Source of the DNA: Treponemataceae bacterium
GTDB taxonomy: Bacteria; Spirochaetota; Spirochaetia; Treponematales; Treponemataceae
DNA: 64,000 nucleotides
Assembly: GCA_024402495.1 (NCBI GenBank)
Contig: JAKSTR010000006.1
Span: forward strand, 1 to 64,000
Direction: 5' to 3'
Part shown: piece after piece, positions 1 through 64,000 of the stretch
Layout: each line of letters opens with the position of its first letter
Position numbering within the stretch: position 1 is the stretch's first letter
Notes under the pieces: model-generated
Database searches by the model: none
What the model was told of the DNA's origin: nothing
Seen by the model: only the letters and a program-made list of their open reading frames with translations
Made by a program: the position numbers and the translations under genes

Positions 1-213
1 AAAAAAAGAAATTTTTTAGCACTTTTTGCGAAAAATTTTTAAGATTTTTTGTATTATTGATATTATTGAAAAATTTAGGAGATTGCCGTGATGCAAAATG
101 TGGCAGTACGGCAACATGATTAATTTTGCATGATTCGTTTTTATCTTTGAGTTGGCATGCAAATGGATTTTTGAAAACGAGCAATATTTCAACGCAAAAA
201 AACGGAGGAAACA
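1..213 (+). other. AT-rich leader upstream of the kinase gene
   Basis: No convincing gene is seen here. The stretch is AT-rich. It holds an inverted repeat TTGCCGT (83-89) / ACGGCAA (108-114). It also holds a ten-codon micro-ORF, ATG at 91 to TAA at 121-123 (MQNVAVRQHD), preceded by AGGAG at 77-81. TTTGCATG and CATGCAAA form a further inverted repeat near 125-175. These could be a structured leader, but nothing in the sequence proves expression. Confidence 0.25.
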
Positions 214-912
214 ATGAAAAAAGAAATTATTGGCAAGGGCAACACGGCGGAAGTTTACGACATTGGCGACGGCAAGGTTTGCAAGCTTTTTGTGGCAGGC
301 TATCCAAAAGAAGCCGTAGAACACGAATACGAAAATGCAGTTTTCATGATGAATTCCGGGCTGAAAGTGCCCAAAGTTTATCAAATGGCGGAAGAAAACG
401 GACGTTCGGGCATTATCTATCAAAAAGTTGAAGGCAAAAGCCTTTTTAAATGGATGTTTGAAAACAGCAAGTTTGAAGAAGGCATAAAAATACTGGCAGA
501 CCTGCACAAAAGCGTTTTAGCCTGCAAATACAGTCAGGGAATGAACTACAAGGATTTTATAAAAGTAATTATAGCCGGGCGCGACCAGAACGCGCTTGAT
601 ATACTTTCTTCCCTGCCAGAGGGCGATACCCTTTGCCACGGCGATTTTCATCTTGAAAATATTCTGATAGACCAAAACCAAAACATAACGCTGATAGATT
701 TTATGAACGTTTGCCGTGCGCCGGCAGAATACGACATTGCGCGAAGCTACTTTTTTTTAGTTAACGGCGCAGAACAGCAGGGCGAAGAATATCTGCAAAT
801 GGTTATGCGTGCCGCCGGTTTGTACCTGGAACTGATGCAAACTTCTTACGAAAAAATAGAAAAATACCTTGAAGTAATAAAAATCTGCCACGCATACGAA
901 ATGCTAAGCTAA
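214..912 (+). CDS. APH-fold phosphotransferase (TIGR02172-like)
   Basis: This 232-residue protein has the aminoglycoside-phosphotransferase / choline-kinase fold. The N-terminal lobe starts with a glycine-rich segment (GKGNTAEVYDIGDGKVCKLF). The catalytic loop is HGDFHLENIL around residue 145, followed by the metal-binding LIDF. It resembles the short kinase-like family once described as a Fibrobacter paralogous family (TIGR02172), whose substrate is unknown, so antibiotic resistance should not be assumed. The ribosome site GGAGG lies 7 bases before the ATG. The GNAT gene follows after 16 bases and is probably cotranscribed. Confidence 0.8.
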   Translation: MKKEIIGKGNTAEVYDIGDGKVCKLFVAGYPKEAVEHEYENAVFMMNSGLKVPKVYQMAEENGRSGIIYQKVEGKSLFKWMFENSKFEEGIKILADLHKSVLACKYSQGMNYKDFIKVIIAGRDQNALDILSSLPEGDTLCHGDFHLENILIDQNQNITLIDFMNVCRAPAEYDIARSYFFLVNGAEQQGEEYLQMVMRAAGLYLELMQTSYEKIEKYLEVIKICHAYEMLS

Positions 913-928
913 ACGGAAGAGAAACAGA

Positions 929-1408
929 ATGAATAACGCAAACCTTATTTTTATCCGCGCCGGACAGAACGATATTGCCGAACTGGTGCGGATGCGCATT
1001 TATTATATTGTTCAGGATTACGGACATCTGGCAGACATAGACATGGCAAAAATGGAAAAATCTTTGCCGGAATATTTTGCGCGCAACCTTGAAAAAAATA
1101 TTTTCGCTTTTGTTGCAAAAGACGGTGGCAAAATTGTTGCTACGGCGTTTCTTCTGGTAGTTGAAAAACCTGCGAGTCCTGCTTTTATAAATGGCAAAAC
1201 CGGCATCGTGCTGAACGTATGCACAATGGAAGAATACCGTGCCAAGGGCATAGCAACCAGACTTATGCAGATGCTGGTAGATTTTGCCAGACAAAACGAA
1301 CTGAACCGCATAGATTTAAGCGCAACAAAAATGGGTTATTCCGTCTATAAAAAATTGGGTTTTGAAGACTTGCAAAGCGAATATCAGGAAATGCGCCTTA
1401 AATTATAA
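929..1408 (+). CDS. GNAT family N-acetyltransferase
   Basis: A 159-residue single-domain GNAT acetyltransferase. The acetyl-CoA-binding motif A is visible as TMEEYRAKGIATRLMQMLVDFA (residues about 94-115; the Q/RxxGxG/A loop is EYRAKGIA). The C-terminal part has YKKLGFE, typical of motif B. The substrate cannot be told from sequence. The gene follows the kinase gene closely. A long inverted repeat starts 19 bases after its stop. Confidence 0.85.
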   Translation: MNNANLIFIRAGQNDIAELVRMRIYYIVQDYGHLADIDMAKMEKSLPEYFARNLEKNIFAFVAKDGGKIVATAFLLVVEKPASPAFINGKTGIVLNVCTMEEYRAKGIATRLMQMLVDFARQNELNRIDLSATKMGYSVYKKLGFEDLQSEYQEMRLKL

Positions 1409-1427
1409 AAACTTATAAAAAAGCCCA

Positions 1428-1512
1428 CGGCTGTTCTGCAAATTGTAACAGGCGTTTTTCCGCCCGAACAGCCGGCAGCAGGAAAATATAGGGCGGCTCA
1501 AGATATCCGCCC
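1428..1512 (+). terminator. Inverted repeats after the GNAT gene
   Basis: CGGCTGTTC (1428-1436) pairs perfectly with GAACAGCCG (1466-1474) and encloses an inner GGCG/CGCC stem. A second stem, GGGCGG (1491-1496) / CCGCCC (1507-1512), follows and is trailed by a T-rich stretch. Together these could end the upstream transcript, but neither has a clean T-tract. The rest of the 1409-1964 gap holds a promoter and two micro-ORFs listed separately. Confidence 0.4.
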
Positions 1513-1586
1513 GTTCAGTTTTTCAGTTTTCTGTAAAAACCCGGACAAATTTCAGTTTGCCGCCGGATTTAAAAAAATTCGCCCTG

Positions 1587-1615
1587 TTGACAAATAGTTT
1601 TTAACTTATTAGATT
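1587..1615 (+). promoter_or_regulatory. Sigma70-type promoter before the ABC exporter region
   Basis: TTGACA (1587-1592) is followed by a 17-base spacer and TAGATT (1610-1615). The expected transcript starts near 1622 and reads through a small hairpin (AGGTT 1631-1635 / AACCT 1646-1650), the micro-ORF at 1681 and then the exporter genes. The -35 is perfect and the -10 matches four of six positions. Confidence 0.6.
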
Positions 1616-1680
1616 ACTGCATAACTAATCAGGTTCACTCGCAAAAACCTAACTATACCATGCAAAGGAGGAAAAGCAAT

Positions 1681-1740
1681 TTGGATATACACTACGACGT
1701 TACTAAAACGGCTGTTCCTCTGGGTATAAGCCTTTTCTAA
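1681..1740 (+). CDS. Candidate 19-residue peptide (micro-ORF) with strong RBS
   Basis: A TTG-initiated ORF of 19 codons (MDIHYDVTKTAVPLGISLF) lies nine bases after a near-perfect ribosome site, AAAGGAGG at 1664-1671. The TTGACA promoter lies about 60 bases upstream. The peptide has a charged N-terminus and a hydrophobic C-terminus. It lies 224 bases before a heterodimeric ABC exporter, so it could be a leader peptide, an exported peptide, or neither. I know of no family that it belongs to. The strong ribosome site is the main support. There is no homology evidence. Confidence 0.4.
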   Translation: MDIHYDVTKTAVPLGISLF

Positions 1741-1917
1741 ATCAAAACATTTTTTTCAGTAAGCTCAGTTAATTTTATATTGGCTGTTTTCTCGCTGGTT
1801 GTCATGCAAAATTGGCGCCGTGGCTTTGCTTTATCCTCGCCGTTTTGCTGTGTGTCACTTTTTTACCATTTCTATTTTTTGCAGAATTTTCTATGCATTT
1901 TTCTTAAGGGAAAATTT

Positions 1918-1968
1918 ATGCTGATTGTAAAATGGGTTCAATTGGGTAAACGATTCGGGATTTTATGA
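1918..1968 (+). CDS. Candidate 16-residue cationic micro-ORF overlapping the exporter start
   Basis: An ATG-started ORF of 16 codons (MLIVKWVQLGKRFGIL) ends in a TGA that overlaps the ATG of the first ABC gene (ATGA arrangement). The peptide is amphipathic and basic. The overlap would suit translational coupling. The upstream ribosome site is weak (AAGGGAA), so the ORF may be chance. Confidence 0.25.
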   Translation: MLIVKWVQLGKRFGIL

Positions 1969-3746
1969 ACACAGACATTAAAAATCAAAAGAAAAAGACA
2001 AATTCCTTCCGGCTGAATTTGTTTCGCTTTGTAAAGCCGGTACTGCACATTTACATAATGGTCGGGTTTATCAACATAATTTTTGTCGGACTGGATATGC
2101 TTACGCCGCAAATTACCCGGCTTCTGGTGGACGAAGTAATCGGTCAGCATATTTTTACCCGGCTGAATTTTCTGCTTGCCGGCATTCTGCTGATTGGTCT
2201 TGGGCGCGCGCTTTTGGGCTATTTGCGCGAATACAGCTGCGACTGGGCAGGCAGCCGCATAGGCAGCGAACTTCGTAAAGATTTTTTCAACAAAATACAG
2301 GGGCTTTCGGCAAACTTTTTCGACAAAACCAATTCCGGCGAATTGATGGCGCGCGTAAAAGACGACGTTGACAGCATCTGGGAAATTTTTACCTACATCG
2401 GCATGCTTTTAGGCGAAATTGCGGTTCACGTTACGTTCGTTCTGCTTTCCATGTTCAAAATGAACTGGCGGCTTTCAATTTTGCCTACAGCCGGAATGAT
2501 TTTCTGCGGCTTTATTTCGCTGAAAATGGGTTCCAGGCTCAGCCCGGTTTTTGAACAGATTGCGGAAGAAAATTCGCTTTTGAACAATACCGCACAGGAA
2601 AACCTTGCCGCCGTGCGTACCGTAAAGTCTTTCTTAAAAGAACAGTATGAAATTGCAAAGTTCAGAAAGCACAACCACAATTACTACGAACTGAACTACC
2701 GGCAGTCCAGAATTTTCGTGCGCTTTCATCCGGTTTTGCAGCTTGTTCGCTATCTGGTACCGATTGCGGTGCTGGTGCAGGGCGGCATTTACGCCATAAA
2801 CGATACCCTTACGTTGGGCGAATTGAGCGCATTCGTTCAGTATTCAATGAACGTAGTCTGGCCTATGGAAATGCTTGGCTGGCTTACCGGCGGCTTGACC
2901 CGCGGTCTTGCAAGCGTTAAGCGCATCGACAGAATTTATGCAGAAATTCCGCAGATTACAGACGATGAAGCCAAAATTGCAGAATGCGGTGCTTTTGCAA
3001 ACGGCAGGCAGATGCCGGTTGCCGGGCAAATTGAATTTGATAAAGTTTGCTTTAAGGCAGAAAACGGCAAAGACATTTTGCAGGATATTAGTTTTTGCGT
3101 AAAACCCGGCGAAACTTTGGGCATAATGGGCGCAACCGGCAGCGGTAAAACCACAATTATCAATCTGCTTAAGCGAATGTATAACGTTAGCGCCGGTACC
3201 ATAAAAATTGACGGCGTTGACATTACCAGAATGCCTTTGTCTGTACTGCGCAAAAACATTGCTACCGTTATGCAGGACGTTTTTCTGTTCAGCGAAAGCA
3301 TAAATTCAAACCTTAAGCTTGGCGAAAAAGCCCTGCTGCAGGACGAAGCAATTGAAAAGGCGCTGGAAGAATCTGCGGCAAAAGAGTTTGTAGACAGAAT
3401 GGACGAGAAAGGCGAAACGGTAATTGGCGAACGCGGCGTTGGTTTAAGCGGCGGGCAGAAACAGCGGCTGACAATTGCCCGTGCCTTAAGCCGTACTGCG
3501 CCAATTCTGGTTTTCGACGATTCAACTTCGGCATTGGATACCGAAACCGAAAAACAGATTCAGCAGATGCTGAAAGAAAAAAGCGGCATGACCAAGATTA
3601 TTATTGCCCACCGCATAAGCGCAGTAAAAAACGCAGACCGCATTCTGGTTTTGCAGGACGGCAAAATTGCGGAGCAGGGCACACACGCTGAACTGCTGGC
3701 AAAAAACGGGCTTTATACCCAGACTTATCAGGTTCAGCAGGGCTGA
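1965..3746 (+). CDS. ABC exporter half-transporter, degenerate-site subunit
   Basis: A 593-residue half-transporter with an N-terminal six-helix transmembrane domain (about residues 20-320) and a C-terminal nucleotide-binding domain. Walker A is GATGSGKTT near residue 389 and the signature is an intact LSGGQ near 495. Walker B reads LVFDDSTSALD, so Asp replaces the usual catalytic Glu. The next gene has the complementary defect. This matches heterodimeric exporters of the TM287/288, BmrCD and LmrCD type. The substrate is unknown and could be drugs, lipids or peptides. The upstream micro-ORF overlaps the start codon. The genes are probably cotranscribed across a 159-base gap that contains a dispersed repeat. 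Confidence 0.9.
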   Translation: MNTDIKNQKKKTNSFRLNLFRFVKPVLHIYIMVGFINIIFVGLDMLTPQITRLLVDEVIGQHIFTRLNFLLAGILLIGLGRALLGYLREYSCDWAGSRIGSELRKDFFNKIQGLSANFFDKTNSGELMARVKDDVDSIWEIFTYIGMLLGEIAVHVTFVLLSMFKMNWRLSILPTAGMIFCGFISLKMGSRLSPVFEQIAEENSLLNNTAQENLAAVRTVKSFLKEQYEIAKFRKHNHNYYELNYRQSRIFVRFHPVLQLVRYLVPIAVLVQGGIYAINDTLTLGELSAFVQYSMNVVWPMEMLGWLTGGLTRGLASVKRIDRIYAEIPQITDDEAKIAECGAFANGRQMPVAGQIEFDKVCFKAENGKDILQDISFCVKPGETLGIMGATGSGKTTIINLLKRMYNVSAGTIKIDGVDITRMPLSVLRKNIATVMQDVFLFSESINSNLKLGEKALLQDEAIEKALEESAAKEFVDRMDEKGETVIGERGVGLSGGQKQRLTIARALSRTAPILVFDDSTSALDTETEKQIQQMLKEKSGMTKIIIAHRISAVKNADRILVLQDGKIAEQGTHAELLAKNGLYTQTYQVQQG

Positions 3747-3788
3747 TTTTTACCATACCGAACGCTTCGCTTCGGTTTTACAATTCCT

Positions 3789-3876
3789 GTCATTCCGAAT
3801 TTGTTTCGGAATCTGATTTTTGCAACAGATTAGATGCTGTGGCTTGCCCGCTGAAGGCTATCGAGTTCAGCATGAC
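3789..3876 (+). repeat. Dispersed palindromic intergenic repeat, copy A
   Basis: An 88-base element bounded by GTCAT and ATGAC. It holds an inner palindrome CATTCCGAA / TTCGGAAT and a second half in which ATGCTG pairs with TTCAGCAT. Related copies lie at 27340-27453, 43677-43702, 43744-43830 and 48686-48713, all between genes. It separates the two ABC exporter genes. The hairpin CCGAACGCTTCGCTTCGG lies just before it. Confidence 0.75.
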
Positions 3877-3905
3877 AAGTTTAGAGGAATATATAGAAGG
3901 AAAAT

Positions 3906-5705
3906 ATGGTTAATTCATACAAGGATGATGAAAACTTAAAGGAAGTTTCCAAAATACGCACCGTACTGCGGCTTTTAAGTTATCTTTTAAAATATAAAGG
4001 CAAAATTCTTATAGTTTTTCTGCTGATTGCAGTTGGAACTTTTGTAAGCCTTGTAAACCCGCTTTTTATGGAACGCGGCATAGACCGCTATATTGCGGTA
4101 AAAGATTTGCCGGGCTTTTTGCGGCTTATGGGATTTGGCGCCGCGCTGAACGTTCTTATGGTTCTGGCGATAAAACTGCGCATGCTTATAATGGCAAAGC
4201 TTACAAACCGCGTAATTGAAGAAATCCGCGACGAGCTTTACGTGCATATCCAGAAGCTTGATTTAAGCTTTTTCGATTCCCGGCCTTCCGGTAAAATTCT
4301 TGCGCGCATTACCGGCGACGTAAACGCACTAAAGGACGTTCTGGAAAACGCAATTACAAACCTTATACCAAACTTTGTAACTGTAATTGCGGTTGCGGTA
4401 ATCATGGTCAGCAAGAATGCGCGGCTGGCGGCTGCAAGTCTTTTCGGTTTGCCGGTTTTAATAATTGGCGTTACTCTGGTTTCGCGCAAGGCACACAAAT
4501 ACTGGCAGCTGAACAGCAAGAAAAATTCAAATTTAAGCGCCTTTATCAACGAAGATTTATCTGGAATAAAAGTTGTGCAGGGTTTTACCGCCGAAAACGA
4601 AACGAAACAGACATTTGTGGAACTTGTAAATGAATGCCGCAACGCATTTTTAATGGCTGTGCGCTGGGCAGATTCAAATTTTGCAATCATCGATTTTTCG
4701 TGGGGGCTTTGTACCTTTGCCCTTTACTGCATCGGCATAAAGATTCTGGGCGTTGAAAACGTTAGCGTTGGTACTTTTATTGCGTTTGGAACTTACATCG
4801 GTATGTTCTGGCAGCCGATTAACGCGTTAAGCCAGTTTTACAACCAGCTTATAACTTCAATTGCCAAGGCAGAGCGCATTTTTGAAATTCTAGACACCCC
4901 GCCTAAAATTGTGGATTCGCCGAACGCAAAAGATTTGGGCACGATAAAAGGCGATGTTGAATTTGAAAATGTTACGTTCGGCTACGAAGGCGTAAATCCT
5001 GTTACCGGCGCAGTGGTAAAAACTGCAAAAAACGTTTTGCAGAATACCAGTTTTACCGTAAAAGCCGGCGAAACCATTGCGCTGGTTGGTCCAACCGGGG
5101 CAGGAAAATCTACAATCGTCAACCTGATAAGCCGCTTTTACGATATTCAGGGCGGTTCAATTCTGGTAGACGGGCAGAATATTAAAGACGTAACGATAGA
5201 AAGCTTGCGCCGGCAAATGGGCATTATGACTCAGGACAATTATATTTTTTCCGGTACGATACGCGACAACATTCTATACGGCAAGCTTGACGCAACCGAA
5301 GAAGAAGTTTTGCAGGCTTCAAAGGCGGTTCACGCCCACGATTTTATTAAGAATCTTAAAGACGGCTACGATACGGTTTTAACTTCTCGCGGCGGCGAAT
5401 TGTCCAACGGGCAGCGTCAGCTGCTGGCTTTTGCCCGTACCATGATTTCAATGCCGAAGATTCTGATTCTGGACGAAGCCACCAGCAGTATTGATACCCA
5501 GACTGAAAAAATGGTTCAGCAGGGTATTGGCGAACTTTTAAAAGGCAGAACGTCGTTTGTAATTGCCCACAGGCTTTCCACCATTCAGAATGCAGACCGC
5601 ATTTTTGTTGTAGACAAAGGCGGCATTCTGGAAAGCGGCACGCCGGCAGAACTTCTGGCAAAAAAAGGCGAATATTACAACCTTATTCAGGCAAGTGCCA
5701 GCTGA
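3906..5705 (+). CDS. ABC exporter half-transporter, catalytic-site partner
   Basis: A 599-residue half-transporter with six transmembrane helices followed by an ATPase domain. Walker A is GPTGAGKST near residue 395 and Walker B is LILDEATSSID with the catalytic Glu present. The signature motif is degenerate, LSNGQ. In a heterodimer this altered signature would face the Walker A/B of the preceding subunit, whose catalytic Glu is Asp. Both defects therefore fall in one composite site, leaving one fully active ATP site. The ribosome site is AGAAGGAAA just before the ATG. A hairpin terminator follows the stop. Confidence 0.9.
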   Translation: MVNSYKDDENLKEVSKIRTVLRLLSYLLKYKGKILIVFLLIAVGTFVSLVNPLFMERGIDRYIAVKDLPGFLRLMGFGAALNVLMVLAIKLRMLIMAKLTNRVIEEIRDELYVHIQKLDLSFFDSRPSGKILARITGDVNALKDVLENAITNLIPNFVTVIAVAVIMVSKNARLAAASLFGLPVLIIGVTLVSRKAHKYWQLNSKKNSNLSAFINEDLSGIKVVQGFTAENETKQTFVELVNECRNAFLMAVRWADSNFAIIDFSWGLCTFALYCIGIKILGVENVSVGTFIAFGTYIGMFWQPINALSQFYNQLITSIAKAERIFEILDTPPKIVDSPNAKDLGTIKGDVEFENVTFGYEGVNPVTGAVVKTAKNVLQNTSFTVKAGETIALVGPTGAGKSTIVNLISRFYDIQGGSILVDGQNIKDVTIESLRRQMGIMTQDNYIFSGTIRDNILYGKLDATEEEVLQASKAVHAHDFIKNLKDGYDTVLTSRGGELSNGQRQLLAFARTMISMPKILILDEATSSIDTQTEKMVQQGIGELLKGRTSFVIAHRLSTIQNADRIFVVDKGGILESGTPAELLAKKGEYYNLIQASAS

Positions 5706-5824
5706 AAATTTTGCCGCTTTTGCTTAGTTTTGGCTTAATTGAAAAATTGTGGAATTGAAAAAAACTGGCGCGGTGCTGCGTGCATAAAACGTAGCGCAAA
5801 AATTGAAAAAAATATGACAGCTGA

Positions 5825-5888
5825 ACGCTAAAAACTTTTTATGTCTGGCTATGAATGCTTTGCGGCAAAAAAGTTTTTGGCGTTTTTT
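5825..5888 (+). terminator. Terminator after the ABC exporter
   Basis: ACGC plus AAAAACTTTTT (5825-5840) pairs with AAAAAGTTTTT plus GCGT (5868-5883), followed by TTTTTT. The loop is 27 bases. Confidence 0.6.
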
Positions 5889-5900
5889 GTTTCAAGCTGA

Positions 5901-5933
5901 AGCGCTGCAAAATACAGTTTTGCAGCGCTTTGT
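5901..5933 (-). terminator. Hairpin at the end of the mtnN-luxS-birA operon
   Basis: AAGCGCTGCAAAA and TTTTGCAGCGCTT form a 13-base perfect stem with a 5-base loop. It lies just past the stop of the minus-strand acyltransferase gene. There is no clean T-tract on the minus strand, so it may be an RNA-stabilising hairpin rather than a terminator. Confidence 0.5.
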
Positions 5934-5937
5934 ATCG

Positions 5938-6939
5938 CTAAAGGCGGAAAAATCCAGCCGCATCGCCGATTTTGCCGCCGTCTGTAACAAACTGCTTTAC
6001 GGCGCGCTGCAAGCTGGTATTTTCGCACCAGAATGCCGGGTTTTTATTCTGGGTTTTAAAAAGCCATTCTATATATTCGGTTTCGTCAGGGTTTTCTGCG
6101 CAAAGGCTGAACGCCCCGGCAAACCGGAGAATTTTAGAATCCGGCGGCAAGAGTGCTTTTAAAGCCGGGCTTAAAAGCCAGGTGCATGTAAAAAACACGG
6201 CATTTTTCCACTGTTCAAAATGTTTTGCGCAAAAAGTTTTTGCCGTTTGGTAAGATTTTTCCAGTTCTGCCTGCGTCAGCGCCGCATCCGACGGTATATG
6301 CACGTACAGATATTTTTCGCCGCGTTCAATTTTGTCGCCGTTTTGTGCCGTCATTGTATCGCCGCCGTTTGTGCAAAGTTCAAATTCCAAAGTTCCAAGG
6401 CGAAAAAGCTGCATCGAAGTCTGCCGGAAAGTCCAGAAGGCGCGGTCAAAACCCAAAAATCCAAAAGTTTCCAAATGTTCCCGGCAAAACCGCGTAAAGG
6501 CACCGGCGGTCTGGTAAAAAATGTTTTTATCAATGCCGCGCTGCTGGTACTGCGGCAGGGTTTTGTTTTGCGCCGCCGCAAGATAAATGCAAAGCCAGCA
6601 AATGCCTTTTTGCTGCGCGGCAATAGTATTGGCAGAAAATGCGGAAAGGGAAGGAAGATTCTGGCTGTTTTGCTGCGCAAAATCTTCTAAAAGCAAATCG
6701 AGTTTTGCAAAAGATTTGGCAGCGCTGCTGGCGTCTGCCAAAAGCCATATTTCGTTCTGGTTTTGAATGAAAAAATTTGAAAAATGCGGATTTTTGAAAA
6801 ATTCTTCAATTTGGTTTTGCAGCGGCAGCGGCAAACTGATGTTTTTGCAGATTTCTGCCAGCTTCAGGTTTTCAAATAAATTATTTTCTTCCATATATGT
6901 GCCAAAATAAATACCCGGAATACGCCGTTTTGCTTGCAT
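5938..6939 (-). CDS. Acyltransferase-domain protein (GNAT-like C-terminal domain)
   Basis: A 333-residue protein. The C-terminal half carries the pattern GFLGFDRAFWTFRQTSMQLF ... LGTLEFE ... VHIPSDAALT ... FTCTWLLSPALKALLPPDSKIL. This is typical of the N-acyltransferase N-terminal plus GNAT-like C-terminal two-domain family (PF18082/PF18164 by recollection). Function and substrate are not established for that family as far as I know. It is the last gene of the mtnN-luxS-birA transcript, eight bases after birA. An internal ATG at residue 16 (position 6894) is an alternative start. Neither start has a strong ribosome site. Confidence 0.65.
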   Translation of the reverse strand: MQAKRRIPGIYFGTYMEENNLFENLKLAEICKNISLPLPLQNQIEEFFKNPHFSNFFIQNQNEIWLLADASSAAKSFAKLDLLLEDFAQQNSQNLPSLSAFSANTIAAQQKGICWLCIYLAAAQNKTLPQYQQRGIDKNIFYQTAGAFTRFCREHLETFGFLGFDRAFWTFRQTSMQLFRLGTLEFELCTNGGDTMTAQNGDKIERGEKYLYVHIPSDAALTQAELEKSYQTAKTFCAKHFEQWKNAVFFTCTWLLSPALKALLPPDSKILRFAGAFSLCAENPDETEYIEWLFKTQNKNPAFWCENTSLQRAVKQFVTDGGKIGDAAGFFRL

Positions 6940-6947
6940 TCGGTTTT

Positions 6948-7781
6948 TTACTGGGGTTTTACGCTTATTTCGCCGCTGTTCAATGCGGTTTTTGTGCCGT
7001 CGTCTTTTTGCACGATAAGTTCTGCGTCGCAGGAAATGTCGACGGCTTTTGCAAAATAATTGCCTTTCGGCGTTATAACTTCTACGTTTTTGCCCAAAAC
7101 AATTGATTTTTCTTTGTATTCGCCAAGCACTTCTTCAGAATTTGAAGTTTTATAGCATTCAAAAAGCTGGTTCAGAATTTCTGCGGCTAAAACCAGCCTG
7201 AAGTCTTTTTGCGCGGTTCCGCCCAAAGCGGCTGCCGCTTTTTCTGTACCAAACAGCGAACCTGCCTTGTTCTGTATTTCTTCCGGGAAATTTGCCGTTG
7301 AAATATTTACGCCGATTCCAACGATTATGGTTTTCAGACCTTCTTCCGGCAGGGCAACGCCTTCGCATAAAATGCCGCAAACTTTCTGTCCGTTCAGATA
7401 CAAATCGTTTACCCATTTTATGCCCAAACTGATGCCGCAAAGTTTTTTTACGGCGCGTTCAACGGCAACGGCGGCGGCGGCGGTAAAAACGGCGGGCTTT
7501 GTAATCTGTTCTTCGGTTTTGTACAAAAGGCTTAAGTATATGCCGGTCTGGTCTGGCGAATAAAAGCTGCGCCCCAGTCGTCCGCGCCCGTTTGTCTGGC
7601 TTGCGGCAATTGCGGCGCTGGCGTGCGGTGCGCCATTGTTTGCGGCGGTTTTTAAATATGTGTTTGTAGAATCAATCTGGTCAAAAAGTGCAATTCTGTT
7701 TTTGCAGACCAAAGCTTCGCCGCGCAGCAATTCTTCAATTAAAGAAACGCAGGCGGCATTATTCTGGCTGAAATTTTGCAT
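6948..7781 (-). CDS. birA: Biotin--[acetyl-CoA-carboxylase] ligase (BirA catalytic type)
   Basis: A biotin protein ligase of about 277 residues, without the N-terminal DNA-binding domain of E. coli BirA. Motifs seen are DSTNTYLK, the biotinyl-AMP loop GRGRLGRSFYS and the catalytic KWVNDLYLNGQKVCGIL. The C-terminal SH3-like domain is present. The reading frame extends upstream to 7802, but the ATG at 7781 overlaps the luxS stop as TAATG. That arrangement fits translational coupling, so I prefer it. The protein should attach biotin to carboxylase carrier proteins. Confidence 0.9.
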   Translation of the reverse strand: MQNFSQNNAACVSLIEELLRGEALVCKNRIALFDQIDSTNTYLKTAANNGAPHASAAIAASQTNGRGRLGRSFYSPDQTGIYLSLLYKTEEQITKPAVFTAAAAVAVERAVKKLCGISLGIKWVNDLYLNGQKVCGILCEGVALPEEGLKTIIVGIGVNISTANFPEEIQNKAGSLFGTEKAAAALGGTAQKDFRLVLAAEILNQLFECYKTSNSEEVLGEYKEKSIVLGKNVEVITPKGNYFAKAVDISCDAELIVQKDDGTKTALNSGEISVKPQ

Positions 7782-8266
7782 TACAGTTTTTTGGTTTCGC
7801 AAAAGGCATCGTAGCCTTTTCTGTCAATTCCGCTTACCCAGTTTGCGGCGTATTTTTTTGCGTCTTCAAGGTTGTGGTCGCGGTAGTTTCCGCATTCTGC
7901 TTCGGTTACGGCTGGAATTTCTTTGTCCCAGACTGCAACTTTTTTAAGGACGTTGTAAATATGGCGGGCGCAGTATTCTTCGTCGTGGTCGCCAAAAATG
8001 GTAAAGTAAAAACCTGTGCGGCAACCCATCGGCGAAAGGTCAATTACGCCTTCCATTTCGTCGCGGATGTATTCGGCAATCAGGTGTTCCAGCGTGTGAA
8101 TGCCGCCGGTTGTCATGAATTCTTTATTTGGCTGGCAGAAACGGATGTCGTATTTTGTTACTACATCGCCTTTTGGACCTGTTTTTTTGCCTGCAATGCG
8201 AACAAACGGCGCAATTACTTTTGTGTGGTCAAGGTTAAAGCTGTCTACGTTGTATTTTTTTTCCAT
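7781..8266 (-). CDS. luxS: S-ribosylhomocysteine lyase
   Basis: A 161-residue LuxS. The metal-binding HTLEH motif lies near residue 54, with the downstream GCRTGFY segment and the conserved Cys near residue 84. It splits S-ribosylhomocysteine into homocysteine and DPD, the precursor of autoinducer-2. The upstream gene mtnN makes its substrate from S-adenosylhomocysteine, so the pair forms a complete activated-methyl-cycle detoxification step. Length matches the family norm. The ribosome site AGGAG is visible upstream of the ATG. Confidence 0.97.
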   Translation of the reverse strand: MEKKYNVDSFNLDHTKVIAPFVRIAGKKTGPKGDVVTKYDIRFCQPNKEFMTTGGIHTLEHLIAEYIRDEMEGVIDLSPMGCRTGFYFTIFGDHDEEYCARHIYNVLKKVAVWDKEIPAVTEAECGNYRDHNLEDAKKYAANWVSGIDRKGYDAFCETKKL

Positions 8267-8275
8267 AATAATCTC

Positions 8276-8980
8276 CTATATTTCTTTTATAAGGTTCAGC
8301 ATAAGCTCCGTGCTTTCTGCGGCGGCGGTTTCTTCGTTAAAGCTGTATGTTGCTTCGGCAGAATCGTCTGCCATGTCGCTCATGCAGCGCACGATTACAA
8401 ACGGCGTCTGGTTAAGGTAACAGGCGTGGGCAATTGAAGCACCTTCCATTTCGCAGCAGGCGGCATTGAATGTTGATTTTATAAAGTTTTTCTTTTCGCC
8501 GGAAGAAATGAACTGGTCGCCGGAAGCAACGAGCCCTTTTACAAGCCTGCGGTTTTTGCAGGTTTCGCTTGCGGCAAAGGCTTTTTCTACCGCGGCAATA
8601 AGTTTTTCGTCGGCAGGAAAGTCGCGTACCTGGATGCCGGGAACGTGTCCGAATTCGTAGCCGAAGATTTTTACGTCAACGTCGTGGTGCACGGCTGCCG
8701 TAGAAACTACAAAGTCGAAAATTCCAAGACCCTGCGCCATTGCGCCGGCGATGCCTGTATTTATTATGCAGTCGCATTTAAATTCCCGGCAAAGAATCTG
8801 GGCACAAAGGGCTGCGTTTACTTTTCCTACGCCGCTTTGCACAACTGTAACGTTTTTTCCGCAGAGTTTGCCGGTATAAAAGGTTAAATTTGCTGTTTCG
8901 GTTTTTGCGGCTTCGGTCATGGCGGCAATCAGGTTTTTTACTTCAATTTCCATTGCGCCAATAATTCCAATTTTATTCAT
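8276..8980 (-). CDS. mtnN: 5'-methylthioadenosine/S-adenosylhomocysteine nucleosidase
   Basis: A 234-residue Pfs/MtnN. It begins MNKIGIIGAMEIEV. It carries the substrate-specificity segment CCEMEGASIAHAC (residues about 171-183) and the catalytic-Asp region VRCMSDMAD near the C-terminus. It hydrolyses SAH and MTA, feeding LuxS encoded nine bases downstream. On the minus strand, a TATAAT at 9026-9021 supplies the -10 box; the -35 is poor. This is the first gene of the four-gene minus-strand operon. Confidence 0.95.
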   Translation of the reverse strand: MNKIGIIGAMEIEVKNLIAAMTEAAKTETANLTFYTGKLCGKNVTVVQSGVGKVNAALCAQILCREFKCDCIINTGIAGAMAQGLGIFDFVVSTAAVHHDVDVKIFGYEFGHVPGIQVRDFPADEKLIAAVEKAFAASETCKNRRLVKGLVASGDQFISSGEKKNFIKSTFNAACCEMEGASIAHACYLNQTPFVIVRCMSDMADDSAEATYSFNEETAAAESTELMLNLIKEI

Positions 8981-9020
8981 TTGCTGAACCTTGTTAAAAA
9001 TTTTTTTGAAGTTTGCGCCT

Positions 9021-9026
9021 ATTATA
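9021..9026 (-). promoter_or_regulatory. -10 box of the mtnN operon
   Basis: The minus strand reads TATAAT here, about 40 bases before the mtnN start codon. A recognisable -35 is not present 17 bases upstream (TATTCA). The intergenic DNA between this box and the sRNA promoter also carries GCAAAGAA direct repeats. Confidence 0.5.
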
Positions 9027-9064
9027 TAGAAGAAAGTTGAAAATGAATAGCATTAAAGCCAAAC

Positions 9065-9170
9065 GCAAAGAATGATAAGGTTATGCGTAACTGTGCAGAT
9101 AATGCTAGTTAAAGCAGAATTTGTTAAAAAATGTACAACTTTGCAAAGAAACGTAAGAAACCGCAAAGAA
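9065..9170 (+). repeat. Three GCAAAGAA direct repeats upstream of the sRNA promoter
   Basis: GCAAAGAA occurs at 9065-9072, 9143-9150 and 9163-9170. The last two are spaced 20 bases start to start. The third ends five bases before the TTGACA of the candidate sRNA promoter. The placement resembles binding sites of an activator or repressor, which is an inference. Confidence 0.4.
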
Positions 9171-9175
9171 TGTTA

Positions 9176-9204
9176 TTGACAGGTTTTAAACAGTAATGTA
9201 TATT
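9176..9204 (+). promoter_or_regulatory. Strong promoter for a candidate small RNA
   Basis: TTGACA (9176-9181), a 17-base spacer and TATATT (9199-9204). This is one of the best promoter matches in the window. The transcript would start near 9211 and run into two or three hairpins ending in a T-tract at 9364-9370, without any coding potential of note. Confidence 0.7.
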
Positions 9205-9210
9205 AATGTC

Positions 9211-9371
9211 AACAAACAGCAATACCAGAAAAAAGACCGTGTTTTTCTTTCCTCCTTTGCGGTCTTTTTTCTTTTTAAACTCATTGTTGCAAGTTCCTAA
9301 CCAAAACTTGCAAAGCATTCCTCCTTTTGTACCGGCGTTCAATTTCTCCTTTGTGGACGCCGGTTTTTTTA
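9211..9371 (+). ncRNA. Candidate trans-acting small RNA with three anti-Shine-Dalgarno motifs
   Basis: The proposed RNA is about 160 nucleotides. Hairpin 1 pairs 9229-9239 with 9260-9270 (11 base pairs, AAAAAAGACCG / CGGTCTTTTTT); its 20-base loop contains TTTCCTCCTTTG. Hairpin 2 pairs TTGCAAGTT (9287-9295) with AACTTGCAA (9305-9313). A single-stranded linker then carries ATTCCTCCTTTTG. Hairpin 3 pairs ACCGGCGT (9331-9338) with ACGCCGGT (9357-9364); its loop contains TTTCTCCTTTG and a seven-base T-tract follows. Each CCUCC or CUCC motif is complementary to Shine-Dalgarno sites. It could instead be a terminated 5' leader for the protease gene at 9484. Confidence 0.6.
9331..9370 (+). terminator. 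Intrinsic terminator of the candidate sRNA
   Basis: An eight-base GC-rich stem, ACCGGCGT / ACGCCGGT, is followed directly by TTTTTTT. Hairpin 1 (9229-9270), with its own T-tract, could act as an earlier terminator. Confidence 0.75.
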
Positions 9372-9483
9372 TGCCAAAATATTTTTGCAATTTTTCAATT
9401 TTCAGTTTGACAGTTCAAAACGGCTAAAGTAACTTTAAAAGAAAGGCTCTTTGCTTTTTCATTTCTTTGTAAACGAGGATTTT

Positions 9484-10170
9484 ATGTATTTAGACCAATA
9501 CTATTTGATTCTGGTTCTTCCAACGATTTTGCTTTCTGGGCTTGCCCAGATTCTTGTTAAATCAACTTTTGCAAAATATTCTAAGCAGGCAAGCAGAAAG
9601 GGTATTAGCGGAGCACAGGCGGCGCAGCTTTTAATGCGCGCAAACAACATTACCAACGTAAGGATTGAACGCGTTGCCGGGCAGCTTACAGACCATTATT
9701 CGCCAGGTGAACAGGTTTTGCGTCTTTCTGAGCCGGTATACGGACAGACTTCCATTGCGGCGGTTGGTGTTGCCGCCCACGAAACCGGGCACGCCATTCA
9801 GCACGATGTTGGCTACGCGCCGCTTTGGATGCGCAGTACGCTGGTTCCGGTGGCAAATATTGGTTCGCAGTTTGGCCCGATTCTTGCAATTGCCGGTCTG
9901 GTTTTAAGCTTTGGCGTTTTAATCGACATCGGGCTTGTTCTTTTTGCGGCTTCGGTTGCCTTTTACGTTATAACTTTGCCGGTTGAATTCAATGCTTCTC
10001 ACCGGGCAATTAAGATTTTGCGTTCTACCGGCTCGCTGGATGAAGAAGAACTGCGGGGCGTAAAAAAGGTTTTAACCGCCGCCGCAATGACTTATGTTGC
10101 TTCGGCATTAACGGCGATAGCTTCATTTTTGCGCCTTGCACTGATTACGCGTAACCGGCGCAATGATTAG
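9484..10170 (+). CDS. YugP-type membrane zinc metallopeptidase
   Basis: A 228-residue membrane protein of the Zn_peptidase_2 family (B. subtilis YugP type). The zinc-binding motif is HETGHAIQH around residue 100. An N-terminal helix starts at residue 6, and at least two further hydrophobic segments follow the active site. The frame is open upstream to 9451, but the ATG at 9484, eleven codons in, has a proper ribosome site (CGAGGA), so I chose it. The family's substrates are unknown. The next gene encodes another zinc protease. Confidence 0.88.
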   Translation: MYLDQYYLILVLPTILLSGLAQILVKSTFAKYSKQASRKGISGAQAAQLLMRANNITNVRIERVAGQLTDHYSPGEQVLRLSEPVYGQTSIAAVGVAAHETGHAIQHDVGYAPLWMRSTLVPVANIGSQFGPILAIAGLVLSFGVLIDIGLVLFAASVAFYVITLPVEFNASHRAIKILRSTGSLDEEELRGVKKVLTAAAMTYVASALTAIASFLRLALITRNRRND

Positions 10171-10353
10171 GTAAAAACAAGCGCTTTTTGAAAGACGGCA
10201 TTTCTGAAAAGTTTTTTGGGAGATGCATGAATTTTTATTAAATTCTTTGTAGCTAATTTATTTTTGCTTTGTTATAATTTTGCAACAATTTTACAATGCG
10301 AATCAAAATACATCGTGTTGCTTTAGATTTTTCCTTTTTTTCGGGAGGTTTTT

Positions 10354-11139
10354 ATGAAGAAAATTGCTGGAGTTTTGGCTCTTTTCTTTTGTATTCCGTT
10401 TTTTTGTTCAGCTTTCAGCAAGGTAGAAAGTACCGGCAAAAATGCTTTAATTTTGATGAGCCTGTCTGAAGAACAGCAGCTTGGCCGCGAATCTTATGCA
10501 GAAATTCTTAGGGAAAGCAAGCTTTCTACAAACAAAGAATACAACGACCGTTTGAATAATGTTGCTTCGCGCCTTATTTCGGCAATCGGCAACGAAGCAC
10601 CGGTTGGTACAGTTTGGGAATACCATGTAATTGAAGAAGATGTTGTAAATGCCTTTGCCTTGCCGGGCGGTCAGTTTGCAGTTTATACAGGCTTAATGGC
10701 AATTGCCAACGATGACGAGCTTGCCTATGTTGTTGGGCACGAATTGAGTCACGTTACTGCGCGCCACGGTGCACAGCGTATGTCTCAGCAGGCGGTAATT
10801 TCGGTTGCTGGTCAGCTTGCCCAGGGTATGTTTAACAGTTCTGCAAAACAGCAGATTTTTGCCGTGGCTTACGGTCTTGGTACAGAACTTGGCGCAACCT
10901 TGCCTTTTAGCCGCAGCAACGAGCTTGAAGCCGACGATGTTGGAAGCCGTTATGCAGCTCAGGCTGGTTTTAATCCGGCTGGAGGCATTACAATGATTGA
11001 TAAACTTGCGGCGGCAAGCGGCGGTTCAAGTTCCAGCGACTGGCTTTCTACTCACCCGGCAGACAGCAAGCGCAAATCGCAGTTGCAGAATCTTTATGCG
11101 CGCAACAAGGCGATTTATGAAAAAGCCATTGCTAAATAA
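10354..11139 (+). CDS. M48 family metalloprotease, exported
   Basis: A 261-residue M48 peptidase resembling LoiP/YggG and BepA-type periplasmic proteases. A signal peptide covers about residues 1-20 (MKKIAGVLALFFCIPFFCSA). The HELSHVTARH zinc motif is near residue 130, with the downstream glutamate in SNELEADDVGSRYA. There is no lipobox cysteine in the canonical context, although Cys at 13 and 18 lie inside the signal. It should act in the periplasm, presumably in envelope protein quality control. The ribosome site is GGGAGG. A strong terminator follows. Confidence 0.9.
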   Translation: MKKIAGVLALFFCIPFFCSAFSKVESTGKNALILMSLSEEQQLGRESYAEILRESKLSTNKEYNDRLNNVASRLISAIGNEAPVGTVWEYHVIEEDVVNAFALPGGQFAVYTGLMAIANDDELAYVVGHELSHVTARHGAQRMSQQAVISVAGQLAQGMFNSSAKQQIFAVAYGLGTELGATLPFSRSNELEADDVGSRYAAQAGFNPAGGITMIDKLAAASGGSSSSDWLSTHPADSKRKSQLQNLYARNKAIYEKAIAK

Positions 11140-11160
11140 GTAATTTGAATTTTTACAAAG

Positions 11161-11191
11161 CCGGAAGCTTTTATAAGGTTCCGGTTTTTTT
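11161..11191 (+). terminator. Terminator after the M48 protease
   Basis: CCGGAA (11161-11166) pairs with TTCCGG (11179-11184), and seven T residues follow. Confidence 0.85.
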
Positions 11192-11273
11192 ATTTTACAA
11201 TGTGTATTTATTTTGACAAAATTTCAAAAAATGTCTTTTCAAAAAAGCCGTAATTTGTTACACTAGCCCCATC

Positions 11274-11864
11274 ATGAATAAAAACATTAGAAAAATTTCA
11301 GTTGCCGGTGCATTAAGTGCGCTGGTTTTGTTGTTGGGCTTTAGTAAATTAGGCATTATTCCGTGGTTTTCTGGTGCTTCAATTACAATTTTGCATTTGC
11401 CTGTAATTATCGGTGCGCTTGTTGAAGGCCCGGTTGTTGGCGGCATTGTTGGTGCCGTTTTTGGCATTTACAGTCTTGTAATGGCGGCAACTTCGCCAGC
11501 CGGTGCATTAGACCCGTTTTTTGTAAATCCGCTTGTAAGCGTTTTGCCGCGTATTTTAATTGCAGTTGTTGCATGGGCTGTTTACGCAGGTTTCTGCAAG
11601 ATTGAAAAACTGCCAAAAATCGTTGGCTGCGCAATCGCTTCATTTTTGGGCTCACTTACAAACACAGTTTTGGTTTTGGGCACACTGGTTTTAATTCCGG
11701 AATGTCCGCTTACATTTGAAGTTGCTTTGGCTGTTGTTGTAGGCAACGGAATTTTGGAAGCCGCTGCTGCAACAATCATCAGTACAGCGGTTGTTTCTGC
11801 ATGGAAACATATCAGCGGAAGAAAAACTTCCAAATTGACAGAAGAAACTGCGGACGAAGAATAG
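11274..11864 (+). CDS. ECF transporter S component
   Basis: A 196-residue, six-helix membrane protein with the ECF S-component pattern. It has an alanine-rich first helix (ISVAGALSALVLLLGF) and LHLPVIIGALVEGPVVGGIVGAVFGIYSL, where the glycine-rich repeat follows a conserved Pro. It binds a vitamin or similar micronutrient for uptake by a shared EcfA/A'/T module, which is not encoded nearby. The substrate cannot be assigned. A TACACT box lies nine bases before the ATG with TTTTCA 17 bases further up. The mRNA may therefore have almost no leader. Confidence 0.85.
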   Translation: MNKNIRKISVAGALSALVLLLGFSKLGIIPWFSGASITILHLPVIIGALVEGPVVGGIVGAVFGIYSLVMAATSPAGALDPFFVNPLVSVLPRILIAVVAWAVYAGFCKIEKLPKIVGCAIASFLGSLTNTVLVLGTLVLIPECPLTFEVALAVVVGNGILEAAAATIISTAVVSAWKHISGRKTSKLTEETADEE

Positions 11865-11939
11865 AAAAAATTAGAAGAATTTTGAGAATTGCTGGTTTTG
11901 GCGATTTTTCAAGGTTTTTACAATATTTTTGCTTTTTAC

Positions 11940-11978
11940 AAAGCCCCGATGTTGATTTTTCATCATCAGGGCTTTTTT
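11940..11978 (+). terminator. Terminator after the ECF S component
   Basis: AAGCCCCGATG and CATCAGGGCTT form a stem with one mismatch, and a T-tract follows. Confidence 0.8.
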
Positions 11979-12000
11979 ATTTTCTGCTTAGCGTTGCATA

Positions 12001-12045
12001 AAAAACGCCGGGTAAAAATTCAGCTGTTTTTTTAATAAACCCGGC
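12001..12045 (-). terminator. Terminator of the MATE gene
   Basis: On the minus strand GCCGGGT (12045-12039) pairs with ACCCGGC (12013-12007), followed by GTTTTTT. It lies directly after the MATE stop codon. Confidence 0.8.
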
Positions 12046-12053
12046 TCAACCCT

Positions 12054-13397
12054 TTATTGAATCTGGTTAATCCAAATGCGCTTTTTAAAAACTACAAGCA
12101 TTATAACAAGCCTTATAACTTCTTCAAAAGAAAGAATTGAATAAACAAAGTGAATTGGAAGATTAAAAACGAATGCGCTTAAAAGCCCCAGCGGAACGCC
12201 GAACCCCCAAGTTCCAATTATATCCACAATCATGTTAATTTTTGTTTTTCCGCCGCTTCTTATAATTCCGTTTCCCAAAATCATATTTAAAACTTTTACC
12301 GGTTGGTAAATAGCAAAGGCAATTAAAAGCAAACTTCCAATGTTTTTTGTGTCATCTTCAATTTTGTAAAGATTTATATAAAAACGGTTCATCAAAATTA
12401 AAAGAAGTGAAAACAAAACGGAAACTGCCAAGCCGAAAAAAAGCGTTCTTTTTGCGTCTGCGTAGGATTTTTCTTCTTCTTTCATGCCTTGAGATTTTCC
12501 AATAATAATTCCGGCACCTTGCGAAAGCCCGCTTAAAGAACCGATTAAAAGCCCCTGAATGGGATAAGTCAAAGTCATTCCGGCGCAGCTTAAAGTTCCC
12601 AAATGCCCGTAAATAACAGCGTAAACATTTTCGCCCAAAACCCACAAAAATTCGCAGACAAAAAGGGGAATTAGCATTGCAAAATAATTTTTCCATTCAG
12701 TTTTGGTCATTGAAAAATTCGGCTTTATGCTTAAATTGTTCTTTTTTGAAAATTTCAAAATAAATACCACAAGCAAAAGCGCATTTGCAATTTGAGAACT
12801 TACCGTTGCAATGCCTGCGCCGGTAACGCCAAGTTCCGCAAAGCCGAATTTCCCAAAAATTAAAGCATAGTTCAAGGCTGTATTTAAAACAGAAGCAACA
12901 ATTGTTGCATAAAGCGGCAAGCTTGGTTTTTCCATGCACCGAATCATTGTAGAAATTATTGAAATTAAAGCCACCGGCACAAAGGAAACTGAAATTATTC
13001 TAAGATAAACGGATGCAATTTCTATGCAAAGTTCATCGGCAATGTAAAGTTTTATAATTTGTTTTGGAAAAAAAATGCAGAGAACTGTAAAAACAAGCGC
13101 AACAAAAACAGAAATTAAAAGATTTACGTAAAAACTTTTGTTTATCTGTCTGGAATTATTTTTGCCAATGTACTGGCTAATCATAATTCCGGCAATTCCG
13201 CTAATTGCCCCGATTATTACGTTAAAAATTCCAAAAAATTTTCCGGCAAGCCCAACGGCAGAAATTGCTGTTGACCCGAGCTGCCCAATCATAATCTGGT
13301 CAATTATGCTGAAACTTGAATTAAGCATACATTGCAAGGCAACCGGAATTGCAATAAAAATCATTGTTTTATAAAAGTTTCTGGCTTCGTCTTTCAT
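12054..13397 (-). CDS. MATE family efflux transporter
   Basis: A 447-residue multidrug and toxic compound extrusion protein with twelve predicted helices. The internal repeat is visible as FSIIDQIMIGQLGSTAISAVGLAGKF in the N-half and the matching GHLGTLSCAGMTLTYPIQGLLIGSLSGLSQGAGIIIGKSQG in the C-half. It should be a cation-coupled antiporter in the inner membrane; the substrate is unknown. It is transcribed away from a LacI-family regulator that probably controls it. A TTGAGA-18-TATTAT promoter lies at 13453-13424, and AAGGTG precedes the ATG. Confidence 0.93.
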   Translation of the reverse strand: MKDEARNFYKTMIFIAIPVALQCMLNSSFSIIDQIMIGQLGSTAISAVGLAGKFFGIFNVIIGAISGIAGIMISQYIGKNNSRQINKSFYVNLLISVFVALVFTVLCIFFPKQIIKLYIADELCIEIASVYLRIISVSFVPVALISIISTMIRCMEKPSLPLYATIVASVLNTALNYALIFGKFGFAELGVTGAGIATVSSQIANALLLVVFILKFSKKNNLSIKPNFSMTKTEWKNYFAMLIPLFVCEFLWVLGENVYAVIYGHLGTLSCAGMTLTYPIQGLLIGSLSGLSQGAGIIIGKSQGMKEEEKSYADAKRTLFFGLAVSVLFSLLLILMNRFYINLYKIEDDTKNIGSLLLIAFAIYQPVKVLNMILGNGIIRSGGKTKINMIVDIIGTWGFGVPLGLLSAFVFNLPIHFVYSILSFEEVIRLVIMLVVFKKRIWINQIQ

Positions 13398-13423
13398 ATT
13401 TTCACCTTTTTTGCTTTTGTCTG

Positions 13424-13453
13424 ATAATATTTTTATTCAGCAAAAATTCTCAA
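13424..13453 (-). promoter_or_regulatory. Promoter of the MATE gene
   Basis: On the minus strand TTGAGA (13453-13448) is separated by 18 bases from TATTAT (13429-13424). The palindrome at 13456-13471 begins three bases upstream of the -35. Confidence 0.6.
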
Positions 13454-13455
13454 CG

Positions 13456-13471
13456 GGTTACGCTTTTAACC
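13456..13471. promoter_or_regulatory. Candidate operator between MATE and LacI genes
   Basis: GGTTA (13456-13460), six bases, TAACC (13467-13471): a perfect 16-base inverted repeat in the divergent promoter region. Its position and symmetry suit a LacI-family dimer. Assignment to the adjacent regulator is inference. Confidence 0.45.
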
Positions 13472-13509
13472 TGTCAAAAAAAATTGAATTTTTATGTAAA
13501 CTGAAAAAT

Positions 13510-14568
13510 ATGAATGTTCCAAAAAACAATGTAAGAATCGTTGACATTGCAGAAAAACTGAAAGTAAGCACGGCGACAGTTTCAAATGTAATTCACGGAA
13601 AAACAAAAAAAATTTCTGACGAAACTGTACAGCTTGTACAAAAAGCACTTGAAGAAGAAAATTACATTCCCAGCGTTGCAAAAATTTTAATGGCTCAAAA
13701 CAATTCAAAAATAATTGGAATTGTCATAAACAACAACCCGAAATATGAAGGCAACATTTTAAGCGACCCGTTTATTGCCGAAAGTTTGAACGCACTTTCT
13801 TTTGAAATTGAAAAACGCGGTTTTTTTATGATGGTAAAACTTTTGGAAGAAGAAAAAATAAACGATTTGGAAAAATTTGCGTCAATGTGGAATTTGGAAG
13901 GGCTTATTATAATTGGTTTTTGCAGCCAGAATTATAAAATGCTTAGAAACAAAATTCGCATTCCCTTTGTAATTTATGATGGATTTATAAACAAGGAAAA
14001 GGAAAATCTGCTTAGAACGCCAAAATTCTGCAATATTTCAATTGATAATTTTTCTGGCGGTTTGCAGGTTGGGGAACATTTTAGAAAAACTGGGCATATA
14101 AAGGTACTTTTTATTGCAGACAATTGCGTCTGCATGGATAAAGAACGTTTTGAAGGATTTAAGGAAGGATTTTTGCAGCAAGAAGAAACTGCTGAAAATT
14201 CAGTAGATTTTTTACAAATCCCGATGAACAGGGAAGACCGTATTTTGTTTTACGAAAAGAACTTGCAGAAAATTCAGCAGAATACGGCAATTTTCTGTGC
14301 TTCTGATTTTTATGCCGTTGATATTATGAATTTTCTGAAAGAAAAGGGCTTTTCAATTCCAGATGATTTTTGCATTGTCGGCTTTGATGATTCGCCTTTG
14401 TGCAGACAAACTTCGCCAAACCTTTCTTCTGTAAGCCAGTGCCCCAAAACCCGCGCTTTGCTGGCTTTGGATTTGCTTGAAGAATTAAAGGACAAAGAAA
14501 GCGAAAGTTTTTCTTCTTCAAAAATGCTGGACGTAAAACTTGTCGTAAGAAAATCCAGTACTTTATAG
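13510..14568 (+). CDS. LacI family transcriptional regulator
   Basis: A 352-residue LacI/GalR-type regulator. The helix-turn-helix is near the N-terminus (VRIVDIAEKLKVSTATVSNVIHG, residues 8-30), followed by the hinge IPSVAKILMAQNNSK. The periplasmic-binding-protein-like effector domain ends with IPDDFCIVGFDDSPLCRQTSPNLSSV. The hinge lacks the usual PNxxAR form, so minor-groove contacts may differ. The frame is open further upstream, but the ATG at 13510 fits a -10 box TAAACT only seven bases before it. It is divergent from the MATE gene, which is the likely target. Confidence 0.9.
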   Translation: MNVPKNNVRIVDIAEKLKVSTATVSNVIHGKTKKISDETVQLVQKALEEENYIPSVAKILMAQNNSKIIGIVINNNPKYEGNILSDPFIAESLNALSFEIEKRGFFMMVKLLEEEKINDLEKFASMWNLEGLIIIGFCSQNYKMLRNKIRIPFVIYDGFINKEKENLLRTPKFCNISIDNFSGGLQVGEHFRKTGHIKVLFIADNCVCMDKERFEGFKEGFLQQEETAENSVDFLQIPMNREDRILFYEKNLQKIQQNTAIFCASDFYAVDIMNFLKEKGFSIPDDFCIVGFDDSPLCRQTSPNLSSVSQCPKTRALLALDLLEELKDKESESFSSSKMLDVKLVVRKSSTL

Positions 14569-14634
14569 TTTTGGGCTTGCTCCGCAGAATTTGAAAAACC
14601 ACCGGGCAAATTTCAGCAAAAACAAAAGACTTTT

Positions 14635-14640
14635 TATAAT
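14635..14640 (+). promoter_or_regulatory. -10 box before trkA
   Basis: A perfect TATAAT, with a poor -35. Two starts are possible downstream: ATG 14650, nine bases away with no ribosome site, or ATG 14698 after AGGAGT. Confidence 0.45.
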
Positions 14641-14697
14641 TTATCGTGTATGCTTTTTTATAAGACTTATAACCATTTTCAGGAGTCTGAAAAGCAA

Positions 14698-16116
14698 ATG
14701 AAAATTATCATCATTGGGGCTGGGTTTACTGGTTTTCAGCTGGCGCGCAGGCTTGTTGCCGAAAAAAACGACGTTGTGCTGATTGATAAAGATGAAGAAA
14801 CTGTACGTTACGTAAGCAACAGGGTGGACTGCCTTGTAACCTGCGCAAACGGAAACAGTCTGGAAACCCTTGAATCGGCGGGAATTGCAAAAGCGCAGGT
14901 TCTGGTTGCTTTAACCGAATCTGACGAACTGAACATGATTACCTGTTCGATGGTTGATGCGGTTTACCCGGATATCATAAAAATTGCCCGTGTTCGCAAC
15001 GACGAATATTACGCGAACTCGGCATTTGGAGATTCCGGTAAAGACAAGCGCGAATTGTATGGCATTAACTATATGATTCACCCTGATAACGAGGCTGCCG
15101 AAACGATTGTTGCCGCTTTTGAACACGGCGCGGTTGCCCAGGTTATGGAATTTGAAGATTCAACTTACGAGATGGTAACTCTTGAAGTTGAAAAAAACAG
15201 CAAGCTTGCCGGCTGTACAATGCAGAAAGTTCGCGGTCTTGTAGACTGTTCTTTCCTTATTCCTGTTATAAGCCGCGGAAAAACAAGCCTTTTGCCGCGC
15301 GGCGACACCGTTTTAGAAGCCGGCGATAAATTTTCCCTTTTAATTGAAAAATCAAATCTTGTTACGTTTTTAAAACTTGCCGGGCTTGAAGAAAAAACCG
15401 AACTTAAAAGCATTGCGCTTGTTGGTGCAGGCAAAATAGGTACAAATGTTGCAGAAGAAATTTTGAAGCGTACCGGTTCTACAGGTTTTTTTGGCCATCT
15501 GTTTGGCAAAACTGCAAAGCCAAAAGTAAAGCTTGTAATTATTGAAAAAGACAAAAATCTTGCAAAACTTGCTGCGGCGCGTTTCCCTGAAGCACGGGTT
15601 TACAACGCAGATATTTCCGATGAAAGCTTTATTGAAGATGAAAATTTGCGCGGATTTGATCTGGTAATTACCGCAACCCGCAACCACGAACTGAATATCG
15701 TAACTTCGGCGTATTTTAAGGCGCAGGGCTGTCCGAAAGGCATTTGTCTTGTTACAAGCGGTTCAATGGCTTCAATTGCGCGCAATATCGGCATAGATGT
15801 CGCCGTTCCTATTAAAGACGCGGTTGTCGATTCTATTTTAAGCCATCTGCGCGGAAAAAGCGTTACGGGTATTCACACCCTTTCCGAAGGGCTTTTTGAA
15901 GTTGTTGAACTTGAAATCAGCGACCAGTCTAAAATGTGCGGCGTGCTTTTAAAAGATTTGCGCGTTGCAGATGCATCATTTTTGATTATGCTTATTGGCA
16001 AGGGAAAAAATTACGAAATTGCCAACGGTAATTCAAAGCTTGAAGCCGGTAACAAAGTTGTGCTTATTGCTAATGTTGAAGACACCCAAAAGGTGCTTGC
16101 GGCATTTGGAGGCTAA
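14698..16116 (+). CDS. trkA: Trk system potassium uptake protein TrkA
   Basis: A cytoplasmic regulatory subunit of about 472 residues. It has two RCK units, each a Rossmann NAD-binding fold plus a TrkA-C domain. The first Rossmann motif is IIIGAGFTGFQLARRL with acidic LIDKD. The second is ALVGAGKIGTNVAEEIL near residue 240. After it, a lysine-rich insertion (FFGHLFGKTAKPKVK) precedes LVIIEKD. The ATG at 14698 begins MKIIIIG and follows AGGAGT. A longer form from 14650 would add 16 residues. trkH starts immediately after the stop, so the two K+ transport subunits are coupled. Confidence 0.95.
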   Translation: MKIIIIGAGFTGFQLARRLVAEKNDVVLIDKDEETVRYVSNRVDCLVTCANGNSLETLESAGIAKAQVLVALTESDELNMITCSMVDAVYPDIIKIARVRNDEYYANSAFGDSGKDKRELYGINYMIHPDNEAAETIVAAFEHGAVAQVMEFEDSTYEMVTLEVEKNSKLAGCTMQKVRGLVDCSFLIPVISRGKTSLLPRGDTVLEAGDKFSLLIEKSNLVTFLKLAGLEEKTELKSIALVGAGKIGTNVAEEILKRTGSTGFFGHLFGKTAKPKVKLVIIEKDKNLAKLAAARFPEARVYNADISDESFIEDENLRGFDLVITATRNHELNIVTSAYFKAQGCPKGICLVTSGSMASIARNIGIDVAVPIKDAVVDSILSHLRGKSVTGIHTLSEGLFEVVELEISDQSKMCGVLLKDLRVADASFLIMLIGKGKNYEIANGNSKLEAGNKVVLIANVEDTQKVLAAFGG

Positions 16117-17565
16117 ATGGTCTTTTTTGTTGCAAAAGTAATTTCGTTTATTCTGGCAATTGTGGCAATTTCTTTCATTCTGCCAATTATCTGCGGCTTG
16201 TATTTTGGCGAAATTGCCGCGGTAAATGCCTTTTTGCCGCCTATGATTTTTTGCCTGGTTCTTGCCTCGGTTTTATTTGCTTTCGGGCGCAAACGCAAGG
16301 CACCGCGGTTCAGCGCAAGGGCTTCTTATGCAATGGTTGCGGCGGCATGGTTTTTTGTAAGCCTTTTGGGTGCCGTGCCTTTCATGCTCAGCGGCACTAT
16401 TCCGGACTTTGCCGACGCTTTTTTTGAAAGCGTTTCGGGGTTTTCTACAACGGGTGCAACAATCTTAAGCGAAGTTGAAAGTTTGCCTCACTGCATAAAC
16501 CTGTGGCGTTTGCAGACTCACTGGCTTGGCGGTATGGGAATTGTCATGCTTACCGTTGCCTTAATGCCGCTTTTGGGCGTGGGCGGTTTTCAGCTTATAA
16601 AAGCCGAAACTACCGGTCCTGAAAAGGGCAAAATGACCCCGAAAATGGCGGTTACGGCAAAAATACTGTGGTTCATTTATCTCGGCATGACGGTTCTTGA
16701 AACGATTCTGCTTTTAATTGCCGGAATGCCGTTTTGGGAAGCTCTGGCACATTCTTTTGCAACTTTGGGTACGGGCGGTTTCAGCAGCCGCAATGCAAGC
16801 ATAGGGGCGTTTAATTCGCCTGCAATTGAATGGATTTGTGCCGTGTTTATGGGATTGAGCGGCGTAAACTTTAGCCTTTATTACATGCTTTTAATTGGGA
16901 AGGGCAAAAGCATTCTGCAAAACAGCGAATTTAAAGCCTATATTCTGCTTTTGTTTGTCAGTACGGCGATTGTTACTTTTTCAATTCTGCCGCTGTATGC
17001 CAGTTTCGGGCAGGCGCTGCGCTATTCGGTTTTTCAGGTTGTTTCCATAAATACAACTACGGGCTTTGCTACCGCCGACTTTACTTTGTGGCCGCCTTTG
17101 GCGCAGCTGGTAATTTTCATGCTGTTCTTTGTCGGGGGCTGTTCTGGCAGTACCGGCGGCGGCTTTAAGGTGGTGCGCTGGGTAATTTTGGGCAAGCAGG
17201 CACATAACGAAATGAAGTCGCTTTTGCACCCGCACGGCGTTTTTACCATACGGCTGGACGGCAGGGCAGGGCGCAAAGATGTGGTCTTTGGCGTTGCGGC
17301 GTTTACTTTTTTGTATCTTGCAACGATTGTGGTAACAACGTTTGTTGCCGCCCTTGAAGGCACTGAGATTTTTTCTGCGTTTACTGCTGCAATTTCTATG
17401 GTAGGAAACATTGGACCGGGCTTTGGTCTGGTTGGACCTTCTCAAAACTACGGATTTTTTACCGCACCGACAAAATTGTGGTTCTGTCTTGCAATGATTG
17501 CCGGGCGCCTTGAACTTTACACGATTGTTCTGTTCTTTTTCCCCGGTTTTTACGAAAAACGCTGA
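16117..17565 (+). CDS. trkH: Trk system potassium uptake protein TrkH
   Basis: A 482-residue ion-conducting subunit. The four pore loops of the selectivity filter are visible: FSTTGATIL, TLGTGGFS, NTTTGFAT and NIGPGFGLVG. The third and fourth repeats have the usual glycine. The ATG directly follows the trkA stop codon. With TrkA it forms a K+ uptake system at the inner membrane, gated by nucleotide binding to TrkA. A phosphatase gene follows 15 bases later. Confidence 0.96.
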   Translation: MVFFVAKVISFILAIVAISFILPIICGLYFGEIAAVNAFLPPMIFCLVLASVLFAFGRKRKAPRFSARASYAMVAAAWFFVSLLGAVPFMLSGTIPDFADAFFESVSGFSTTGATILSEVESLPHCINLWRLQTHWLGGMGIVMLTVALMPLLGVGGFQLIKAETTGPEKGKMTPKMAVTAKILWFIYLGMTVLETILLLIAGMPFWEALAHSFATLGTGGFSSRNASIGAFNSPAIEWICAVFMGLSGVNFSLYYMLLIGKGKSILQNSEFKAYILLLFVSTAIVTFSILPLYASFGQALRYSVFQVVSINTTTGFATADFTLWPPLAQLVIFMLFFVGGCSGSTGGGFKVVRWVILGKQAHNEMKSLLHPHGVFTIRLDGRAGRKDVVFGVAAFTFLYLATIVVTTFVAALEGTEIFSAFTAAISMVGNIGPGFGLVGPSQNYGFFTAPTKLWFCLAMIAGRLELYTIVLFFFPGFYEKR

Positions 17566-17580
17566 TTTTTAGGAAATTTT

Positions 17581-18069
17581 ATGCCAGGTATAATGTTTGT
17601 TTGTCACGGAAATATCTGCCGTTCTACAATGGCGGAGTTTGTAATGAAGCATCTGGTTAAAAAAGCCGGGCTTGAAGATGAGTTTTTAATTGAATCTGCG
17701 GCAACCAGCCGGGAAGAAATTGGCAACGATACTCATCCCGGTACAAAAGCCAAATTACGGGAAGTAGGCATTCCTTTTACGCGTCGCAAAGCCCGGCAGC
17801 TTACCGCCCACGACTGCGAAACTTTTGACTATATAATTGGAATGGATTACGAAAATCTGCGTAATATTCAGCGCATTGCCGATGACAAGGATTTTGAAAG
17901 GATTCATCTGCTTTTGGAATATGCGCCGGAAACTTATACCGGTGGCGTTGCAGGTTACGGCGGCACGGTAAAAGCCATTGCCGACCCGTGGTACACGGAT
18001 AATTTTGATGCAACTTATAACGATGTTCTTGCAGGCTGTACCGGGCTGCTGGAATATTTGACAAGATAG
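17581..18069 (+). CDS. Low molecular weight protein-tyrosine phosphatase
   Basis: A 162-residue LMW-PTP. The phosphate-binding loop is VCHGNICRS at residues 7-15 (CX5R with catalytic Cys). The general acid lies in DPWYTD near residue 138. All catalytic residues are present. It is the third gene of the trkA-trkH unit. A link to K+ transport is not established and may only be shared transcription. It shares a bidirectional terminator with htpG. Confidence 0.94.
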   Translation: MPGIMFVCHGNICRSTMAEFVMKHLVKKAGLEDEFLIESAATSREEIGNDTHPGTKAKLREVGIPFTRRKARQLTAHDCETFDYIIGMDYENLRNIQRIADDKDFERIHLLLEYAPETYTGGVAGYGGTVKAIADPWYTDNFDATYNDVLAGCTGLLEYLTR

Positions 18070-18130
18070 TGGTTTTTCCGTTTGCTGCGGTGAACTTTTG
18101 ATTTTCCGCTTCAACCTGAACACAAACAAA

Positions 18131-18173
18131 AAGCCCTGAAAACGCGCTGCAGAATGCGGTTTTCAGGGCTTTT
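18131..18173. terminator. Bidirectional terminator between phosphatase and htpG
   Basis: AAAGCCCTGAAAAC and GTTTTCAGGGCTTT form a long perfect stem flanked by A- and T-rich sequence, so it can serve both strands. Confidence 0.85.
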
Positions 18174-18225
18174 GCTTCAATTTTGATAATTATCCCTGCA
18201 CGTGCGGCGCAGGGATAAAAATATG

Positions 18226-20151
18226 CTATTTTGCCAGAAGGCGGTTCATGCGTTTAACAAAATCTGCGGTGTCTTTAATTTCGCCGCCGCTAAGCAGCAA
18301 AGCCTGGTCTAGCAGAATGTTTGAAACGTCTTCAATATAGGCTTCGTCTTCGCTGTTCTTGATGCCTGCAACAATTGCGTGGTCGCCGTTAATTTCCAGA
18401 ATCGGTTTAACTTCGCCCATACCAACCTGACCCATAGCTTTCATCATGCGTTCAAGCTGCAAAGAAGGGTCGTTTTCGTCAACAACGATGCATGAAGGCG
18501 AATCTGAAAGGCGTTTTGAAATTACAACGTCTTTTACGCGGTCGCCAAGTGCCTTCTTGATTTTTTCAGCAACAGGCTTGAATTCTTTTTCTTTCTTTTC
18601 AGATTCATCTTTATCAATGCCAAGTTCTTCATCGCTGCCGGCGCGGTTAACGGCTTTAAGGTCAAAATCCTTGTATTTGTTAAGCGAAGGAATAACGATG
18701 TCGTCAATTTCGTCAGCCATAATCAAAACTTCAAAGCCTTTTGCCTTGTAAGCTTCAAGCAGCGGCGATTTACGCAGCTGGGCTTCGTCTGTACCGGTAA
18801 TATAGTAAATTGCTTTCTGTTCCGGCTTCATGCGCTGAACGTAGTCTGCAAAACTTACCCATTTGTCGTCGCCTGTACCTTCTTCTGCGGTGCTTTTGAA
18901 GCGAATGATTTCGCAGATTTCTTCGCGGTTGGCAAAATCAGAATACAAGCCTTCTTTTAACGGGCGGTTGTACTGCGAAACAAATTTGTTCCATGTTTTT
19001 TTGCCTTCGTCGTCTGTCTTTTCAGAAAGTTTCTTGAATTCGCCTAAAAGTTTTTTTACGGACTGGTTTTTGATTGTGCTTAAGATGCGGTTCTGCTGCA
19101 AAATTTCGCGGCTAACGTTAAGCGGCAAATCTTCGCTGTCAATGATACCGCGCACAAAACGCAGGTAAGTCGGCAAAAGTTCCTTGTCGTCGTCAGTAAT
19201 GAAAACGCGCTTTACGTACAGTTTTACGCCGCTTTTGTAGTCTGCCTGATACATGTCAAAAGGCGCAGTTGCCGGAATGTAGAACAGGGTAGTGTATTCC
19301 TGTGTTCCTTCGGCGTGGGTGTGCACGTATGCAAGCGGGTCATCGCCGTCGTGGGAAATGCTTTTATAAAAACTGTTGTAGTCTTCAGCTTTCAGGTCGC
19401 TTTTTGAACGCTGCCAGAGTGCGCTTGCTGTGTTAATCTGGTCTACTTTTGCTTCTTTACCGGTTTCCTGACCTTTATCGTCGTACTGTTTCTGTTCGTA
19501 GTGAAGGTAAATTGGGAATGCGATATGGTCAGAATAGCGTTTTACAATGTCTTCAACCTGCCAGCGAGAAGCATAGTTTTTGTCTTCGTCGTTCAGGTGC
19601 ATTACAATTGCCGTACCGTGACCGGTGTCAAGACCATATTTTTTTGCTTCTTCGCTGTCAGCAGCAACTTCTTCAAGTTCGTAGCTGTTTGTACCGTCGC
19701 TTGTCCAGCGGAAAATTTCTGAACCGGCGGCTTTTTTTGTGTAAACGTCAATTTTAGAAGCAACCATGAAAGCTGAATAAAAGCCTACGCCGAACTGACC
19801 GATTAAAGCAGAATCTTTTTTTGCATCGCTTTCCAGTTTTTCCAAAAATGCCTTTGTTCCGGAACGTGCAATTGTACCAAGGTTCGCAACAAGGTCGTCT
19901 TTGTTCATGCCGATACCGGTATCTTTTACAACCAGCACTTTGGCTTCTTCGTCAAAAGAAATATCGATACGCGGATCAAAAGCAACGCCCTTGTAGGCTT
20001 CGTCCGAAACTGTCAAATATTTTAATTTGTCCAATGCATCCGAAGCGTTAGAAACGATTTCGCGCAAAAAAATGTCTTTGTTTGAATACATTGAGTGAAT
20101 AATCAGTGTCAAAAGCTGGTTTACTTCTGTTTGAAACTGGTATTTTGCCAT
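18226..20151 (-). CDS. htpG: Molecular chaperone HtpG (Hsp90)
   Basis: A bacterial Hsp90 of about 641 residues. The GHKL ATPase domain shows EIVSNASDALDKL, DTGIGMNKDDL and GQFGVGFYSAFMVA. The middle domain has KLYVKRVFITDD and GIIDSEDLPLNVSREILQ. The C-terminal dimerisation domain is complete. The frame is open upstream to 20277, but MAKYQFQTEVNQLL at 20151 is the family start and has AGGAG upstream. A ten-base T run sits further upstream at about 20228-20237. Confidence 0.97.
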   Translation of the reverse strand: MAKYQFQTEVNQLLTLIIHSMYSNKDIFLREIVSNASDALDKLKYLTVSDEAYKGVAFDPRIDISFDEEAKVLVVKDTGIGMNKDDLVANLGTIARSGTKAFLEKLESDAKKDSALIGQFGVGFYSAFMVASKIDVYTKKAAGSEIFRWTSDGTNSYELEEVAADSEEAKKYGLDTGHGTAIVMHLNDEDKNYASRWQVEDIVKRYSDHIAFPIYLHYEQKQYDDKGQETGKEAKVDQINTASALWQRSKSDLKAEDYNSFYKSISHDGDDPLAYVHTHAEGTQEYTTLFYIPATAPFDMYQADYKSGVKLYVKRVFITDDDKELLPTYLRFVRGIIDSEDLPLNVSREILQQNRILSTIKNQSVKKLLGEFKKLSEKTDDEGKKTWNKFVSQYNRPLKEGLYSDFANREEICEIIRFKSTAEEGTGDDKWVSFADYVQRMKPEQKAIYYITGTDEAQLRKSPLLEAYKAKGFEVLIMADEIDDIVIPSLNKYKDFDLKAVNRAGSDEELGIDKDESEKKEKEFKPVAEKIKKALGDRVKDVVISKRLSDSPSCIVVDENDPSLQLERMMKAMGQVGMGEVKPILEINGDHAIVAGIKNSEDEAYIEDVSNILLDQALLLSGGEIKDTADFVKRMNRLLAK

Positions 20152-20293
20152 AGTTTTATAAACTCCTAAAAATAAAATGCTTGATGGGCAGCGATTTTTT
20201 TCGCCGTATAAAATTAAATTACTTATATTTTTTTTTTGCGGCAACATTTGCGGGCATTTTTTGCAAAATAACTTCAAATTAATTGAAAATCAA

Positions 20294-20322
20294 TTCACAG
20301 AATGGGATTTTTCTTTTATAAT
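20294..20322 (+). promoter_or_regulatory. Promoter giving a leaderless PilZ-like mRNA
   Basis: TTCACA (20294-20299), 17 bases, TATAAT (20317-20322). The ATG of the next gene is at 20331, so transcription should begin within a base or two of the start codon. A GGAT directly abutting the ATG is too close to act as a ribosome site. Confidence 0.65.
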
Positions 20323-20330
20323 TTAAGGAT

Positions 20331-21281
20331 ATGGATCAAGAAACCACAAATACCGCAAAACCAGACGAAAACAAAAAGCCCTCATCTGTTGTTGCTGATG
20401 CAAGCACTGTAGAAAGCCAGATTCTTGCCGGTCGCAAAGTATTTTTTGTAATGCCTAATATTTCCGTTTTTCCGGATAATTTTTGCGAATATTTTCTGGG
20501 CGAAGGTTTTGAATGCTATTTCATGCTGAAAGATATGAGCATGACTTTGCAGGACAGAATAGAAATTTTCATTCAGTATTTTAAAGACGTTTTATTTATT
20601 TTCAATATTGATGCTACGCCGGTTTCGCCGGACGTGCCCTGGGAACTTTTTATTGAAAAACTGCACGCCGCTTATCCGGATGTCGGCATTGGCGTAATGT
20701 ACAATAAAAAGGTTGTAGAAGGACAGGTTGCCGAAATGAAGTCTGTCTTTAACCAGAATATTGGCGTAAACTGCGGCTATGTGGAAATTGATTTTGACCG
20801 CAATCACAATTACATGGAAGCAATTAATGTCCTTCAGAATTGCGGTGCAAAAGGCCGCCGCAAAAGTGTGCGCGCCGTTTGTTTTGCCAGCTGCAACGTT
20901 GCTTTTGAATATGCAGGCGAAGCTTTTAACGAAGCAATCGACGACATCAGCCTAAGCCACTTTACAATTACCTTGGATCCTCAGCGCAAGATTCCTTTGG
21001 ATTACGAGCTTATCAGAAATATGGCGCTTAATATTAAGGGTTTCCGTTTTAAAAGCGATGCAATTCTGTGCCTTAAGCGCGAAAACAGCGACGGCGGAAT
21101 TATCTGCGTTTTCATGTTTGTAGACGAACGCCAGCAGCAGCGCCTTGAAATGGACACAAAAGCAAACCTTATACCAAAGCTTTACGACATTAAGCTTACA
21201 AACTGCATGAATATGTTTGACAAGATTGTTGAAGAACGCGAAAAGCGCGGCTTTTTGCCAAAAATTGATTTACCGCTTTAA
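20331..21281 (+). CDS. Spirochaete protein with PilZ-like C-terminal domain
   Basis: A 316-residue protein. After an acidic, disordered N-terminus (residues 1-35) comes a receiver-like alpha/beta region (KVFFVMPNISVFPDNFCEYFL onward). The C-terminal half has RRKSVR near residue 182, which fits the PilZ RxxxR motif, and DDISLSH, which approximates DxSxxG with His for Gly. This suggests a c-di-GMP-binding or degenerate PilZ domain. The GGDEF protein encoded at 34.2 kb could supply the ligand. The PilZ assignment is by motif only. The mRNA is probably leaderless. Confidence 0.55.
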   Translation: MDQETTNTAKPDENKKPSSVVADASTVESQILAGRKVFFVMPNISVFPDNFCEYFLGEGFECYFMLKDMSMTLQDRIEIFIQYFKDVLFIFNIDATPVSPDVPWELFIEKLHAAYPDVGIGVMYNKKVVEGQVAEMKSVFNQNIGVNCGYVEIDFDRNHNYMEAINVLQNCGAKGRRKSVRAVCFASCNVAFEYAGEAFNEAIDDISLSHFTITLDPQRKIPLDYELIRNMALNIKGFRFKSDAILCLKRENSDGGIICVFMFVDERQQQRLEMDTKANLIPKLYDIKLTNCMNMFDKIVEEREKRGFLPKIDLPL

Positions 21282-21312
21282 TATTTTTTGCCTGTATTTT
21301 TCATCAGACTGC

Positions 21313-21353
21313 AAAACGGCGCAACTTGAAGATTCTCGTTGCGCCGTTTTTTT
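21313..21353 (+). terminator. Terminator after the PilZ-like gene
   Basis: AAAACGGCGCAAC (21313-21325) pairs perfectly with GTTGCGCCGTTTT (21338-21350); the T run continues to 21353. Confidence 0.88.
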
Positions 21354-21464
21354 ATGCAAACGCATAAAACGCGCAGGCGAAGCGCGGCTTACCAGTTGTA
21401 TTTATTTTTTCCTTTATGATAAAATCTTTCAAATACGCGCACTTTGCGCTGGAGGTAACATATT

Positions 21465-21962
21465 ATGGAAAAGAAACTTTGCCCTTGTGGTTCTAATAAA
21501 GCTTACGATGAATGTTGTGAACCAATTATTAAAGGTACAAAAGACGCACCAACTGCCGAAGCTTTGATGCGCAGCCGCTATACTGCCTACGTTGTTCACG
21601 AAATTGACTATATTGCTGCAAGCTGCAAACGAACCAACGACGAAAATGACATTGATATGGAAGAAACCCGCAAGTGGAGTGAAGAATCTACATGGCACGG
21701 TTTGACAATTCTGCGCACTGACAAAGGTACAGAAAGCGACGAAGAAGGAACCGTAGAATTCACTGCTTCTTATACAACACGCAAAGGCATCCGCGAACTG
21801 CATCACGAAATTGCAGGTTTCAAAAAGTTCGACGGCAAATGGCTTTATGTTGAAGGCATTATCAAGCCGGAAACCGTTTTGCGCGAAGGCCGCAAGATTG
21901 GGCGCAACGAAAAATGCCCTTGCGGAAGCGGAAAAAAATACAAACAGTGCTGCGGCCGCTAA
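21465..21962 (+). CDS. ychJ: YchJ family SEC-C zinc-binding protein
   Basis: A 165-residue YchJ-type protein. SEC-C zinc motifs are present at both ends, [13 protein letters not shown] at residues 6-18 and [13 protein letters not shown] at the C-terminus. The central domain has the family sequence [18 protein letters not shown]. Its cellular role is not known to me. The ribosome site is GGAGG. The rlmB gene follows after 19 bases. Confidence 0.9.
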
Positions 21963-21981
21963 CCGCTGAAAGGGTAAAACT

Positions 21982-22743
21982 ATGCAAATTATTACCGGTT
22001 TTCATGCGGTAGAAGAAATGCTGCGTTCGCCGCTTTGTACGGCAGACGGCGCAAAGCCGCATCTGGAATATGCAAAACCCGGTCCGCGGGTAAAAAAAAT
22101 ACTTGAAGATGCCAAAAGACGCAACATTCCTGCAAAAGAAGTTACAATGGCGCAGCTTGACAAGCTTTGTGACGGTTTGGCAGATACAGCCCAAAATCAC
22201 CGCGGTCTGGTTTTGGTAATTGACGGCTTGCAGAAACAGGCTCAGAATTTTGTTCAGTTTGACGGAGCTTTAGCTGCATTGTCGCAAAAAGAAAACGCCA
22301 TTGTCGTAATTTTGGACAGCGTTACAGACCCGCATAATGTTGGTGCAATTATCCGTTCCTGTGACCAGTTTGCTGCCGACCTTTTGGTTTTGCCAGACCA
22401 CCGCGGCGCAAGCGAAAGCGACGTTATTTTGCGAAGCAGCGCCGGGGCTGCGGCTTGGGTTCAGCAGGCAGTGGTAAACAACTTGAACCGCACGGTTGAA
22501 CAGCTGAAAGAAGCCGGATTCTGGATTTACGGCGCTGATGCCGGCGGCAGTGCTTTAAGTGAAACTTCGCTTAAAGGCAAAATTGCAATCGTAATGGGCA
22601 GCGAAGGTTCCGGCATAAGCCGTCTTTTAAAAGAAAAATGCGACGGTATTTTATCAATTCCTACTTGCGGCAAATTAGACAGTTTGAATGTTTCTGTTGC
22701 GGCAGGAATTTTGCTTTACGAAGCTCACCGCCAGCAGATGTAA
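21982..22743 (+). CDS. rlmB: 23S rRNA (guanosine-2'-O-)-methyltransferase RlmB-like (TrmH family)
   Basis: A 253-residue SPOUT methyltransferase. The N-terminal substrate-binding domain begins with IITGFHAVEEMLRS. The catalytic core shows LDSVTDPHNVGAIIRSCDQFAADLL (motif 1), IVMGSEGSGISRLLKEKCD (motif 2) and IPTCGKLDSLNVSVAAGILLYE (motif 3, with the knot). An insertion in the N-domain (GPRVKKILEDAKRRNIPAKEV) is usual. It methylates a 2'-OH in 23S rRNA. The exact site is assumed from family membership. Confidence 0.92.
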   Translation: MQIITGFHAVEEMLRSPLCTADGAKPHLEYAKPGPRVKKILEDAKRRNIPAKEVTMAQLDKLCDGLADTAQNHRGLVLVIDGLQKQAQNFVQFDGALAALSQKENAIVVILDSVTDPHNVGAIIRSCDQFAADLLVLPDHRGASESDVILRSSAGAAAWVQQAVVNNLNRTVEQLKEAGFWIYGADAGGSALSETSLKGKIAIVMGSEGSGISRLLKEKCDGILSIPTCGKLDSLNVSVAAGILLYEAHRQQM

Positions 22744-22849
22744 ATGATAAAACCGGCAGTTTTTGCCAAGATTTTTAAAAAATCAGGGCAAAAACTGCGT
22801 TTGCCGGTTGACCAATTTTTTTTATTTTTTTAGAATGGAATCACTTATC

Positions 22850-22923
<74 letters not shown>

Positions 22924-22924
22924 T

Positions 22925-22956
22925 AAAAAGCTGCTAGTTTTTAGCAGCTTTTTTTT
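22925..22956 (+). terminator. Terminator after tRNA-Ala
   Basis: AAAAGCTGCTA and TAGCAGCTTTT form a stem with a short loop, and a T run follows. Confidence 0.9.
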
Positions 22957-23278
22957 ATTTTACGGTTTACCGCAAACCGTAAAAATACCTGAGTATTATC
23001 TTCTGTCGGCAGTTTCTTTTTAATTCGCCGTGCTTTAATCATCTGTTTTCAGTTTTCTCTTTCTTCATTTTTTCACAAATTTTTCTTTTATTTTTTCATT
23101 TGCCAAAAACGAACACTAACCGGAACCTTTTTGCTGTTTTTTGCAGGCGGGTTTATATGTTTGGGCAGCAAAACCATTGCCTGTGCGCACGCAAACAGCA
23201 CATAAACAGAACTGTTTTTTTTATTAGGTTCAATTTCGAGTTTTATATAAAAGGCAAAAGACATCTATATAATTGTGA
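22957..23278 (+). other. Non-coding stretch upstream of the chemoreceptor
   Basis: No gene is seen. There is an 11-base perfect palindrome, TTTTACGGTTT (22958-22968) / AAACCGTAAAA (22974-22984). Further down, AAACAG / CTGTTTTTTTT at about 23204-23220 is terminator-like. A TATAAT at 23268-23273 lies just before a long-range inverted repeat, listed separately. Confidence 0.5.
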
Positions 23279-23400
23279 TAAAAACAGCCGCAGACAGGCA
23301 CGGACACGAAAAAAAATCGTCACGACCGAAGGGCGTATTTGTAGCGTAGCTTCGAGCAACGCTTTTTTTCGAGGCAGGGACTGTCGAAAGGCTGTTTTTA
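23279..23400 (+). ncRNA. Candidate structured RNA or leader element
   Basis: TAAAAACAGCC (23279-23289) pairs perfectly with GGCTGTTTTTA (23390-23400) and encloses about 100 bases. Inside, GACAG (23293-23297) can pair with CTGTC (23381-23385). A nested stem AGCGT (23343-23347) / ACGCT (23359-23363) is followed by a T run. A TATAAT at 23268-23273 would start transcription near the first arm. No -35 is convincing. It matches no RNA family that I recognise; the SRP, tmRNA and RNase P signature motifs are absent. Confidence 0.35.
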
Positions 23401-23543
23401 AACATTTCATATAAACCCGACATTTGATCTATTAACAAATTTTTCAAAAATAATATAAGCGAAAACCAATTCTCATGATAAAATGTTTTATATTTCAATT
23501 TGTTTGAACGTGCTTTTTGTTGAATGAGAGGAGGAATTTTTCA

Positions 23544-25334
23544 ATGAAAAAATTTATTAACATAAGCGCAAAGCAATTTATAAAAGTTGTTTTGCCTTTG
23601 CTGATTGTGGCAGTTTTTACAATAACTTCTTACACAATAATGATAAACAAGCTTATTGATGAAATTGTAAACAACGCCACCGGCAAAGGAATAGAACGCG
23701 TTGAAAAACAGATTCTGCGCACGCTTGATGTAGAAATCACCAATCTTGATATGATTTGTGATATTGCAGCCCTTACGCAGGCTCCTTCGTCTCTTTCCAT
23801 GCTTGTAAAATCTGCGGCTGCCAAGAATGAAACGGTACTGGCTTACTATTTTTCAAGCATCAAGCCGCTTTCAAAAGGCGGCTACCTTGTAATGAGCGAC
23901 GACTGGCGAGCTCCGTCTACTTTTGACCAGACTACGCGCCCGTGGTATTCCGGTGCTCTGGAAGCAAAAGGTCAGATTTTTGGCAGCGACATTTACGTTA
24001 ATGCACGCAGCAATACAAAATGCATTTCACTTTCCAGGGCAATTTACAACGAACGCGGCACGGAAGTTGGCGTTGTAGGCTTTGACATGGATCTGGAAAA
24101 ACTTTCTGCAAATCTTGGCAACATACAGGTTTCTCCAACTTCCGTAATGAACATTGTTACTGCCGACGGCCGCTACGTTACCCATTATGCAGACAAAAAC
24201 AAAATCAACGATTCCAATATTTTTGATGACACAAACTTTTCAGTAAAAGACCGTACTCTGGACGGCTTTGTAGACGACGGAGAAACAAAAGTTGTCAGTT
24301 CTCTTTCCAAATATTTCTGCGTTGGCAAAATACCCGGTACGCCGTGGTACATTGTCGTTCAGGGTGAACGCAACGATTTTGTGAAAAAGCATTTCACATG
24401 GGGAATAATTATTCTTGTTATAACTGCAATTCTTATTCTTGTTAGTGCAGGCTTTAACGTTTACAACGCAAACATAACCGCTTCAAAAGAAAGGGCTCTG
24501 GGTGAAGAACTTATTGGCGAAACCCAGAATCTGGTTGTAGTTGCAAAGGAAACTTCTGCAACTTCACAGGATCAGTCTGCGGCTGTTAAGGAAATTGTTG
24601 CAACGATGGAAGATACAAACAATCTTTCCGAAAACATTGCAGAAAAAATTCAGGGCGTAACTTCCGTAGCACAAAAAACCAGCAGCGATGTTGCAGACGG
24701 TGCCAGTGCCCTTAATGTAAACGTTGACAAGCTTTACGAAATTTCTGAAGCCAACAAGGAAACGATAGACGGCATTAAGGAACTTTCCAAGGAAATTGAC
24801 AACATCTGGGACATTGTTACCATGATTACCAGCGTTGCAGATCAGGCAAAAATTATTGCATTTAATGCGGAACTTGAAGCTGCAAGTGCAGGCGAGGCGG
24901 GTAAAAACTTCCATATCGTTGCTTCAGAAATCCGTCGTCTTGCAGACGGCATTATTGACAGTACCAAGGAAATTAAAGACCGCATTTCCGCAATCCAGCA
25001 TTCTTCAGATTCCCTCATTCTTGCTTCTGAAAGCGGAACCGTTAAAGTTGCCGAGGGCGTTAAAACTGCAAAAGAACTTGAAGAACGTTTTGCAAGCATT
25101 AAGTCCGGCGCAGAAATTACGGCTCAGGCAGCTGAAGAAATTACCACAACCATTCAGCAGCAGACCTATGCTTCCAGCCAGATTCTTATCACGCTTAAAC
25201 AGATTTCTGCCGGCGTTGAAAACTTCAGCGCCACGACAGAAAATGTCAGCAGTGCGGCGGCAAAACTTCAGGAAGTTGCAGAAAAGCTTAACGTCATAAC
25301 AAAGCACAGTGACAGCGAAGAAGCCGAAGCTTAA
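23544..25334 (+). CDS. Methyl-accepting chemotaxis protein
   Basis: A chemoreceptor of about 596 residues. The first transmembrane helix is at residues about 10-35. A periplasmic double-Cache-type ligand domain follows (RPWYSGALEAKGQIFGSDIYV, SLSRAIYNERGTEVGVVGFDM). The second helix is near residue 290, then a cytoplasmic signalling domain. The hairpin tip is divergent: KIIAFNAELEAASAGEAGKN, where canonical receptors read TNLLALNAAIEAARAGE. No clear HAMP domain is seen. This variant tip occurs in treponemal receptors. The ATG at 23544 follows GAGGAGG; the frame's earlier ATG has no such site. A strong terminator follows. Confidence 0.92.
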   Translation: MKKFINISAKQFIKVVLPLLIVAVFTITSYTIMINKLIDEIVNNATGKGIERVEKQILRTLDVEITNLDMICDIAALTQAPSSLSMLVKSAAAKNETVLAYYFSSIKPLSKGGYLVMSDDWRAPSTFDQTTRPWYSGALEAKGQIFGSDIYVNARSNTKCISLSRAIYNERGTEVGVVGFDMDLEKLSANLGNIQVSPTSVMNIVTADGRYVTHYADKNKINDSNIFDDTNFSVKDRTLDGFVDDGETKVVSSLSKYFCVGKIPGTPWYIVVQGERNDFVKKHFTWGIIILVITAILILVSAGFNVYNANITASKERALGEELIGETQNLVVVAKETSATSQDQSAAVKEIVATMEDTNNLSENIAEKIQGVTSVAQKTSSDVADGASALNVNVDKLYEISEANKETIDGIKELSKEIDNIWDIVTMITSVADQAKIIAFNAELEAASAGEAGKNFHIVASEIRRLADGIIDSTKEIKDRISAIQHSSDSLILASESGTVKVAEGVKTAKELEERFASIKSGAEITAQAAEEITTTIQQQTYASSQILITLKQISAGVENFSATTENVSSAAAKLQEVAEKLNVITKHSDSEEAEA

Positions 25335-25357
25335 TATTTTCAGCTGAAAACCGAACG

Positions 25358-25405
25358 AAAGCAGAAAGCCTTTGAAAAACATACAAAGGTTTTCTGCTTT
25401 TTTTG
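25358..25405 (+). terminator. Terminator after the first chemoreceptor
   Basis: AGCAGAAAGCCTTTG pairs with CAAAGGTTTTCTGCT with one mismatch, and a long T run follows. The T run overlaps the region upstream of the rsmE -10 box. Confidence 0.85.
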
Positions 25406-25420
25406 TTTTTTCTTTTTTGC

Positions 25421-25426
25421 TATACT
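25421..25426 (+). promoter_or_regulatory. -10 box directly before rsmE
   Basis: TATACT ends six bases before the GTG start of rsmE, with only T-rich sequence at the -35 position. Transcription should start at or next to the start codon. Confidence 0.5.
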
Positions 25427-25432
25427 TTCGCC

Positions 25433-26317
25433 GTGAATATTGTACTTTTTTCAGCAGAAGAAATAGATAAACCGCTTAATCCGCGCGACGAACGCGCCAA
25501 GCATATCCGGGGCGTCTTGCACAAAGGCGCCGGAGATTCTTTTGAAGCCGGTATCATAAACGGCAAAAGCGGAATTGCAACGATTACCGCAGTAAACGAT
25601 GCCGGGCTTTATTTTACTTTTGCGGCGCAAACAGAAGAACCGCCGCTTTTCAGCATTCAGCTTATAGTCGGTTTTCCGCGCCCAATTCAGCTGAAGCGCC
25701 TTTTGCGCGATGTTTCAAGCCTTGGCGTGGCGCAGGTGCATTTAACCGGCACGGAACTTGGCGAAAAATCTTACCGCCAGTCTACGCTTTTGGATCGCGG
25801 CGCGGCTTTTGCCGGTCTGGTAGACGGTGCTGCGCAGGCAAAAACTACCCGGGTGCCGGAACTTTTTATGCACGATTCGCTGAAAGAATGTTTAAGAGCT
25901 TTGGGGTTTGAAAAGGAAAACGCAAAGCCAATAGAAGAAAGGCTTAAAAATGTTTCAGGTTTTCCACAAGCCGCGCAAAATCTTGTGGAAAACTCTTCAA
26001 AAAATCAGGAACTTATCCACAATTCATCTGATTTATGCACAATTGTGGAAGAACTTAAAAAAAGCGACGTAATACCGATTCTTTTGGACAACGTAAAGCC
26101 GGTTTGCAGTTTGTCGGATTTTGCGGCGATGCGCTGTTTTGAAGGCAAAACCATTGTTGCGGCGATTGGCAGCGAGCGCGGCTGGACGCAAAAGGAAAGG
26201 GAACTTTTTTACCAGCTGGGATTTTTGCCGTGCAGTTTGGGCCGCCGCATTCTGCGTACCGAAACCGCCTGTACCAGCGCCGTAACCCTGCTTTTAGCAG
26301 GCATGAACGAACTTTAG
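25433..26317 (+). CDS. rsmE: 16S rRNA (uracil1498-N3)-methyltransferase RsmE, with insertion
   Basis: An RsmE of about 294 residues, against about 245 in the family. Core motifs are HIRGVLH, VGFPRPIQLKRLLRDVSSLGV, AAIGSERGWTQKE and LGRRILRTETACTSAV. A segment at about residues 165-208 (beginning GFEKENAKPIEERLKNVSGF) is an insertion relative to the usual protein. At DNA level it holds a cluster of DnaA boxes (25960-26052). The GTG at 25433 fits both the protein N-terminus (VNIVLFSAEE) and a -10 box six bases upstream; no ribosome site is present. Confidence 0.9.
   Translation: MNIVLFSAEEIDKPLNPRDERAKHIRGVLHKGAGDSFEAGIINGKSGIATITAVNDAGLYFTFAAQTEEPPLFSIQLIVGFPRPIQLKRLLRDVSSLGVAQVHLTGTELGEKSYRQSTLLDRGAAFAGLVDGAAQAKTTRVPELFMHDSLKECLRALGFEKENAKPIEERLKNVSGFPQAAQNLVENSSKNQELIHNSSDLCTIVEELKKSDVIPILLDNVKPVCSLSDFAAMRCFEGKTIVAAIGSERGWTQKERELFYQLGFLPCSLGRRILRTETACTSAVTLLLAGMNEL
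25960..26052. promoter_or_regulatory. DnaA-box cluster inside rsmE
   Basis: Matches to TTWTNCACA lie at 25960-25968 (TTTTCCACA, plus), 25984-25992 (TTTTCCACA, minus), 26013-26021 (TTATCCACA, plus, the perfect consensus) and 26033-26041 (TTATGCACA, plus). A one-mismatch site, TCTTCCACA, is on the minus strand at 26044-26052. Five sites in 93 bases far exceeds chance. No dnaA, dnaN or gyr gene is near, so this is unlikely to be the origin; a titration or regulatory site is possible. Confidence 0.6.
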
Positions 26318-26364
26318 TTTTTCAATAAATTCAATAAACGTTAACCAGTTTAACCGAGGAAAAA

Positions 26365-27150
26365 ATGAACCAGGACCAGATAAAAGAACTTTTGCTGAAA
26401 ATTGAAGACAGCGAACTGGATTTTACCGTAACTTTTACCGGTAAAGAAAGCAAAAAAGTGAACGGGCTTTATACTCCGGATAATCACGAAATTTTGCTGC
26501 ACAACAAGAATTTTAAAAGTGACAACCAGCTTGTTTACACCGCAATTCACGAATATACCCACCATCTGATGACCGAGCGCAACCCGCTTGCAAAATGTGT
26601 TACCCGCAGTCACACCAACGAATTTTGGGCGCTGTTTCATTCGCTTTTGTCCAAGGCGGAAGAGCAGGGCGTTTACGTGCTGGGGCTGGAAAACGCGCCG
26701 GAACTTGAAGCCCTGACAGAAGAAATCAGAAAGAATTATCTTGAAGTTAACGGCAGGCTTATGATTGAGTTTGGTGAAAAGCTTAACAAAGCCTACAGTC
26801 TGTGTCAGGAAGCCGGCATACGCTATGAAGATTACCTTGACCGTGTTTTGCAGCTGCCGCGCAATACCGATAAATCGGTGCGCAAGGTTGCCGCGGTTGC
26901 GCCAAATCCGGCTATGGGCTTTGACAACATGAAGCTGGTTGCAAGCCTTCCGCAGGGCAAGCGTGCCGAAGCAGAAGAAGAACTTTTGTCCGGCAAAAGT
27001 GCCGAAACTGTGCGTTCTTTTATGAAGAAAAAAGCCGAAGAAGTTGATAAAAAGTCCGTGCTGGAAAAGGAAAAGCACCGGATTGAAAAAACTATTGCCC
27101 AGCTTAACCAGCGCCTGAGCCTGATTGAAGAGGATTTGGCAAGCCTGTAA
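26365..27150 (+). CDS. HExxH protein with C-terminal coiled coil, function unknown
   Basis: A 261-residue protein. HEYTHHLM near residue 58 fits the zinc metallopeptidase HExxH motif, and HTNEFW about 20 residues later could supply a third ligand, as in SprT/WLM-type folds. The C-terminal 60 residues (SAETVRSFMKKKAEEVDKKS onward) are strongly predicted as coiled coil. I do not recognise the family. There is no signal peptide, so it is cytoplasmic. The ribosome site is CGAGGA. It follows rsmE after 47 bases. An antisense ORF of 314 codons covers the same DNA but has no supporting features. Confidence 0.75.
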   Translation: MNQDQIKELLLKIEDSELDFTVTFTGKESKKVNGLYTPDNHEILLHNKNFKSDNQLVYTAIHEYTHHLMTERNPLAKCVTRSHTNEFWALFHSLLSKAEEQGVYVLGLENAPELEALTEEIRKNYLEVNGRLMIEFGEKLNKAYSLCQEAGIRYEDYLDRVLQLPRNTDKSVRKVAAVAPNPAMGFDNMKLVASLPQGKRAEAEEELLSGKSAETVRSFMKKKAEEVDKKSVLEKEKHRIEKTIAQLNQRLSLIEEDLASL

Positions 27151-27268
27151 TTGAAAAGAAAGACAGAAGCATATAGCAAAATACGCCGGTTTTTGCAGAA
27201 TGTGATGAAGAAACGGTTTGAAATGACAGAAGCCCGGCGATAAAAATTGTAAAACCCTGTAAGGGCGC

Positions 27269-27308
27269 AAAAAAAAGGTGATTTGTTTTTGCAAATCACC
27301 TTTTTTTT
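27269..27308. terminator. Strong bidirectional terminator
   Basis: Seventeen perfectly paired bases, AAAAAAAAGGTGATTTG (27269-27285) with CAAATCACCTTTTTTTT (27292-27308), six-base loop. It ends the HExxH gene on the plus strand. Confidence 0.9.
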
Positions 27309-27339
27309 ACTTAGTCCGAACTTCGGGTTTCAAATATTT

Positions 27340-27453
27340 GGCATTCCGTATTTGTTTCGGAATCTGTTTTTTGTGAGCAAATCGCCATGATGAACTAAAT
27401 TCAGCATGAAGAATACTGCGCGCCGCCGCCGAAGGCTGAATATTTCAGTATGA
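27340..27453 (+). repeat. Dispersed palindromic intergenic repeat, copy B (degenerate)
   Basis: It begins GGCATTCCGTATTTGTTTCGG and ends TTTCAGTATGAC, with TTCAGCATGA and CCGAAGGCT inside. It is a diverged copy of the element at 3789-3876. It fills much of the 371-base gap between the convergent HExxH and PSP1 genes, together with the terminator. The remaining bases show nothing else. Confidence 0.65.
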
Positions 27454-27521
27454 CAAAACAAGGCTTTAATACCGCCGGGCGGCTTGCGTGCCTTGTTTTT
27501 GTCGTAGCGGACTTGGCGGTT

Positions 27522-28445
27522 TTAGTTTATTATGCGCCAGCGCCCGTCAATATTCTTCATGCGAGAAACAGGCATTTCCAGTATGCGTCCGTCGTCGCCA
27601 ATCATTTTAATCATTGTGGTCAAAGGATTTACTTCAATAACCCTGAAGTTCGTATCGTCGTAATGTAACTTTATGCCTTCGTTTGGCAAAGTCTGGCGCG
27701 CTTCGTTGTACCATTCGTGTTCGTAGGAAAGGCAGCACAACAGTCTTCCGCACTGACCGCTTATTTTCATTGAATTAAGTGAAAGATTCTGGTCTTTTGC
27801 CATGCGGATAGAAACCGGGCGCAGCCGGTCTGAAACGGCGTGGCAGCAATATGGTCTGCCGCAAATGCCCAGACCGCCTGTAATGCGCGATTCGTCGCGC
27901 ACGCCAATCTGGCGCAGTTCAATGCGCATTTTGAATACGGAAACCAGATCTTTTACAAGTTCCCTGAAGTCTACGCGGTTTTCGGCGCTGAAAAAGAAAA
28001 GCACTTTTGGTTCTTCAAATAAATAATGGGTTGCAATCAGCTTCATTTCCAGATGGTGGGCTGCAACTTTCTCCTGAAAAATCTTGAATGCGCTTTCTTC
28101 TTTCTGACGCAAATCTCTGGCTTTTTCAATGTCGGCTTCGTTTGCCTTGCGGTCGATGTAAACAACGTCGTCCGGCTTTATGCCAATCGGGCAGTTCGTT
28201 TTGCCCATAACCAGCGCCAGATCCTTTCCGTAGCGGGTAGGAACGATTACATAATCGCCGGCTTCAAGTTTTGTGTTGTCGGCAACGGTAACATACAGGC
28301 CTTCGCTTGAATATTCCAGTTTCGTGCGGTAAAGAGGATCCGGAAAAACATAGTTTTCGTTGCTTTCGGTTTCTTCGTAAACCGAATCTTCAAGCAGCGA
28401 AAGATCTTCGTTTTTATCTATATTTCTGTCAAAAAAGTCACTCAT
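27522..28445 (-). CDS. PSP1 domain protein (RicT/YaaT-like)
   Basis: A 307-residue PSP1-family protein. The cysteine-rich core GLGICGRPYCCHAVSDRLRP ... SGQCGRLLCCLSYEHEWYNE is the diagnostic segment of RicT/YaaT. In Bacillus, RicT forms a complex with RicA and RicF that carries iron-sulphur clusters and affects RNA maturation. The acidic N-terminal 35 residues are an extension. The ribosome site is AGAGG. It lies directly after a YaaR-like gene, echoing the yaaR/yaaT neighbourhood of Bacillus. Confidence 0.9.
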   Translation of the reverse strand: MSDFFDRNIDKNEDLSLLEDSVYEETESNENYVFPDPLYRTKLEYSSEGLYVTVADNTKLEAGDYVIVPTRYGKDLALVMGKTNCPIGIKPDDVVYIDRKANEADIEKARDLRQKEESAFKIFQEKVAAHHLEMKLIATHYLFEEPKVLFFFSAENRVDFRELVKDLVSVFKMRIELRQIGVRDESRITGGLGICGRPYCCHAVSDRLRPVSIRMAKDQNLSLNSMKISGQCGRLLCCLSYEHEWYNEARQTLPNEGIKLHYDDTNFRVIEVNPLTTMIKMIGDDGRILEMPVSRMKNIDGRWRIIN

Positions 28446-28453
28446 AAAAACCT

Positions 28454-28993
28454 CTAGCTTTTTAAGTCTATCAAAAGTCCGTTAATTTCTTCAATTTTTG
28501 CCAGAAACGCAAGCTGGTTGCGCTGGTTTATTAAAACTTCTGTTGCAAGTTTATCTAGCTTTTTGTCAATTACTTCTACCAAATAAAACTGCTTCGGGCG
28601 TTTGCGCCTCAGCATTGCCGTAGATTTGCTGGTCTGGTGGCTTTCAACTTCGTAGCAGTTTTTTACAACGAAATTTACAAAGTTTTTAACCGCGCGCTTG
28701 TAGTTCTGCACTTCTTCCATGGTCTGGTTTTTGCTAAGAACGCTGCCGCTTGAATAAACCGAATCCAGAAGCGTTTCAATCGCCTTTGCGTAGCTTAGCT
28801 TTGCAATTTCCGGCGGAATGTCGTTGGTTTCGGCGGCGGCACTGGAATCTTCGGCAGTCTTTAAAAAATCAGAAAATACCCGCCTGCTGCCGCCTGTTTT
28901 TTTTGCTGAAGCTTCTTTTTCCTTGTTCAGCTGGGCTGCCTGATTTGCAGCAGAAAAATATAATACAGAGTTAAGCGGGTCAAGGTTATTCAT
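28454..28993 (-). CDS. DUF327 (YaaR) family protein
   Basis: A 179-residue DUF327 family member. Recognisable segments are FSDFLKTAE, RAVKNFVNFVVKNCYEVES and VEVIDKKLDKLATEVLINQRNQLAFLAKIEEINGLLIDL. The N-terminal 50 residues are low complexity. The family's biochemical role is unknown. It is cytoplasmic and sits between the bactofilin and PSP1 genes, with three- and eight-base gaps, so it is cotranscribed with them. Confidence 0.85.
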   Translation of the reverse strand: MNNLDPLNSVLYFSAANQAAQLNKEKEASAKKTGGSRRVFSDFLKTAEDSSAAAETNDIPPEIAKLSYAKAIETLLDSVYSSGSVLSKNQTMEEVQNYKRAVKNFVNFVVKNCYEVESHQTSKSTAMLRRKRPKQFYLVEVIDKKLDKLATEVLINQRNQLAFLAKIEEINGLLIDLKS

Positions 28994-28996
28994 AAA

Positions 28997-29428
28997 TTAG
29001 TCACTGTTGCGCAGCTGAAAAGTTTTGCCGGCAATGGCTTTTTCATCAAGCCAGCGCTTCTGTTCCTGCAAAAAGCTTTCTTCGTTGCTTAAGGAAATGC
29101 ATTGCCCGTTCAAAAGCACGTCGTCTTCGACGCAAAGTTTTCTGGTAACAACGTCACCCAGAACCATCGCCTTTGAAAAAATATGCACGCTTTCCGGGGC
29201 TAAAATATCGCCGTTTACCACGCCGTATACGTTTGCAGAAGTTGCAATCAGATCGCCTTTTATTCGTGCACCGGCGCCGATGATTACGCGCCCGGCAACT
29301 TCAAGTTTTCCGTCAATGTCACCGTCTATGCGCGTAAATCCTTCAGAAAAAAAGTTGCCTTTTACCGATGAACCGGCACCAACTATTGTATTTATCGAAA
29401 TGTCGTCTAAATGAAAAGTTCCAGCCAT
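28997..29428 (-). CDS. Bactofilin
   Basis: A 143-residue bactofilin. The central beta-helix repeats are clear: GSSVKGNFFSEGFTRIDGD, DGKLEVAGRVIIGAGARIKGD, ANVYGVVNGDI and ESVHIFSKAMVLGDV. Short flexible tails flank it. Bactofilins polymerise at the membrane and position cell-wall enzymes. The preceding gene encodes an M23 endopeptidase, the usual partner in Helicobacter, Leptospira and others, so the pair probably shapes the helical cell. The ATG follows the M23 stop by 12 bases. Confidence 0.95.
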   Translation of the reverse strand: MAGTFHLDDISINTIVGAGSSVKGNFFSEGFTRIDGDIDGKLEVAGRVIIGAGARIKGDLIATSANVYGVVNGDILAPESVHIFSKAMVLGDVVTRKLCVEDDVLLNGQCISLSNEESFLQEQKRWLDEKAIAGKTFQLRNSD

Positions 29429-29440
29429 AATAAATCAAAA

Positions 29441-30463
29441 CTATTTGGTAAAAACCACGTTCACATATTGCGCCGGGTCTACAATTTCAGAACCGATATG
29501 AACTTCGTAGTGAAGGTGAGGTCCTGTAGAAACGCCGGTGTTGCCAATCAGCCCGATTGTATCGCCTTGCGAAACAAACTGACCTTTTTTGGCAATTGTT
29601 CTGCTCATGTGACCGTAGCGCGTATAAAATCCGTGCTTGTGCTTTACGATTATGTAGTTTCCAAGTCCCGGGTCAAAGTTTACCTGTACAACCTGTCCGT
29701 TTGCAGTTGAAATAATCGGGTCGCCCGAACGGTATGTTGAAAAGTCCATTCCCTTGTGAATGTACCATTGTCCGGTAATCGGGTGCAGGTTGTGCCCGAA
29801 AGCCATTGAAACGTGTCCGATTCCGCCCTTCAGCGGGTGAACGCTTGGAATGTCGGCAAAAAGCGTGCCCTGTTCCTGAAGCATTTTACCGATTTCTTCA
29901 ATCGGGCTTACTGCGCTTTCCAGATAGCTGGCAAGCTGCTTGATGTCTGCGCTTTCGGCAACGATATTTCCGCTGTTTTCTGTAAAGTCAAACATGGAAG
30001 CAAGGTCGCCGTTCTGGCTGCCAGCAGAAGTTTTCTTGTTCTGCTGTTCAACGCCCAGAAGCGAAAGTGTATTTGAAAGTGAATTTTCAAACTTTTTGGC
30101 TGCCTGCAAAAGATTTGTGTTTTCGTCGCGCAGTTCGTCCAGTCCTGCACGTGCGGCGCGGTTTTCGTTTTGCAGCCGGGCAATTTCTGCATTTGCAGAA
30201 ATTGAAGACTTGTTAAACCACAAAAAAGAAAGCCCGATTCCGCCCAAAATTAAAAAGGCAAAAACCAGCGAAAAAATTGAAGTCTGAAAGTTGAGAACTT
30301 TACTCTGCGAATGAGGCACAATCATTATTGTAAGCTTGCGGTTGCCTGCCTTAAAAAAGCCTGCAAAACCTCTTCCAATACCCGTGCCGATTGAAGCAAA
30401 AAATTTAAAAACCATCTGCGCAAAGTTCTTTTCTGCGCGCTTGTATCTGCGTGTCTGAGACAC
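29441..30463 (-). CDS. M23 (LytM) family metallopeptidase, membrane anchored
   Basis: A 340-residue protein. A cytoplasmic basic N-terminus is followed by one transmembrane helix (about residues 60-80, SIFSLVFAFLILGGIGLSFLWF) and a coiled coil (about residues 88-125). The C-terminal LytM domain has zinc ligands in HKGMDF and GPHLHYE, plus the YGHM strand, so the site looks intact. It should cut peptidoglycan cross-links. The start is GTG at 30463 after AGGGAG. A TTGACA-18-TATTAT promoter lies about 80 bases upstream. It is the first gene of the bactofilin operon. Confidence 0.94.
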   Translation of the reverse strand: MSQTRRYKRAEKNFAQMVFKFFASIGTGIGRGFAGFFKAGNRKLTIMIVPHSQSKVLNFQTSIFSLVFAFLILGGIGLSFLWFNKSSISANAEIARLQNENRAARAGLDELRDENTNLLQAAKKFENSLSNTLSLLGVEQQNKKTSAGSQNGDLASMFDFTENSGNIVAESADIKQLASYLESAVSPIEEIGKMLQEQGTLFADIPSVHPLKGGIGHVSMAFGHNLHPITGQWYIHKGMDFSTYRSGDPIISTANGQVVQVNFDPGLGNYIIVKHKHGFYTRYGHMSRTIAKKGQFVSQGDTIGLIGNTGVSTGPHLHYEVHIGSEIVDPAQYVNVVFTK

Positions 30464-30546
30464 CCTACCACTCCCTAAAAATGTGGCGCATTTTTTTGTT
30501 AATTGCTATTTTTAAATAACTCAAAGCACCCACCCAAATTTCTTCT

Positions 30547-30576
30547 ATAATAGCACTTTTTTGCGCCAGCTGTCAA
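30547..30576 (-). promoter_or_regulatory. Promoter of the M23-bactofilin operon
   Basis: On the minus strand TTGACA (30576-30571), an 18-base spacer and TATTAT (30552-30547). The leader to the GTG start is about 80 bases. Confidence 0.7.
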
Positions 30577-30635
30577 ACAAGCCGGAACGGCAAAAAAATC
30601 TTTTAAGCCGAAAAAACAGGAAAAATTTCATTTAA

Positions 30636-30664
30636 TTGACGATTCAATTTTCCTGTGCTAAGAT
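30636..30664 (+). promoter_or_regulatory. Promoter of tatD-dusB
   Basis: TTGACG (30636-30641), 17 bases, TAAGAT (30659-30664). An inverted repeat, ACAGGAAAA (30615-30623) / TTTTCCTGT (30648-30656), overlaps the spacer and could be an operator. Confidence 0.6.
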
Positions 30665-30758
30665 TGTCGGAAAGAACATAAAAAAGTTTATGGCTTAACA
30701 GAAAGCCCCTTTGCCCCCGGCAAGTCTATTTGTTCTAATATCTTTTTTGGAAGAAAGC

Positions 30759-31535
30759 ATGCAAATTTTTGATACTCACGCTCATATCGGGCTTATTTAC
30801 GACGACCCGATTGCGCAGCTTCGTGTTATACAGGAAGCTAAAAAAGCACAGGTTAACCGCATAGTAAGCATCTGTAACAGTCTCCACGAATTTTCTGCCG
30901 TATACAATAACCTGAAATTTGTTTCAGGCATTTATCATGCGGTTGGTGTCGCTCCGTCCGAAGTTACAAATCCCGGCAAAGACTGGATTCAGACTGTGGA
31001 AAATTCCCTGAAACTGCCAAACGTAGTGGCTTTGGGCGAAACCGGACTGGACTATTATAAAAAATTCGGCAACAAGCGTACCCAGACCGAGCTTTTCATT
31101 ACGCAGCTTCAGCTTGCACAGCAGCACGATATGCCTGTAATCATTCACAACCGCGAAGCAGGCAGCGACGTACTGGAAATTCTTTCTGAATACATACCGG
31201 ATGCCGGCGCAGTTTTTCACTGCTATTCGGAAAATGCAGAATATGCAGAAAAATCGCTGGATTTGAACGTTTATTATTCGTTTGCCGGCAACATTACATA
31301 CCGCAATGCGCGCAACCTGCACGAAACAGCCCTTAAACTGCCTTTAGACCGCATTTTAATTGAATCTGAAAGCCCGTTTATGGTTCCTGCCCAGTATAAG
31401 GGCAAGCGCAACATGCCGGCTTATACGGTTTCTACCTTGCAGTTTCTGGCAGAACTGCTGGACAAGGACAAGGATGAACTTGCTGACCAGCTGTGGAAGA
31501 ACAGCTGCAAATTTTTCCGTCTGCCGGAAGCGTAA
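30759..31535 (+). CDS. tatD: TatD family hydrolase
   Basis: A TatD-type metal-dependent hydrolase of about 258 residues. Motifs are DTHAHIG (metal site 1), GETGLDYYKKFGNKRTQTELF, HNREA, HCYSE and ILIESESPFM, where the last family position is usually ETD (here ESE). TatD proteins are 3'-exonucleases or deoxyribonucleases. The ATG at 30759 begins MQIFDTHAHIG; the frame's earlier ATG would add 16 unrelated residues. dusB starts six bases after the stop. Confidence 0.92.
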   Translation: MQIFDTHAHIGLIYDDPIAQLRVIQEAKKAQVNRIVSICNSLHEFSAVYNNLKFVSGIYHAVGVAPSEVTNPGKDWIQTVENSLKLPNVVALGETGLDYYKKFGNKRTQTELFITQLQLAQQHDMPVIIHNREAGSDVLEILSEYIPDAGAVFHCYSENAEYAEKSLDLNVYYSFAGNITYRNARNLHETALKLPLDRILIESESPFMVPAQYKGKRNMPAYTVSTLQFLAELLDKDKDELADQLWKNSCKFFRLPEA

Positions 31536-31541
31536 AAAAAT

Positions 31542-32549
31542 ATGGACAGTACAGCAGAAACTCAATACAACCAGTTCTATCACCCGGTAAAAATCGGCAG
31601 CCTGCAGCTGGAAGGAAACCTTTTCCTTGCGCCGGTCGCAGGCTATTCTGACTGTGCGTTCAGGTTTTTATGCCGGAACGGCGGTGCAAATTTTGCCTAT
31701 ACCGAAATGGTTTCTACCGAAGCACTTATACGCGATTCGGGCAAAACCAACATTCTGCTTGAACGTGCCCCGAATGAAACCAGCTATGCCGTGCAGATTT
31801 TTGGCGGCAACGAAGAAAGCATGGCAAAAGCCGCCCAAATGGTTGTTGAAAGAACAAACTGCGAAGTTATTGATATAAATGCCGGCTGCCCGGTACCTAA
31901 AATCGTAAAAACCGGCGCCGGTTCAAGCCTTACCCGCGACCCGGAACGCCTTTATTCAATTACAAAAGCCGTGGTTGAAGCCGTACAGGTGCCGGTAACC
32001 GTAAAAATCCGTTCCGGCTGGGACGATTCCCGGATAAGTTTTTTGCAGGCGGCAGAAGCGGCACTGAATGCCGGCGTCCAGGCAATTACCCTGCATCCGC
32101 GCACCCGCGCTCAGGGTTACGAAGGCAAGGCAAAAAAAGAATATTTAACTCAGCTTGTTGATTTTGTTGCGGGGCGCGTGCCCGTTTTTGCAAGCGGCGA
32201 TATTTTTTCGCCGGACGACGTTTTGCAGACAATCAGGCAGACCGGCGTAGACGGCGTAATGTTTGCCCGCGGTGCAATGGGCAATCCTTTCATTTTTGAA
32301 GAAACCCGGCGCTATCTGCTTACAGGCGAAAAATATAAAACTCCGCCGGCAGAACGCATAAAAGCCGGTCTGTCAGAACTTGATATTCTTGCAGAAAAAA
32401 TAGGCGAACTGCCGGCGTGCCGCGAGATGCGCAAACGGTTCTGTGCATATTCCAAAGGCCTTGAAAACGGTGCCCAGATGCGCAGCCAGATTGTTTCTTC
32501 CTGCACAAAAGAAGATTACCGCAATGTATTTGCCGCATTTATCAGCTAG
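31542..32549 (+). CDS. dusB: tRNA-dihydrouridine synthase (DusB type)
   Basis: A 335-residue FMN-dependent Dus enzyme. It shows LFLAPVAGYSDCAFR, QIFGGNEESM, DINAGCPVPKIVKTGAGSSL with the catalytic Cys, VKIRSGWDD, LHPRTRAQGYEGKA and SGDIFSPDD. The order of motifs fits DusB. It reduces specific uridines in tRNA D-loops. It is cotranscribed with tatD. Confidence 0.93.
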   Translation: MDSTAETQYNQFYHPVKIGSLQLEGNLFLAPVAGYSDCAFRFLCRNGGANFAYTEMVSTEALIRDSGKTNILLERAPNETSYAVQIFGGNEESMAKAAQMVVERTNCEVIDINAGCPVPKIVKTGAGSSLTRDPERLYSITKAVVEAVQVPVTVKIRSGWDDSRISFLQAAEAALNAGVQAITLHPRTRAQGYEGKAKKEYLTQLVDFVAGRVPVFASGDIFSPDDVLQTIRQTGVDGVMFARGAMGNPFIFEETRRYLLTGEKYKTPPAERIKAGLSELDILAEKIGELPACREMRKRFCAYSKGLENGAQMRSQIVSSCTKEDYRNVFAAFIS

Positions 32550-32575
32550 AATTCTGGTAAATGCGTATTTAACAT

Positions 32576-32604
32576 TTGCAAATATGGCTTTATCGCGGTA
32601 AAAT
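32576..32604 (+). promoter_or_regulatory. Promoter giving a leaderless mRNA for the DUF5312-like gene
   Basis: TTGCAA (32576-32581), 17 bases, TAAAAT (32599-32604). The ATG lies six bases further, at 32611, which is where transcription should start. Confidence 0.6.
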
Positions 32605-32610
32605 TGGTAT

Positions 32611-34188
32611 ATGTCATTTTTTACCAGCATTTCTGATTTTTTCAGCATTATTTTGGGCGGCTCAAGCTCTGATGTATCGAAAAAACACAATATTCGTAAA
32701 ATAGAAGCAGAATTAAAGGCTATGTCGCCTGTTTTTTATAAAAACCACCAGATTTTCGCCCCGTTCCCGGAATCTTTGATAATTCTGCACCAGAATTCTC
32801 CAAAAATATGCAATGTTCTGGAACAGACAATTCTTAACAACACAAATAACATTTCTTCAAAATATATCGATTTGCTGCTTTCTACCGGTTTTTCTACCGA
32901 AATGTGCGCAAACTTAAAAAAACTGGATTACAACGTGCGTAAAGAAACTTTGCGTTCTGCTGAAGTTGAAAAAAAAGAACTTGACATGCAGAATGCAACT
33001 TTGAACGCTTTCATAAAAGGCATTCAGAATTCCAAGCAGATGGAACAGATTGATATCGTAATTTCCAAACTGTTTCAGTTTTACGACATTTGCAGTTTCG
33101 GCTACGATAAATTCATTCAGGAATTTGCCCCCGAATACGGGCTTACCGCTTCTAAAAGCATGCCGATGCTGCGCCCGGTAAATCTTGTGGTTCTGGAACA
33201 GCGGCTTCTGGATTTGTACTACGTTCTGGACGGCTTTGTTCTGACCGGTTCGGTTTACAAGGCGTTTCTGCTTCTTGCCGAACAGATAAAAGCCGCGCCG
33301 CTGACCGAAGAAGAAAGCAATGAATATACCGAAGCGCTAAAAAAGATTTCGGTGGTTTTGACCCGCTATGTCAACACCGACATAATTTCAAAACTGCTGT
33401 GCGTTATAAAAAACGACCCGGAATACAAGCCTGCCGTTAACAAATACGAACACGAATTCCTTCAGAATTACATTAATCTCTGCAAGCAGATGTTTGCCGC
33501 AGATACCCAGCGCATTGCAAGCGAACTTAAAGATGAACGCCTGTGCGAAGGCATGCAGGAAATTTTCAACGGCAAGGAGCTTTTGGAAGTAAGCGGCTAC
33601 AATAATGAAACCAACGCGGCTTTGCAGAAAACCTGTGCGCAGATGTTTATGTGGACAACGCCTTTGCAGATTTTGAAAAGTTTTGTTCATTATTATATGT
33701 CGCCGGATATTATGGAGCTTTTGAACGATATTGTTGTTGAAGGTCTTTTCAGCAATGCAAACATTCAGCAGACTTTCGGCGCGAATGTTTTTCATTGCAG
33801 TGGAATAATGGAACGCATTCACCAGTTTGAAAAGAGTTTTGAAAACAACGGCGAAAATGACATTTCTTCAATTTTCAGAATGGCGGCAAACAGCAAAAGC
33901 AGCCAAAATGCCACAGACCAGCTTACAAAGCGCATGTCAAATATAAATGCACGTACTAAAAACATGCTGCAGGAAGACATGACAAAGATTTTGCGTCTTT
34001 GCAACAATATTAACGATATGTTTGCCGACACCAAAAAAGGCAGTCCGGACTTGATTACAAACGTAAAAATGATGCTTTATTCAACACGCAACCGTAACCG
34101 CAGCCGGCTTTTGGAAAGCCAGTTTATTTACTGGCAGAAGTTTACGGAATTTATGAAGAATTACGTCGTTTTTACCGATAAAGAGTAG
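32611..34188 (+). CDS. Spirochaete-specific protein, DUF5312-like
   Basis: A 525-residue, largely alpha-helical cytoplasmic protein with no catalytic motif that I can see. It resembles the spirochaete family DUF5312 by recollection, which I could not verify. There are no signal peptide and no transmembrane helix beyond a weakly hydrophobic N-terminus (MSFFTSISDFFSIILGG). It leads a unit with a diguanylate cyclase three bases after its stop, then a rhomboid protease. The gene order suggests shared regulation with c-di-GMP signalling, which is inference. Confidence 0.7.
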   Translation: MSFFTSISDFFSIILGGSSSDVSKKHNIRKIEAELKAMSPVFYKNHQIFAPFPESLIILHQNSPKICNVLEQTILNNTNNISSKYIDLLLSTGFSTEMCANLKKLDYNVRKETLRSAEVEKKELDMQNATLNAFIKGIQNSKQMEQIDIVISKLFQFYDICSFGYDKFIQEFAPEYGLTASKSMPMLRPVNLVVLEQRLLDLYYVLDGFVLTGSVYKAFLLLAEQIKAAPLTEEESNEYTEALKKISVVLTRYVNTDIISKLLCVIKNDPEYKPAVNKYEHEFLQNYINLCKQMFAADTQRIASELKDERLCEGMQEIFNGKELLEVSGYNNETNAALQKTCAQMFMWTTPLQILKSFVHYYMSPDIMELLNDIVVEGLFSNANIQQTFGANVFHCSGIMERIHQFEKSFENNGENDISSIFRMAANSKSSQNATDQLTKRMSNINARTKNMLQEDMTKILRLCNNINDMFADTKKGSPDLITNVKMMLYSTRNRNRSRLLESQFIYWQKFTEFMKNYVVFTDKE

Positions 34189-34191
34189 AAT

Positions 34192-35292
34192 ATGGCTTAT
34201 ACTTTATTGGAAGTTGAAACAAAACAGGTAAAAGACGTCTCAGATTACGAAAAGCAGATTTACGATTTGAAGCAGCTTTTGGAGATTTCTAAAAGTTTTT
34301 CGTCTGTTTTGGAATACAATAAAGTAATTGAATCCATTCTTTATATTTGCATGTGCCAGATGCGCACTTTAAGCGCTGCTCTGTTTACAAAACCCGACAT
34401 CAACAGCCAGTATTTTACGCTTGGTACAAACTATACCGGAATGTCTTTAGACCCGGACGTAAATTACAGCATCAGTGACCAGCACCGCCTTGTTAACCTG
34501 CTTGAAAGCACAAACCTTTCTTACAGTTATGACGAAATGGTTGAAATTTTAAAAGACGGCGCAAAAGACATAGGTTTCCTTGCCAAACTGTCGCCGTCGC
34601 TGATTGTGCCGCTTGTTGCCAAAAAACGCCTTAACGGTATTTTGGTGCTGGGCGAGCGTATTGATTTGGGCGACGGCAGCGCGTACAGCGATTATGAAAA
34701 AGAGCAGATACTGAATATTGCTTCACTTGCTTCGCTTGCAATCAACAATTCTGCGCTGGTTGACATGGCTTCAACCGACATGATGACCCATTTGAAATTA
34801 AAGCACTTTTTCTTTTCTAAATTAATTGAATCGATTGATGCCGCAATTATGAACAACCAGCCGCTTTGTGTTTTTATGCTGGACATTGACCATTTTAAAC
34901 AGTTTAACGACACTTACGGTCATGCCTGCGGCGATATGGTTTTAATTGAAGTTGCTTCCATGATTAAGCAGTGCGTGCGCAACGACGACTTGGTTGCGCG
35001 TTATGGCGGCGAAGAATTTGTCGTTCTTTTAAGCGACATAAAAAAGAGCGAAGCTTTTAAAATTGCAGAAAAAATACGCACAACTATTGCAGACCGCAAC
35101 CTTGAATTTGAAGGTAAACAAATCCACGTTACAATTTCAATTGGCTTAAAAGAATTTACGGCGAAACGTACTATAACCGCAAATAAGCTTGTTGAAGATG
35201 CAGATGCCGCCTTGTATGTTTCCAAGAACACCGGGCGCAACAAAACGACAATTTATTCTGCACACAAAAAAGAACCTGTTGCCCAAAACTAA
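34192..35292 (+). CDS. GAF-GGDEF diguanylate cyclase
   Basis: A 366-residue protein. Residues about 20-185 form a GAF-like sensor domain after a short coiled coil. The GGDEF domain shows FMLDIDHFKQFNDTYGHACGD and ARYGGEEFVVLL with an intact GGEEF active site. An inhibitory I-site RxxD (RNDD) sits five residues before GGEEF, so product feedback is expected. It makes c-di-GMP from GTP. The PilZ-like protein at 20.3 kb is a possible effector. The gene starts three bases after the previous stop. Confidence 0.94.
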   Translation: MAYTLLEVETKQVKDVSDYEKQIYDLKQLLEISKSFSSVLEYNKVIESILYICMCQMRTLSAALFTKPDINSQYFTLGTNYTGMSLDPDVNYSISDQHRLVNLLESTNLSYSYDEMVEILKDGAKDIGFLAKLSPSLIVPLVAKKRLNGILVLGERIDLGDGSAYSDYEKEQILNIASLASLAINNSALVDMASTDMMTHLKLKHFFFSKLIESIDAAIMNNQPLCVFMLDIDHFKQFNDTYGHACGDMVLIEVASMIKQCVRNDDLVARYGGEEFVVLLSDIKKSEAFKIAEKIRTTIADRNLEFEGKQIHVTISIGLKEFTAKRTITANKLVEDADAALYVSKNTGRNKTTIYSAHKKEPVAQN

Positions 35293-35302
35293 GGCGGCGT
35301 AA

Positions 35303-35956
35303 ATGTCTTTAAAATCGATTATCCACAAACCTTTCAGATATACTTACAGCAATTGTACTCTTGTATTAATCTGTGTTAACTTTGCAATTTTTCTTCTTTG
35401 CAGGAATCTTACACAGCTTCAGTCGCTTTTTAGCCTTAATGTTATTTATATTTTAAAAAAACACGCTTACTGGCAGTTTTTTACCTATATGTTTATGCAC
35501 GGTTCGCTTGAGCACGTTCTGCTGAATATGCTGGCGCTTTTCTGCTTTGGTACTGCGGTGGAACGTGGTATGGGCAGCAGGGAATTCATGCTGCTGTATT
35601 TGCTTAGCGGCGTGTTTTGCGGGCTGTTTTCGTTTGCGGTTTATTATTTTAGCGGCATAAGCGGAAATCTTTTGATGTTTTACATCCGTCTGGTTGGTGC
35701 TTCCGGTGCAATTTATTCAATTTTGCTGGCGTATGCTGTAATGTTTCCGCGTAACGTTGTTTTTATTATGGGTGTTATACCAGTGCCTGCGCCGCTGCTG
35801 GTTTTAATTTATGCACTAATTGCCCTTGCCAGCCAGATTTTTGGCTTGAACGGCAACGTGGCGCACGTTACGCATCTGGCAGGTTTTATTTTTGCCTGGT
35901 TTTATTTTATTGTTCGCATGGGGATGAACCCGATAAAAGTATGGAAAAACTTGTAA
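35303..35956 (+). CDS. Rhomboid family intramembrane serine protease
   Basis: A 217-residue membrane protein with six helices. The first loop after TM2 has HGSLEHVLLNMLALF. The catalytic serine lies in GASGAIYS near residue 132 and the histidine in HVTHLAGF near residue 190, so the Ser-His dyad is complete. It cleaves transmembrane substrates; none is identified. The gene ends 16 bases inside the next gene, so the two are probably translationally coupled. Confidence 0.92.
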   Translation: MSLKSIIHKPFRYTYSNCTLVLICVNFAIFLLCRNLTQLQSLFSLNVIYILKKHAYWQFFTYMFMHGSLEHVLLNMLALFCFGTAVERGMGSREFMLLYLLSGVFCGLFSFAVYYFSGISGNLLMFYIRLVGASGAIYSILLAYAVMFPRNVVFIMGVIPVPAPLLVLIYALIALASQIFGLNGNVAHVTHLAGFIFAWFYFIVRMGMNPIKVWKNL

Positions 35957-36699
35957 GACCAATTTTTGCAGTCTTTGATGAAAAGCTGAAATTTACAAAG
36001 CTTAATAGAAAATTCCTTTACCGCGCAGTTTTCGTTCCGCTGTTTTTGTGTTTTTTTCAATTTTTGCCGGCGCAGGTTTTGCCCGGACAACAGCAGGTAA
36101 AGTTTCAGGTTTTTACGCTGTCAGAAGGTATTCCGGGGCTGGAAGAACAGGTGGACGAAAGCCAGAACGGTGTTTTCAGCCTGCCAATCAGCCATTTGCG
36201 CCAGACAGTGCCGTATATTCTGGAAGGCATTCTGTACGGCTGGAATTTTTGCTATACGCCGTCTGACAAGACAAGGGGCGTGGAAGAATATTTTGAGTTT
36301 GAGCCGATAAACACGGTAAAAACCGGCGATCCGCGCATTAGTTTTTCCGGCTATAAGGTTGATGAAAGTTTTTTTTCGTGCTGGGTCAGCTACGACCGTA
36401 CCGACGAAATGATGCTTTACCGCAAGCACTGGCAGAGCATTTATCACCCGCAAATCCGCGGTACAGGTGCAGCTTCCATTTACGACGGCGACGAAGGCTT
36501 TAAGGCTGCTTATGCCGAAGCTGCAAAAAACGCCCTGCGCAGTTACGCGCGGGGTATTGTAAAAAACAAGCCGAAAGAAATTACGGGCAAGGTTTTGCTT
36601 TGCGAAGCTCCGCTGATGAGCATACGCAACGGAAAATATGTGGCGCAGCTGGAATTTCTGCTGGAAATTGACGAAATTTTGCCGTATTCGTCGTTTTAG
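35941..36699 (+). CDS. Exported hypothetical protein
   Basis: A 252-residue protein I do not recognise. A basic N-terminus precedes a hydrophobic segment (residues about 29-44, VFVPLFLCFFQFLPAQ), which reads as a signal peptide with an unusually long n-region ending near residue 44. The rest is soluble with mixed alpha/beta character, YILEGILYGWNFCYTPSDK being the most distinctive segment. The gene overlaps the rhomboid gene by 16 bases. It could be a rhomboid substrate or a periplasmic partner, but nothing demonstrates this. Confidence 0.7.
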   Translation: MEKLVRPIFAVFDEKLKFTKLNRKFLYRAVFVPLFLCFFQFLPAQVLPGQQQVKFQVFTLSEGIPGLEEQVDESQNGVFSLPISHLRQTVPYILEGILYGWNFCYTPSDKTRGVEEYFEFEPINTVKTGDPRISFSGYKVDESFFSCWVSYDRTDEMMLYRKHWQSIYHPQIRGTGAASIYDGDEGFKAAYAEAAKNALRSYARGIVKNKPKEITGKVLLCEAPLMSIRNGKYVAQLEFLLEIDEILPYSSF

Positions 36700-36700
36700 T

Positions 36701-36727
36701 TTGACTTTTAGCCAAAACCATTATAAT
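36701..36727 (+). promoter_or_regulatory. Promoter of the small exported protein gene
   Basis: TTGACT (36701-36706), a 15-base spacer and TATAAT (36722-36727). A leader of about 90 bases follows, in which ATCTAAAA pairs with TTTTTAGAT to form a hairpin. Confidence 0.5.
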
Positions 36728-36824
36728 CTAAAAAAATCTAAAACGCTTTGGGGTGGAGTTTTTAGATATTTAACATTTGTTAATTGCCGCTTAACCGGTA
36801 AATGTAATATTTGAGGGGTATTTT

Positions 36825-37175
36825 ATGAAGAAATTTATTATTGCTATTGCTTTTCTGTTTGTTGCTTTGGTTGGCGTAAGCGCACAAGACCGCCAGGCAA
36901 ATGTTCCGCTTACAGTGTTGATTTCTGAACCTGCTGACGGTTACACAATCAATATTGAATACACAGAAATGCTTGGCGAAGCTCGCTTTATTTACGTAAC
37001 CAACCGTTTTACTTACGATGAAGACGAAGCCATTAAAGCTGTTCGCGAACGCATTATTTCCTTTACAAAGGAAAAGGGATTTTTCTCTTATTCTTACATG
37101 CGTCCGACAATCACCAAAACTGATTATTCTGCAAACAAAACTTATTTCTATTCTTTTGTTTTGCTGCAAAAATAA
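36825..37175 (+). CDS. Small exported hypothetical protein
   Basis: A 116-residue protein with a clear signal peptide (MKKFIIAIAFLFVALVGVSAQ, cleavage after about residue 20). The mature part, about 95 residues, has no motif that I recognise and ends in a run of aromatic residues (YFYSFVLLQK). It has its own promoter, a ribosome site (GAGGGG) and a strong terminator, so it is a monocistronic periplasmic or envelope protein. Confidence 0.75.
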   Translation: MKKFIIAIAFLFVALVGVSAQDRQANVPLTVLISEPADGYTINIEYTEMLGEARFIYVTNRFTYDEDEAIKAVRERIISFTKEKGFFSYSYMRPTITKTDYSANKTYFYSFVLLQK

Positions 37176-37201
37176 CTGAACATTTTGACCAGCTTGAAAG
37201 G

Positions 37202-37228
37202 CTGCCGGTTTTTCCGGCAGTTTTTTTT
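37202..37228 (+). terminator. Terminator after the small exported protein
   Basis: CTGCCGG (37202-37208) pairs with CCGGCAG (37214-37220), followed by eight T residues. Confidence 0.92.
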
Positions 37229-37314
37229 ATGTCTTCATGGCTTTTCCGTGGCTGCGTAAGGCTGAAGTTTTTGCAGAAAATTACGGAATAGTGCCGATTT
37301 TTACAAGAATTCCG

Positions 37315-37343
37315 TATACAAACAAAAACGATTTTTGTATTAT
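37315..37343 (+). promoter_or_regulatory. Promoter of the branched-chain amino acid operon
   Basis: TATACA (37315-37320), 17 bases, TATTAT (37338-37343). An imperfect inverted repeat (GTATACAAACAAAAA / ATTTTTGTATTAT) spans the promoter and could be an operator. Confidence 0.45.
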
Positions 37344-37364
37344 TTTTGCGAGTTGGAGGTTATT

Positions 37365-38513
37365 ATGAAAAACTTATCAAAGTATGTTGTTTTTTGCGCT
37401 TTAGCACTTTTTGTTGCTTCGTTTACTGGATGCGCAAAAAAAGCAGAAAACACAATTAAAATTGGTGGTGTTGCACCGCTTTCCGGAAATGTTGCAGTTT
37501 ATGGTGTTGAATGCAAAAACGGTATCGACCTTGCAGTTGAAGAAATTAATGCCGCCGGTGGTATTAACGGTCAGATGCTTCAGTTTGTTTGCGAAGACGA
37601 TGAAGGCGACCCTGCAAAATCTGTAAACGCATATAAAAAGCTTGTTACAAACGACAAAGTAAAAATTGTAATTGGTTCATTGACTTCTGGTTGTACAATT
37701 GCAATTACAAATCTTGCCCAGTCACAGAAAATCATTCAGATTGCGCCAGCTGCAACTGCAACTGCCGTAACAGAAGCCGGCGATTATATTTTCCGCGCCT
37801 GTTTCATTGACCCGTTCCAGGGTCGCGTTGGCGGTAAGTTTGCATACGAAAATCTTGCAACAAGAAACGCTGCAATTCTTTATGATATTGGTAACGACTA
37901 TTCTGTTGGTTTGACAGACAACTTTGTTGAAGAATTTACAAAAATGGGCGGAAAGATTGTTTCTAAAGAATCTTACAGCACAGGCGACAAAGACTTTAAC
38001 GCTCAGCTTACAAAAATTAAGGCTGCAAACCCGGATGTTGTATATCTGCCAGACTATTACGGAACTGTTGCATTGATTGCAAAACAGCTTCGCGCACAGG
38101 GCATTACAGTGCCGATTGTTGGTGCAGACGGATGGGACGGCTTTACAAACGAAAACGCCGGTGATGAAGTTCTTAACGGATATTATTCTAACCACTATGC
38201 AGAAGACAGCGACAGCCCTGCCGTACAGAAATTCGTAGCTTCGTTTAAGGCAAAATACAACAAATCGCCAAACGCTTTTGCTGCATTGGGTTACGACAGC
38301 GTTTATATGGTTAAAGACGCAATTCTTGCAGCCGGTTCAACTGATACTGCAAAAGTTCGCGATGCACTGGAAGCAATTGACGCTGACTATGTAACTGGTC
38401 ACATTACTTTTGATGCAAAACATAACCCGGTTAAATCGGCTGTTATGCTTAAAACTGCACGTGTAGACGGCAAGCTTACTGCCGTATATGCTGCAACTGT
38501 TGACATTCAGTAA
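37365..38513 (+). CDS. livJ: Branched-chain amino acid ABC transporter, binding lipoprotein
   Basis: A substrate-binding lipoprotein of about 382 residues. The signal peptide ends in FTGC, giving a lipidated Cys near residue 23. The mature domain has the type I periplasmic-binding fold (IKIGGVAPLSGNVAVYGVECKNGIDLAVEEINAAGGINGQ, IVGADGWDGF). It captures Leu/Ile/Val or related amino acids. The ATG at 37365 follows GGAGG. A terminator-like hairpin lies between it and livH, which would give excess binding protein over permease. Confidence 0.94.
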   Translation: MKNLSKYVVFCALALFVASFTGCAKKAENTIKIGGVAPLSGNVAVYGVECKNGIDLAVEEINAAGGINGQMLQFVCEDDEGDPAKSVNAYKKLVTNDKVKIVIGSLTSGCTIAITNLAQSQKIIQIAPAATATAVTEAGDYIFRACFIDPFQGRVGGKFAYENLATRNAAILYDIGNDYSVGLTDNFVEEFTKMGGKIVSKESYSTGDKDFNAQLTKIKAANPDVVYLPDYYGTVALIAKQLRAQGITVPIVGADGWDGFTNENAGDEVLNGYYSNHYAEDSDSPAVQKFVASFKAKYNKSPNAFAALGYDSVYMVKDAILAAGSTDTAKVRDALEAIDADYVTGHITFDAKHNPVKSAVMLKTARVDGKLTAVYAATVDIQ

Positions 38514-38535
38514 TTTTTAGTAATTTTCTTGCACA

Positions 38536-38577
38536 AAGGGGTGCGGTGCTGATAGTAATGCTACCGCCCCCTTTTTT
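38536..38577 (+). terminator. Attenuating terminator between livJ and livH
   Basis: AAGGGGTGCGGT (38536-38547) pairs with ACCGCCCCCTTT (38563-38574) with one mismatch, followed by T residues. Partial read-through would set the ratio of binding protein to permease. Confidence 0.7.
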
Positions 38578-38650
38578 GTTTTTAAAATATAGGTTAAGCT
38601 TACACAATTTCAATTTGTATATAGAGTTAAGCGCGTTTTTGGAGGATGTG

Positions 38651-39565
38651 TTGGATACGTTTTTGAAACAGCTGGTTAACGGTCTTTCGTTGGGCAGTAT
38701 CTATGCATTGATAGCACTTGGTTATACCATGGTTTATGGTATTGTAAAACTTATTAACTTTGCCCACGGCGACGTTATGATGGTCGGCGCATATACAGGC
38801 TATTTTGTCCTTATGCGGCTGGGCACAACACCTTTCGGTTTGGCATGTGCATTTTTAGCCGCAATGGTGGTTTGTTCGCTTTTAAGCCTTTTAATTGAAC
38901 GCTGCGCGTACCGGCCTTTGCGCAATGCACCGCGCTTAAATTCGCTTATTACAGCAATTGCTGTTGAATTGATTTTGCAGAACGTTATGCGCGTTCTGCC
39001 TTTTGTCGGTCCAAACCCGCGCCAGTTTCCTACAATGGAAACAAAAGTTTTCACTTTTTTAACCGCAAATTATCCGGCGGGACTTATTTCAATTTCTAAC
39101 GTTCAGCTGGTTGTTATTATTTCTTCTGCCGTGTTAATGCTTATTTTAAACTATGTAATAAATTATACAAAAACCGGCCGTGCAATGCGCGCCGTCAGTT
39201 TTGATATGGGCGCTGCAAGTTTAATGGGCGTAAACGTAAACAGAACGATTGCCACGACTTTTGTAATCGGTTCAATTCTTGCTGGTGCCGGCGGCGTTTT
39301 GTATGCAACCGCATATCCGCAGGTAGACCCGTTTATGGGCTACATTCCGGGTTTAAAGGCATTTGTCGCCGCGGTTTTGGGCGGTATCGGTTCTGTGCCG
39401 GGCGCAATGCTTGGCGGCATTATTCTGGGTATTGCCGAAACCATGACCAAGGCATATTTCAAATATTCACAGTACGCAGACGCAATTTCTTACTGTATTT
39501 TGATTTTAATTTTGCTTGTAAAACCGGCTGGTTTGCTGGGCAAAAAACGTGTTGTTAAGGTTTAA
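38651..39565 (+). CDS. livH: Branched-chain amino acid ABC transporter permease LivH
   Basis: A permease of about 304 residues with eight or more helices. Diagnostic segments are NGLSLGSIYALIALGYTMVYGIVKLINFAHGD and GAGGVLYA. TTG at 38651, five bases after GGAGG, gives the usual N-terminus LDTFLKQLVNG; I prefer it to the in-frame ATG at 38546, which would add 35 residues. It forms the membrane channel with LivM. Confidence 0.9.
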   Translation: MDTFLKQLVNGLSLGSIYALIALGYTMVYGIVKLINFAHGDVMMVGAYTGYFVLMRLGTTPFGLACAFLAAMVVCSLLSLLIERCAYRPLRNAPRLNSLITAIAVELILQNVMRVLPFVGPNPRQFPTMETKVFTFLTANYPAGLISISNVQLVVIISSAVLMLILNYVINYTKTGRAMRAVSFDMGAASLMGVNVNRTIATTFVIGSILAGAGGVLYATAYPQVDPFMGYIPGLKAFVAAVLGGIGSVPGAMLGGIILGIAETMTKAYFKYSQYADAISYCILILILLVKPAGLLGKKRVVKV

Positions 39566-39575
39566 GGGTGAAAAA

Positions 39576-40619
39576 ATGGAAAGTAAATTGAAATCAAATA
39601 ATTTTGCCAGAAATACGCTGATTCTAACGGTTGTTGCATTGGTTCTGCTGCTTGTACCGGCATTGCTGATTGATTTGCCGGTTGGTTTTCCCGTAATCAA
39701 TGCGTACACAGCCCAGATTTTAACGCTTGGCGCAATAAACGCAATTATGGCAATCAGCGTAAATGTTGTTTGCGGCATTACCGGTCAGCTTTCTTTGGGA
39801 CAGGCTGGTTTTCAGGCAATCGGCGCATATTCCGTAATTCTGCTTACATCAAACGCCGGTATTCCGCTGCCGGTAAGCATTCTTTTAGCCGGAATTATTG
39901 CAGCTTTCTTCGGCTTTTTAATCGGTTTTCCAACCTTAAAGCTGGAAGGCGATTACCTTGCAATTGTTACCCTGGCATTTGGAGAAATTATCCGCATCTG
40001 TCTGGTAAACTTAAAAAACCTTACCGGCGGTCCGAACGGCATACAGTTCAGTACCGTTTTTACCACAAGCCTGGATCACGGCCCGGCAATTGCCTATTTT
40101 ACAATCGCGGGTTCTCTTATTTTAATCGTAGTATTCTTGCAGAATTTCCTGCGTTCAACTTACGGCCGTTCAATACTTGCCGTACGCGAAGACGAAATTG
40201 CCGCCAACAGCAACGGCATAAGCGTTTTTAAATACAAGATGACAGGTTTTGTAATTGCGGCATTCATCGGCGGCATTGGCGGCGCACTTTATGCACCGTT
40301 CATCGGCTTTGTAAAACCGGATTTGGGCTCGTTCAACAATTCAATTAACCACTTGATTTACGTTGTTTTAGGCGGCATGGGAAGCATAACCGGCGGCATT
40401 GTTGCGGCATTCGGCCTTACAATCCTTCAGGAAATGCTGCGCTTCCTGCGCGATTACCGCCTGCTTATTTATCCGGTAATTTTGATTTTTGTAATGCTTT
40501 ACCGTCCGCAGGGGCTTTTGGGCACAAAAGAACTGAGTTTTGTAAAAACTTTTGACGCTTTACCCGGTTTTTGGGCAAAAATTACCGGCAAAAACAAACA
40601 GAAAGAAGGTAAAAAATGA
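39576..40619 (+). CDS. livM: Branched-chain amino acid ABC transporter permease LivM
   Basis: A permease of about 347 residues. It shows INAIMAISVNVVCGITGQLSLGQAGFQAIGAY, LEGDYLAIVTLAFGEIIRI and GGMGSITGGIVAAF, typical of LivM. The ATG at 39576 begins MESKLKSNN. It overlaps the livG start by four bases (ATGA), so the two are translationally coupled. Confidence 0.94.
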   Translation: MESKLKSNNFARNTLILTVVALVLLLVPALLIDLPVGFPVINAYTAQILTLGAINAIMAISVNVVCGITGQLSLGQAGFQAIGAYSVILLTSNAGIPLPVSILLAGIIAAFFGFLIGFPTLKLEGDYLAIVTLAFGEIIRICLVNLKNLTGGPNGIQFSTVFTTSLDHGPAIAYFTIAGSLILIVVFLQNFLRSTYGRSILAVREDEIAANSNGISVFKYKMTGFVIAAFIGGIGGALYAPFIGFVKPDLGSFNNSINHLIYVVLGGMGSITGGIVAAFGLTILQEMLRFLRDYRLLIYPVILIFVMLYRPQGLLGTKELSFVKTFDALPGFWAKITGKNKQKEGKK

Positions 40620-41419
40620 GCGAACTGCTTTTACGTGCAAAAGATATTGGTATTGTTTTTGGCGGTTTGCGTGCCGTTAGCGATTTTAACCTTGAACTTT
40701 ACGAAGGCGAACTTATCGGCTTAATCGGTCCAAACGGCGCCGGTAAAACCACCGTGTTCAACATGCTCAGCGGAATTTACAAGCCTACAAGCGGCACAAT
40801 CACATTTGTAGACCGCGACGGCGAACTTTTGGTAACAAATAAAAAAAGCCCGGCAGAATTAAACCGCATCGGTATTGCGCGCACTTTTCAGAACATACGC
40901 CTGTTCGGTAATTTGACGGTTGGCGAAAACATTAAAATTGCACTGCACCAGACGCGCAGCGTAAACCCTTTTGATGTTCTTTTCCGCACCAAAAAATTCC
41001 GCCACGACGAAGAACACATGCAGACCAAAACCGTGCAGCTGCTGGAACTTTTTCATCTGGAAAATAAAATTAACGAACTTGCCAAAAACCTGCCTTACGG
41101 CGAACAGCGCAAGCTGGAAATCTGCCGCGCTCTGGCAAGCAAGCCGAAGCTTCTGCTATTGGACGAACCGGCTGCCGGTATGAACGGTCAGGAAACCGAA
41201 GAACTGATGCACATGATTAGTGAAATCCGCAAAAAGTTCAATTTGACGGTTCTTCTTATTGAACACGACATGAAGCTTGTTATGGGCATTTGCGAACGCC
41301 TGCTGGTTTTAAACTACGGGCGCATTATTGCAAGCGGCTTGCCGGCAGAAATTCAGTCTAACGAAGAAGTAATTAAAGCCTATCTGGGTTCCGGTTACGA
41401 AGAAGCAAAGGAGGCATAA
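40616..41419 (+). CDS. livG: Branched-chain amino acid ABC transporter ATPase LivG
   Basis: A 267-residue ATPase. Walker A is GPNGAGKTT near residue 38. The signature segment is LPYGEQRKLEICRAL, the usual LivG variant of LSGGQ, and Walker B is LLLLDEPAAGMN. The C-terminal family extension is present (GRIIASGLPAEIQSNEEVIKAYLG). It powers the LivHM permease with LivF. The gene begins inside the livM stop. Confidence 0.95.
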   Translation: MSELLLRAKDIGIVFGGLRAVSDFNLELYEGELIGLIGPNGAGKTTVFNMLSGIYKPTSGTITFVDRDGELLVTNKKSPAELNRIGIARTFQNIRLFGNLTVGENIKIALHQTRSVNPFDVLFRTKKFRHDEEHMQTKTVQLLELFHLENKINELAKNLPYGEQRKLEICRALASKPKLLLLDEPAAGMNGQETEELMHMISEIRKKFNLTVLLIEHDMKLVMGICERLLVLNYGRIIASGLPAEIQSNEEVIKAYLGSGYEEAKEA

Positions 41420-41420
41420 A

Positions 41421-42137
41421 TTGAGCATGCTTGAAGTTAAAGACCTTGTTGTAAGTTATGGCGCAATTAAAGCCTTGCAGGGCATTTCTTTTAACGTTGA
41501 ACAGGGCGAAATTATTACGCTGATTGGGTCTAACGGCGCGGGCAAAACTACTACGCTGCATTCTGTCAGCAATCTGCTTAAAAAAGTTAGCGGCACAATT
41601 ACATTTGAAGGCGAAGACATTACAAATCTTAGCGCGGACAAAATCGTTCAGCGCGGGCTTATACAGGTACCGGAAGGCCGCCGGGTTTTTGCAGATATGT
41701 CCGTAAGGGAAAACCTTATAATGGGCGCATATACCCGCCGCGACAAAGACGGCGTAAAGCGCGACCTTGAATGGTGTTTCGAGCTTTTTCCGCGCTTAAA
41801 GGAAAGAATAAACCAGTTGAGCGGTACGCTTTCCGGCGGCGAACAGCAGATGCTTGCCATGGCACGCGCCCTGATGAGCAAACCGAAGCTTCTGCTTCTT
41901 GACGAACCTAGCATGGGTCTTGCGCCGATTCTTGTTGACGAAATTTTTGACATTGTGCAGAAAATCAGCGATGATGGTAAGGGAACGACAATTCTTCTGG
42001 TTGAACAGAATGCTTACAAAGCTTTGTCTATTGCAAACCGCGGCTATATTCTGGAAACTGGTTCAATTTCTAAAAGCGGTTTGGCAAAAGACCTTATAAA
42101 AGACGACGCGGTAAAAGCTGCGTATTTAGGAGGCTGA
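41421..42137 (+). CDS. livF: Branched-chain amino acid ABC transporter ATPase LivF
   Basis: A 238-residue ATPase. Walker A is GSNGAGKTT, the signature is LSGGEQQMLAMARALM and Walker B is LLLLDEPSMGLAP. The TTG at 41421 lies six bases after GGAGG; the in-frame ATG at 41427 is too far down to be preferred. The leader GCAAAGGAGG is complementary to the sRNA candidate at 9251-9260. Confidence 0.94.
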   Translation: MSMLEVKDLVVSYGAIKALQGISFNVEQGEIITLIGSNGAGKTTTLHSVSNLLKKVSGTITFEGEDITNLSADKIVQRGLIQVPEGRRVFADMSVRENLIMGAYTRRDKDGVKRDLEWCFELFPRLKERINQLSGTLSGGEQQMLAMARALMSKPKLLLLDEPSMGLAPILVDEIFDIVQKISDDGKGTTILLVEQNAYKALSIANRGYILETGSISKSGLAKDLIKDDAVKAAYLGG

Positions 42138-42138
42138 A

Positions 42139-42783
42139 ATGTTTGTAAAAGATGTAATGAAAGAAAACCCTTTCACCATAAACCCGGATGCAAGCGTGCT
42201 TGATGCAAAAGAGCTGATGCGCAAAAACAAAGTTACCAAACTGCCGGTTGTAGACAAGGGCGGCGCTTTGGTGGGCATTATCACTGCAAACGATTTGCAG
42301 AAAGCATCTCCAAGCCAGGCAACCAGCCTTGATATGTACGAAGTCGGCTATCTGCTCAGCAAGCTGAAAATTGAAAAAATAATGGTAAAAAACGTAAAAA
42401 CCACCAGTCTGGACACCCCGGTTGAAGACGCCGCCCAGCTGATGACAAGCTACAATATCGGAAGCCTTGTTGTTGTAAAAGACGATATTCTGGTGGGCAT
42501 TGTTACTGAAACTGACCTTTTTGCGTCGTTCATTAAAATGTTCAGTGCAAAAACCCATGCCCTGCGTGCGGCAATGGTTTTAGACGAACACCCTGGCGTT
42601 CTGTCCAAGCTGGTAGACGCAATTGCACAGAAAAACGGGAACATTGTTTCGCTTGTTACGTCTGATGCCGCCGATGAAAATTTCAGGAAAGTTACCATAA
42701 AAGTAACCGGCGTTAGCACGGAAGATTTGTCTGCAATGATTTTTAACGTTGGCGGAACATTAGAAGACATTCGTTCTGTTTAA
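42139..42783 (+). CDS. CBS-CBS-ACT domain protein (AcuB-like)
   Basis: A 214-residue cytoplasmic sensor. Two CBS motifs are seen at residues about 5-60 (VKDVMKENPFTINPDASVLDA ... VGIITANDL) and 75-135 (IMVKNVKTTSLDTPVEDAAQ ... VGIVTETDL). A C-terminal ACT-like domain follows (LDEHPGVLSKLVDAIAQKNGNIVSL). CBS pairs bind adenosyl nucleotides and ACT domains often bind amino acids. The gene starts one base after livF's stop with GGAGG overlapping it, so it is the last gene of the liv operon and may sense the imported amino acids. Confidence 0.85.
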   Translation: MFVKDVMKENPFTINPDASVLDAKELMRKNKVTKLPVVDKGGALVGIITANDLQKASPSQATSLDMYEVGYLLSKLKIEKIMVKNVKTTSLDTPVEDAAQLMTSYNIGSLVVVKDDILVGIVTETDLFASFIKMFSAKTHALRAAMVLDEHPGVLSKLVDAIAQKNGNIVSLVTSDAADENFRKVTIKVTGVSTEDLSAMIFNVGGTLEDIRSV

Positions 42784-42857
42784 TTTTCGCTTTATACTGC
42801 GTGTTTGCGCATTTGTGCTGCGGTTTTTACCGGCGGCGCAATAAAACAAACGGCTAG

Positions 42858-42963
42858 GGCTGGCAGAAAAATCCGCTGTGCTGAATATTTTTACTGTGTG
42901 TTTCGCAGAAATCTGCGTGACACAATGGTTCAATTTTTTCAGCCTCTGGTATTTCTGCCAGCC
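42858..42963 (+). other. Long inverted repeat, possible structured leader of gph
   Basis: GGCTGGCAGAAA (42858-42869) and TTTCTGCCAGCC (42952-42963) are a perfect 12-base inverted repeat enclosing 82 bases, with a smaller CGCAGA/TCTGCG stem inside (42904-42917). It lies between the liv operon and the phosphatase gene. No known riboswitch motif is recognised. Confidence 0.45.
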
Positions 42964-43002
42964 TATTATTTTGCAAAACTGAATTTTTAAGGCTGTATAA
43001 AT

Positions 43003-43650
43003 ATGTATAAACTTGTAATTTTCGATATGGACGGCACGGTGCTGAATACTCTGGAAGATTTGGCAGACAACTTGAATGCGGCTTTAACACTGCACGGTTT
43101 TGCTCCGCGCACATTAAGCGAAGTTAGAAGTTTTATCGGTAACGGTGCGCTTAAACTGGTAAGCCGCGCCCTTCCGCCCGAAACTAGCCCGGAAATTTTG
43201 CAAACCGTTTATGACGATTATAAGAAAATTTACAATTCAAATGTAAACAACAAAACCAGACCTTACGCCGGCATAATTGAACTTATGCAAAACCTGAAAA
43301 GCGCCGGCGTAAAAATTGCAATAAATACAAACAAACCCCACGATGCAATGCTTTTATTAAACAAAAGCCATTTTGCCGGTCTGCTGGATTTTGCGCTGGG
43401 TGCATTTGAAAACCAGCCCAAAAAACCGGATCCTGCCGGCGTAAATGCAATTTTGCAGAATCTGCAAATTGAAGCAAAAGACACCGTTTATGTTGGTGAC
43501 AGCGACATCGATTTTTTAACCGCCCGGAATGCCGGAATAGATTCTGTAGGCGTGCTTTGGGGTTTTAGGGATGAAGAATATTTAAAACAGTTCGCTTTTA
43601 CGCATTTTGCCAGAACTGCGGCAGATTTGCAGAAAATTATCTTGCAGTAA
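43003..43650 (+). CDS. HAD hydrolase, phosphoglycolate phosphatase-like
   Basis: A 215-residue HAD phosphatase. Motif I is FDMDGTVLNT, motif II is INTNKPHDA, the motif III lysine is in NQPKKPDPAGV and motif IV is VYVGDSDIDFLTA. The helical cap lies between motifs I and II. This fits the Gph family (phosphoglycolate phosphatase), but similar proteins have other substrates, so I give no symbol. Confidence 0.88.
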   Translation: MYKLVIFDMDGTVLNTLEDLADNLNAALTLHGFAPRTLSEVRSFIGNGALKLVSRALPPETSPEILQTVYDDYKKIYNSNVNNKTRPYAGIIELMQNLKSAGVKIAINTNKPHDAMLLLNKSHFAGLLDFALGAFENQPKKPDPAGVNAILQNLQIEAKDTVYVGDSDIDFLTARNAGIDSVGVLWGFRDEEYLKQFAFTHFARTAADLQKIILQ

Positions 43651-43676
43651 ATCCTCATCTGTTTGCTGCCCAAATC

Positions 43677-43702
43677 AGATTCCGAATCAAGTTCGGAATG
43701 AC
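43677..43702 (-). repeat. Dispersed intergenic repeat, partial copy
   Basis: AGATTCCGAATCAAGTTCGG plus AATGAC: the palindromic half of the element at 3789-3876, in reverse orientation. A near-full copy follows 41 bases later. Confidence 0.6.
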
Positions 43703-43743
43703 AGAAATTTCTGAATGAGAAACAAAGCAAATAGCAAAAGCAA

Positions 43744-43830
43744 GTCATGCTGAACCTGTTAGCCTTCGGCGGCTGCGCACAGCATCAGATTAAGTGCCCA
43801 AATCAGATTCCAAAACAAGTTCAAAATGGC
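43744..43830 (-). repeat. Dispersed palindromic intergenic repeat, copy C
   Basis: It begins GTCATGCTGAACCTGTTAGCC and ends with AGATTCCAAAACAAGTTC plus AAAATGGC. It is an 87-base reverse-orientation copy of the element at 3789-3876, slightly decayed at the palindromic end. With the partial copy it fills most of the gap between gph and marR. Confidence 0.7.
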
Positions 43831-43884
43831 AAAACCTTAAAATTCGGTATTTGTTCTTTTTACAAATAATTTACAAAACTACGC

Positions 43885-43913
43885 TTGCCAAATGCAAAAA
43901 GCAGACGTAACAT
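43885..43913 (+). promoter_or_regulatory. Promoter of the marR gene
   Basis: TTGCCA (43885-43890), 17 bases, TAACAT (43908-43913). A leader hairpin, CGTAACAT (43906-43913) / ATGTTACG (43935-43942), overlaps the -10 box. Confidence 0.5.
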
Positions 43914-43955
43914 ATTACAAGATATTGCCGCAAGATGTTACGGCTTTAAAAAATA

Positions 43956-43969
43956 TGGCAAATTTGCCA
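43956..43969. promoter_or_regulatory. Candidate MarR operator
   Basis: TGGCAAATTTGCCA, a perfect 14-base palindrome between the predicted start of transcription and the marR ribosome site. It suits autoregulation by the MarR protein; that assignment is inference. Confidence 0.45.
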
Positions 43970-43984
43970 GAAGGCAGGTGAAAA

Positions 43985-44476
43985 ATGAGTGAATTATTTG
44001 AATTGGCAGAAAACAACCGGCAAAGTAAAAGCGACTGCATTTTTACTTCGTTTTTAATTTTGCACAACCAGCTTTCTACTGCCTTTGACAAAATACCCGG
44101 CGAATTAAGTACCAGACAGTTTATGACGGTTTTAATGCTCATTCGTTTTGGTGAAAAAGTGCCGACCCTTACCGAGCTTGGTAAAAGCCTTTGCTGCAGC
44201 CGCCAGAACGTTAAGCGTATCGCGGGTGATTTGCAGAAGCTGGGTTTTGTTGAATTTGAGCAGGGCAAAAACAACGCAATTCTGGTAAAGCTTACCCCAA
44301 AAGCCCGCGCCTACACCGAAAGTTTTTTGCCTGACCACAACGCAACCCTGCAAAAACTTTTTGCAGATTTTAGCGACACCGACATAAACGCATTTTTTTA
44401 TATTCTTAAAAAATTCCAGAAATCAATTGAAAATTTTGCCCGGATCGAAAGCAAAGGCGAAGCCCAGACAGAATGA
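43985..44476 (+). CDS. MarR family transcriptional regulator
   Basis: A 163-residue winged-helix regulator. The recognition region is PTLTELGKSLCCSRQNVKRIAGDLQKLGFVEFEQGKNNAILVKLTPKA (residues about 58-105), with the wing following. The N-terminal dimerisation helices are present. The effector and targets are unknown; the palindrome just upstream points to autorepression. No transport or efflux gene is adjacent except the downstream chemoreceptor. Confidence 0.9.
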   Translation: MSELFELAENNRQSKSDCIFTSFLILHNQLSTAFDKIPGELSTRQFMTVLMLIRFGEKVPTLTELGKSLCCSRQNVKRIAGDLQKLGFVEFEQGKNNAILVKLTPKARAYTESFLPDHNATLQKLFADFSDTDINAFFYILKKFQKSIENFARIESKGEAQTE

Positions 44477-44602
44477 AACGGGCAGTGAAAATTTCAATCT
44501 GGCAGAAAAAAGACAAAGAAGCTGTTTTGCTGTATTACCGGCATTTTGATTTTTTAAATTTATAAAATAACTTCAATTATATGCAATTATGCTTTTGCTA
44601 AA

Positions 44603-44633
44603 TTGAATTGTTGGGTGTAAACTATTTTATATT
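44603..44633 (+). promoter_or_regulatory. Promoter of the second chemoreceptor
   Basis: TTGAAT (44603-44608) and TATATT (44628-44633) are separated by 19 bases, which is on the long side. The 180-base gap before the gene shows nothing else. Confidence 0.35.
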
Positions 44634-44656
44634 CGCATTAAATTTTAGGTGGAGTT

Positions 44657-46789
44657 ATGGCTAAATCGAAAGGTAAAAAAATGAAAGTAATGGATGCCGT
44701 TGGCATGGGAAAGAAAAAATCTGTTATAAAAATCATTACTTCGTTTGTTATTGCCGGATTTGTTATATTTATTTTTGCTTTGTGTTTTCTGGCAAGTCAG
44801 GCTGTTACCAGCGGACTGGAAAATTATTTCGCAGAACTTCTGGAAAACCATGTGCGTGCTTTTAACCAGGACCAGAGCCGCGTAATGAGTATTTTGTACA
44901 ACCAGTGTCTGGGCACAAGTACTTCCGACGACTTTTTGGACGCAATGGACAAAGGCAATTCTACCAGAGTTGTGCGTCTGCTGAATACCGCAACACGTTC
45001 GGCAAATGCTTCCAACACCTACGTTTTAAAACCCGATGGAACAATCTGGCACAATACTCACGTTGGCAACCTGCCCAGCACTTATTTTAAAAACAGCGAA
45101 TTTTTTAAAACCGGCGTTACCCGTTTCCCAATCGTTAAATATGCGGTTTTTGAAGACAGGGTTACTTCCCTTGCAATTAACCACTTTAAAACCAAAAGCG
45201 GCATTGAAGGCTATTTATTAATAGAAAAGATTTTGAGCGATGAAAGTACCGTTGATTATTACCGAAGCCTTTTTGACTGCGAAATGACAATTTTTATTGA
45301 TGATGAACGCGTTGCAACTACAATTGTTCAGGATGATAATTCGCGTGCTGTTGGTACAAAGCTTAACAACGAAAAAATTACAAATATTACTTATACCGAA
45401 AACGAAATTTTTTACGGCCACAATATTATAAACGGCGTTGACTATATTTCTGCCTATGTGCCGGTTGACAGCTTTGAAAATATTAAAGGCATGTTCTTTT
45501 TTGGACAAAGCTTGAAGCACATTAAAAAAGTGCGCGGCATTTTAATGGCTGTTTTAATTCCGGCAATTATTATTGCGTGTATTATATTGAACGTTTTGAT
45601 TGCAATCGTTCAGCAGATTTTCATTTTTAAGCCGCTGAAACTTGCTTCCGGCGCAATTCATACCCTTGCGGACGATACCGAAGAAGCCGACTTAACTTAC
45701 CGCATCGCTTTCCACGCCAACAACGAATTTGGACGGCTTTGCGACGATATAAATATGTTCCTGGGCAAGCAGCAGCAGCTTATAAAAGACATGAAAGATA
45801 CCCAGAACAAGCTTGAAGTTATCGGCGAACGTTTGGGCGAATCTTCGCTTGAAAGTGCCAGCGCAATCAGCCAGATTATGGCGAATATTGAAAGTGTCCG
45901 CCACATGGCAAACAACCAGAGCAAGGCGATTGATGCCGCCAATGCCGAATTGCAGTCTGCAAATCAGGCAAGCGATGCGTTAATCAGTTCAATTGACGAA
46001 CAGAGTCAGGGTCTGTCGCAGTCTTCGGCAAGTATTGAAGAAATGCTTGGCAATATCGCCGCTGTTACCAAATCCATGGAAAAAATGTCCGGCGAGTTTA
46101 CGGAGCTTGGTAAAGTTACTACCGAAGGTCAGAACATTCAGACTGAAGCAAACAAGAAGATTCAGCAGATGGCAGAACAGTCGCGGCTATTGATTGAAGC
46201 AAACTCGGTAATTGCCCGCATTGCAAGCCAGACAAACCTTCTTGCTATGAACGCCGCAATTGAAGCCGCCCACGCCGGTGATGCAGGTTCGGGCTTTAGC
46301 GTTGTTGCAGACGAAATCCGCGCCCTTGCAGAAAATGCAAGCAAGCAAAGCCATATCATTGGTCAGCAGATGAAAGATATTACGGCTACAATCAATCAGG
46401 TTGTTGCGTCTTCGCTTAGCAGTAAACAGGCGTTCAGTACAATTACGGCAAAACTTAGCGACACTGACAATCTTGTTAAGGAAATGGGCGGCGCTATGAT
46501 GGAACAGAATCAGGCTTCTAAAACGGTTCTGGATGCGCTTAAAGTTATTAACGAAGCTACCGCCGAAGTTAAAGACATGACTCAGGTTATGAAGGAAACC
46601 AACCAGAAAACAAACGACGCCATGCTGCAAATGACCCAGATTGCCCAGACTGTTAGCGGCAGTATGGATGAAATGGGCGCCGGTGCGGTGCAGATTAACA
46701 ATGCGGCACAGGGCGTTTCCAACATGGCACAGGAAACAAAAGACAATATTGGTTTGATGGAAGGTCTGGTAAAACGCTTTAAGGTTTAG
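44657..46789 (+). CDS. Methyl-accepting chemotaxis protein with HAMP
   Basis: A 710-residue receptor. TM1 is at residues about 22-50, a periplasmic Cache-like domain runs to about 285, and TM2 is at about 292-322. A HAMP domain follows ([27 protein letters not shown]), then a signalling domain with the canonical tip [37 protein letters not shown]. Unlike the receptor at 23.5 kb, its tip is orthodox. The ribosome site is GGTGGAG. A strong terminator follows. The ligand is unknown. Confidence 0.95.
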
Positions 46790-46835
46790 CCGTATAAACC
46801 GCGTTTTTTCCAGCGGTAAAATACTTATAAAAAAC

Positions 46836-46895
46836 AAAAGCCGGTTATTTTTCAATTAGCAGCATTTGCAAACTGAAAAATAACCGGCTTTTTAT
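46836..46895. terminator. Terminator after the second chemoreceptor
   Basis: AAAAGCCGGTTATTTTTCA pairs with TGAAAAATAACCGGCTTTTT, a stem of about 19 bases, and T residues follow. Confidence 0.9.
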
Positions 46896-46897
46896 TT

Positions 46898-46943
46898 TGT
46901 GGAAAAGTTCCGCGCCTGTGGAAAACCTTAAAAGTTTTCCACA
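46898..46943. promoter_or_regulatory. Intergenic DnaA-box cluster
   Basis: TTTTCCACA occurs three times in 46 bases: minus strand at 46898-46906 and 46917-46925, plus strand at 46935-46943. The last two form a ten-base inverted repeat with a seven-base loop (TGTGGAAAAC / GTTTTCCACA). It lies between convergent genes and has no T-tract in either direction, so a plain terminator does not explain it. Confidence 0.5.
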
Positions 46944-46973
46944 AAACGCAGTTTTTTTGCATATTAAGCAGTT

Positions 46974-48152
46974 TTATTTTTTTCCGGCTCTCAAATCGTT
47001 CATCATTTTTTCAATGCGGTTTAAGGCTTCTTTAATTTTGTTAATGTCTGTTGCGTAACAGCAGCGGATAAAACCTTCGCCGCCAACGCCAAAGGCAGTG
47101 CCAGGTACAACGGCAACGTTATATTCGTTTATAAGTTTGGTTGCAAATTCTTCGGCAGAAAGCCCTGACGAGCGAATGTCTACAAAGTAATAAAATGCGC
47201 CGTCCGGTTCGCATGCCGGCAATCCGATTTCTGCAAAACGTGAACTCATCAGGTTGCGGCGCTGCTGGTAGCTTAAGCGCATTTTTTCAACTTCGCTTGC
47301 ACAGTTGCGCAAACCTTCCAAAGCGGCGTACTGGCTCATAATCGGGGCACAGATTGTGCTGTACTGGTGCAGCTTGTGAACCTGCGCCATAAGGTCTGCC
47401 GGGCAGGCAACGTAGCCGATGCGCCAGCCGGTCATAGCAAAAGCCTTGCTGAAACCGTTAAGAACAACGGAATAATCTTTCATGCCCGGCATGGAAGCAA
47501 TAGAGCAGTGTTTTTTATCGTCGTAAACAAGTTCGCAGTAAACTTCGTCACTGAAAACCCAAATCTGGTGTTTTTTACAAACTTCGGCAATTTTTGCAAG
47601 TTCTTCTTTAGGGCACATTCTGCCGGTAGGGTTGGAGGGCGAACAGAGCATTAAAACCTTGGTATTAGGCGTAATTATTTTTTCAACTTCTTCGGCAGTC
47701 GGGTAAAAGCCGGTTTTGCTTGTATCAAGGCTGACGATTTTTGCATCGCAAAGCTTTGCCAGAGGCTGATAGCTTACGTAACAGGGTTCGCATACAATGA
47801 TTTCGTCGCCGGGATTCAAGATTGCGCGCATAACCGCGTCAATTGCTTCGCTTACGCCGATTGTAATAAGAATTTCTTTAGACGGATCGTAATGCAAATC
47901 GTATTTCGTCAAATATTTTGCAATTTCTTCCCTTAATTCGGTTAAGCCCCAGTTTGAAGTATAGGAAGTGTGGCCCTGTTCAAGGTGGTAAAAGGCTTCT
48001 TCGCGCATAGCCCACGGAGTCGGAAAGTCCGGTTCGCCTACGCCAAGGGAAATAATATCGTCGTGACCAATGCAAAGGTCAAAAAACTTGCGTATTGCAG
48101 ACGGTGGAATTGTCTGCATTTTTTCTGAAAATCTGTCTGTTCTTGTATTCAT
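46974..48152 (-). CDS. alaT: Class I/II aminotransferase (AlaT-like)
   Basis: A 392-residue PLP-dependent fold type I aminotransferase. The PLP-binding lysine lies in NGFSKAFAMTGWRIGY near residue 236, and LGVGEPDFPTPW and SPSNPTGRMCPKEEL are typical. The gene directly follows an Lrp-family regulator, with TAATG overlap, as in the Bacillus alaR-alaT pair. Alanine transamination is therefore likely but not proven; other amino acids are possible. Confidence 0.85.
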   Translation of the reverse strand: MNTRTDRFSEKMQTIPPSAIRKFFDLCIGHDDIISLGVGEPDFPTPWAMREEAFYHLEQGHTSYTSNWGLTELREEIAKYLTKYDLHYDPSKEILITIGVSEAIDAVMRAILNPGDEIIVCEPCYVSYQPLAKLCDAKIVSLDTSKTGFYPTAEEVEKIITPNTKVLMLCSPSNPTGRMCPKEELAKIAEVCKKHQIWVFSDEVYCELVYDDKKHCSIASMPGMKDYSVVLNGFSKAFAMTGWRIGYVACPADLMAQVHKLHQYSTICAPIMSQYAALEGLRNCASEVEKMRLSYQQRRNLMSSRFAEIGLPACEPDGAFYYFVDIRSSGLSAEEFATKLINEYNVAVVPGTAFGVGGEGFIRCCYATDINKIKEALNRIEKMMNDLRAGKK

Positions 48153-48637
48153 TATGCGCTAACTCCTTCGCGACGGTCTTTCTTTTCGTCAACGTAAACA
48201 ATCTCGTTTTCTTTGTAAGTTTTCAAAACAAAAGTGGTTTTTGTGCTGCGTACGCCTTCAAGCGTAGAAAGCTTGCGCGCAACAAACAGGCTTACGTCCT
48301 GCAGGCTTTCGCCTTCAATTACAACCTGCAAGTCGTAACCGCCGCTCATCAGGTAAAGCGATTTTACCTGCGGGAACCGCCAGATTCTGTCAGCAATGCC
48401 GTCAAACCCGTGTTCGCGTTCCGGCGTAACCTGAATTTGTATTACAGCCTGCACCTTGTTTTTGCTGTCCGGGTCTTTTTCCGGGTTGCAGATTGCAGAA
48501 TATTTTAAAATTGTTCCGTCGTCTTCAAGTTTTTTTATGGCGGCTTTTACTTCGGCAGCAGTTTTTTTTGTCATGGCTGCAATGTCTTCGGCGGAAAGCC
48601 GGGCATTGTCCTTTAAAAGCGTTAAAATTTCTTCCAT
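48152..48637 (-). CDS. alaR: Lrp/AsnC family regulator (AlaR-like)
   Basis: A 161-residue Lrp/AsnC protein. The N-terminal helix-turn-helix is ARLSAEDIAAMTKKTAAEVKAAIKKLEDDGTILKY. The C-terminal RAM ligand-binding domain contains YLMSGGYDLQVVIEGESLQDVSLFVARKL. It probably controls the coupled aminotransferase in response to an amino acid. The ribosome site GGAGG lies just upstream of the ATG. Confidence 0.88.
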   Translation of the reverse strand: MEEILTLLKDNARLSAEDIAAMTKKTAAEVKAAIKKLEDDGTILKYSAICNPEKDPDSKNKVQAVIQIQVTPEREHGFDGIADRIWRFPQVKSLYLMSGGYDLQVVIEGESLQDVSLFVARKLSTLEGVRSTKTTFVLKTYKENEIVYVDEKKDRREGVSA

Positions 48638-48685
48638 TATATGTTACCTCCAAAGCCGAAAAATCAAACCGTCCAGAAACTGCTT

Positions 48686-48713
48686 CAATGCTGAACTTGT
48701 TTCAGGCATTCAA
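48686..48713 (-). repeat. Dispersed intergenic repeat, fragment D
   Basis: TCAATGCTGAACTTGTTTCA plus GGCATTCA resembles the GTCATGCTGAAC half of the element at 43744. It is a short remnant in the alaR upstream region. Confidence 0.45.
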
Positions 48714-48831
48714 GCTTTTCAGACAGTTCCTTATAAAAGCTTCTGTTTATAAGAACGGCAAAAATTTTGCCTTTTGTTAAAAGTTTAGCATAAACGAGCA
48801 AAAATTATAACTGGCTGAAAAGTGTAAAGCA

Positions 48832-48860
48832 TTGTATTTTTTGTAAAATCTTCTTATACT
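48832..48860 (+). promoter_or_regulatory. Promoter giving a leaderless purL mRNA
   Basis: TTGTAT (48832-48837), 17 bases, TATACT (48855-48860). The ATG of purL is six bases further, at 48867. No Shine-Dalgarno sequence intervenes. Confidence 0.55.
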
Positions 48861-48866
48861 TTTCAA

Positions 48867-51800
48867 ATGTTTCGCCTATATATAGAAAGAAAAAACGGTT
48901 TTGAAAATGAAGCCCGTCGTATTTTTGCAGAAATCACAGGCTTTTTGGGTGTTAAAAGCGTAACTGCTGTACGCTATCTTAACAGATATGACATTGAAAA
49001 CGTTGACCAGCAGACGGCTAAAACCGCTGCTGAACGAATTTTTTCAGAGCCACAGAGCGATATGCTTTATTTTGAGCATATTCCTTTAAACGAGGCTGAT
49101 ACTGTAATTATCTGGGAATATTTGCCCGGTCAATACGACCAGCGTTCCGACAGTGCAGAACAGTGTATTTCACTTTTAACCAGCGCTTTAAGCCAGAACA
49201 AGGAAAACCCGGCTGTGCGCTGTGCAAAAATGGTTATTCTTTCTGGCAATGTAAGCCCTGCCGATGCAGAAAAAATTCAAAAATACTTAATCAACCCTGT
49301 AGATTCTCGCCTTGCTTCTCCGGAAATTCCTGCCACATTGAAGATGCAGATTACCCAGCCGGGTGACATTCCGGTTTTTGAAGGATTCAATAAACTTGAT
49401 GCCGCCGGTCTGGAACAGATGCGCCAGAACATGGGTCTTGCAATGGACAGCGCAGATATTGCCTTTGCACAGAAATATTTCATAAGCGAAGGCCGCGACC
49501 CAAGCGAAACAGAAATTCGCGTTTTGGATACTTACTGGAGCGACCACTGCCGCCATACAACTTTCAACACGGTTCTGGACGAAATTGCCGTTGACAAAAG
49601 CGCCGGCGGAATAAACGATGCTGTTTATGCTTCTCTGGAAGAATATAAATCAATTCGTGACGAACTTTACGGCGAACGCGCCAAAGCCGGCAGCGCAAAT
49701 GCAAAGCCTTTAACTTTGATGGACATGGCTTGTATTGGCGCAAAATATTTGAAAAAACACGGAAAGCTGGACGACATTGAACTTTCCGAAGAAATCAACG
49801 CCTGTTCAGTTTTTATTGACGTTGACCTTGCAGACTATTCTGAAGGAAGCGCCGGCGGTGCAAAAAGTACAAAAACCGAAAAATGGCTTTTGCAGTTCAA
49901 AAACGAAACACACAACCACCCTACAGAAATTGAACCGTTCGGCGGTGCAGCAACCTGTATCGGCGGCGCAATCCGCGACCCGCTTTCGGGCCGTGCATGG
50001 GTTTACCAGTCTTTGCGCGTTACCGGTGCCGCAGACCCTACCGTGCCTCTTGAAAAAACACGTCAGGGCAAACTGCCGCAGATAAAACTTACCCGCGAAG
50101 CCGCACAGGGCTTCAGCTCTTACGGCAACCAGATAGGCTTAACAACCGGTCAGGTTGCAGAAATGTATCACCCCGGTTTTGAAGCAAAACGCATGGAACT
50201 TGGTGCCGTTATTGCCGCCGTTCCGGCAGACTGCGTAAAACGCGAAACACCTGATGCAGGCGACTGCGTTGTTTTAATCGGCGGCGGTACTGGCCGCGAC
50301 GGTATCGGCGGTGCAACAGGTTCTTCAAAAGCACACAACGTAAAATCGGTTTCTACGGCTGCCGCAGAAGTTCAGAAAGGTAACGCCGTAGAAGAACGCA
50401 AAATCCAGCGCCTTTTCCGCAACAAGGCGGTAGACGCAATGATTCGCCGCTGTAACGACTTTGGTGCAGGCGGCGTTTCGGTTGCAGTTGGTGAACTTGC
50501 ACCGGGACTGGACATCAATCTTGATGCAGTGCCTAAAAAATACGAAGGTCTGAACGGTACCGAACTTGCAATCAGCGAAAGTCAGGAACGCATGGCTGTT
50601 GTTGTTCGCCAGAAAGATGTTGCTGCGTTAATTGAAGCTGCCGCAAACGAAAACCTTAACGCTGTTGAAATTGCAAAAGTAACAGACACAAACCGCCTTG
50701 TAATGACATGGCGCGGTAAAAAAATCGTTGACATTGACCGTGCATTCCTTGATACGGCAGGCGCAAGCCGTTCATGCAAAGTGCACATTACAGAACCAAA
50801 ACGCGAAGATTCGCCGCTTGCAAGCCCGCTTAAGGCTGTTGCCGATATTCTGGAAACACCTTGCGGCTGTAGTGATGAAAGCGCAGATGCATCTCAGCCG
50901 GGAAGTAAATTAAAGGCTGCATGGCTTAAAAACATGGCAGATTTGGCGACCTGTTCCCAGCGCGGCTTAAGCGAACGCTTTGACGGTTCAATCGGTTCTA
51001 GCACCGTAATTTTCCCGATGGGCGGAAAATACCAGTGCACGCCGGAAAGCGGCTGTGCTGCCAAAATCCCTGTATTGCCGCCATACGAAACAAACACCGC
51101 AAGCTTGATGACGTTCGGTTACGACCCGCGCGTTGCCCAGTGGTCTCCGTATCACGGCGCACAGTCTGCCGTTTTGCAGTCTTTGGCACGCATCAGTGCT
51201 TTGGGCGGCAACCCGAACAGCTGCCGCTTAACTTTCCAGGAATATTTTGAAAGAACTTCTACCAGCGAAGCATGGGGAAAACCTGCCGCAGCTCTTTTGG
51301 GTGCATTGACAGCCCAAACTGCAATGAAAACTGCTTCAATCGGCGGAAAAGACAGTATGTCCGGCACATTTGCCGACCTCAACGTACCGCCAACTCTGGT
51401 TTCTTTTGCCGTAACAATTGACGACGCACGTACAATGTGCAGCGGCGCGTTTAAAAAAGCCGGCAGCAAAGTTTACCTTTTGCCTTGCGCATACAACGAA
51501 AAACTTTGCCCGGATTTTGAATCTTTTGCAAAAACAAGCCAGACCCTGTACGAACAGGTAAAAGCTCAAAAACTGAACGCTCTTTATTCTGTTGGCGCAG
51601 GCGGTATTGCCGAAGCCGTTACAAAAATGGCATTCGGTAACAAAATAGGTTTTGCCTTTGACGCAGACTGTTACGGAAAAATTAAAGCCGCAGCCGGTAC
51701 CCGTGCAGAAATTTTGAACGGCGCCGGACATTCTTGCACAAGCTGGCTTTTGTTCATTCCGTTGTACGGATCAATTATTGCCGAAGTAGCAGACGAAAAC

Positions 51801-52919
51801 TGTGCAGCCTTTGAAAAAGCTTTTGCCGAAAGCCCTGTAAAACCATTCATTTTGGGCAACACAATTGCAGACGCAAAAATTCTGGTTAAAAAAGCAGAAA
51901 TTGCATTGGACGAAGCTGAAAAAGTTTGGGAAGGAACACTTGCAGAAGTATTCCCACCTGTAACAGCCGGTTCGCGTGCAGAAAATGCCGACGCATATTG
52001 CAGCCAGAAACTGCCTGAATACGCGGTAAAAGTTCATTCAAGCCTGGAAGAAAAACGCAAGTCTTTTGAAATTTCTTCAAAAGCAGGCAAAAAACCGCAT
52101 ATCCTGCTGCCGGTTTTCCCAGGCACAAACTGCGAATACGATATGGCACGTGCTTTTGCCCTTGCCGGCGGCGACCCGGAAATTTTCCTTTTCCGCAACA
52201 ACACGCCAAAAGCCCTTGAAGAATCTCTGGCACAGCTTCAGCAAAAACTGAAAACCGCCCAGATTCTTGCCCTTTCAGGCGGCTTTTCTGCTGGTGACGA
52301 ACCAGACGGTTCAGGTAAATTCATTGCCAACGCCCTGCGCGAAAGCCGCATTGCAGACGGCGTAATGGAACTTTTAGACCAGCGCAAAGGTCTGGTTCTT
52401 GGTATTTGCAACGGTTTCCAGGCTCTTATTAAAACCGGGCTTGTTCCGTACGGCAAAATTTTAAGCCCAAGCGAAGAAATGCCAACCTTAACGTTCAACC
52501 GCATCGGACGCCACATTAGCCGCGTTGCACGCACGCGCATGGTTGCAGCAACCAGCCCGTGGGCACTGGATCCGACCGTTTTGCAGCCGCAGAACCATCT
52601 TGTGCCAATCAGCCACGGCGAAGGCCGCATTATTATTGAAGAAAAACTTGCAAAAGAACTTTTTGAAAAAGGTCAGGTTTTCACTCAATATGTTGACGAA
52701 AATTCAATGCCGGTAATGACAGAACCAGACAACCCGAACGGTTCAATGTATGCAATTGAAGGCTTAACAAGCCCTGACGGCCGTGTTTTGGGTAAAATGG
52801 GTCACAGCGAACGCACAATCGGCGTAAATGCCGACGGCAGTTCTAATGAATTGATTAAAAATATTGACGGAAACCGCTGCCAGAATATTTTTGCAGCAGG
52901 CGTTAGATATTTCAGCTAA
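48867..52919 (+). CDS. purL: Phosphoribosylformylglycinamidine synthase, long form
   Basis: A 1350-residue single-chain FGAM synthase of the large (proteobacterial-eukaryotic) type. An N-terminal PurS-like region is followed by the linker and two AIRS-like catalytic domains (ETHNHPTEIEPFGGAATCIGG, GGTGRDGIGGATGSS, FGAGGVSVAVGELAPG, SIGGKDSMSG). The C-terminal glutaminase has PGTNCEYDMARAFALAGG and catalytic Cys in LGICNGFQALIKTGLVPYG. It converts FGAR to FGAM in purine synthesis. No other pur gene is in the window. The start codon is six bases after a -10 box. Confidence 0.96.
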   Translation: MFRLYIERKNGFENEARRIFAEITGFLGVKSVTAVRYLNRYDIENVDQQTAKTAAERIFSEPQSDMLYFEHIPLNEADTVIIWEYLPGQYDQRSDSAEQCISLLTSALSQNKENPAVRCAKMVILSGNVSPADAEKIQKYLINPVDSRLASPEIPATLKMQITQPGDIPVFEGFNKLDAAGLEQMRQNMGLAMDSADIAFAQKYFISEGRDPSETEIRVLDTYWSDHCRHTTFNTVLDEIAVDKSAGGINDAVYASLEEYKSIRDELYGERAKAGSANAKPLTLMDMACIGAKYLKKHGKLDDIELSEEINACSVFIDVDLADYSEGSAGGAKSTKTEKWLLQFKNETHNHPTEIEPFGGAATCIGGAIRDPLSGRAWVYQSLRVTGAADPTVPLEKTRQGKLPQIKLTREAAQGFSSYGNQIGLTTGQVAEMYHPGFEAKRMELGAVIAAVPADCVKRETPDAGDCVVLIGGGTGRDGIGGATGSSKAHNVKSVSTAAAEVQKGNAVEERKIQRLFRNKAVDAMIRRCNDFGAGGVSVAVGELAPGLDINLDAVPKKYEGLNGTELAISESQERMAVVVRQKDVAALIEAAANENLNAVEIAKVTDTNRLVMTWRGKKIVDIDRAFLDTAGASRSCKVHITEPKREDSPLASPLKAVADILETPCGCSDESADASQPGSKLKAAWLKNMADLATCSQRGLSERFDGSIGSSTVIFPMGGKYQCTPESGCAAKIPVLPPYETNTASLMTFGYDPRVAQWSPYHGAQSAVLQSLARISALGGNPNSCRLTFQEYFERTSTSEAWGKPAAALLGALTAQTAMKTASIGGKDSMSGTFADLNVPPTLVSFAVTIDDARTMCSGAFKKAGSKVYLLPCAYNEKLCPDFESFAKTSQTLYEQVKAQKLNALYSVGAGGIAEAVTKMAFGNKIGFAFDADCYGKIKAAAGTRAEILNGAGHSCTSWLLFIPLYGSIIAEVADENCAAFEKAFAESPVKPFILGNTIADAKILVKKAEIALDEAEKVWEGTLAEVFPPVTAGSRAENADAYCSQKLPEYAVKVHSSLEEKRKSFEISSKAGKKPHILLPVFPGTNCEYDMARAFALAGGDPEIFLFRNNTPKALEESLAQLQQKLKTAQILALSGGFSAGDEPDGSGKFIANALRESRIADGVMELLDQRKGLVLGICNGFQALIKTGLVPYGKILSPSEEMPTLTFNRIGRHISRVARTRMVAATSPWALDPTVLQPQNHLVPISHGEGRIIIEEKLAKELFEKGQVFTQYVDENSMPVMTEPDNPNGSMYAIEGLTSPDGRVLGKMGHSERTIGVNADGSSNELIKNIDGNRCQNIFAAGVRYFS

Positions 52920-52941
52920 AAAAAACGGCGCGTTGCCTTGT

Positions 52942-52989
52942 GCAGCGCGCTTGCTGTTTGGGCGTCCGTAACGGGCGCTGCGGTTTTTT
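52942..52989 (+). terminator. Terminator after purL
   Basis: GCAGCGC (52942-52948) pairs with GCGCTGC (52975-52981), followed by GGTTTTTT. A second hairpin, TGCGGTTTTTTAA (52979-52991) / TTTAAAAACCGCA (53010-53022), overlaps it, so alternative foldings are possible. Confidence 0.6.
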
Positions 52990-53027
52990 AAGTTTTCAAT
53001 TGAAAGATTTAAAAACCGCATTTTATG

Positions 53028-53058
53028 CCGGTACTGAAAAACTGTTTGGGTACCGGTT
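53028..53058 (+). promoter_or_regulatory. Inverted repeat before the thioredoxin-fold gene
   Basis: CCGGTAC and GTACCGG, 17 bases apart, lie directly upstream of the AAGGAG ribosome site. It overlaps neither the purL terminator nor the start codon. It could be an operator or an RNA hairpin affecting translation. Confidence 0.4.
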
Positions 53059-53072
53059 AAAAGGAGAATTTA

Positions 53073-54170
53073 GTGGAAGAAAACGAAACTACACAAATTG
53101 CAGAAAATCCGGCAGTAGAAAGCGCTGCTGAAACCACTTCAGCCCAAAGCACCGAAACCGTTCAGACTGAACCAAAAAAGAAAAGCAAGGCACCTTTCAT
53201 TGCAATTCCAACTGCGCTTGTTGTTGCTTTGGGCGGTATTTTTGGTGCGCTGCATTTCAATTCCAGCGCAAAGGCAGAATGGCTTGACGATTACGACGCA
53301 GCCTTAAACGCTGCAAAAGAAAGCAAAAAAGAACTTCTGGTTGCATTTACCGGCGTTGACTGGGATCAGATTAGCGAAACTTTGTTTAGCGGCGACAGCG
53401 AAAATCCCGGTATGCTGGAAACAGACGAATTTGCAAAAAAAATAAGCAAAAATTACGTGCTTTGCCATCTGGACATGCCGATTGACGAGGACAAAATTTC
53501 TGAAGAAAAACTGGATGATTTGTACAGCCTCGCAATGGCTTTCAATATTCAGGCCTTGCCGTCTTTCATTCTGCTTAACAGCGAAGGCGTGCCTTACGCA
53601 ACTTTGCCTTATGCCGAAGACATGCAGAGCGTAGATGCTTTGGTTGCAAAGTTTGAAGCTGAAAAAAGCAAGAATGCCAAAATTGCAGACCTTAAGGAAA
53701 AACTTGAAAAATCAACAGGTACCAAAAAAGTAGAAGTTCTTGACGAATTGTTTGAAATTATTCCGGTTGAAGAACAAAGTTCGCTTGTTGACGCAATTCT
53801 GGAAGTGCCGAGCCTTGACCCGGAAAACAAAACCGGATTGCTTGGAAAATACGTTTTAATCGGTACTTACGCTAAGGCAGAAAACGCAATGCGCACTGGC
53901 AACGCAGATCAGGCTGTAAAAGCCTTTCTTGAAGTTGCCGAAGGTGACGTTCTGGAACCTGTTTACAAGCAGGAAGCCTATTACATGTCGGCTTATGTTT
54001 CTTTTGCAAGCGGTCTTGTAACTTCAAATGTTTCGCGCGACCAGATTTTGGGCTATTTGCAGAAAGCTCTGGAAATTTATCCGGAAGGCGAAGCTGTTGA
54101 AGGTATTGCGCAGACAATCGAATCTTTGAAAGAAGCCGATTTTGACAACCCTGACGCAATGCTGCAATAG
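53073..54170 (+). CDS. Membrane-anchored thioredoxin-fold protein
   Basis: A 365-residue protein with a GTG start after AAGGAG. The N-terminal 30 residues are acidic and low complexity. A transmembrane anchor follows (about residues 36-56, APFIAIPTALVVALGGIFGAL). A thioredoxin-like domain runs from about residue 65 to 190 (KKELLVAFTGVDWDQIS ... FNIQALPSFILLNSEG). The usual CxxC is replaced by VDWDQ, so redox activity is unlikely. The C-terminal third is helical, like a TPR region. It resembles thioredoxin-like envelope proteins of unknown role. Confidence 0.75.
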   Translation: MEENETTQIAENPAVESAAETTSAQSTETVQTEPKKKSKAPFIAIPTALVVALGGIFGALHFNSSAKAEWLDDYDAALNAAKESKKELLVAFTGVDWDQISETLFSGDSENPGMLETDEFAKKISKNYVLCHLDMPIDEDKISEEKLDDLYSLAMAFNIQALPSFILLNSEGVPYATLPYAEDMQSVDALVAKFEAEKSKNAKIADLKEKLEKSTGTKKVEVLDELFEIIPVEEQSSLVDAILEVPSLDPENKTGLLGKYVLIGTYAKAENAMRTGNADQAVKAFLEVAEGDVLEPVYKQEAYYMSAYVSFASGLVTSNVSRDQILGYLQKALEIYPEGEAVEGIAQTIESLKEADFDNPDAMLQ

Positions 54171-54214
54171 CGGAATATTGCAAAATATCGCGGGTTAAAT
54201 TAATACCATTTTTA

Positions 54215-54253
54215 AGGCACAAAATATCCGGCAAAACCGCGTATTTTGTGCCT
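54215..54253. terminator. Perfect hairpin after the thioredoxin-fold gene
   Basis: AGGCACAAAATA (54215-54226) pairs with TATTTTGTGCCT (54242-54253), 12 base pairs. It lacks a T-tract, so termination is uncertain. Confidence 0.5.
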
Positions 54254-54354
54254 GCGGATTTTACATTCGCGCCAGTTTTTTAATATCGCGTGCCGTATTT
54301 TTTGCGGCGCTGCGGTATCGTTCAATTTTTCATTTTTTCAGTTTTACAAAATTC

Positions 54355-55635
54355 ATGGCAAACACCGATTCTGGCACGCTGATTTTACAAATAATTCTCA
54401 TAATCGTTTTTATAATTCTTTCTATGATTTTTTCTGCGTCTGAAAGCGCGTTTCTGGCAATAAACAAGCTGCGCATCCGCGTTTTGCGCAACAAAAAAGA
54501 CGCCGGCGCCCAAAAAGTTGGCAAGCTTTTGGACAAAAAGACGGAACTGCTTAATTCGCTGCTTTTGGGCAACAATATTGTAAACATTGGCATTACGGCA
54601 ATGCTTACGGCAATCTGCATGCAGCTTTTTGGCGCGCGCGGGGTTGAAGTTGCGACCCTTGTTGCCACCGTTTTTCTGCTGATTTTTGGCGAAATTACGC
54701 CCAAAACCATTGCGAACGCCCACCCGGAAAAAATTGCCACGATTTTTGCCCCGTTTCTGGCGCTTTTAAACAAAGTTTTTGCGCCGGTTGTGCGCATTTT
54801 TACCAAATTCGGTAATTTTGTAGCCGGTTTTTTTGGGGCAAACGGCAGGCAGAAAAACGTAAGTTTTACGGAAGAAGAAATTAAAACCATAATCGATGCA
54901 GGCGAAGCCGAAGGCGTAATAGAAAGCGCCGAAAAAACAATGCTCCGGCAGGTTTTCAAATTCAGCGATTTGAACGCAAAAGAAATTATGGTACCGCGAA
55001 CAAACATAAAGGCGGTTTCCGTCGATGCCAGTTTTGAAGAGATTCTGGAATTTTCAAAATCTACGGGTTTTTCAAAATTCCCCGTATTTGAAAACGATTT
55101 GGATCACATTTGCGGCTTTGTGTACTTAAAAGATTTGCTTTTTTACACCACCGACCAGAACAGTGCCGGTTTTTCGGTAAAAAACGTTCTGCGTTCGCCG
55201 CTTTATATTCTGGAAAATCGCCGCATTTCAACAATCAGAAAAATTTTTGAAGAAAACAAGCAGAGCATCGCCATCATAATTGACGAATATTCCCAGACTT
55301 CCGGGCTGATAACGGTTGAAGATCTTACTACCGAAATTTTTGGCAACGTAAGCGATGAACGCACCGGCGAAGAAAAGCCGCTTTTGCAGCGCATAAACGA
55401 AACGGAAACCGAAATTGACGGCACGATGCGTTTAAGCGAATTAAGCGAACTTTTGGGCGTTCAGTTTGAAAGCGAATTTTTTGATACTTTGGGCGGTTTT
55501 ATTGCCGAACAGTACGGCAATTTGCCCTGGGTCGGTTTAGAAATAGAATCGAACGGCTACAGTTTTCTGGTAACCGGGCTTGATGGCAGGCGCGTCAGCA
55601 GGGTTCTGGTAAAAAAACAAAAACAGGCGGAATAA
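54355..55635 (+). CDS. CNNM/CorC-type membrane protein, first paralogue
   Basis: A 426-residue hemolysin-C/CNNM family protein. The DUF21/CNNM membrane domain spans residues about 10-185 with three or four helices (FSASESAFLAINKLRIR, LLGNNIVNIGITAM, FGEITPKTIANAHPE). A CBS pair follows (MVPRTNIKAVSVDASFEEI ... SGLITVEDLTTEIFG) and a CorC_HlyC domain closes it. Such proteins are thought to move or regulate Mg2+ or Na+. No ribosome site stands out. The paralogue begins at the base after the stop. Confidence 0.92.
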   Translation: MANTDSGTLILQIILIIVFIILSMIFSASESAFLAINKLRIRVLRNKKDAGAQKVGKLLDKKTELLNSLLLGNNIVNIGITAMLTAICMQLFGARGVEVATLVATVFLLIFGEITPKTIANAHPEKIATIFAPFLALLNKVFAPVVRIFTKFGNFVAGFFGANGRQKNVSFTEEEIKTIIDAGEAEGVIESAEKTMLRQVFKFSDLNAKEIMVPRTNIKAVSVDASFEEILEFSKSTGFSKFPVFENDLDHICGFVYLKDLLFYTTDQNSAGFSVKNVLRSPLYILENRRISTIRKIFEENKQSIAIIIDEYSQTSGLITVEDLTTEIFGNVSDERTGEEKPLLQRINETETEIDGTMRLSELSELLGVQFESEFFDTLGGFIAEQYGNLPWVGLEIESNGYSFLVTGLDGRRVSRVLVKKQKQAE

Positions 55636-56907
55636 ATGGAAACATTTTTGATAATTTTACAAAAAGTTCTGCCTTTAGTCGCGCTGCTGTTCCTTTCTGC
55701 GCTGTTCGCTTCCAGCGAAACTGCGTTTATGTCGCTAAGTAATTTAAAAGTTCAGCAGCTTTGCAAGGAAAAACGCAGGAGAAGCAGCCTTATCCGCAAA
55801 CTGAAGGCGGACAACACACGGCTTTTAAGTACGGTTCTTATCGGCATAAACCTTGTAAATAACTTTGCTTCCTCGCTGGCGGTAAGTCTTGCAATAAGCA
55901 TTATCGGAGAAAGCGGCGTTGGTTTAGCCACGGTTATAATGACCATTTTTGTCCTTCTGTTTGCAGAAATTGTGCCAAAAACCGTTGCGGCAAACAGCCC
56001 GGTGGAATGTGCCCAGATTCTTGCGCCTTTTATCCGCATAATTGAAATTCTCCTTTTCCCTTTTGTGGCGGCGTTTGCCAAAATAACTCAGGTTGCAGAA
56101 ATTGCAGCTTCAAAGTTTTTTAACGAAAATCTGCCTCTCGTTACCGAAGAAGAACTGAAAATGCTTGTGGATATCGGGAATCAGGAAGGCACGCTTGAAA
56201 GCGGTGAAAAGGAACTGATGCACAAGATTTTTGAATTTACCGATCTGCACGTGCACCAGATAATGACCGAACGTCCGCTTATCAGGGCTTTGCCGCTGAA
56301 TGCGAATTATATGCAGTGCGTTGCCCTTTTTAAGGACAGCGGTTTTTCGCGCCTGCCGGTTTACAAAAACGATCTGGACGGCATTTGCGGTTTGGTGCAT
56401 TACAAGGATTTGCTGTTTTGTTCAAAAAAAGGCGCAGATTTCAGTTTAGGTGAAATTATGCACGAACCGTGTTTCGTTCCGGAAACCAAAACCGCAACAG
56501 ATTTGCTGCATCTGCTGATTGAACAGAAACAGAATTTCGCCATTGCCGTAGACGAAAACGGCTGTAACAGCGGCATTGTAACATTGGACGATGTGCTTGG
56601 CGCAGTTTTTGGCAGGCTTAGCGATGAATATGATAAAAATGCCGTTGCGCCGGAAAACCGTATTGAGTTTATCAACAAAAACGAACTGCGCCTGCCCGGC
56701 GACATGCTTTTAAGCGATGTAAATAATATTCTGGGCTTTAATCTAGAAAGCGAATTTTACAAGACTCTTGCAGGCTGGATGCTGGAACAGTTTGGCTTTT
56801 TGCCGGCGGCTGGCGATCTTTTGCGCTGCGACAAAGCCGTGTTTGTTGTTGAACAGCAGAACCAGCGCCGCATACAGAAAGTACGTATAAAATATTACAT
56901 AAACTGA
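55636..56907 (+). CDS. CNNM/CorC-type membrane protein, second paralogue
   Basis: A 423-residue paralogue of the preceding gene with the same order of CNNM membrane domain, CBS pair and CorC_HlyC domain (ASSETAFMSLSNLKVQQL, LIGINLVNNFASSLA, FAEIVPKTVAANSPVE, CNSGIVTLDDVLGAVFG). The two share the same domain order but only partial sequence identity, which points to an old duplication. The start codon follows the previous stop directly, so translation is coupled. They may form a heteromer. Confidence 0.92.
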   Translation: METFLIILQKVLPLVALLFLSALFASSETAFMSLSNLKVQQLCKEKRRRSSLIRKLKADNTRLLSTVLIGINLVNNFASSLAVSLAISIIGESGVGLATVIMTIFVLLFAEIVPKTVAANSPVECAQILAPFIRIIEILLFPFVAAFAKITQVAEIAASKFFNENLPLVTEEELKMLVDIGNQEGTLESGEKELMHKIFEFTDLHVHQIMTERPLIRALPLNANYMQCVALFKDSGFSRLPVYKNDLDGICGLVHYKDLLFCSKKGADFSLGEIMHEPCFVPETKTATDLLHLLIEQKQNFAIAVDENGCNSGIVTLDDVLGAVFGRLSDEYDKNAVAPENRIEFINKNELRLPGDMLLSDVNNILGFNLESEFYKTLAGWMLEQFGFLPAAGDLLRCDKAVFVVEQQNQRRIQKVRIKYYIN

Positions 56908-57066
56908 AAATAGTGTATGCGCCTTTCCGTATAAAGTGCGCCGGACTGTGCTGCAATTTGCCGCCGGTATACCGCGTTTTTTAGCTGGCTGCAAAATCAA
57001 ATTTTTTATTAGGTTTTGGGAATGCGCTGAAAAATTGCGCTGTTCTGGCGTGCAGTTTATCTGTTT

Positions 57067-58008
57067 TTACCAGATGCTCAGTTTGTAAGAAATGCCGATT
57101 GAATACGAATTATAACTGGAACCGCCCTGCACGCCGCTTTGTGCGTCGTAAGTAGAGGCGGTATTTTTTCTTATATCTGTATATGTTGTTTTTCCTGAAA
57201 GATTCTGCACGTTTTCGGCGCTGGCAAACACGCTTATGGAATGCCGCTTTAAAAACGAAACGGAAACTTTTATGTCGCCAAAAAAGCCCACACCGTTTTT
57301 CAGGCTGTTGTCAATTTCAAGGTCGCGCAGCCAGTGCATGTCTTTTGTTTTTCCCCATACGTAAGGCGCGGCGCTTAAAGAAGATTCAAAACTGATAAAA
57401 TCGTAAATGTTTCCGCCGATACGCATACCCACGGTCGGGTACCACATTTCGTGCCGGTAACTTACAACCCTGCCGGTAAAATCTTTTTTCGGCAGATTTT
57501 CGTTCCAGTAATCATTTCCAGCCGCATACTGGTAATAGCCGTCCCATGCTTCAAATTGGTGAATCTTGTAGTTAAAGCCGGAAAAAGGTGAAAGTGCAAA
57601 ATAATCGCCAAAAACAAAGGCATAGGAAACTTCGCCGGCAACTTCGGTATTTTTGGTAAGCCTGTTAAACGACTGCGAATATTTTGTGGCTTTTTCGTCG
57701 CCGTTTTCGTAGTCAAAATCGTACATAAAGCCGCTTTTGCCTTCAATTCCGCCCAAAGTCATCCAGCGCAGTTCCCATTCGTTCCATGCGCCGCTGATTC
57801 TGCCGCCAAAAATCTTTTCAGGCTGAATTTCCCAGTTAAGCATACTCAGCTTGTGCCGTGTTTTGTTGGGCAAATAGTCAAAAACGTATTCGTTTATCTG
57901 CCCGAAACGCACCGCGCCAAAAGGTTCAATCGTGTACAAAAAATCGTCGGCGGCGGCGCAAAAAGAGAAAATGCTGAAAACTGCGAAAATTGTAAAAAAC
58001 TTTTTCAT
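57067..58008 (-). CDS. Omptin family outer membrane protease
   Basis: A 313-residue outer membrane beta-barrel. A signal peptide ends near residue 20 (FCAAA), and the protein ends in an aromatic residue (YKLSIW). Alignment by eye to OmpT is good: LSMLNWEI, GFMYDFDYEN, GRVVSYRHEMWYPTVGMRI and TKDMHWLRDL match the omptin landmarks. The catalytic pairs are present as D97-x-D99 and D223-x-H225. The first-Asp to second-Asp spacing is 126, against 127 in OmpT. It should cut surface or environmental peptides. Function is inferred from these residues. Confidence 0.8.
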   Translation of the reverse strand: MKKFFTIFAVFSIFSFCAAADDFLYTIEPFGAVRFGQINEYVFDYLPNKTRHKLSMLNWEIQPEKIFGGRISGAWNEWELRWMTLGGIEGKSGFMYDFDYENGDEKATKYSQSFNRLTKNTEVAGEVSYAFVFGDYFALSPFSGFNYKIHQFEAWDGYYQYAAGNDYWNENLPKKDFTGRVVSYRHEMWYPTVGMRIGGNIYDFISFESSLSAAPYVWGKTKDMHWLRDLEIDNSLKNGVGFFGDIKVSVSFLKRHSISVFASAENVQNLSGKTTYTDIRKNTASTYDAQSGVQGGSSYNSYSIGISYKLSIW

Positions 58009-58023
58009 AATCGGGTAAATATT

Positions 58024-58773
58024 TTAATTTTCTGCTAACGGGTTAGTTTTAAAAAGTTTTGCAAGCTGGTTGCGCGTTGCATCCAGGTCTTTGGAATACG
58101 GCGCGGTAAAAGTTACCATTTCGCCGGTCTGCGGGTGCGGCAAGGTAATTTTCCATGCGTGCAGGGCAAGCCGGTTCAAAAGCGGGCGTTCTTCGTAAAC
58201 GTCGCCGTGCCACGAACGCTTTAAATCGCTCAAGCGCACCGGTTTCTGGTTGCCGCTGTAAAGCGGGTCGCATACGATGCTCAGCCCCATATCATGCAGA
58301 TGGCAGCGAATCTGGTGGGTGCGCCCGGTTTTTGGCCGTGCTTCAATCCACGAATACGGTCCGCAGCTGCCGAGGTTTTTAAAATATGTAACGGATTCTT
58401 TGCCGTTCCGGCTTATTATCGTGCGGTGACGCTGGTCGCCGTTTACCAAAAGACGCTTGTTGCTGCTGGTTTCTTCCCAAAGCGGCCGCCCCCAAACCAG
58501 AGCGTGATATATTTTTTCAACTTTGCGATGTTCAAAAGCCATTGAAAGGGCTTTGTGTGCTTCGGCATTGCGGGCGTAAACAACTGCGCCGGATGTATCT
58601 TTGTCAATGCGGTGAACGGCGTACAGTTTTCCGAATTCTTCCTTTGCGGCAATATCAAGGCGCGGCGCGTCTGCATCGTAGCGGTCCTGGGCGGTTAAAA
58701 TGCCCGAAGCTTTATTCAAAACAACGATATAATCGTCGTGAAAAATTTCTGTGTAAATTGGTGAAGCTTTCAT
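58024..58773 (-). CDS. RluA family pseudouridine synthase
   Basis: An RluA-type synthase of about 249 residues. The catalytic aspartate lies in VHRIDKDTSGAVVYARN and the second motif is RPKTGRTHQIRCHL. No S4 domain is present. The ATG at 58773 begins MKASPIYTEIFHDDYIVVLNK; it lies eight bases after a TATATT box, which hints at a leaderless mRNA. The target site on rRNA or tRNA cannot be told. The stop is 15 bases before the omptin start, so the omptin gene may share its transcript. Confidence 0.88.
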   Translation of the reverse strand: MKASPIYTEIFHDDYIVVLNKASGILTAQDRYDADAPRLDIAAKEEFGKLYAVHRIDKDTSGAVVYARNAEAHKALSMAFEHRKVEKIYHALVWGRPLWEETSSNKRLLVNGDQRHRTIISRNGKESVTYFKNLGSCGPYSWIEARPKTGRTHQIRCHLHDMGLSIVCDPLYSGNQKPVRLSDLKRSWHGDVYEERPLLNRLALHAWKITLPHPQTGEMVTFTAPYSKDLDATRNQLAKLFKTNPLAEN

Positions 58774-58791
58774 ACACGGCAAATATAGCAT

Positions 58792-59083
58792 ATTTTTTTA
58801 TTAAATACAGTAAGTATTTGCAAATAAATCAACATACCCCGCCGCACGAATAAAATATCTGAATCTTTTTCAAATATTTAGGCTCTCAATCTTTCAATTG
58901 AAAAATAACGCGCGCCGCATAAAATGCGCAGGACAGGCAGCGATTAGGGAAAATAGAAGGGCTTAAGTGCTTGAGGAAGGTGGCGTTTTAGGTGTACATT
59001 TACGGAGACTAGTTTTTTGATTTTGGTTTTGCGGCAAAACTGCAAAAAGCAAAAGCGAAAACAATAAATATTTGAGGTGCGGC
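58792..59083 (+). other. Gap between the divergent RluA and phosphofructokinase genes
   Basis: The gap is 310 bases counted from the RluA start codon at 58773. No ORF is supported in this stretch. It shows a small GGTTTTG/CAAAACT hairpin near 59025-59040. No promoter of good quality was found, although one is expected on each strand. Confidence 0.5.
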
Positions 59084-60421
59084 ATGAAAGGAAAATTAGA
59101 TTTCTCGATAGACACTTTGGGACCATGCAAGGTTCCGTCACCTATTAAACTTTCTAACGAAGTTGGCGACTTTATTGCAAACTATGTGCGCGATACAGAG
59201 TTTATTCGTTATAATATCGATGTTTATGACGATGATTCAGAAGTTGAACTTGAAGCTTACAAAACAAATCTTATTGAAAAAGCCGGTCCGCGTGAACTGA
59301 TTTATTTCAATCCGAAACACGTGCATGCCGCTATTTGTACCTGCGGCGGTTTGTGCCCGGGCTTAAACGATGTTATCCGCGCAGTTGTACGCTGTTTGTG
59401 GAACCGCTACGGCGTTCGCCGCATTTCGGGCATCCGTTACGGCTACAAGGGCTTTTTAAACGAATTCGGTTTTGACGTTGTAGATTTGAACCCGGACAAG
59501 GTTGACGATATTCATAAAACCGGCGGTTCTTATTTGGGAACAAGCCGCGGCTGCGGTGACCGCGTTATAGACATTGTTGATGCAATTGAACGTTTGAATA
59601 TCAATATGCTGTTTATTGTTGGCGGCGACGGTACACAGCGCGGTTCTTTGGAAATTGCAGAAGAAATTGAACGCCGCGGCTCAAAAATCGCCGTTGTAGG
59701 CATTCCGAAAACCGTAGACAACGACCTTATGTTCATTCAGAAATCATTCGGTTTTGATACCGCCGTTGTAAAGGCAACCGAAGCTGTTGCCGCGGCACAC
59801 ATGGAAGCACATTCACAGATTAACGGTATTGGTCTTGTAAAACTTATGGGCCGCGAATCGGGCTTTATTGCAACTTCTACAGCCCTTGCCAGCCACGAAG
59901 TAAACTTCTGTCTCATTCCGGAAGTTCCTTTCGATTTGGACGGTGAAAACGGATTCCTGGCTGCACTTAAGCAGCGCATTCTGGACCGCAACCACGCGGT
60001 TGTAATTGTTGCCGAAGGCGCAGGTCAGGAACTTTTGAAGGCAACCGGCGAAAAAGATGCTTCGGGCAATATTAAACTTGGCGATATTGGTACTTATCTG
60101 CGCGACAGAATTACTGAATATTTCAAGCAGGAAAAAATCCACATCAACCTGAAATACATGGATCCAAGTTACCAGATTCGTTCTGCGCCGGCGGTTGCAG
60201 TTGATTCAATTTACTGCGAACGTTTGGGTAACAACGCTGTTCACGCCGCAATGGCAGGAAAAACCAAACTGCTAATCGGTCTTGTTCACGACAAGTTTGT
60301 TCACCTGCCGATTGAGCTGGTAACAATGCAGCGCAACCACGTTAACCCGGAAGGTTCTTTGTGGCGCGATGCAATCGACGCAACCGGTCAGCCTGTTTCT
60401 ATGGTTACCCGCGAAAAATAA
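59084..60421 (+). CDS. pfk: 6-phosphofructokinase, PPi-lineage (group X) type
   Basis: A phosphofructokinase of about 445 residues. The substrate region reads [31 protein letters not shown] and [12 protein letters not shown], then MGRESGFIA. The lysine in PKT is characteristic of the PPi-using lineage, while GGDG (Gly instead of Asp) is an ATP-enzyme feature. The same mix is found in trypanosomatid and spirochaete enzymes that use ATP, so the donor is uncertain. The ATG at 59084 follows TGAGG. A terminator closes the gene. Confidence 0.92.
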
Positions 60422-60449
60422 TAGAATTTGCCGCTGTTCGGCATAATTT

Positions 60450-60483
60450 AAAGGCTGCTTTGTTTGCCAAGGCAGCCTTTTTT
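60450..60483 (+). terminator. Terminator after phosphofructokinase
   Basis: AAAGGCTGC (60450-60458) pairs with GCAGCCTTT (60472-60480), and T residues follow. Confidence 0.9.
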
Positions 60484-60545
60484 AGTAAACTGCGCGGCTT
60501 TTACATTTCTTCTAAACTGAAAATTGGAAAATTAAAGGAATTAAA

Positions 60546-61064
60546 ATGGAATTTGAAAAAATAAACCCGAACGAAATCAACAAAAACCCGTTTGATTTAA
60601 TCAGCAAGGACTGGGCGCTGGTTGCCGCACAAAAAGACGGCAAAGTGAACGCTTTAACTGCAAGCTGGGGCGGCGTAGGCGTTTTGTGGAACAAAAATGT
60701 TGTTTTCATTTTTATCCGCAACAGCCGCTACACAAAAGAATTTTTAGACAGCGCCAATACTTTTAGCCTTACGTTTTTTAACCACGAAAAATATGCCGAA
60801 ACCTACAAATATTTTGGTTCGGTTAGCGGCAGAAACGAAGACAAAATTGCAAAACAGGGCTTAACTGTTGCCAGCGCCGAAAACACGCCGTATTTTGCCG
60901 AAGGAAAACTGGCTGTTATCTGCAAAAAATTAAGCGCAATGCCTTTTGACCCGAATAATTTTACGGATTCAAATCTTTTGCCAGCATTCTACGGCGACAA
61001 CGACATGCACGTAATGTACATTGGCGAAATTGTAAGCGTTCTGCACAACGGCGCAAACGAATAA
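60546..61064 (+). CDS. Flavin reductase family protein
   Basis: A 172-residue FMN-binding split-barrel protein. NALTASWGGVGVLWNKNVVFIFIRNSRYTKEFLDSANTFSLTFFN carries the usual phosphate-loop residues. These proteins reduce flavins for partner oxygenases or act as NAD(P)H oxidoreductases; no partner gene is adjacent. The ribosome site is AAGGA. The next 80 bases hold a CCCCAGCTTC / GGAGCCGGGG hairpin without a T run. Beyond it the base composition drops sharply. Confidence 0.88.
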   Translation: MEFEKINPNEINKNPFDLISKDWALVAAQKDGKVNALTASWGGVGVLWNKNVVFIFIRNSRYTKEFLDSANTFSLTFFNHEKYAETYKYFGSVSGRNEDKIAKQGLTVASAENTPYFAEGKLAVICKKLSAMPFDPNNFTDSNLLPAFYGDNDMHVMYIGEIVSVLHNGANE

Positions 61065-61146
61065 ACCCGAACCGCCAGAAGACTTTCAGCTTTTTACAAA
61101 AAGTCCCCAGCTTCAAACCGGAGCCGGGGATAACTAAATATAAAAT

Positions 61147-61494
61147 TTATTTATTTCTATTCGTATCATCTGCTAAAAAAAAATCTAAGGTATCCATTAT
61201 ATCATTTATATTGATTCTTAATCTTTTCATGAGGTCTTTTGTTTTTTTTGTATCTGTAGAAATTATTTTTGAATCAGGTAGCAGCAGTTCATAAGGTTCG
61301 ATATTCAAAGCATTTGCTATAGATACCAAAGTTTCAAAAGAACCCCATTTGGAGCCAGTTTCAATTGCACTTAAATATTTATCTGTTATTCCGATTTTTT
61401 CTGCCAAAGTAGATTGGGTGACATGATTTTCTTCACGAAATCTTTTTATGTTTTTTATGTAAATTTTATTTAATTCATTTATGGTCATGTCCAT
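61147..61494 (-). CDS. XRE family transcriptional regulator
   Basis: A 115-residue HTH_3 (XRE/Cro-CI) regulator. The helix-turn-helix is VTQSTLAEKIGITDKYLSAIETGSKWGSFETLVSIANALNIEPYELL (residues about 23-70). The C-terminal tail is short and has no recognisable domain. The gene is AT-rich like the following acyltransferase genes. It is divergent from them across a promoter region full of ATAGATAG-type repeats, so it probably regulates them or its own promoter. Confidence 0.9.
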   Translation of the reverse strand: MDMTINELNKIYIKNIKRFREENHVTQSTLAEKIGITDKYLSAIETGSKWGSFETLVSIANALNIEPYELLLPDSKIISTDTKKTKDLMKRLRININDIMDTLDFFLADDTNRNK

Positions 61495-61552
61495 AAGATT
61501 AAAAAGAATAGAAAGAAAAAATAACTTATATATTGATTGATAAATAATTCTT

Positions 61553-61640
61553 ATAGATAGAAATATGTAGATAATAGATAGATTTTAAAGAAGAATTTTC
61601 CTATAATTAGATAAAAAAATCTATCAAACAGACAGATTTT
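61553..61640. promoter_or_regulatory. Repeat-rich divergent promoter region
   Basis: ATAGATAG occurs at 61553-61560 and 61574-61581, 21 bases apart. GATAGATTTT (61577-61586) and AAAATCTATC (61616-61625) form a ten-base inverted repeat around a perfect TATAAT at 61602-61607. A further near-copy, GACAGATTTT, is at 61631-61640. No good -35 is seen, so activation by the XRE protein is possible. Confidence 0.5.
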
Positions 61641-61654
61641 TATAGGAGTATATT

Positions 61655-63130
61655 TTGGTCTTTTGTTCTATAAGCTTTTTATTCTTTTTTTTGCCATTTG
61701 CATTATTTATAAATTTTCTTTGTTCAAAAGTTTATGTAAAAAACTTTGTATTGTTTATTTTAAGTTTACTTTTTTATGCATGGGGTGAACCTGTTTATGT
61801 TTTTCTAATGATTTTTTCAATTACAATAAATTATTTTTTTGGACTTGGCATATGTTGCTCAAAAAGACTTTTGAAAAAAATATTGCTGGTTACATGCCTT
61901 CTTTTGAATTTTGGAATTCTCTTCTATTTTAAATATCTTGCTTTTGTATTAAAGATTATTTTTTCTATTTTTTCTAAAACGAATATAGATTCTCAGTTTT
62001 CCTCTGTTGTGTTACCCATTGGAATTTCGTTTTATACTTTTCAAATTGTATCGTATATTGTTGATGTCTACAGAACCCCTAGTTTGGTTCAGAAAAATCC
62101 TTTAAATCTTGGTCTGTATATTTCTTTTTTTCCGCAACTTATTGCAGGTCCTATAGTTCGATATCATGATATTAGTCTTCAGATTGAAAATCGTACAGTA
62201 GATTTACAGAAAATGGTTTATGGCGTAGAACGATTTATTATAGGTCTTGGCAAAAAAGTACTTTTATCAAATGTCTTTGCTTTGTATGCTGACTCAGTTT
62301 TAAATCTCAATATCAATGAATATTCTACAAAATATGCTTGGTTAGGTATGTTGGCTTATTCCCTTCAGATATTTTTCGATTTTTCTGGTTATTCTGATAT
62401 GGCGATTGGTCTAGGCAAGATGTTCGGTTTTGATTTCGTAGAGAACTTTAATTACCCATATGCGGCAACAAGTATTACAGATTTCTGGAGACGATGGCAT
62501 ATTTCGCTTTCTTCTTGGTTTAGAGAATATTTATATATTCCTCTTGGCGGAAATAGGAAAGGAAAGTTTAAAGCATATTTGAATATTTTTATTGTATTTC
62601 TTGCAACAGGAATTTGGCACGGTGCTTCGGTAAATTTTATAGTCTGGGGTCTTGGACATGGATTTTTACGTATTTTTGAAAAATATCTTTCAGATACAAA
62701 AATTGCAACATTTTTCAATACTACAGAAAACAAAATGCTAAAAATAGGTAAAAATATTTTTTGCAGAATTTATACTTTGTCTTCTGTATTTTTTCTTTGG
62801 ATTTTTTTTAGAAATGGTACAAAAGCTGGTATTCGATTAATTCAGAAAATGTTTGATCTTTCAAACAGTCCTTTAGGTTTTTCAAAGACTTTTGAACTTG
62901 AGATATTATTCAACCAAAAAGTTTTTGTTGTTTTTATAATTGGTTTAATTTTCTGTTTCCCATGGTGGAATTTTTTTAGTAATCTAAAAAAAATTGATTT
63001 TAATAAAAACTCTGCGGTATGTTGTTTTATTCAAAGCGTGAAGTATTTTTCATTAATTTTGGTTTTGATTTTCTCAATTTCAAGCTTAATGAGTAGTTCT
63101 TACAATCCGTTTATCTATTTTAGATTTTAA
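61655..63130 (+). CDS. MBOAT O-acyltransferase (AlgI/DltB type)
   Basis: A 491-residue membrane-bound O-acyltransferase with about ten to twelve helices. It shows SFYTFQIVSYIVDVYR, FFPQLIAGPIVRYHD, FDFSGYSDMAIGLGKMFGFDFVENFNYPY, DFWRRWHISLSSWFREYLYIPLGGNRKG, and the catalytic histidine in ATGIWHGASVNFIVWG. These are all AlgI landmarks. It moves acetyl or other acyl groups across the membrane to an extracellular polysaccharide. The TTG start has AGGAG six bases upstream. An AlgJ-like gene follows. Confidence 0.92.
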   Translation: MVFCSISFLFFFLPFALFINFLCSKVYVKNFVLFILSLLFYAWGEPVYVFLMIFSITINYFFGLGICCSKRLLKKILLVTCLLLNFGILFYFKYLAFVLKIIFSIFSKTNIDSQFSSVVLPIGISFYTFQIVSYIVDVYRTPSLVQKNPLNLGLYISFFPQLIAGPIVRYHDISLQIENRTVDLQKMVYGVERFIIGLGKKVLLSNVFALYADSVLNLNINEYSTKYAWLGMLAYSLQIFFDFSGYSDMAIGLGKMFGFDFVENFNYPYAATSITDFWRRWHISLSSWFREYLYIPLGGNRKGKFKAYLNIFIVFLATGIWHGASVNFIVWGLGHGFLRIFEKYLSDTKIATFFNTTENKMLKIGKNIFCRIYTLSSVFFLWIFFRNGTKAGIRLIQKMFDLSNSPLGFSKTFELEILFNQKVFVVFIIGLIFCFPWWNFFSNLKKIDFNKNSAVCCFIQSVKYFSLILVLIFSISSLMSSSYNPFIYFRF

Positions 63131-63140
63131 GGTTAGATTT

Positions 63141-64000
63141 ATGAAAAAAATACAGATTATTTTTTTAGTTTTAGTAGCAATACTCATTTTGATTCCCTTA
63201 TTTCGCTTTGATTATGAAACTGTAATATCTCAACGTGAAAAAAGAGAACTTGCAACAAGACCCGAAATAAGATTAAAAAAGAATTTATTTAATAAATTAA
63301 GTTTATATTTTGAAGATAGAATTGGATTGAAATATGAATTTAAAGAGATGTTTGAAAAGTTAAATTTATATTATCAAATGGAAAATAATTATACAAAGAT
63401 AGGTTTTTACGGAAAACGTGATTGGCTTTTTTATAACAAAGATAATCTTTTTAATTCATATTTCAGAAGGAATCTTTTCACAGACGACCAGCTTTGTTCT
63501 TATAGTCGTAAAGTTCAAAATATGCAGAAATGGTGTGAATCAAATAATATTCAGTTTATTTATTTTATTGCGCCTAATAAAAATGAAATTTATGAAGAGT
63601 TTTATCCATACAAAAGGAATAACACCAAATCTTTAACGGAGCAAATTGTTGAACGTCTTGAAGCTGATGGAGTTACTGTTATTTATCCAAAAGATTTAAT
63701 TCTTGAAGCAAAGAAAAGAGAAAGATATTCTTTATATTATGAACGTGATACACATTGGAATAAACTTGGTGCCTATTATGGTTCTATTTCGCTTGTAAAA
63801 AAAATAAAAGAACTTTTACCTAGTTATGATTTTCCAGAAATTTCTTATGAATTCACAATGAAAAAAATTCCTGGTGGGGATTTGGAAAATATTATTGGAA
63901 CTTCAAAAGGTAAAATGACAGATTATGATGTAAAAACATATTTATGTGGAAAAGAAAATAATGATATATATATTTACGAAAAAAATGCAGGTAGAGATGG
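63141..64000 (+). CDS. AlgJ/AlgX-like SGNH acyltransferase (3' end beyond window)
   Basis: An incomplete ORF of 286 codons open to the window end. An N-terminal signal-anchor helix covers about residues 4-20 (IQIIFLVLVAILILIPLF). RDTHWNKLGAYYGS near residue 205 is the DTHWNxxG motif of the AlgJ/AlgX/DHHW acetyltransferase family, and WLFYNKDNLF near residue 95 is also typical. Its partner is the MBOAT protein encoded ten bases upstream. Together they should O-acylate a surface polysaccharide. Base use is AT-rich. The rest of the gene was not seen. Confidence 0.85.
   Translation, partial: MKKIQIIFLVLVAILILIPLFRFDYETVISQREKRELATRPEIRLKKNLFNKLSLYFEDRIGLKYEFKEMFEKLNLYYQMENNYTKIGFYGKRDWLFYNKDNLFNSYFRRNLFTDDQLCSYSRKVQNMQKWCESNNIQFIYFIAPNKNEIYEEFYPYKRNNTKSLTEQIVERLEADGVTVIYPKDLILEAKKRERYSLYYERDTHWNKLGAYYGSISLVKKIKELLPSYDFPEISYEFTMKKIPGGDLENIIGTSKGKMTDYDVKTYLCGKENNDIYIYEKNAGRD

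Follow-up and report, generated by a model that had tools for sequence, protein, structure and literature searches.

Firmicutes small RNAs (sRNAs) of the RsaE/RoxS and RNAIII type bind Shine-Dalgarno (SD) sequences with C-rich, unpaired seeds that carry the motif UCCC. The NfeR1/alpha-r14 ('cuckoo') sRNAs of alphaproteobacteria occlude ribosome-binding sites (RBSs), a mechanism proven for ntrB that is Hfq-independent, and their anti-SD sequences are ultraconserved in unpaired regions while the stems diverge (PMC10746234). The LhrC sRNAs of Listeria (RF00616) act at the lapB SD and do not need Hfq (PMC4132741). We analyzed 64,000 nucleotides of Treponemataceae DNA (the window) that contain a predicted, previously uncatalogued sRNA gene adjoining mtnN, whose loop copies the sequence with which the ribosome docks on mRNA. 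Like NfeR1, the treponeme sRNA has divergent stems and an invariant anti-SD sequence, which is a shared principle and not homology, and its long form in the window has three anti-SD motifs. NfeR1 has three hairpins with identical CCUCCUCCC, whereas the treponeme RNA has one conserved terminator hairpin with the loop UCCUCCUU; the motifs in the window tail are non-identical and one of them lies in a linker. The treponeme sRNA also differs from NfeR1 in its host phylum (Spirochaetota), its 5' AGCAGCAA end, its position next to mtnN, and its promoter. The likeness to LhrC is confined to the window long form and does not extend to the family core: three C/U-rich sites are distributed over a stem-loop, a single-stranded stretch, and a terminator loop. 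LhrC RNAs are multicopy, LisR-controlled Firmicutes RNAs with the motif CUCCC, whereas the treponeme core has one site, and the RF00616 model scores 30.6 bits on the window tail compared to a gathering score of 110. The sRNA differs from the RsaE/RoxS and RNAIII-type RNAs in structure and context and has no Rfam match to them. No Rfam 15 family reaches its gathering threshold for the sRNA in the window and 15 member loci; one tRNA and one 5S rRNA were matched elsewhere in those sequences. A literature search found no description of the treponeme sRNA. Because membership in LhrC, NfeR1, and Rfam families all fails, we consider the sRNA a new RNA family built on a known principle.

The features of the locus in the window species are as follows.
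8276–8980, - strand: mtnN (MTA/SAH nucleosidase), the divergent neighbor in 39/43 loci
9140–9175, + strand: A-tract/UP-like element immediately 5' of the -35 hexamer, with GCAAAGAA-type repeats at 9143 and 9163
9176–9204, + strand: sigma-70-type sRNA promoter TTGACA-17-TATATT, 11/12 consensus matches
9211–9276, + strand: core sRNA, short form of ~66 nt, supported by covariance model matches in family genomes and by covariation
9211–9226, + strand: 5' single-stranded stretch AACAAACAGCAAUACC, CAGCAA near-invariant in alignments A1 and A2
9227–9272, + strand: hairpin 1, the anti-SD hairpin and intrinsic terminator with a U-tract to 9276, from the fold and covariation
9247–9259, + strand: anti-SD motif 1, CUUUCCUCCUUUG, in loop 1
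9280–9371, + strand: species-specific tail (hairpin 2, linker, hairpin 3)
9287–9313, + strand: hairpin 2, without an anti-SD motif, arms 9287–9295 and 9305–9313, from the fold
9317–9329, + strand: anti-SD motif 2, AUUCCUCCUUUUG, in the linker, from the fold
9331–9371, + strand: hairpin 3 and final intrinsic terminator, from the fold
9342–9353, + strand: anti-SD motif 3, AUUUCUCCUUUG, in the terminator loop, from the fold

The -35 hexamer (TTGACA, 9176–9181) and the -10 hexamer (TATATT, 9199–9204) are separated by 17 nt, which bears out the near-consensus promoter of the preliminary description. We infer a start at 9211, 6–8 nt past the -10 box. Three copies of GCAAAGAA lie within 9065–9170, 5' of the promoter, the third at 9065; they could be a curvature or UP element or a regulator site common to the divergent mtnN. 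The only ORF spanning the sRNA begins at ATG 9206, upstream of the likely transcription start, and crosses both terminators; its start codon is missing in relatives. The earlier view that these ~160 bases hold no supported ORF stands. The arms of hairpin 1 (9227–9241 and 9258–9272) enclose the loop UUUCCUCCUUU, and the stem runs into the U-tract with A6/U6 passing into CUUUUU. The arms of hairpin 3 (9331–9341 and 9354–9364) are followed by UUUUUUUA. The three stems and final terminator described previously are present; hairpin 1 is terminator-like as well, so an RNA of ~66 nt is expected in addition to the long form (9211–9371, ~161 nt). Given this property of hairpin 1, the 161-nt form must arise by read-through, and the two isoforms are predicted on this basis. 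The region 9205–9380 folds at -45.9 kcal/mol compared to -26.4 ± 3.6 kcal/mol for dinucleotide shuffles (z = -5.4; 0/200 as good), and the tail 9280–9371 folded alone reaches -26.4 kcal/mol. Mean unpaired probabilities are 0.87, 0.74, and 0.93 for the CCUCC/CUCC-UUU motifs 1, 2, and 3, respectively, confirming their placement in two loops and a linker. Of the four TCCTCCTTT/TCTCCTTT motifs on the + strand of the 64 kb, three lie at the sRNA locus, and two motifs within the 92-nt tail were matched by 1/20,000 dinucleotide shuffles.

The distribution of the sRNA was determined with a covariance model covering hairpin 1 together with its 5' flank (one rebuild, 30 loci). The model identified the sRNA in 89/274 genomes of the window's family, covering 12/20 genera (E ≤ 1e-3); a few of the weakest of the 89 matches are terminators without the anti-SD motif, and the search also misses members, at least one of which (G063, L189) fell below threshold and was recovered by synteny. 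All 23 matches at E ≤ 1e-4 in a 393-genome Spirochaetota sample belong to the window's family, and the other Spirochaetota families in this sample gave no match. At the DNA level, a search of 59 relatives matched the promoter-proximal part in 6/7 members of the same genus and in genomes from two further genera. The real matches span hairpin 1 and its 5' flank only, and the tail with motifs 2 and 3 has no match in the 59 relatives. The proposal that three motifs are the defining design is not supported: a single anti-SD hairpin is conserved, and the other two motifs are found only in the window species. Two member loci (L084 and L099) come from MAGs named Treponema in public records; they are the only ones accepted from a genome-collection pattern scan that was too loose. 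Among genomes without a match, the mtnN neighborhoods of the 1.1-Mb G026, of genus g15, and of another Treponematales family contain no sRNA, and it seems to be absent from the sampled 1.1-Mb and 2.8-Mb single-contig relatives.

Second copies are present in some genomes. Three candidate paralogues in the window's own genome (L031–L033; E 0.002–0.02) were rejected as ordinary terminators that lack the loop motif, as were L206 and L208, and the membership of L218/L058 is doubtful. The distant genome G066 has two anti-SD hairpins in tandem behind one promoter (L207:944–1086), each with CUCUCCUCCUUUAGCG. This duplication is a multiplication of the motif independent of the window species. Terminator hairpins with a UCCUCCUUU loop occur at L209:944–1000 (-) and L210:953–1018 (+) and lack the 5' AGCAGCAA part and a nearby mtnN; they are possibly reduced sRNA paralogues in G015 and G086. 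Three loci of genus g4 (L219, L221, and L222) carry an extra, different hairpin, which follows the 5' CAGCAGCAAGAAA motif and precedes the anti-SD terminator hairpin.

Alignment of the family separates a drifting stem from an invariant loop. The stem is paired in 98.7% of cells compared to 82.2% in shuffles, 8/12 stem pairs are altered on both sides, and the covariation score is 0.545 compared to 0.205 shuffled and ≤0.19 when slid; the alignment was fitted to the covariance model, which somewhat favors structure, and the compensations are nonetheless plain by eye. The stem is almost wholly different between genera (GACCGC/GCGGUC, GGGUCGC/GCGGCCC, and GGGUUGC/GCAACCC, with further variants CGGGAAGC/GCUUCCCG, CGGGGCGC/GCGCCCCG, and CGUACCGC/GCGGUACG). 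When loops are anchored on CTCC, the core UCCUCCUU is invariant in 27/27 distinct loops, and the flanking positions drift along with the stem. The 5' single-stranded stretch, generally of the AGCAGCAA type, has the consensus AGCAGCAAnAA. The G-U pairs, promoter, and U-tract all fix the strand: 19 G-U cells pair on the + strand only, and since they would be A-C mismatches on the opposite strand, the + strand is the RNA. The loop is kept across species and genera, the stem beneath it covaries, and the proposal of a dedicated noncoding sRNA gene that displays anti-SD sequences in its loops is supported by conservation, covariation, and synteny. The hairpin has the form of a terminator, as a conserved strong terminator or promoter remnant with no RNA function would have. 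Terminators need no specific loop, however, and here conservation is highest in the large loop; the other terminators of the same genome caught by the model lack the motif. We consider such a remnant extremely unlikely.

In three family members the 16S rRNA gene has the 3' end GGATCACCTCCTTTCT, and therefore the invariant loop core is an anti-SD sequence. The loop core and the 16S 3' tail of the family, GGAUCACCUCCUUUCU, have the 8 nt CCUCCUUU in common. The chief rival to a target-directed sRNA draws on the same identity. The RNA would be an abundant, general mimic of the 16S rRNA 3' end that tunes global initiation at strong SDs or titrates a reader of the 16S tail, with no defined target set, and the invariant part of the loop is indeed the anti-SD core CCUCCUU. 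The loop departs from the 16S tail outside this core (CUCCUCCUUU versus CACCUCCUUU) and lacks GAUCA, which is needed by 16S-tail-binding factors such as Era. We regard general mimicry as unlikely.

The promoter is conserved with the RNA. Among 44 distinct upstream regions, TTGACA is found in 27/44, the 17-nt spacer in 39/44, and TATATT in 20/44, and these counts are lower bounds because the automatic promoter choice was plainly wrong in a few rows. A-runs lie at about -9 to -5, -20 to -15, and -30 to -25 relative to the -35 hexamer, phased by ~10–11 bp or about one helical turn. These positions presumably match the UP-element subsites of rRNA promoters, so the A-tracts may act as UP elements, and judged by its promoter the sRNA is probably abundant. 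A consensus-like promoter with phased A-tracts would also suit a 16S mimic. In its fullest version, a highly transcribed 16S-tail mimic, placed next to the mtnN-luxS methyl-cycle/AI-2 genes, would be a general rheostat in a lineage whose genes mostly have weak SDs. It would vie with ribosomes for that minority of mRNAs whose SDs are strong, and its valency would have been raised repeatedly by motif multiplication; we hold this version to be no likelier than the general one.

The neighborhood of the sRNA is conserved on one side. mtnN lies 88–343 nt upstream and divergent in the 39/43 loci, and luxS follows mtnN in several of them. yugP is close downstream in 8/30 loci, and the gene 3' of the sRNA varies between genera. 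The intergenic position and the nearly constant adjacency of mtnN would fit a cis element, which could be an attenuated leader for the gene that follows or could serve mtnN as an antisense or leader element. Such an element is very unlikely: transcription is directed away from mtnN on a strand fixed by the G-U pairs, the downstream genes differ between genera, the intrinsic terminator is conserved, and yugP has its own promoter-like TTGAC box past the terminator, at 9409 in the window and also in relatives. No same-strand downstream gene is conserved. With yugP downstream in a minority of loci and mtnN divergent in 39/43, the sRNA is no leader of YugP, which disposes of the attenuated-leader reading raised in the preliminary description. 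mtnN, the nearest gene, was also rejected as a target. Its RBS varies across the family from AGGAT to GGAGG and is not conserved for pairing, so mtnN is no obvious target. A second KhpA/B-family gene (~240 aa, KhpB/Jag-like) lies 4–62 kb off on the sRNA contig in G015 C65, G017 C8, G008 C1, G006 C16, G129 C7, and G019 C36, and from this linkage the sRNA may lie near the replication origin.

RBS statistics were obtained from a 0.8-Mb sample of the window genome, G000 (L226–L265 plus the window), with 662 predicted starts. AGGAG or GGAGG occurs in 140/662 translation initiation regions (TIRs) and AGGAGG in 19/662; the start-codon choice preferred starts with an SD, which biases positions. There is no 4-nt SD match in -18 to -4 for 230/662 predicted starts, and strong SDs are uncommon. 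Duplexes between the loop and TIRs at -9 kcal/mol or better are centered on the SD in 84–90% of cases, and the 16S tail behaves alike. The pairing energies are barely better than those of composition-shuffled loops, because the loops are U-rich and the leaders A-rich, and single complementary matches therefore say little. The matches reported earlier in the window all exist (13 nt at 1662–1674, 10 nt at 41405, 9 nt at 23529, and 9 nt at 53060), but they are generic and do not designate specific targets. The 13-nt match, to motif 1, belongs to a region (1583–1737) that has a promoter-like TTGACA at 1587 and a frame of 19 codons, which begins at TTG 1681 (MDIHYDVTKTAVPLGISLF) and has a strong RBS. 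This micro-ORF (1681–1737) has no counterpart in 59 relatives, was rejected as a conserved target, and loses the weight it had been given as target evidence. Across 28 genomes, the RBSs complementary to the family loop belong to assorted genes, and none recurs except nrdB, twice, within one genus. That these comparisons found no conserved specific target speaks for a 16S mimic; on the other side, known anti-SD sRNAs have target-dependent effects.

Hfq (PF17209), which Hfq-dependent class II sRNAs need in their host, was not detected in any of 40 genomes, with positive controls. The hfq label of bb0268 has been withdrawn as a misannotation in a Borrelia transcriptome paper (PMC10319736). KhpA/KhpB-type KH proteins are encoded in 13/13 genomes tested and are possible candidates for sRNA chaperones. 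The presence of KH-domain proteins, together with the conserved 5' AGCAGCAA motif, is also compatible with the loop being bound by an RNA-binding protein that prefers C/U (as a sponge or a scaffold for assembly), its anti-SD likeness being secondary. A loop invariant amid stem drift is expected of a protein site too. This explanation is distinctly improbable, since the invariant 8-mer is the exact SD complement and extra anti-SD copies evolved in differing contexts (linker and loops) in the window and in G066.

We favor, with a probability of roughly 60%, a dedicated treponeme-family gene for a trans-acting sRNA that occludes strong SDs without a detected Hfq. The main argument for SD occlusion is that exactly the SD complement is invariant and everything else drifts freely. 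The sRNA would be expressed from the strong UP-element-like promoter, away from mtnN, as a core RNA of ~66 nt, in which one hairpin follows a short unpaired 5' end of the AGCAGCAA type. This hairpin would serve both as intrinsic terminator and as display of the anti-SD loop UCCUCCUUU. The loop would pair in vivo with accessible strong SDs (AAAGGAGG) and hold ribosomes off those mRNAs, and judging from the loop sequence the sRNA probably represses translation by blocking initiation on strong-RBS mRNAs. Since only a minority of genes have a strong SD, the sRNA would act on a subset. Transcription that passes hairpin 1 in the window species would yield the 161-nt form, whose two additional anti-SD sites would raise the valency.

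Regulatory sRNAs of treponemes are almost unknown, and the candidate described here is conserved, supported by structure, and carries a mechanistic guess encoded in its loop. It raises the question of where an RNA finds its specificity when the ribosome site that it complements is generic. If the mechanism holds, treponemes would have arrived independently at a solution already known from alphaproteobacteria and Listeria, in which loops present an anti-SD sequence.
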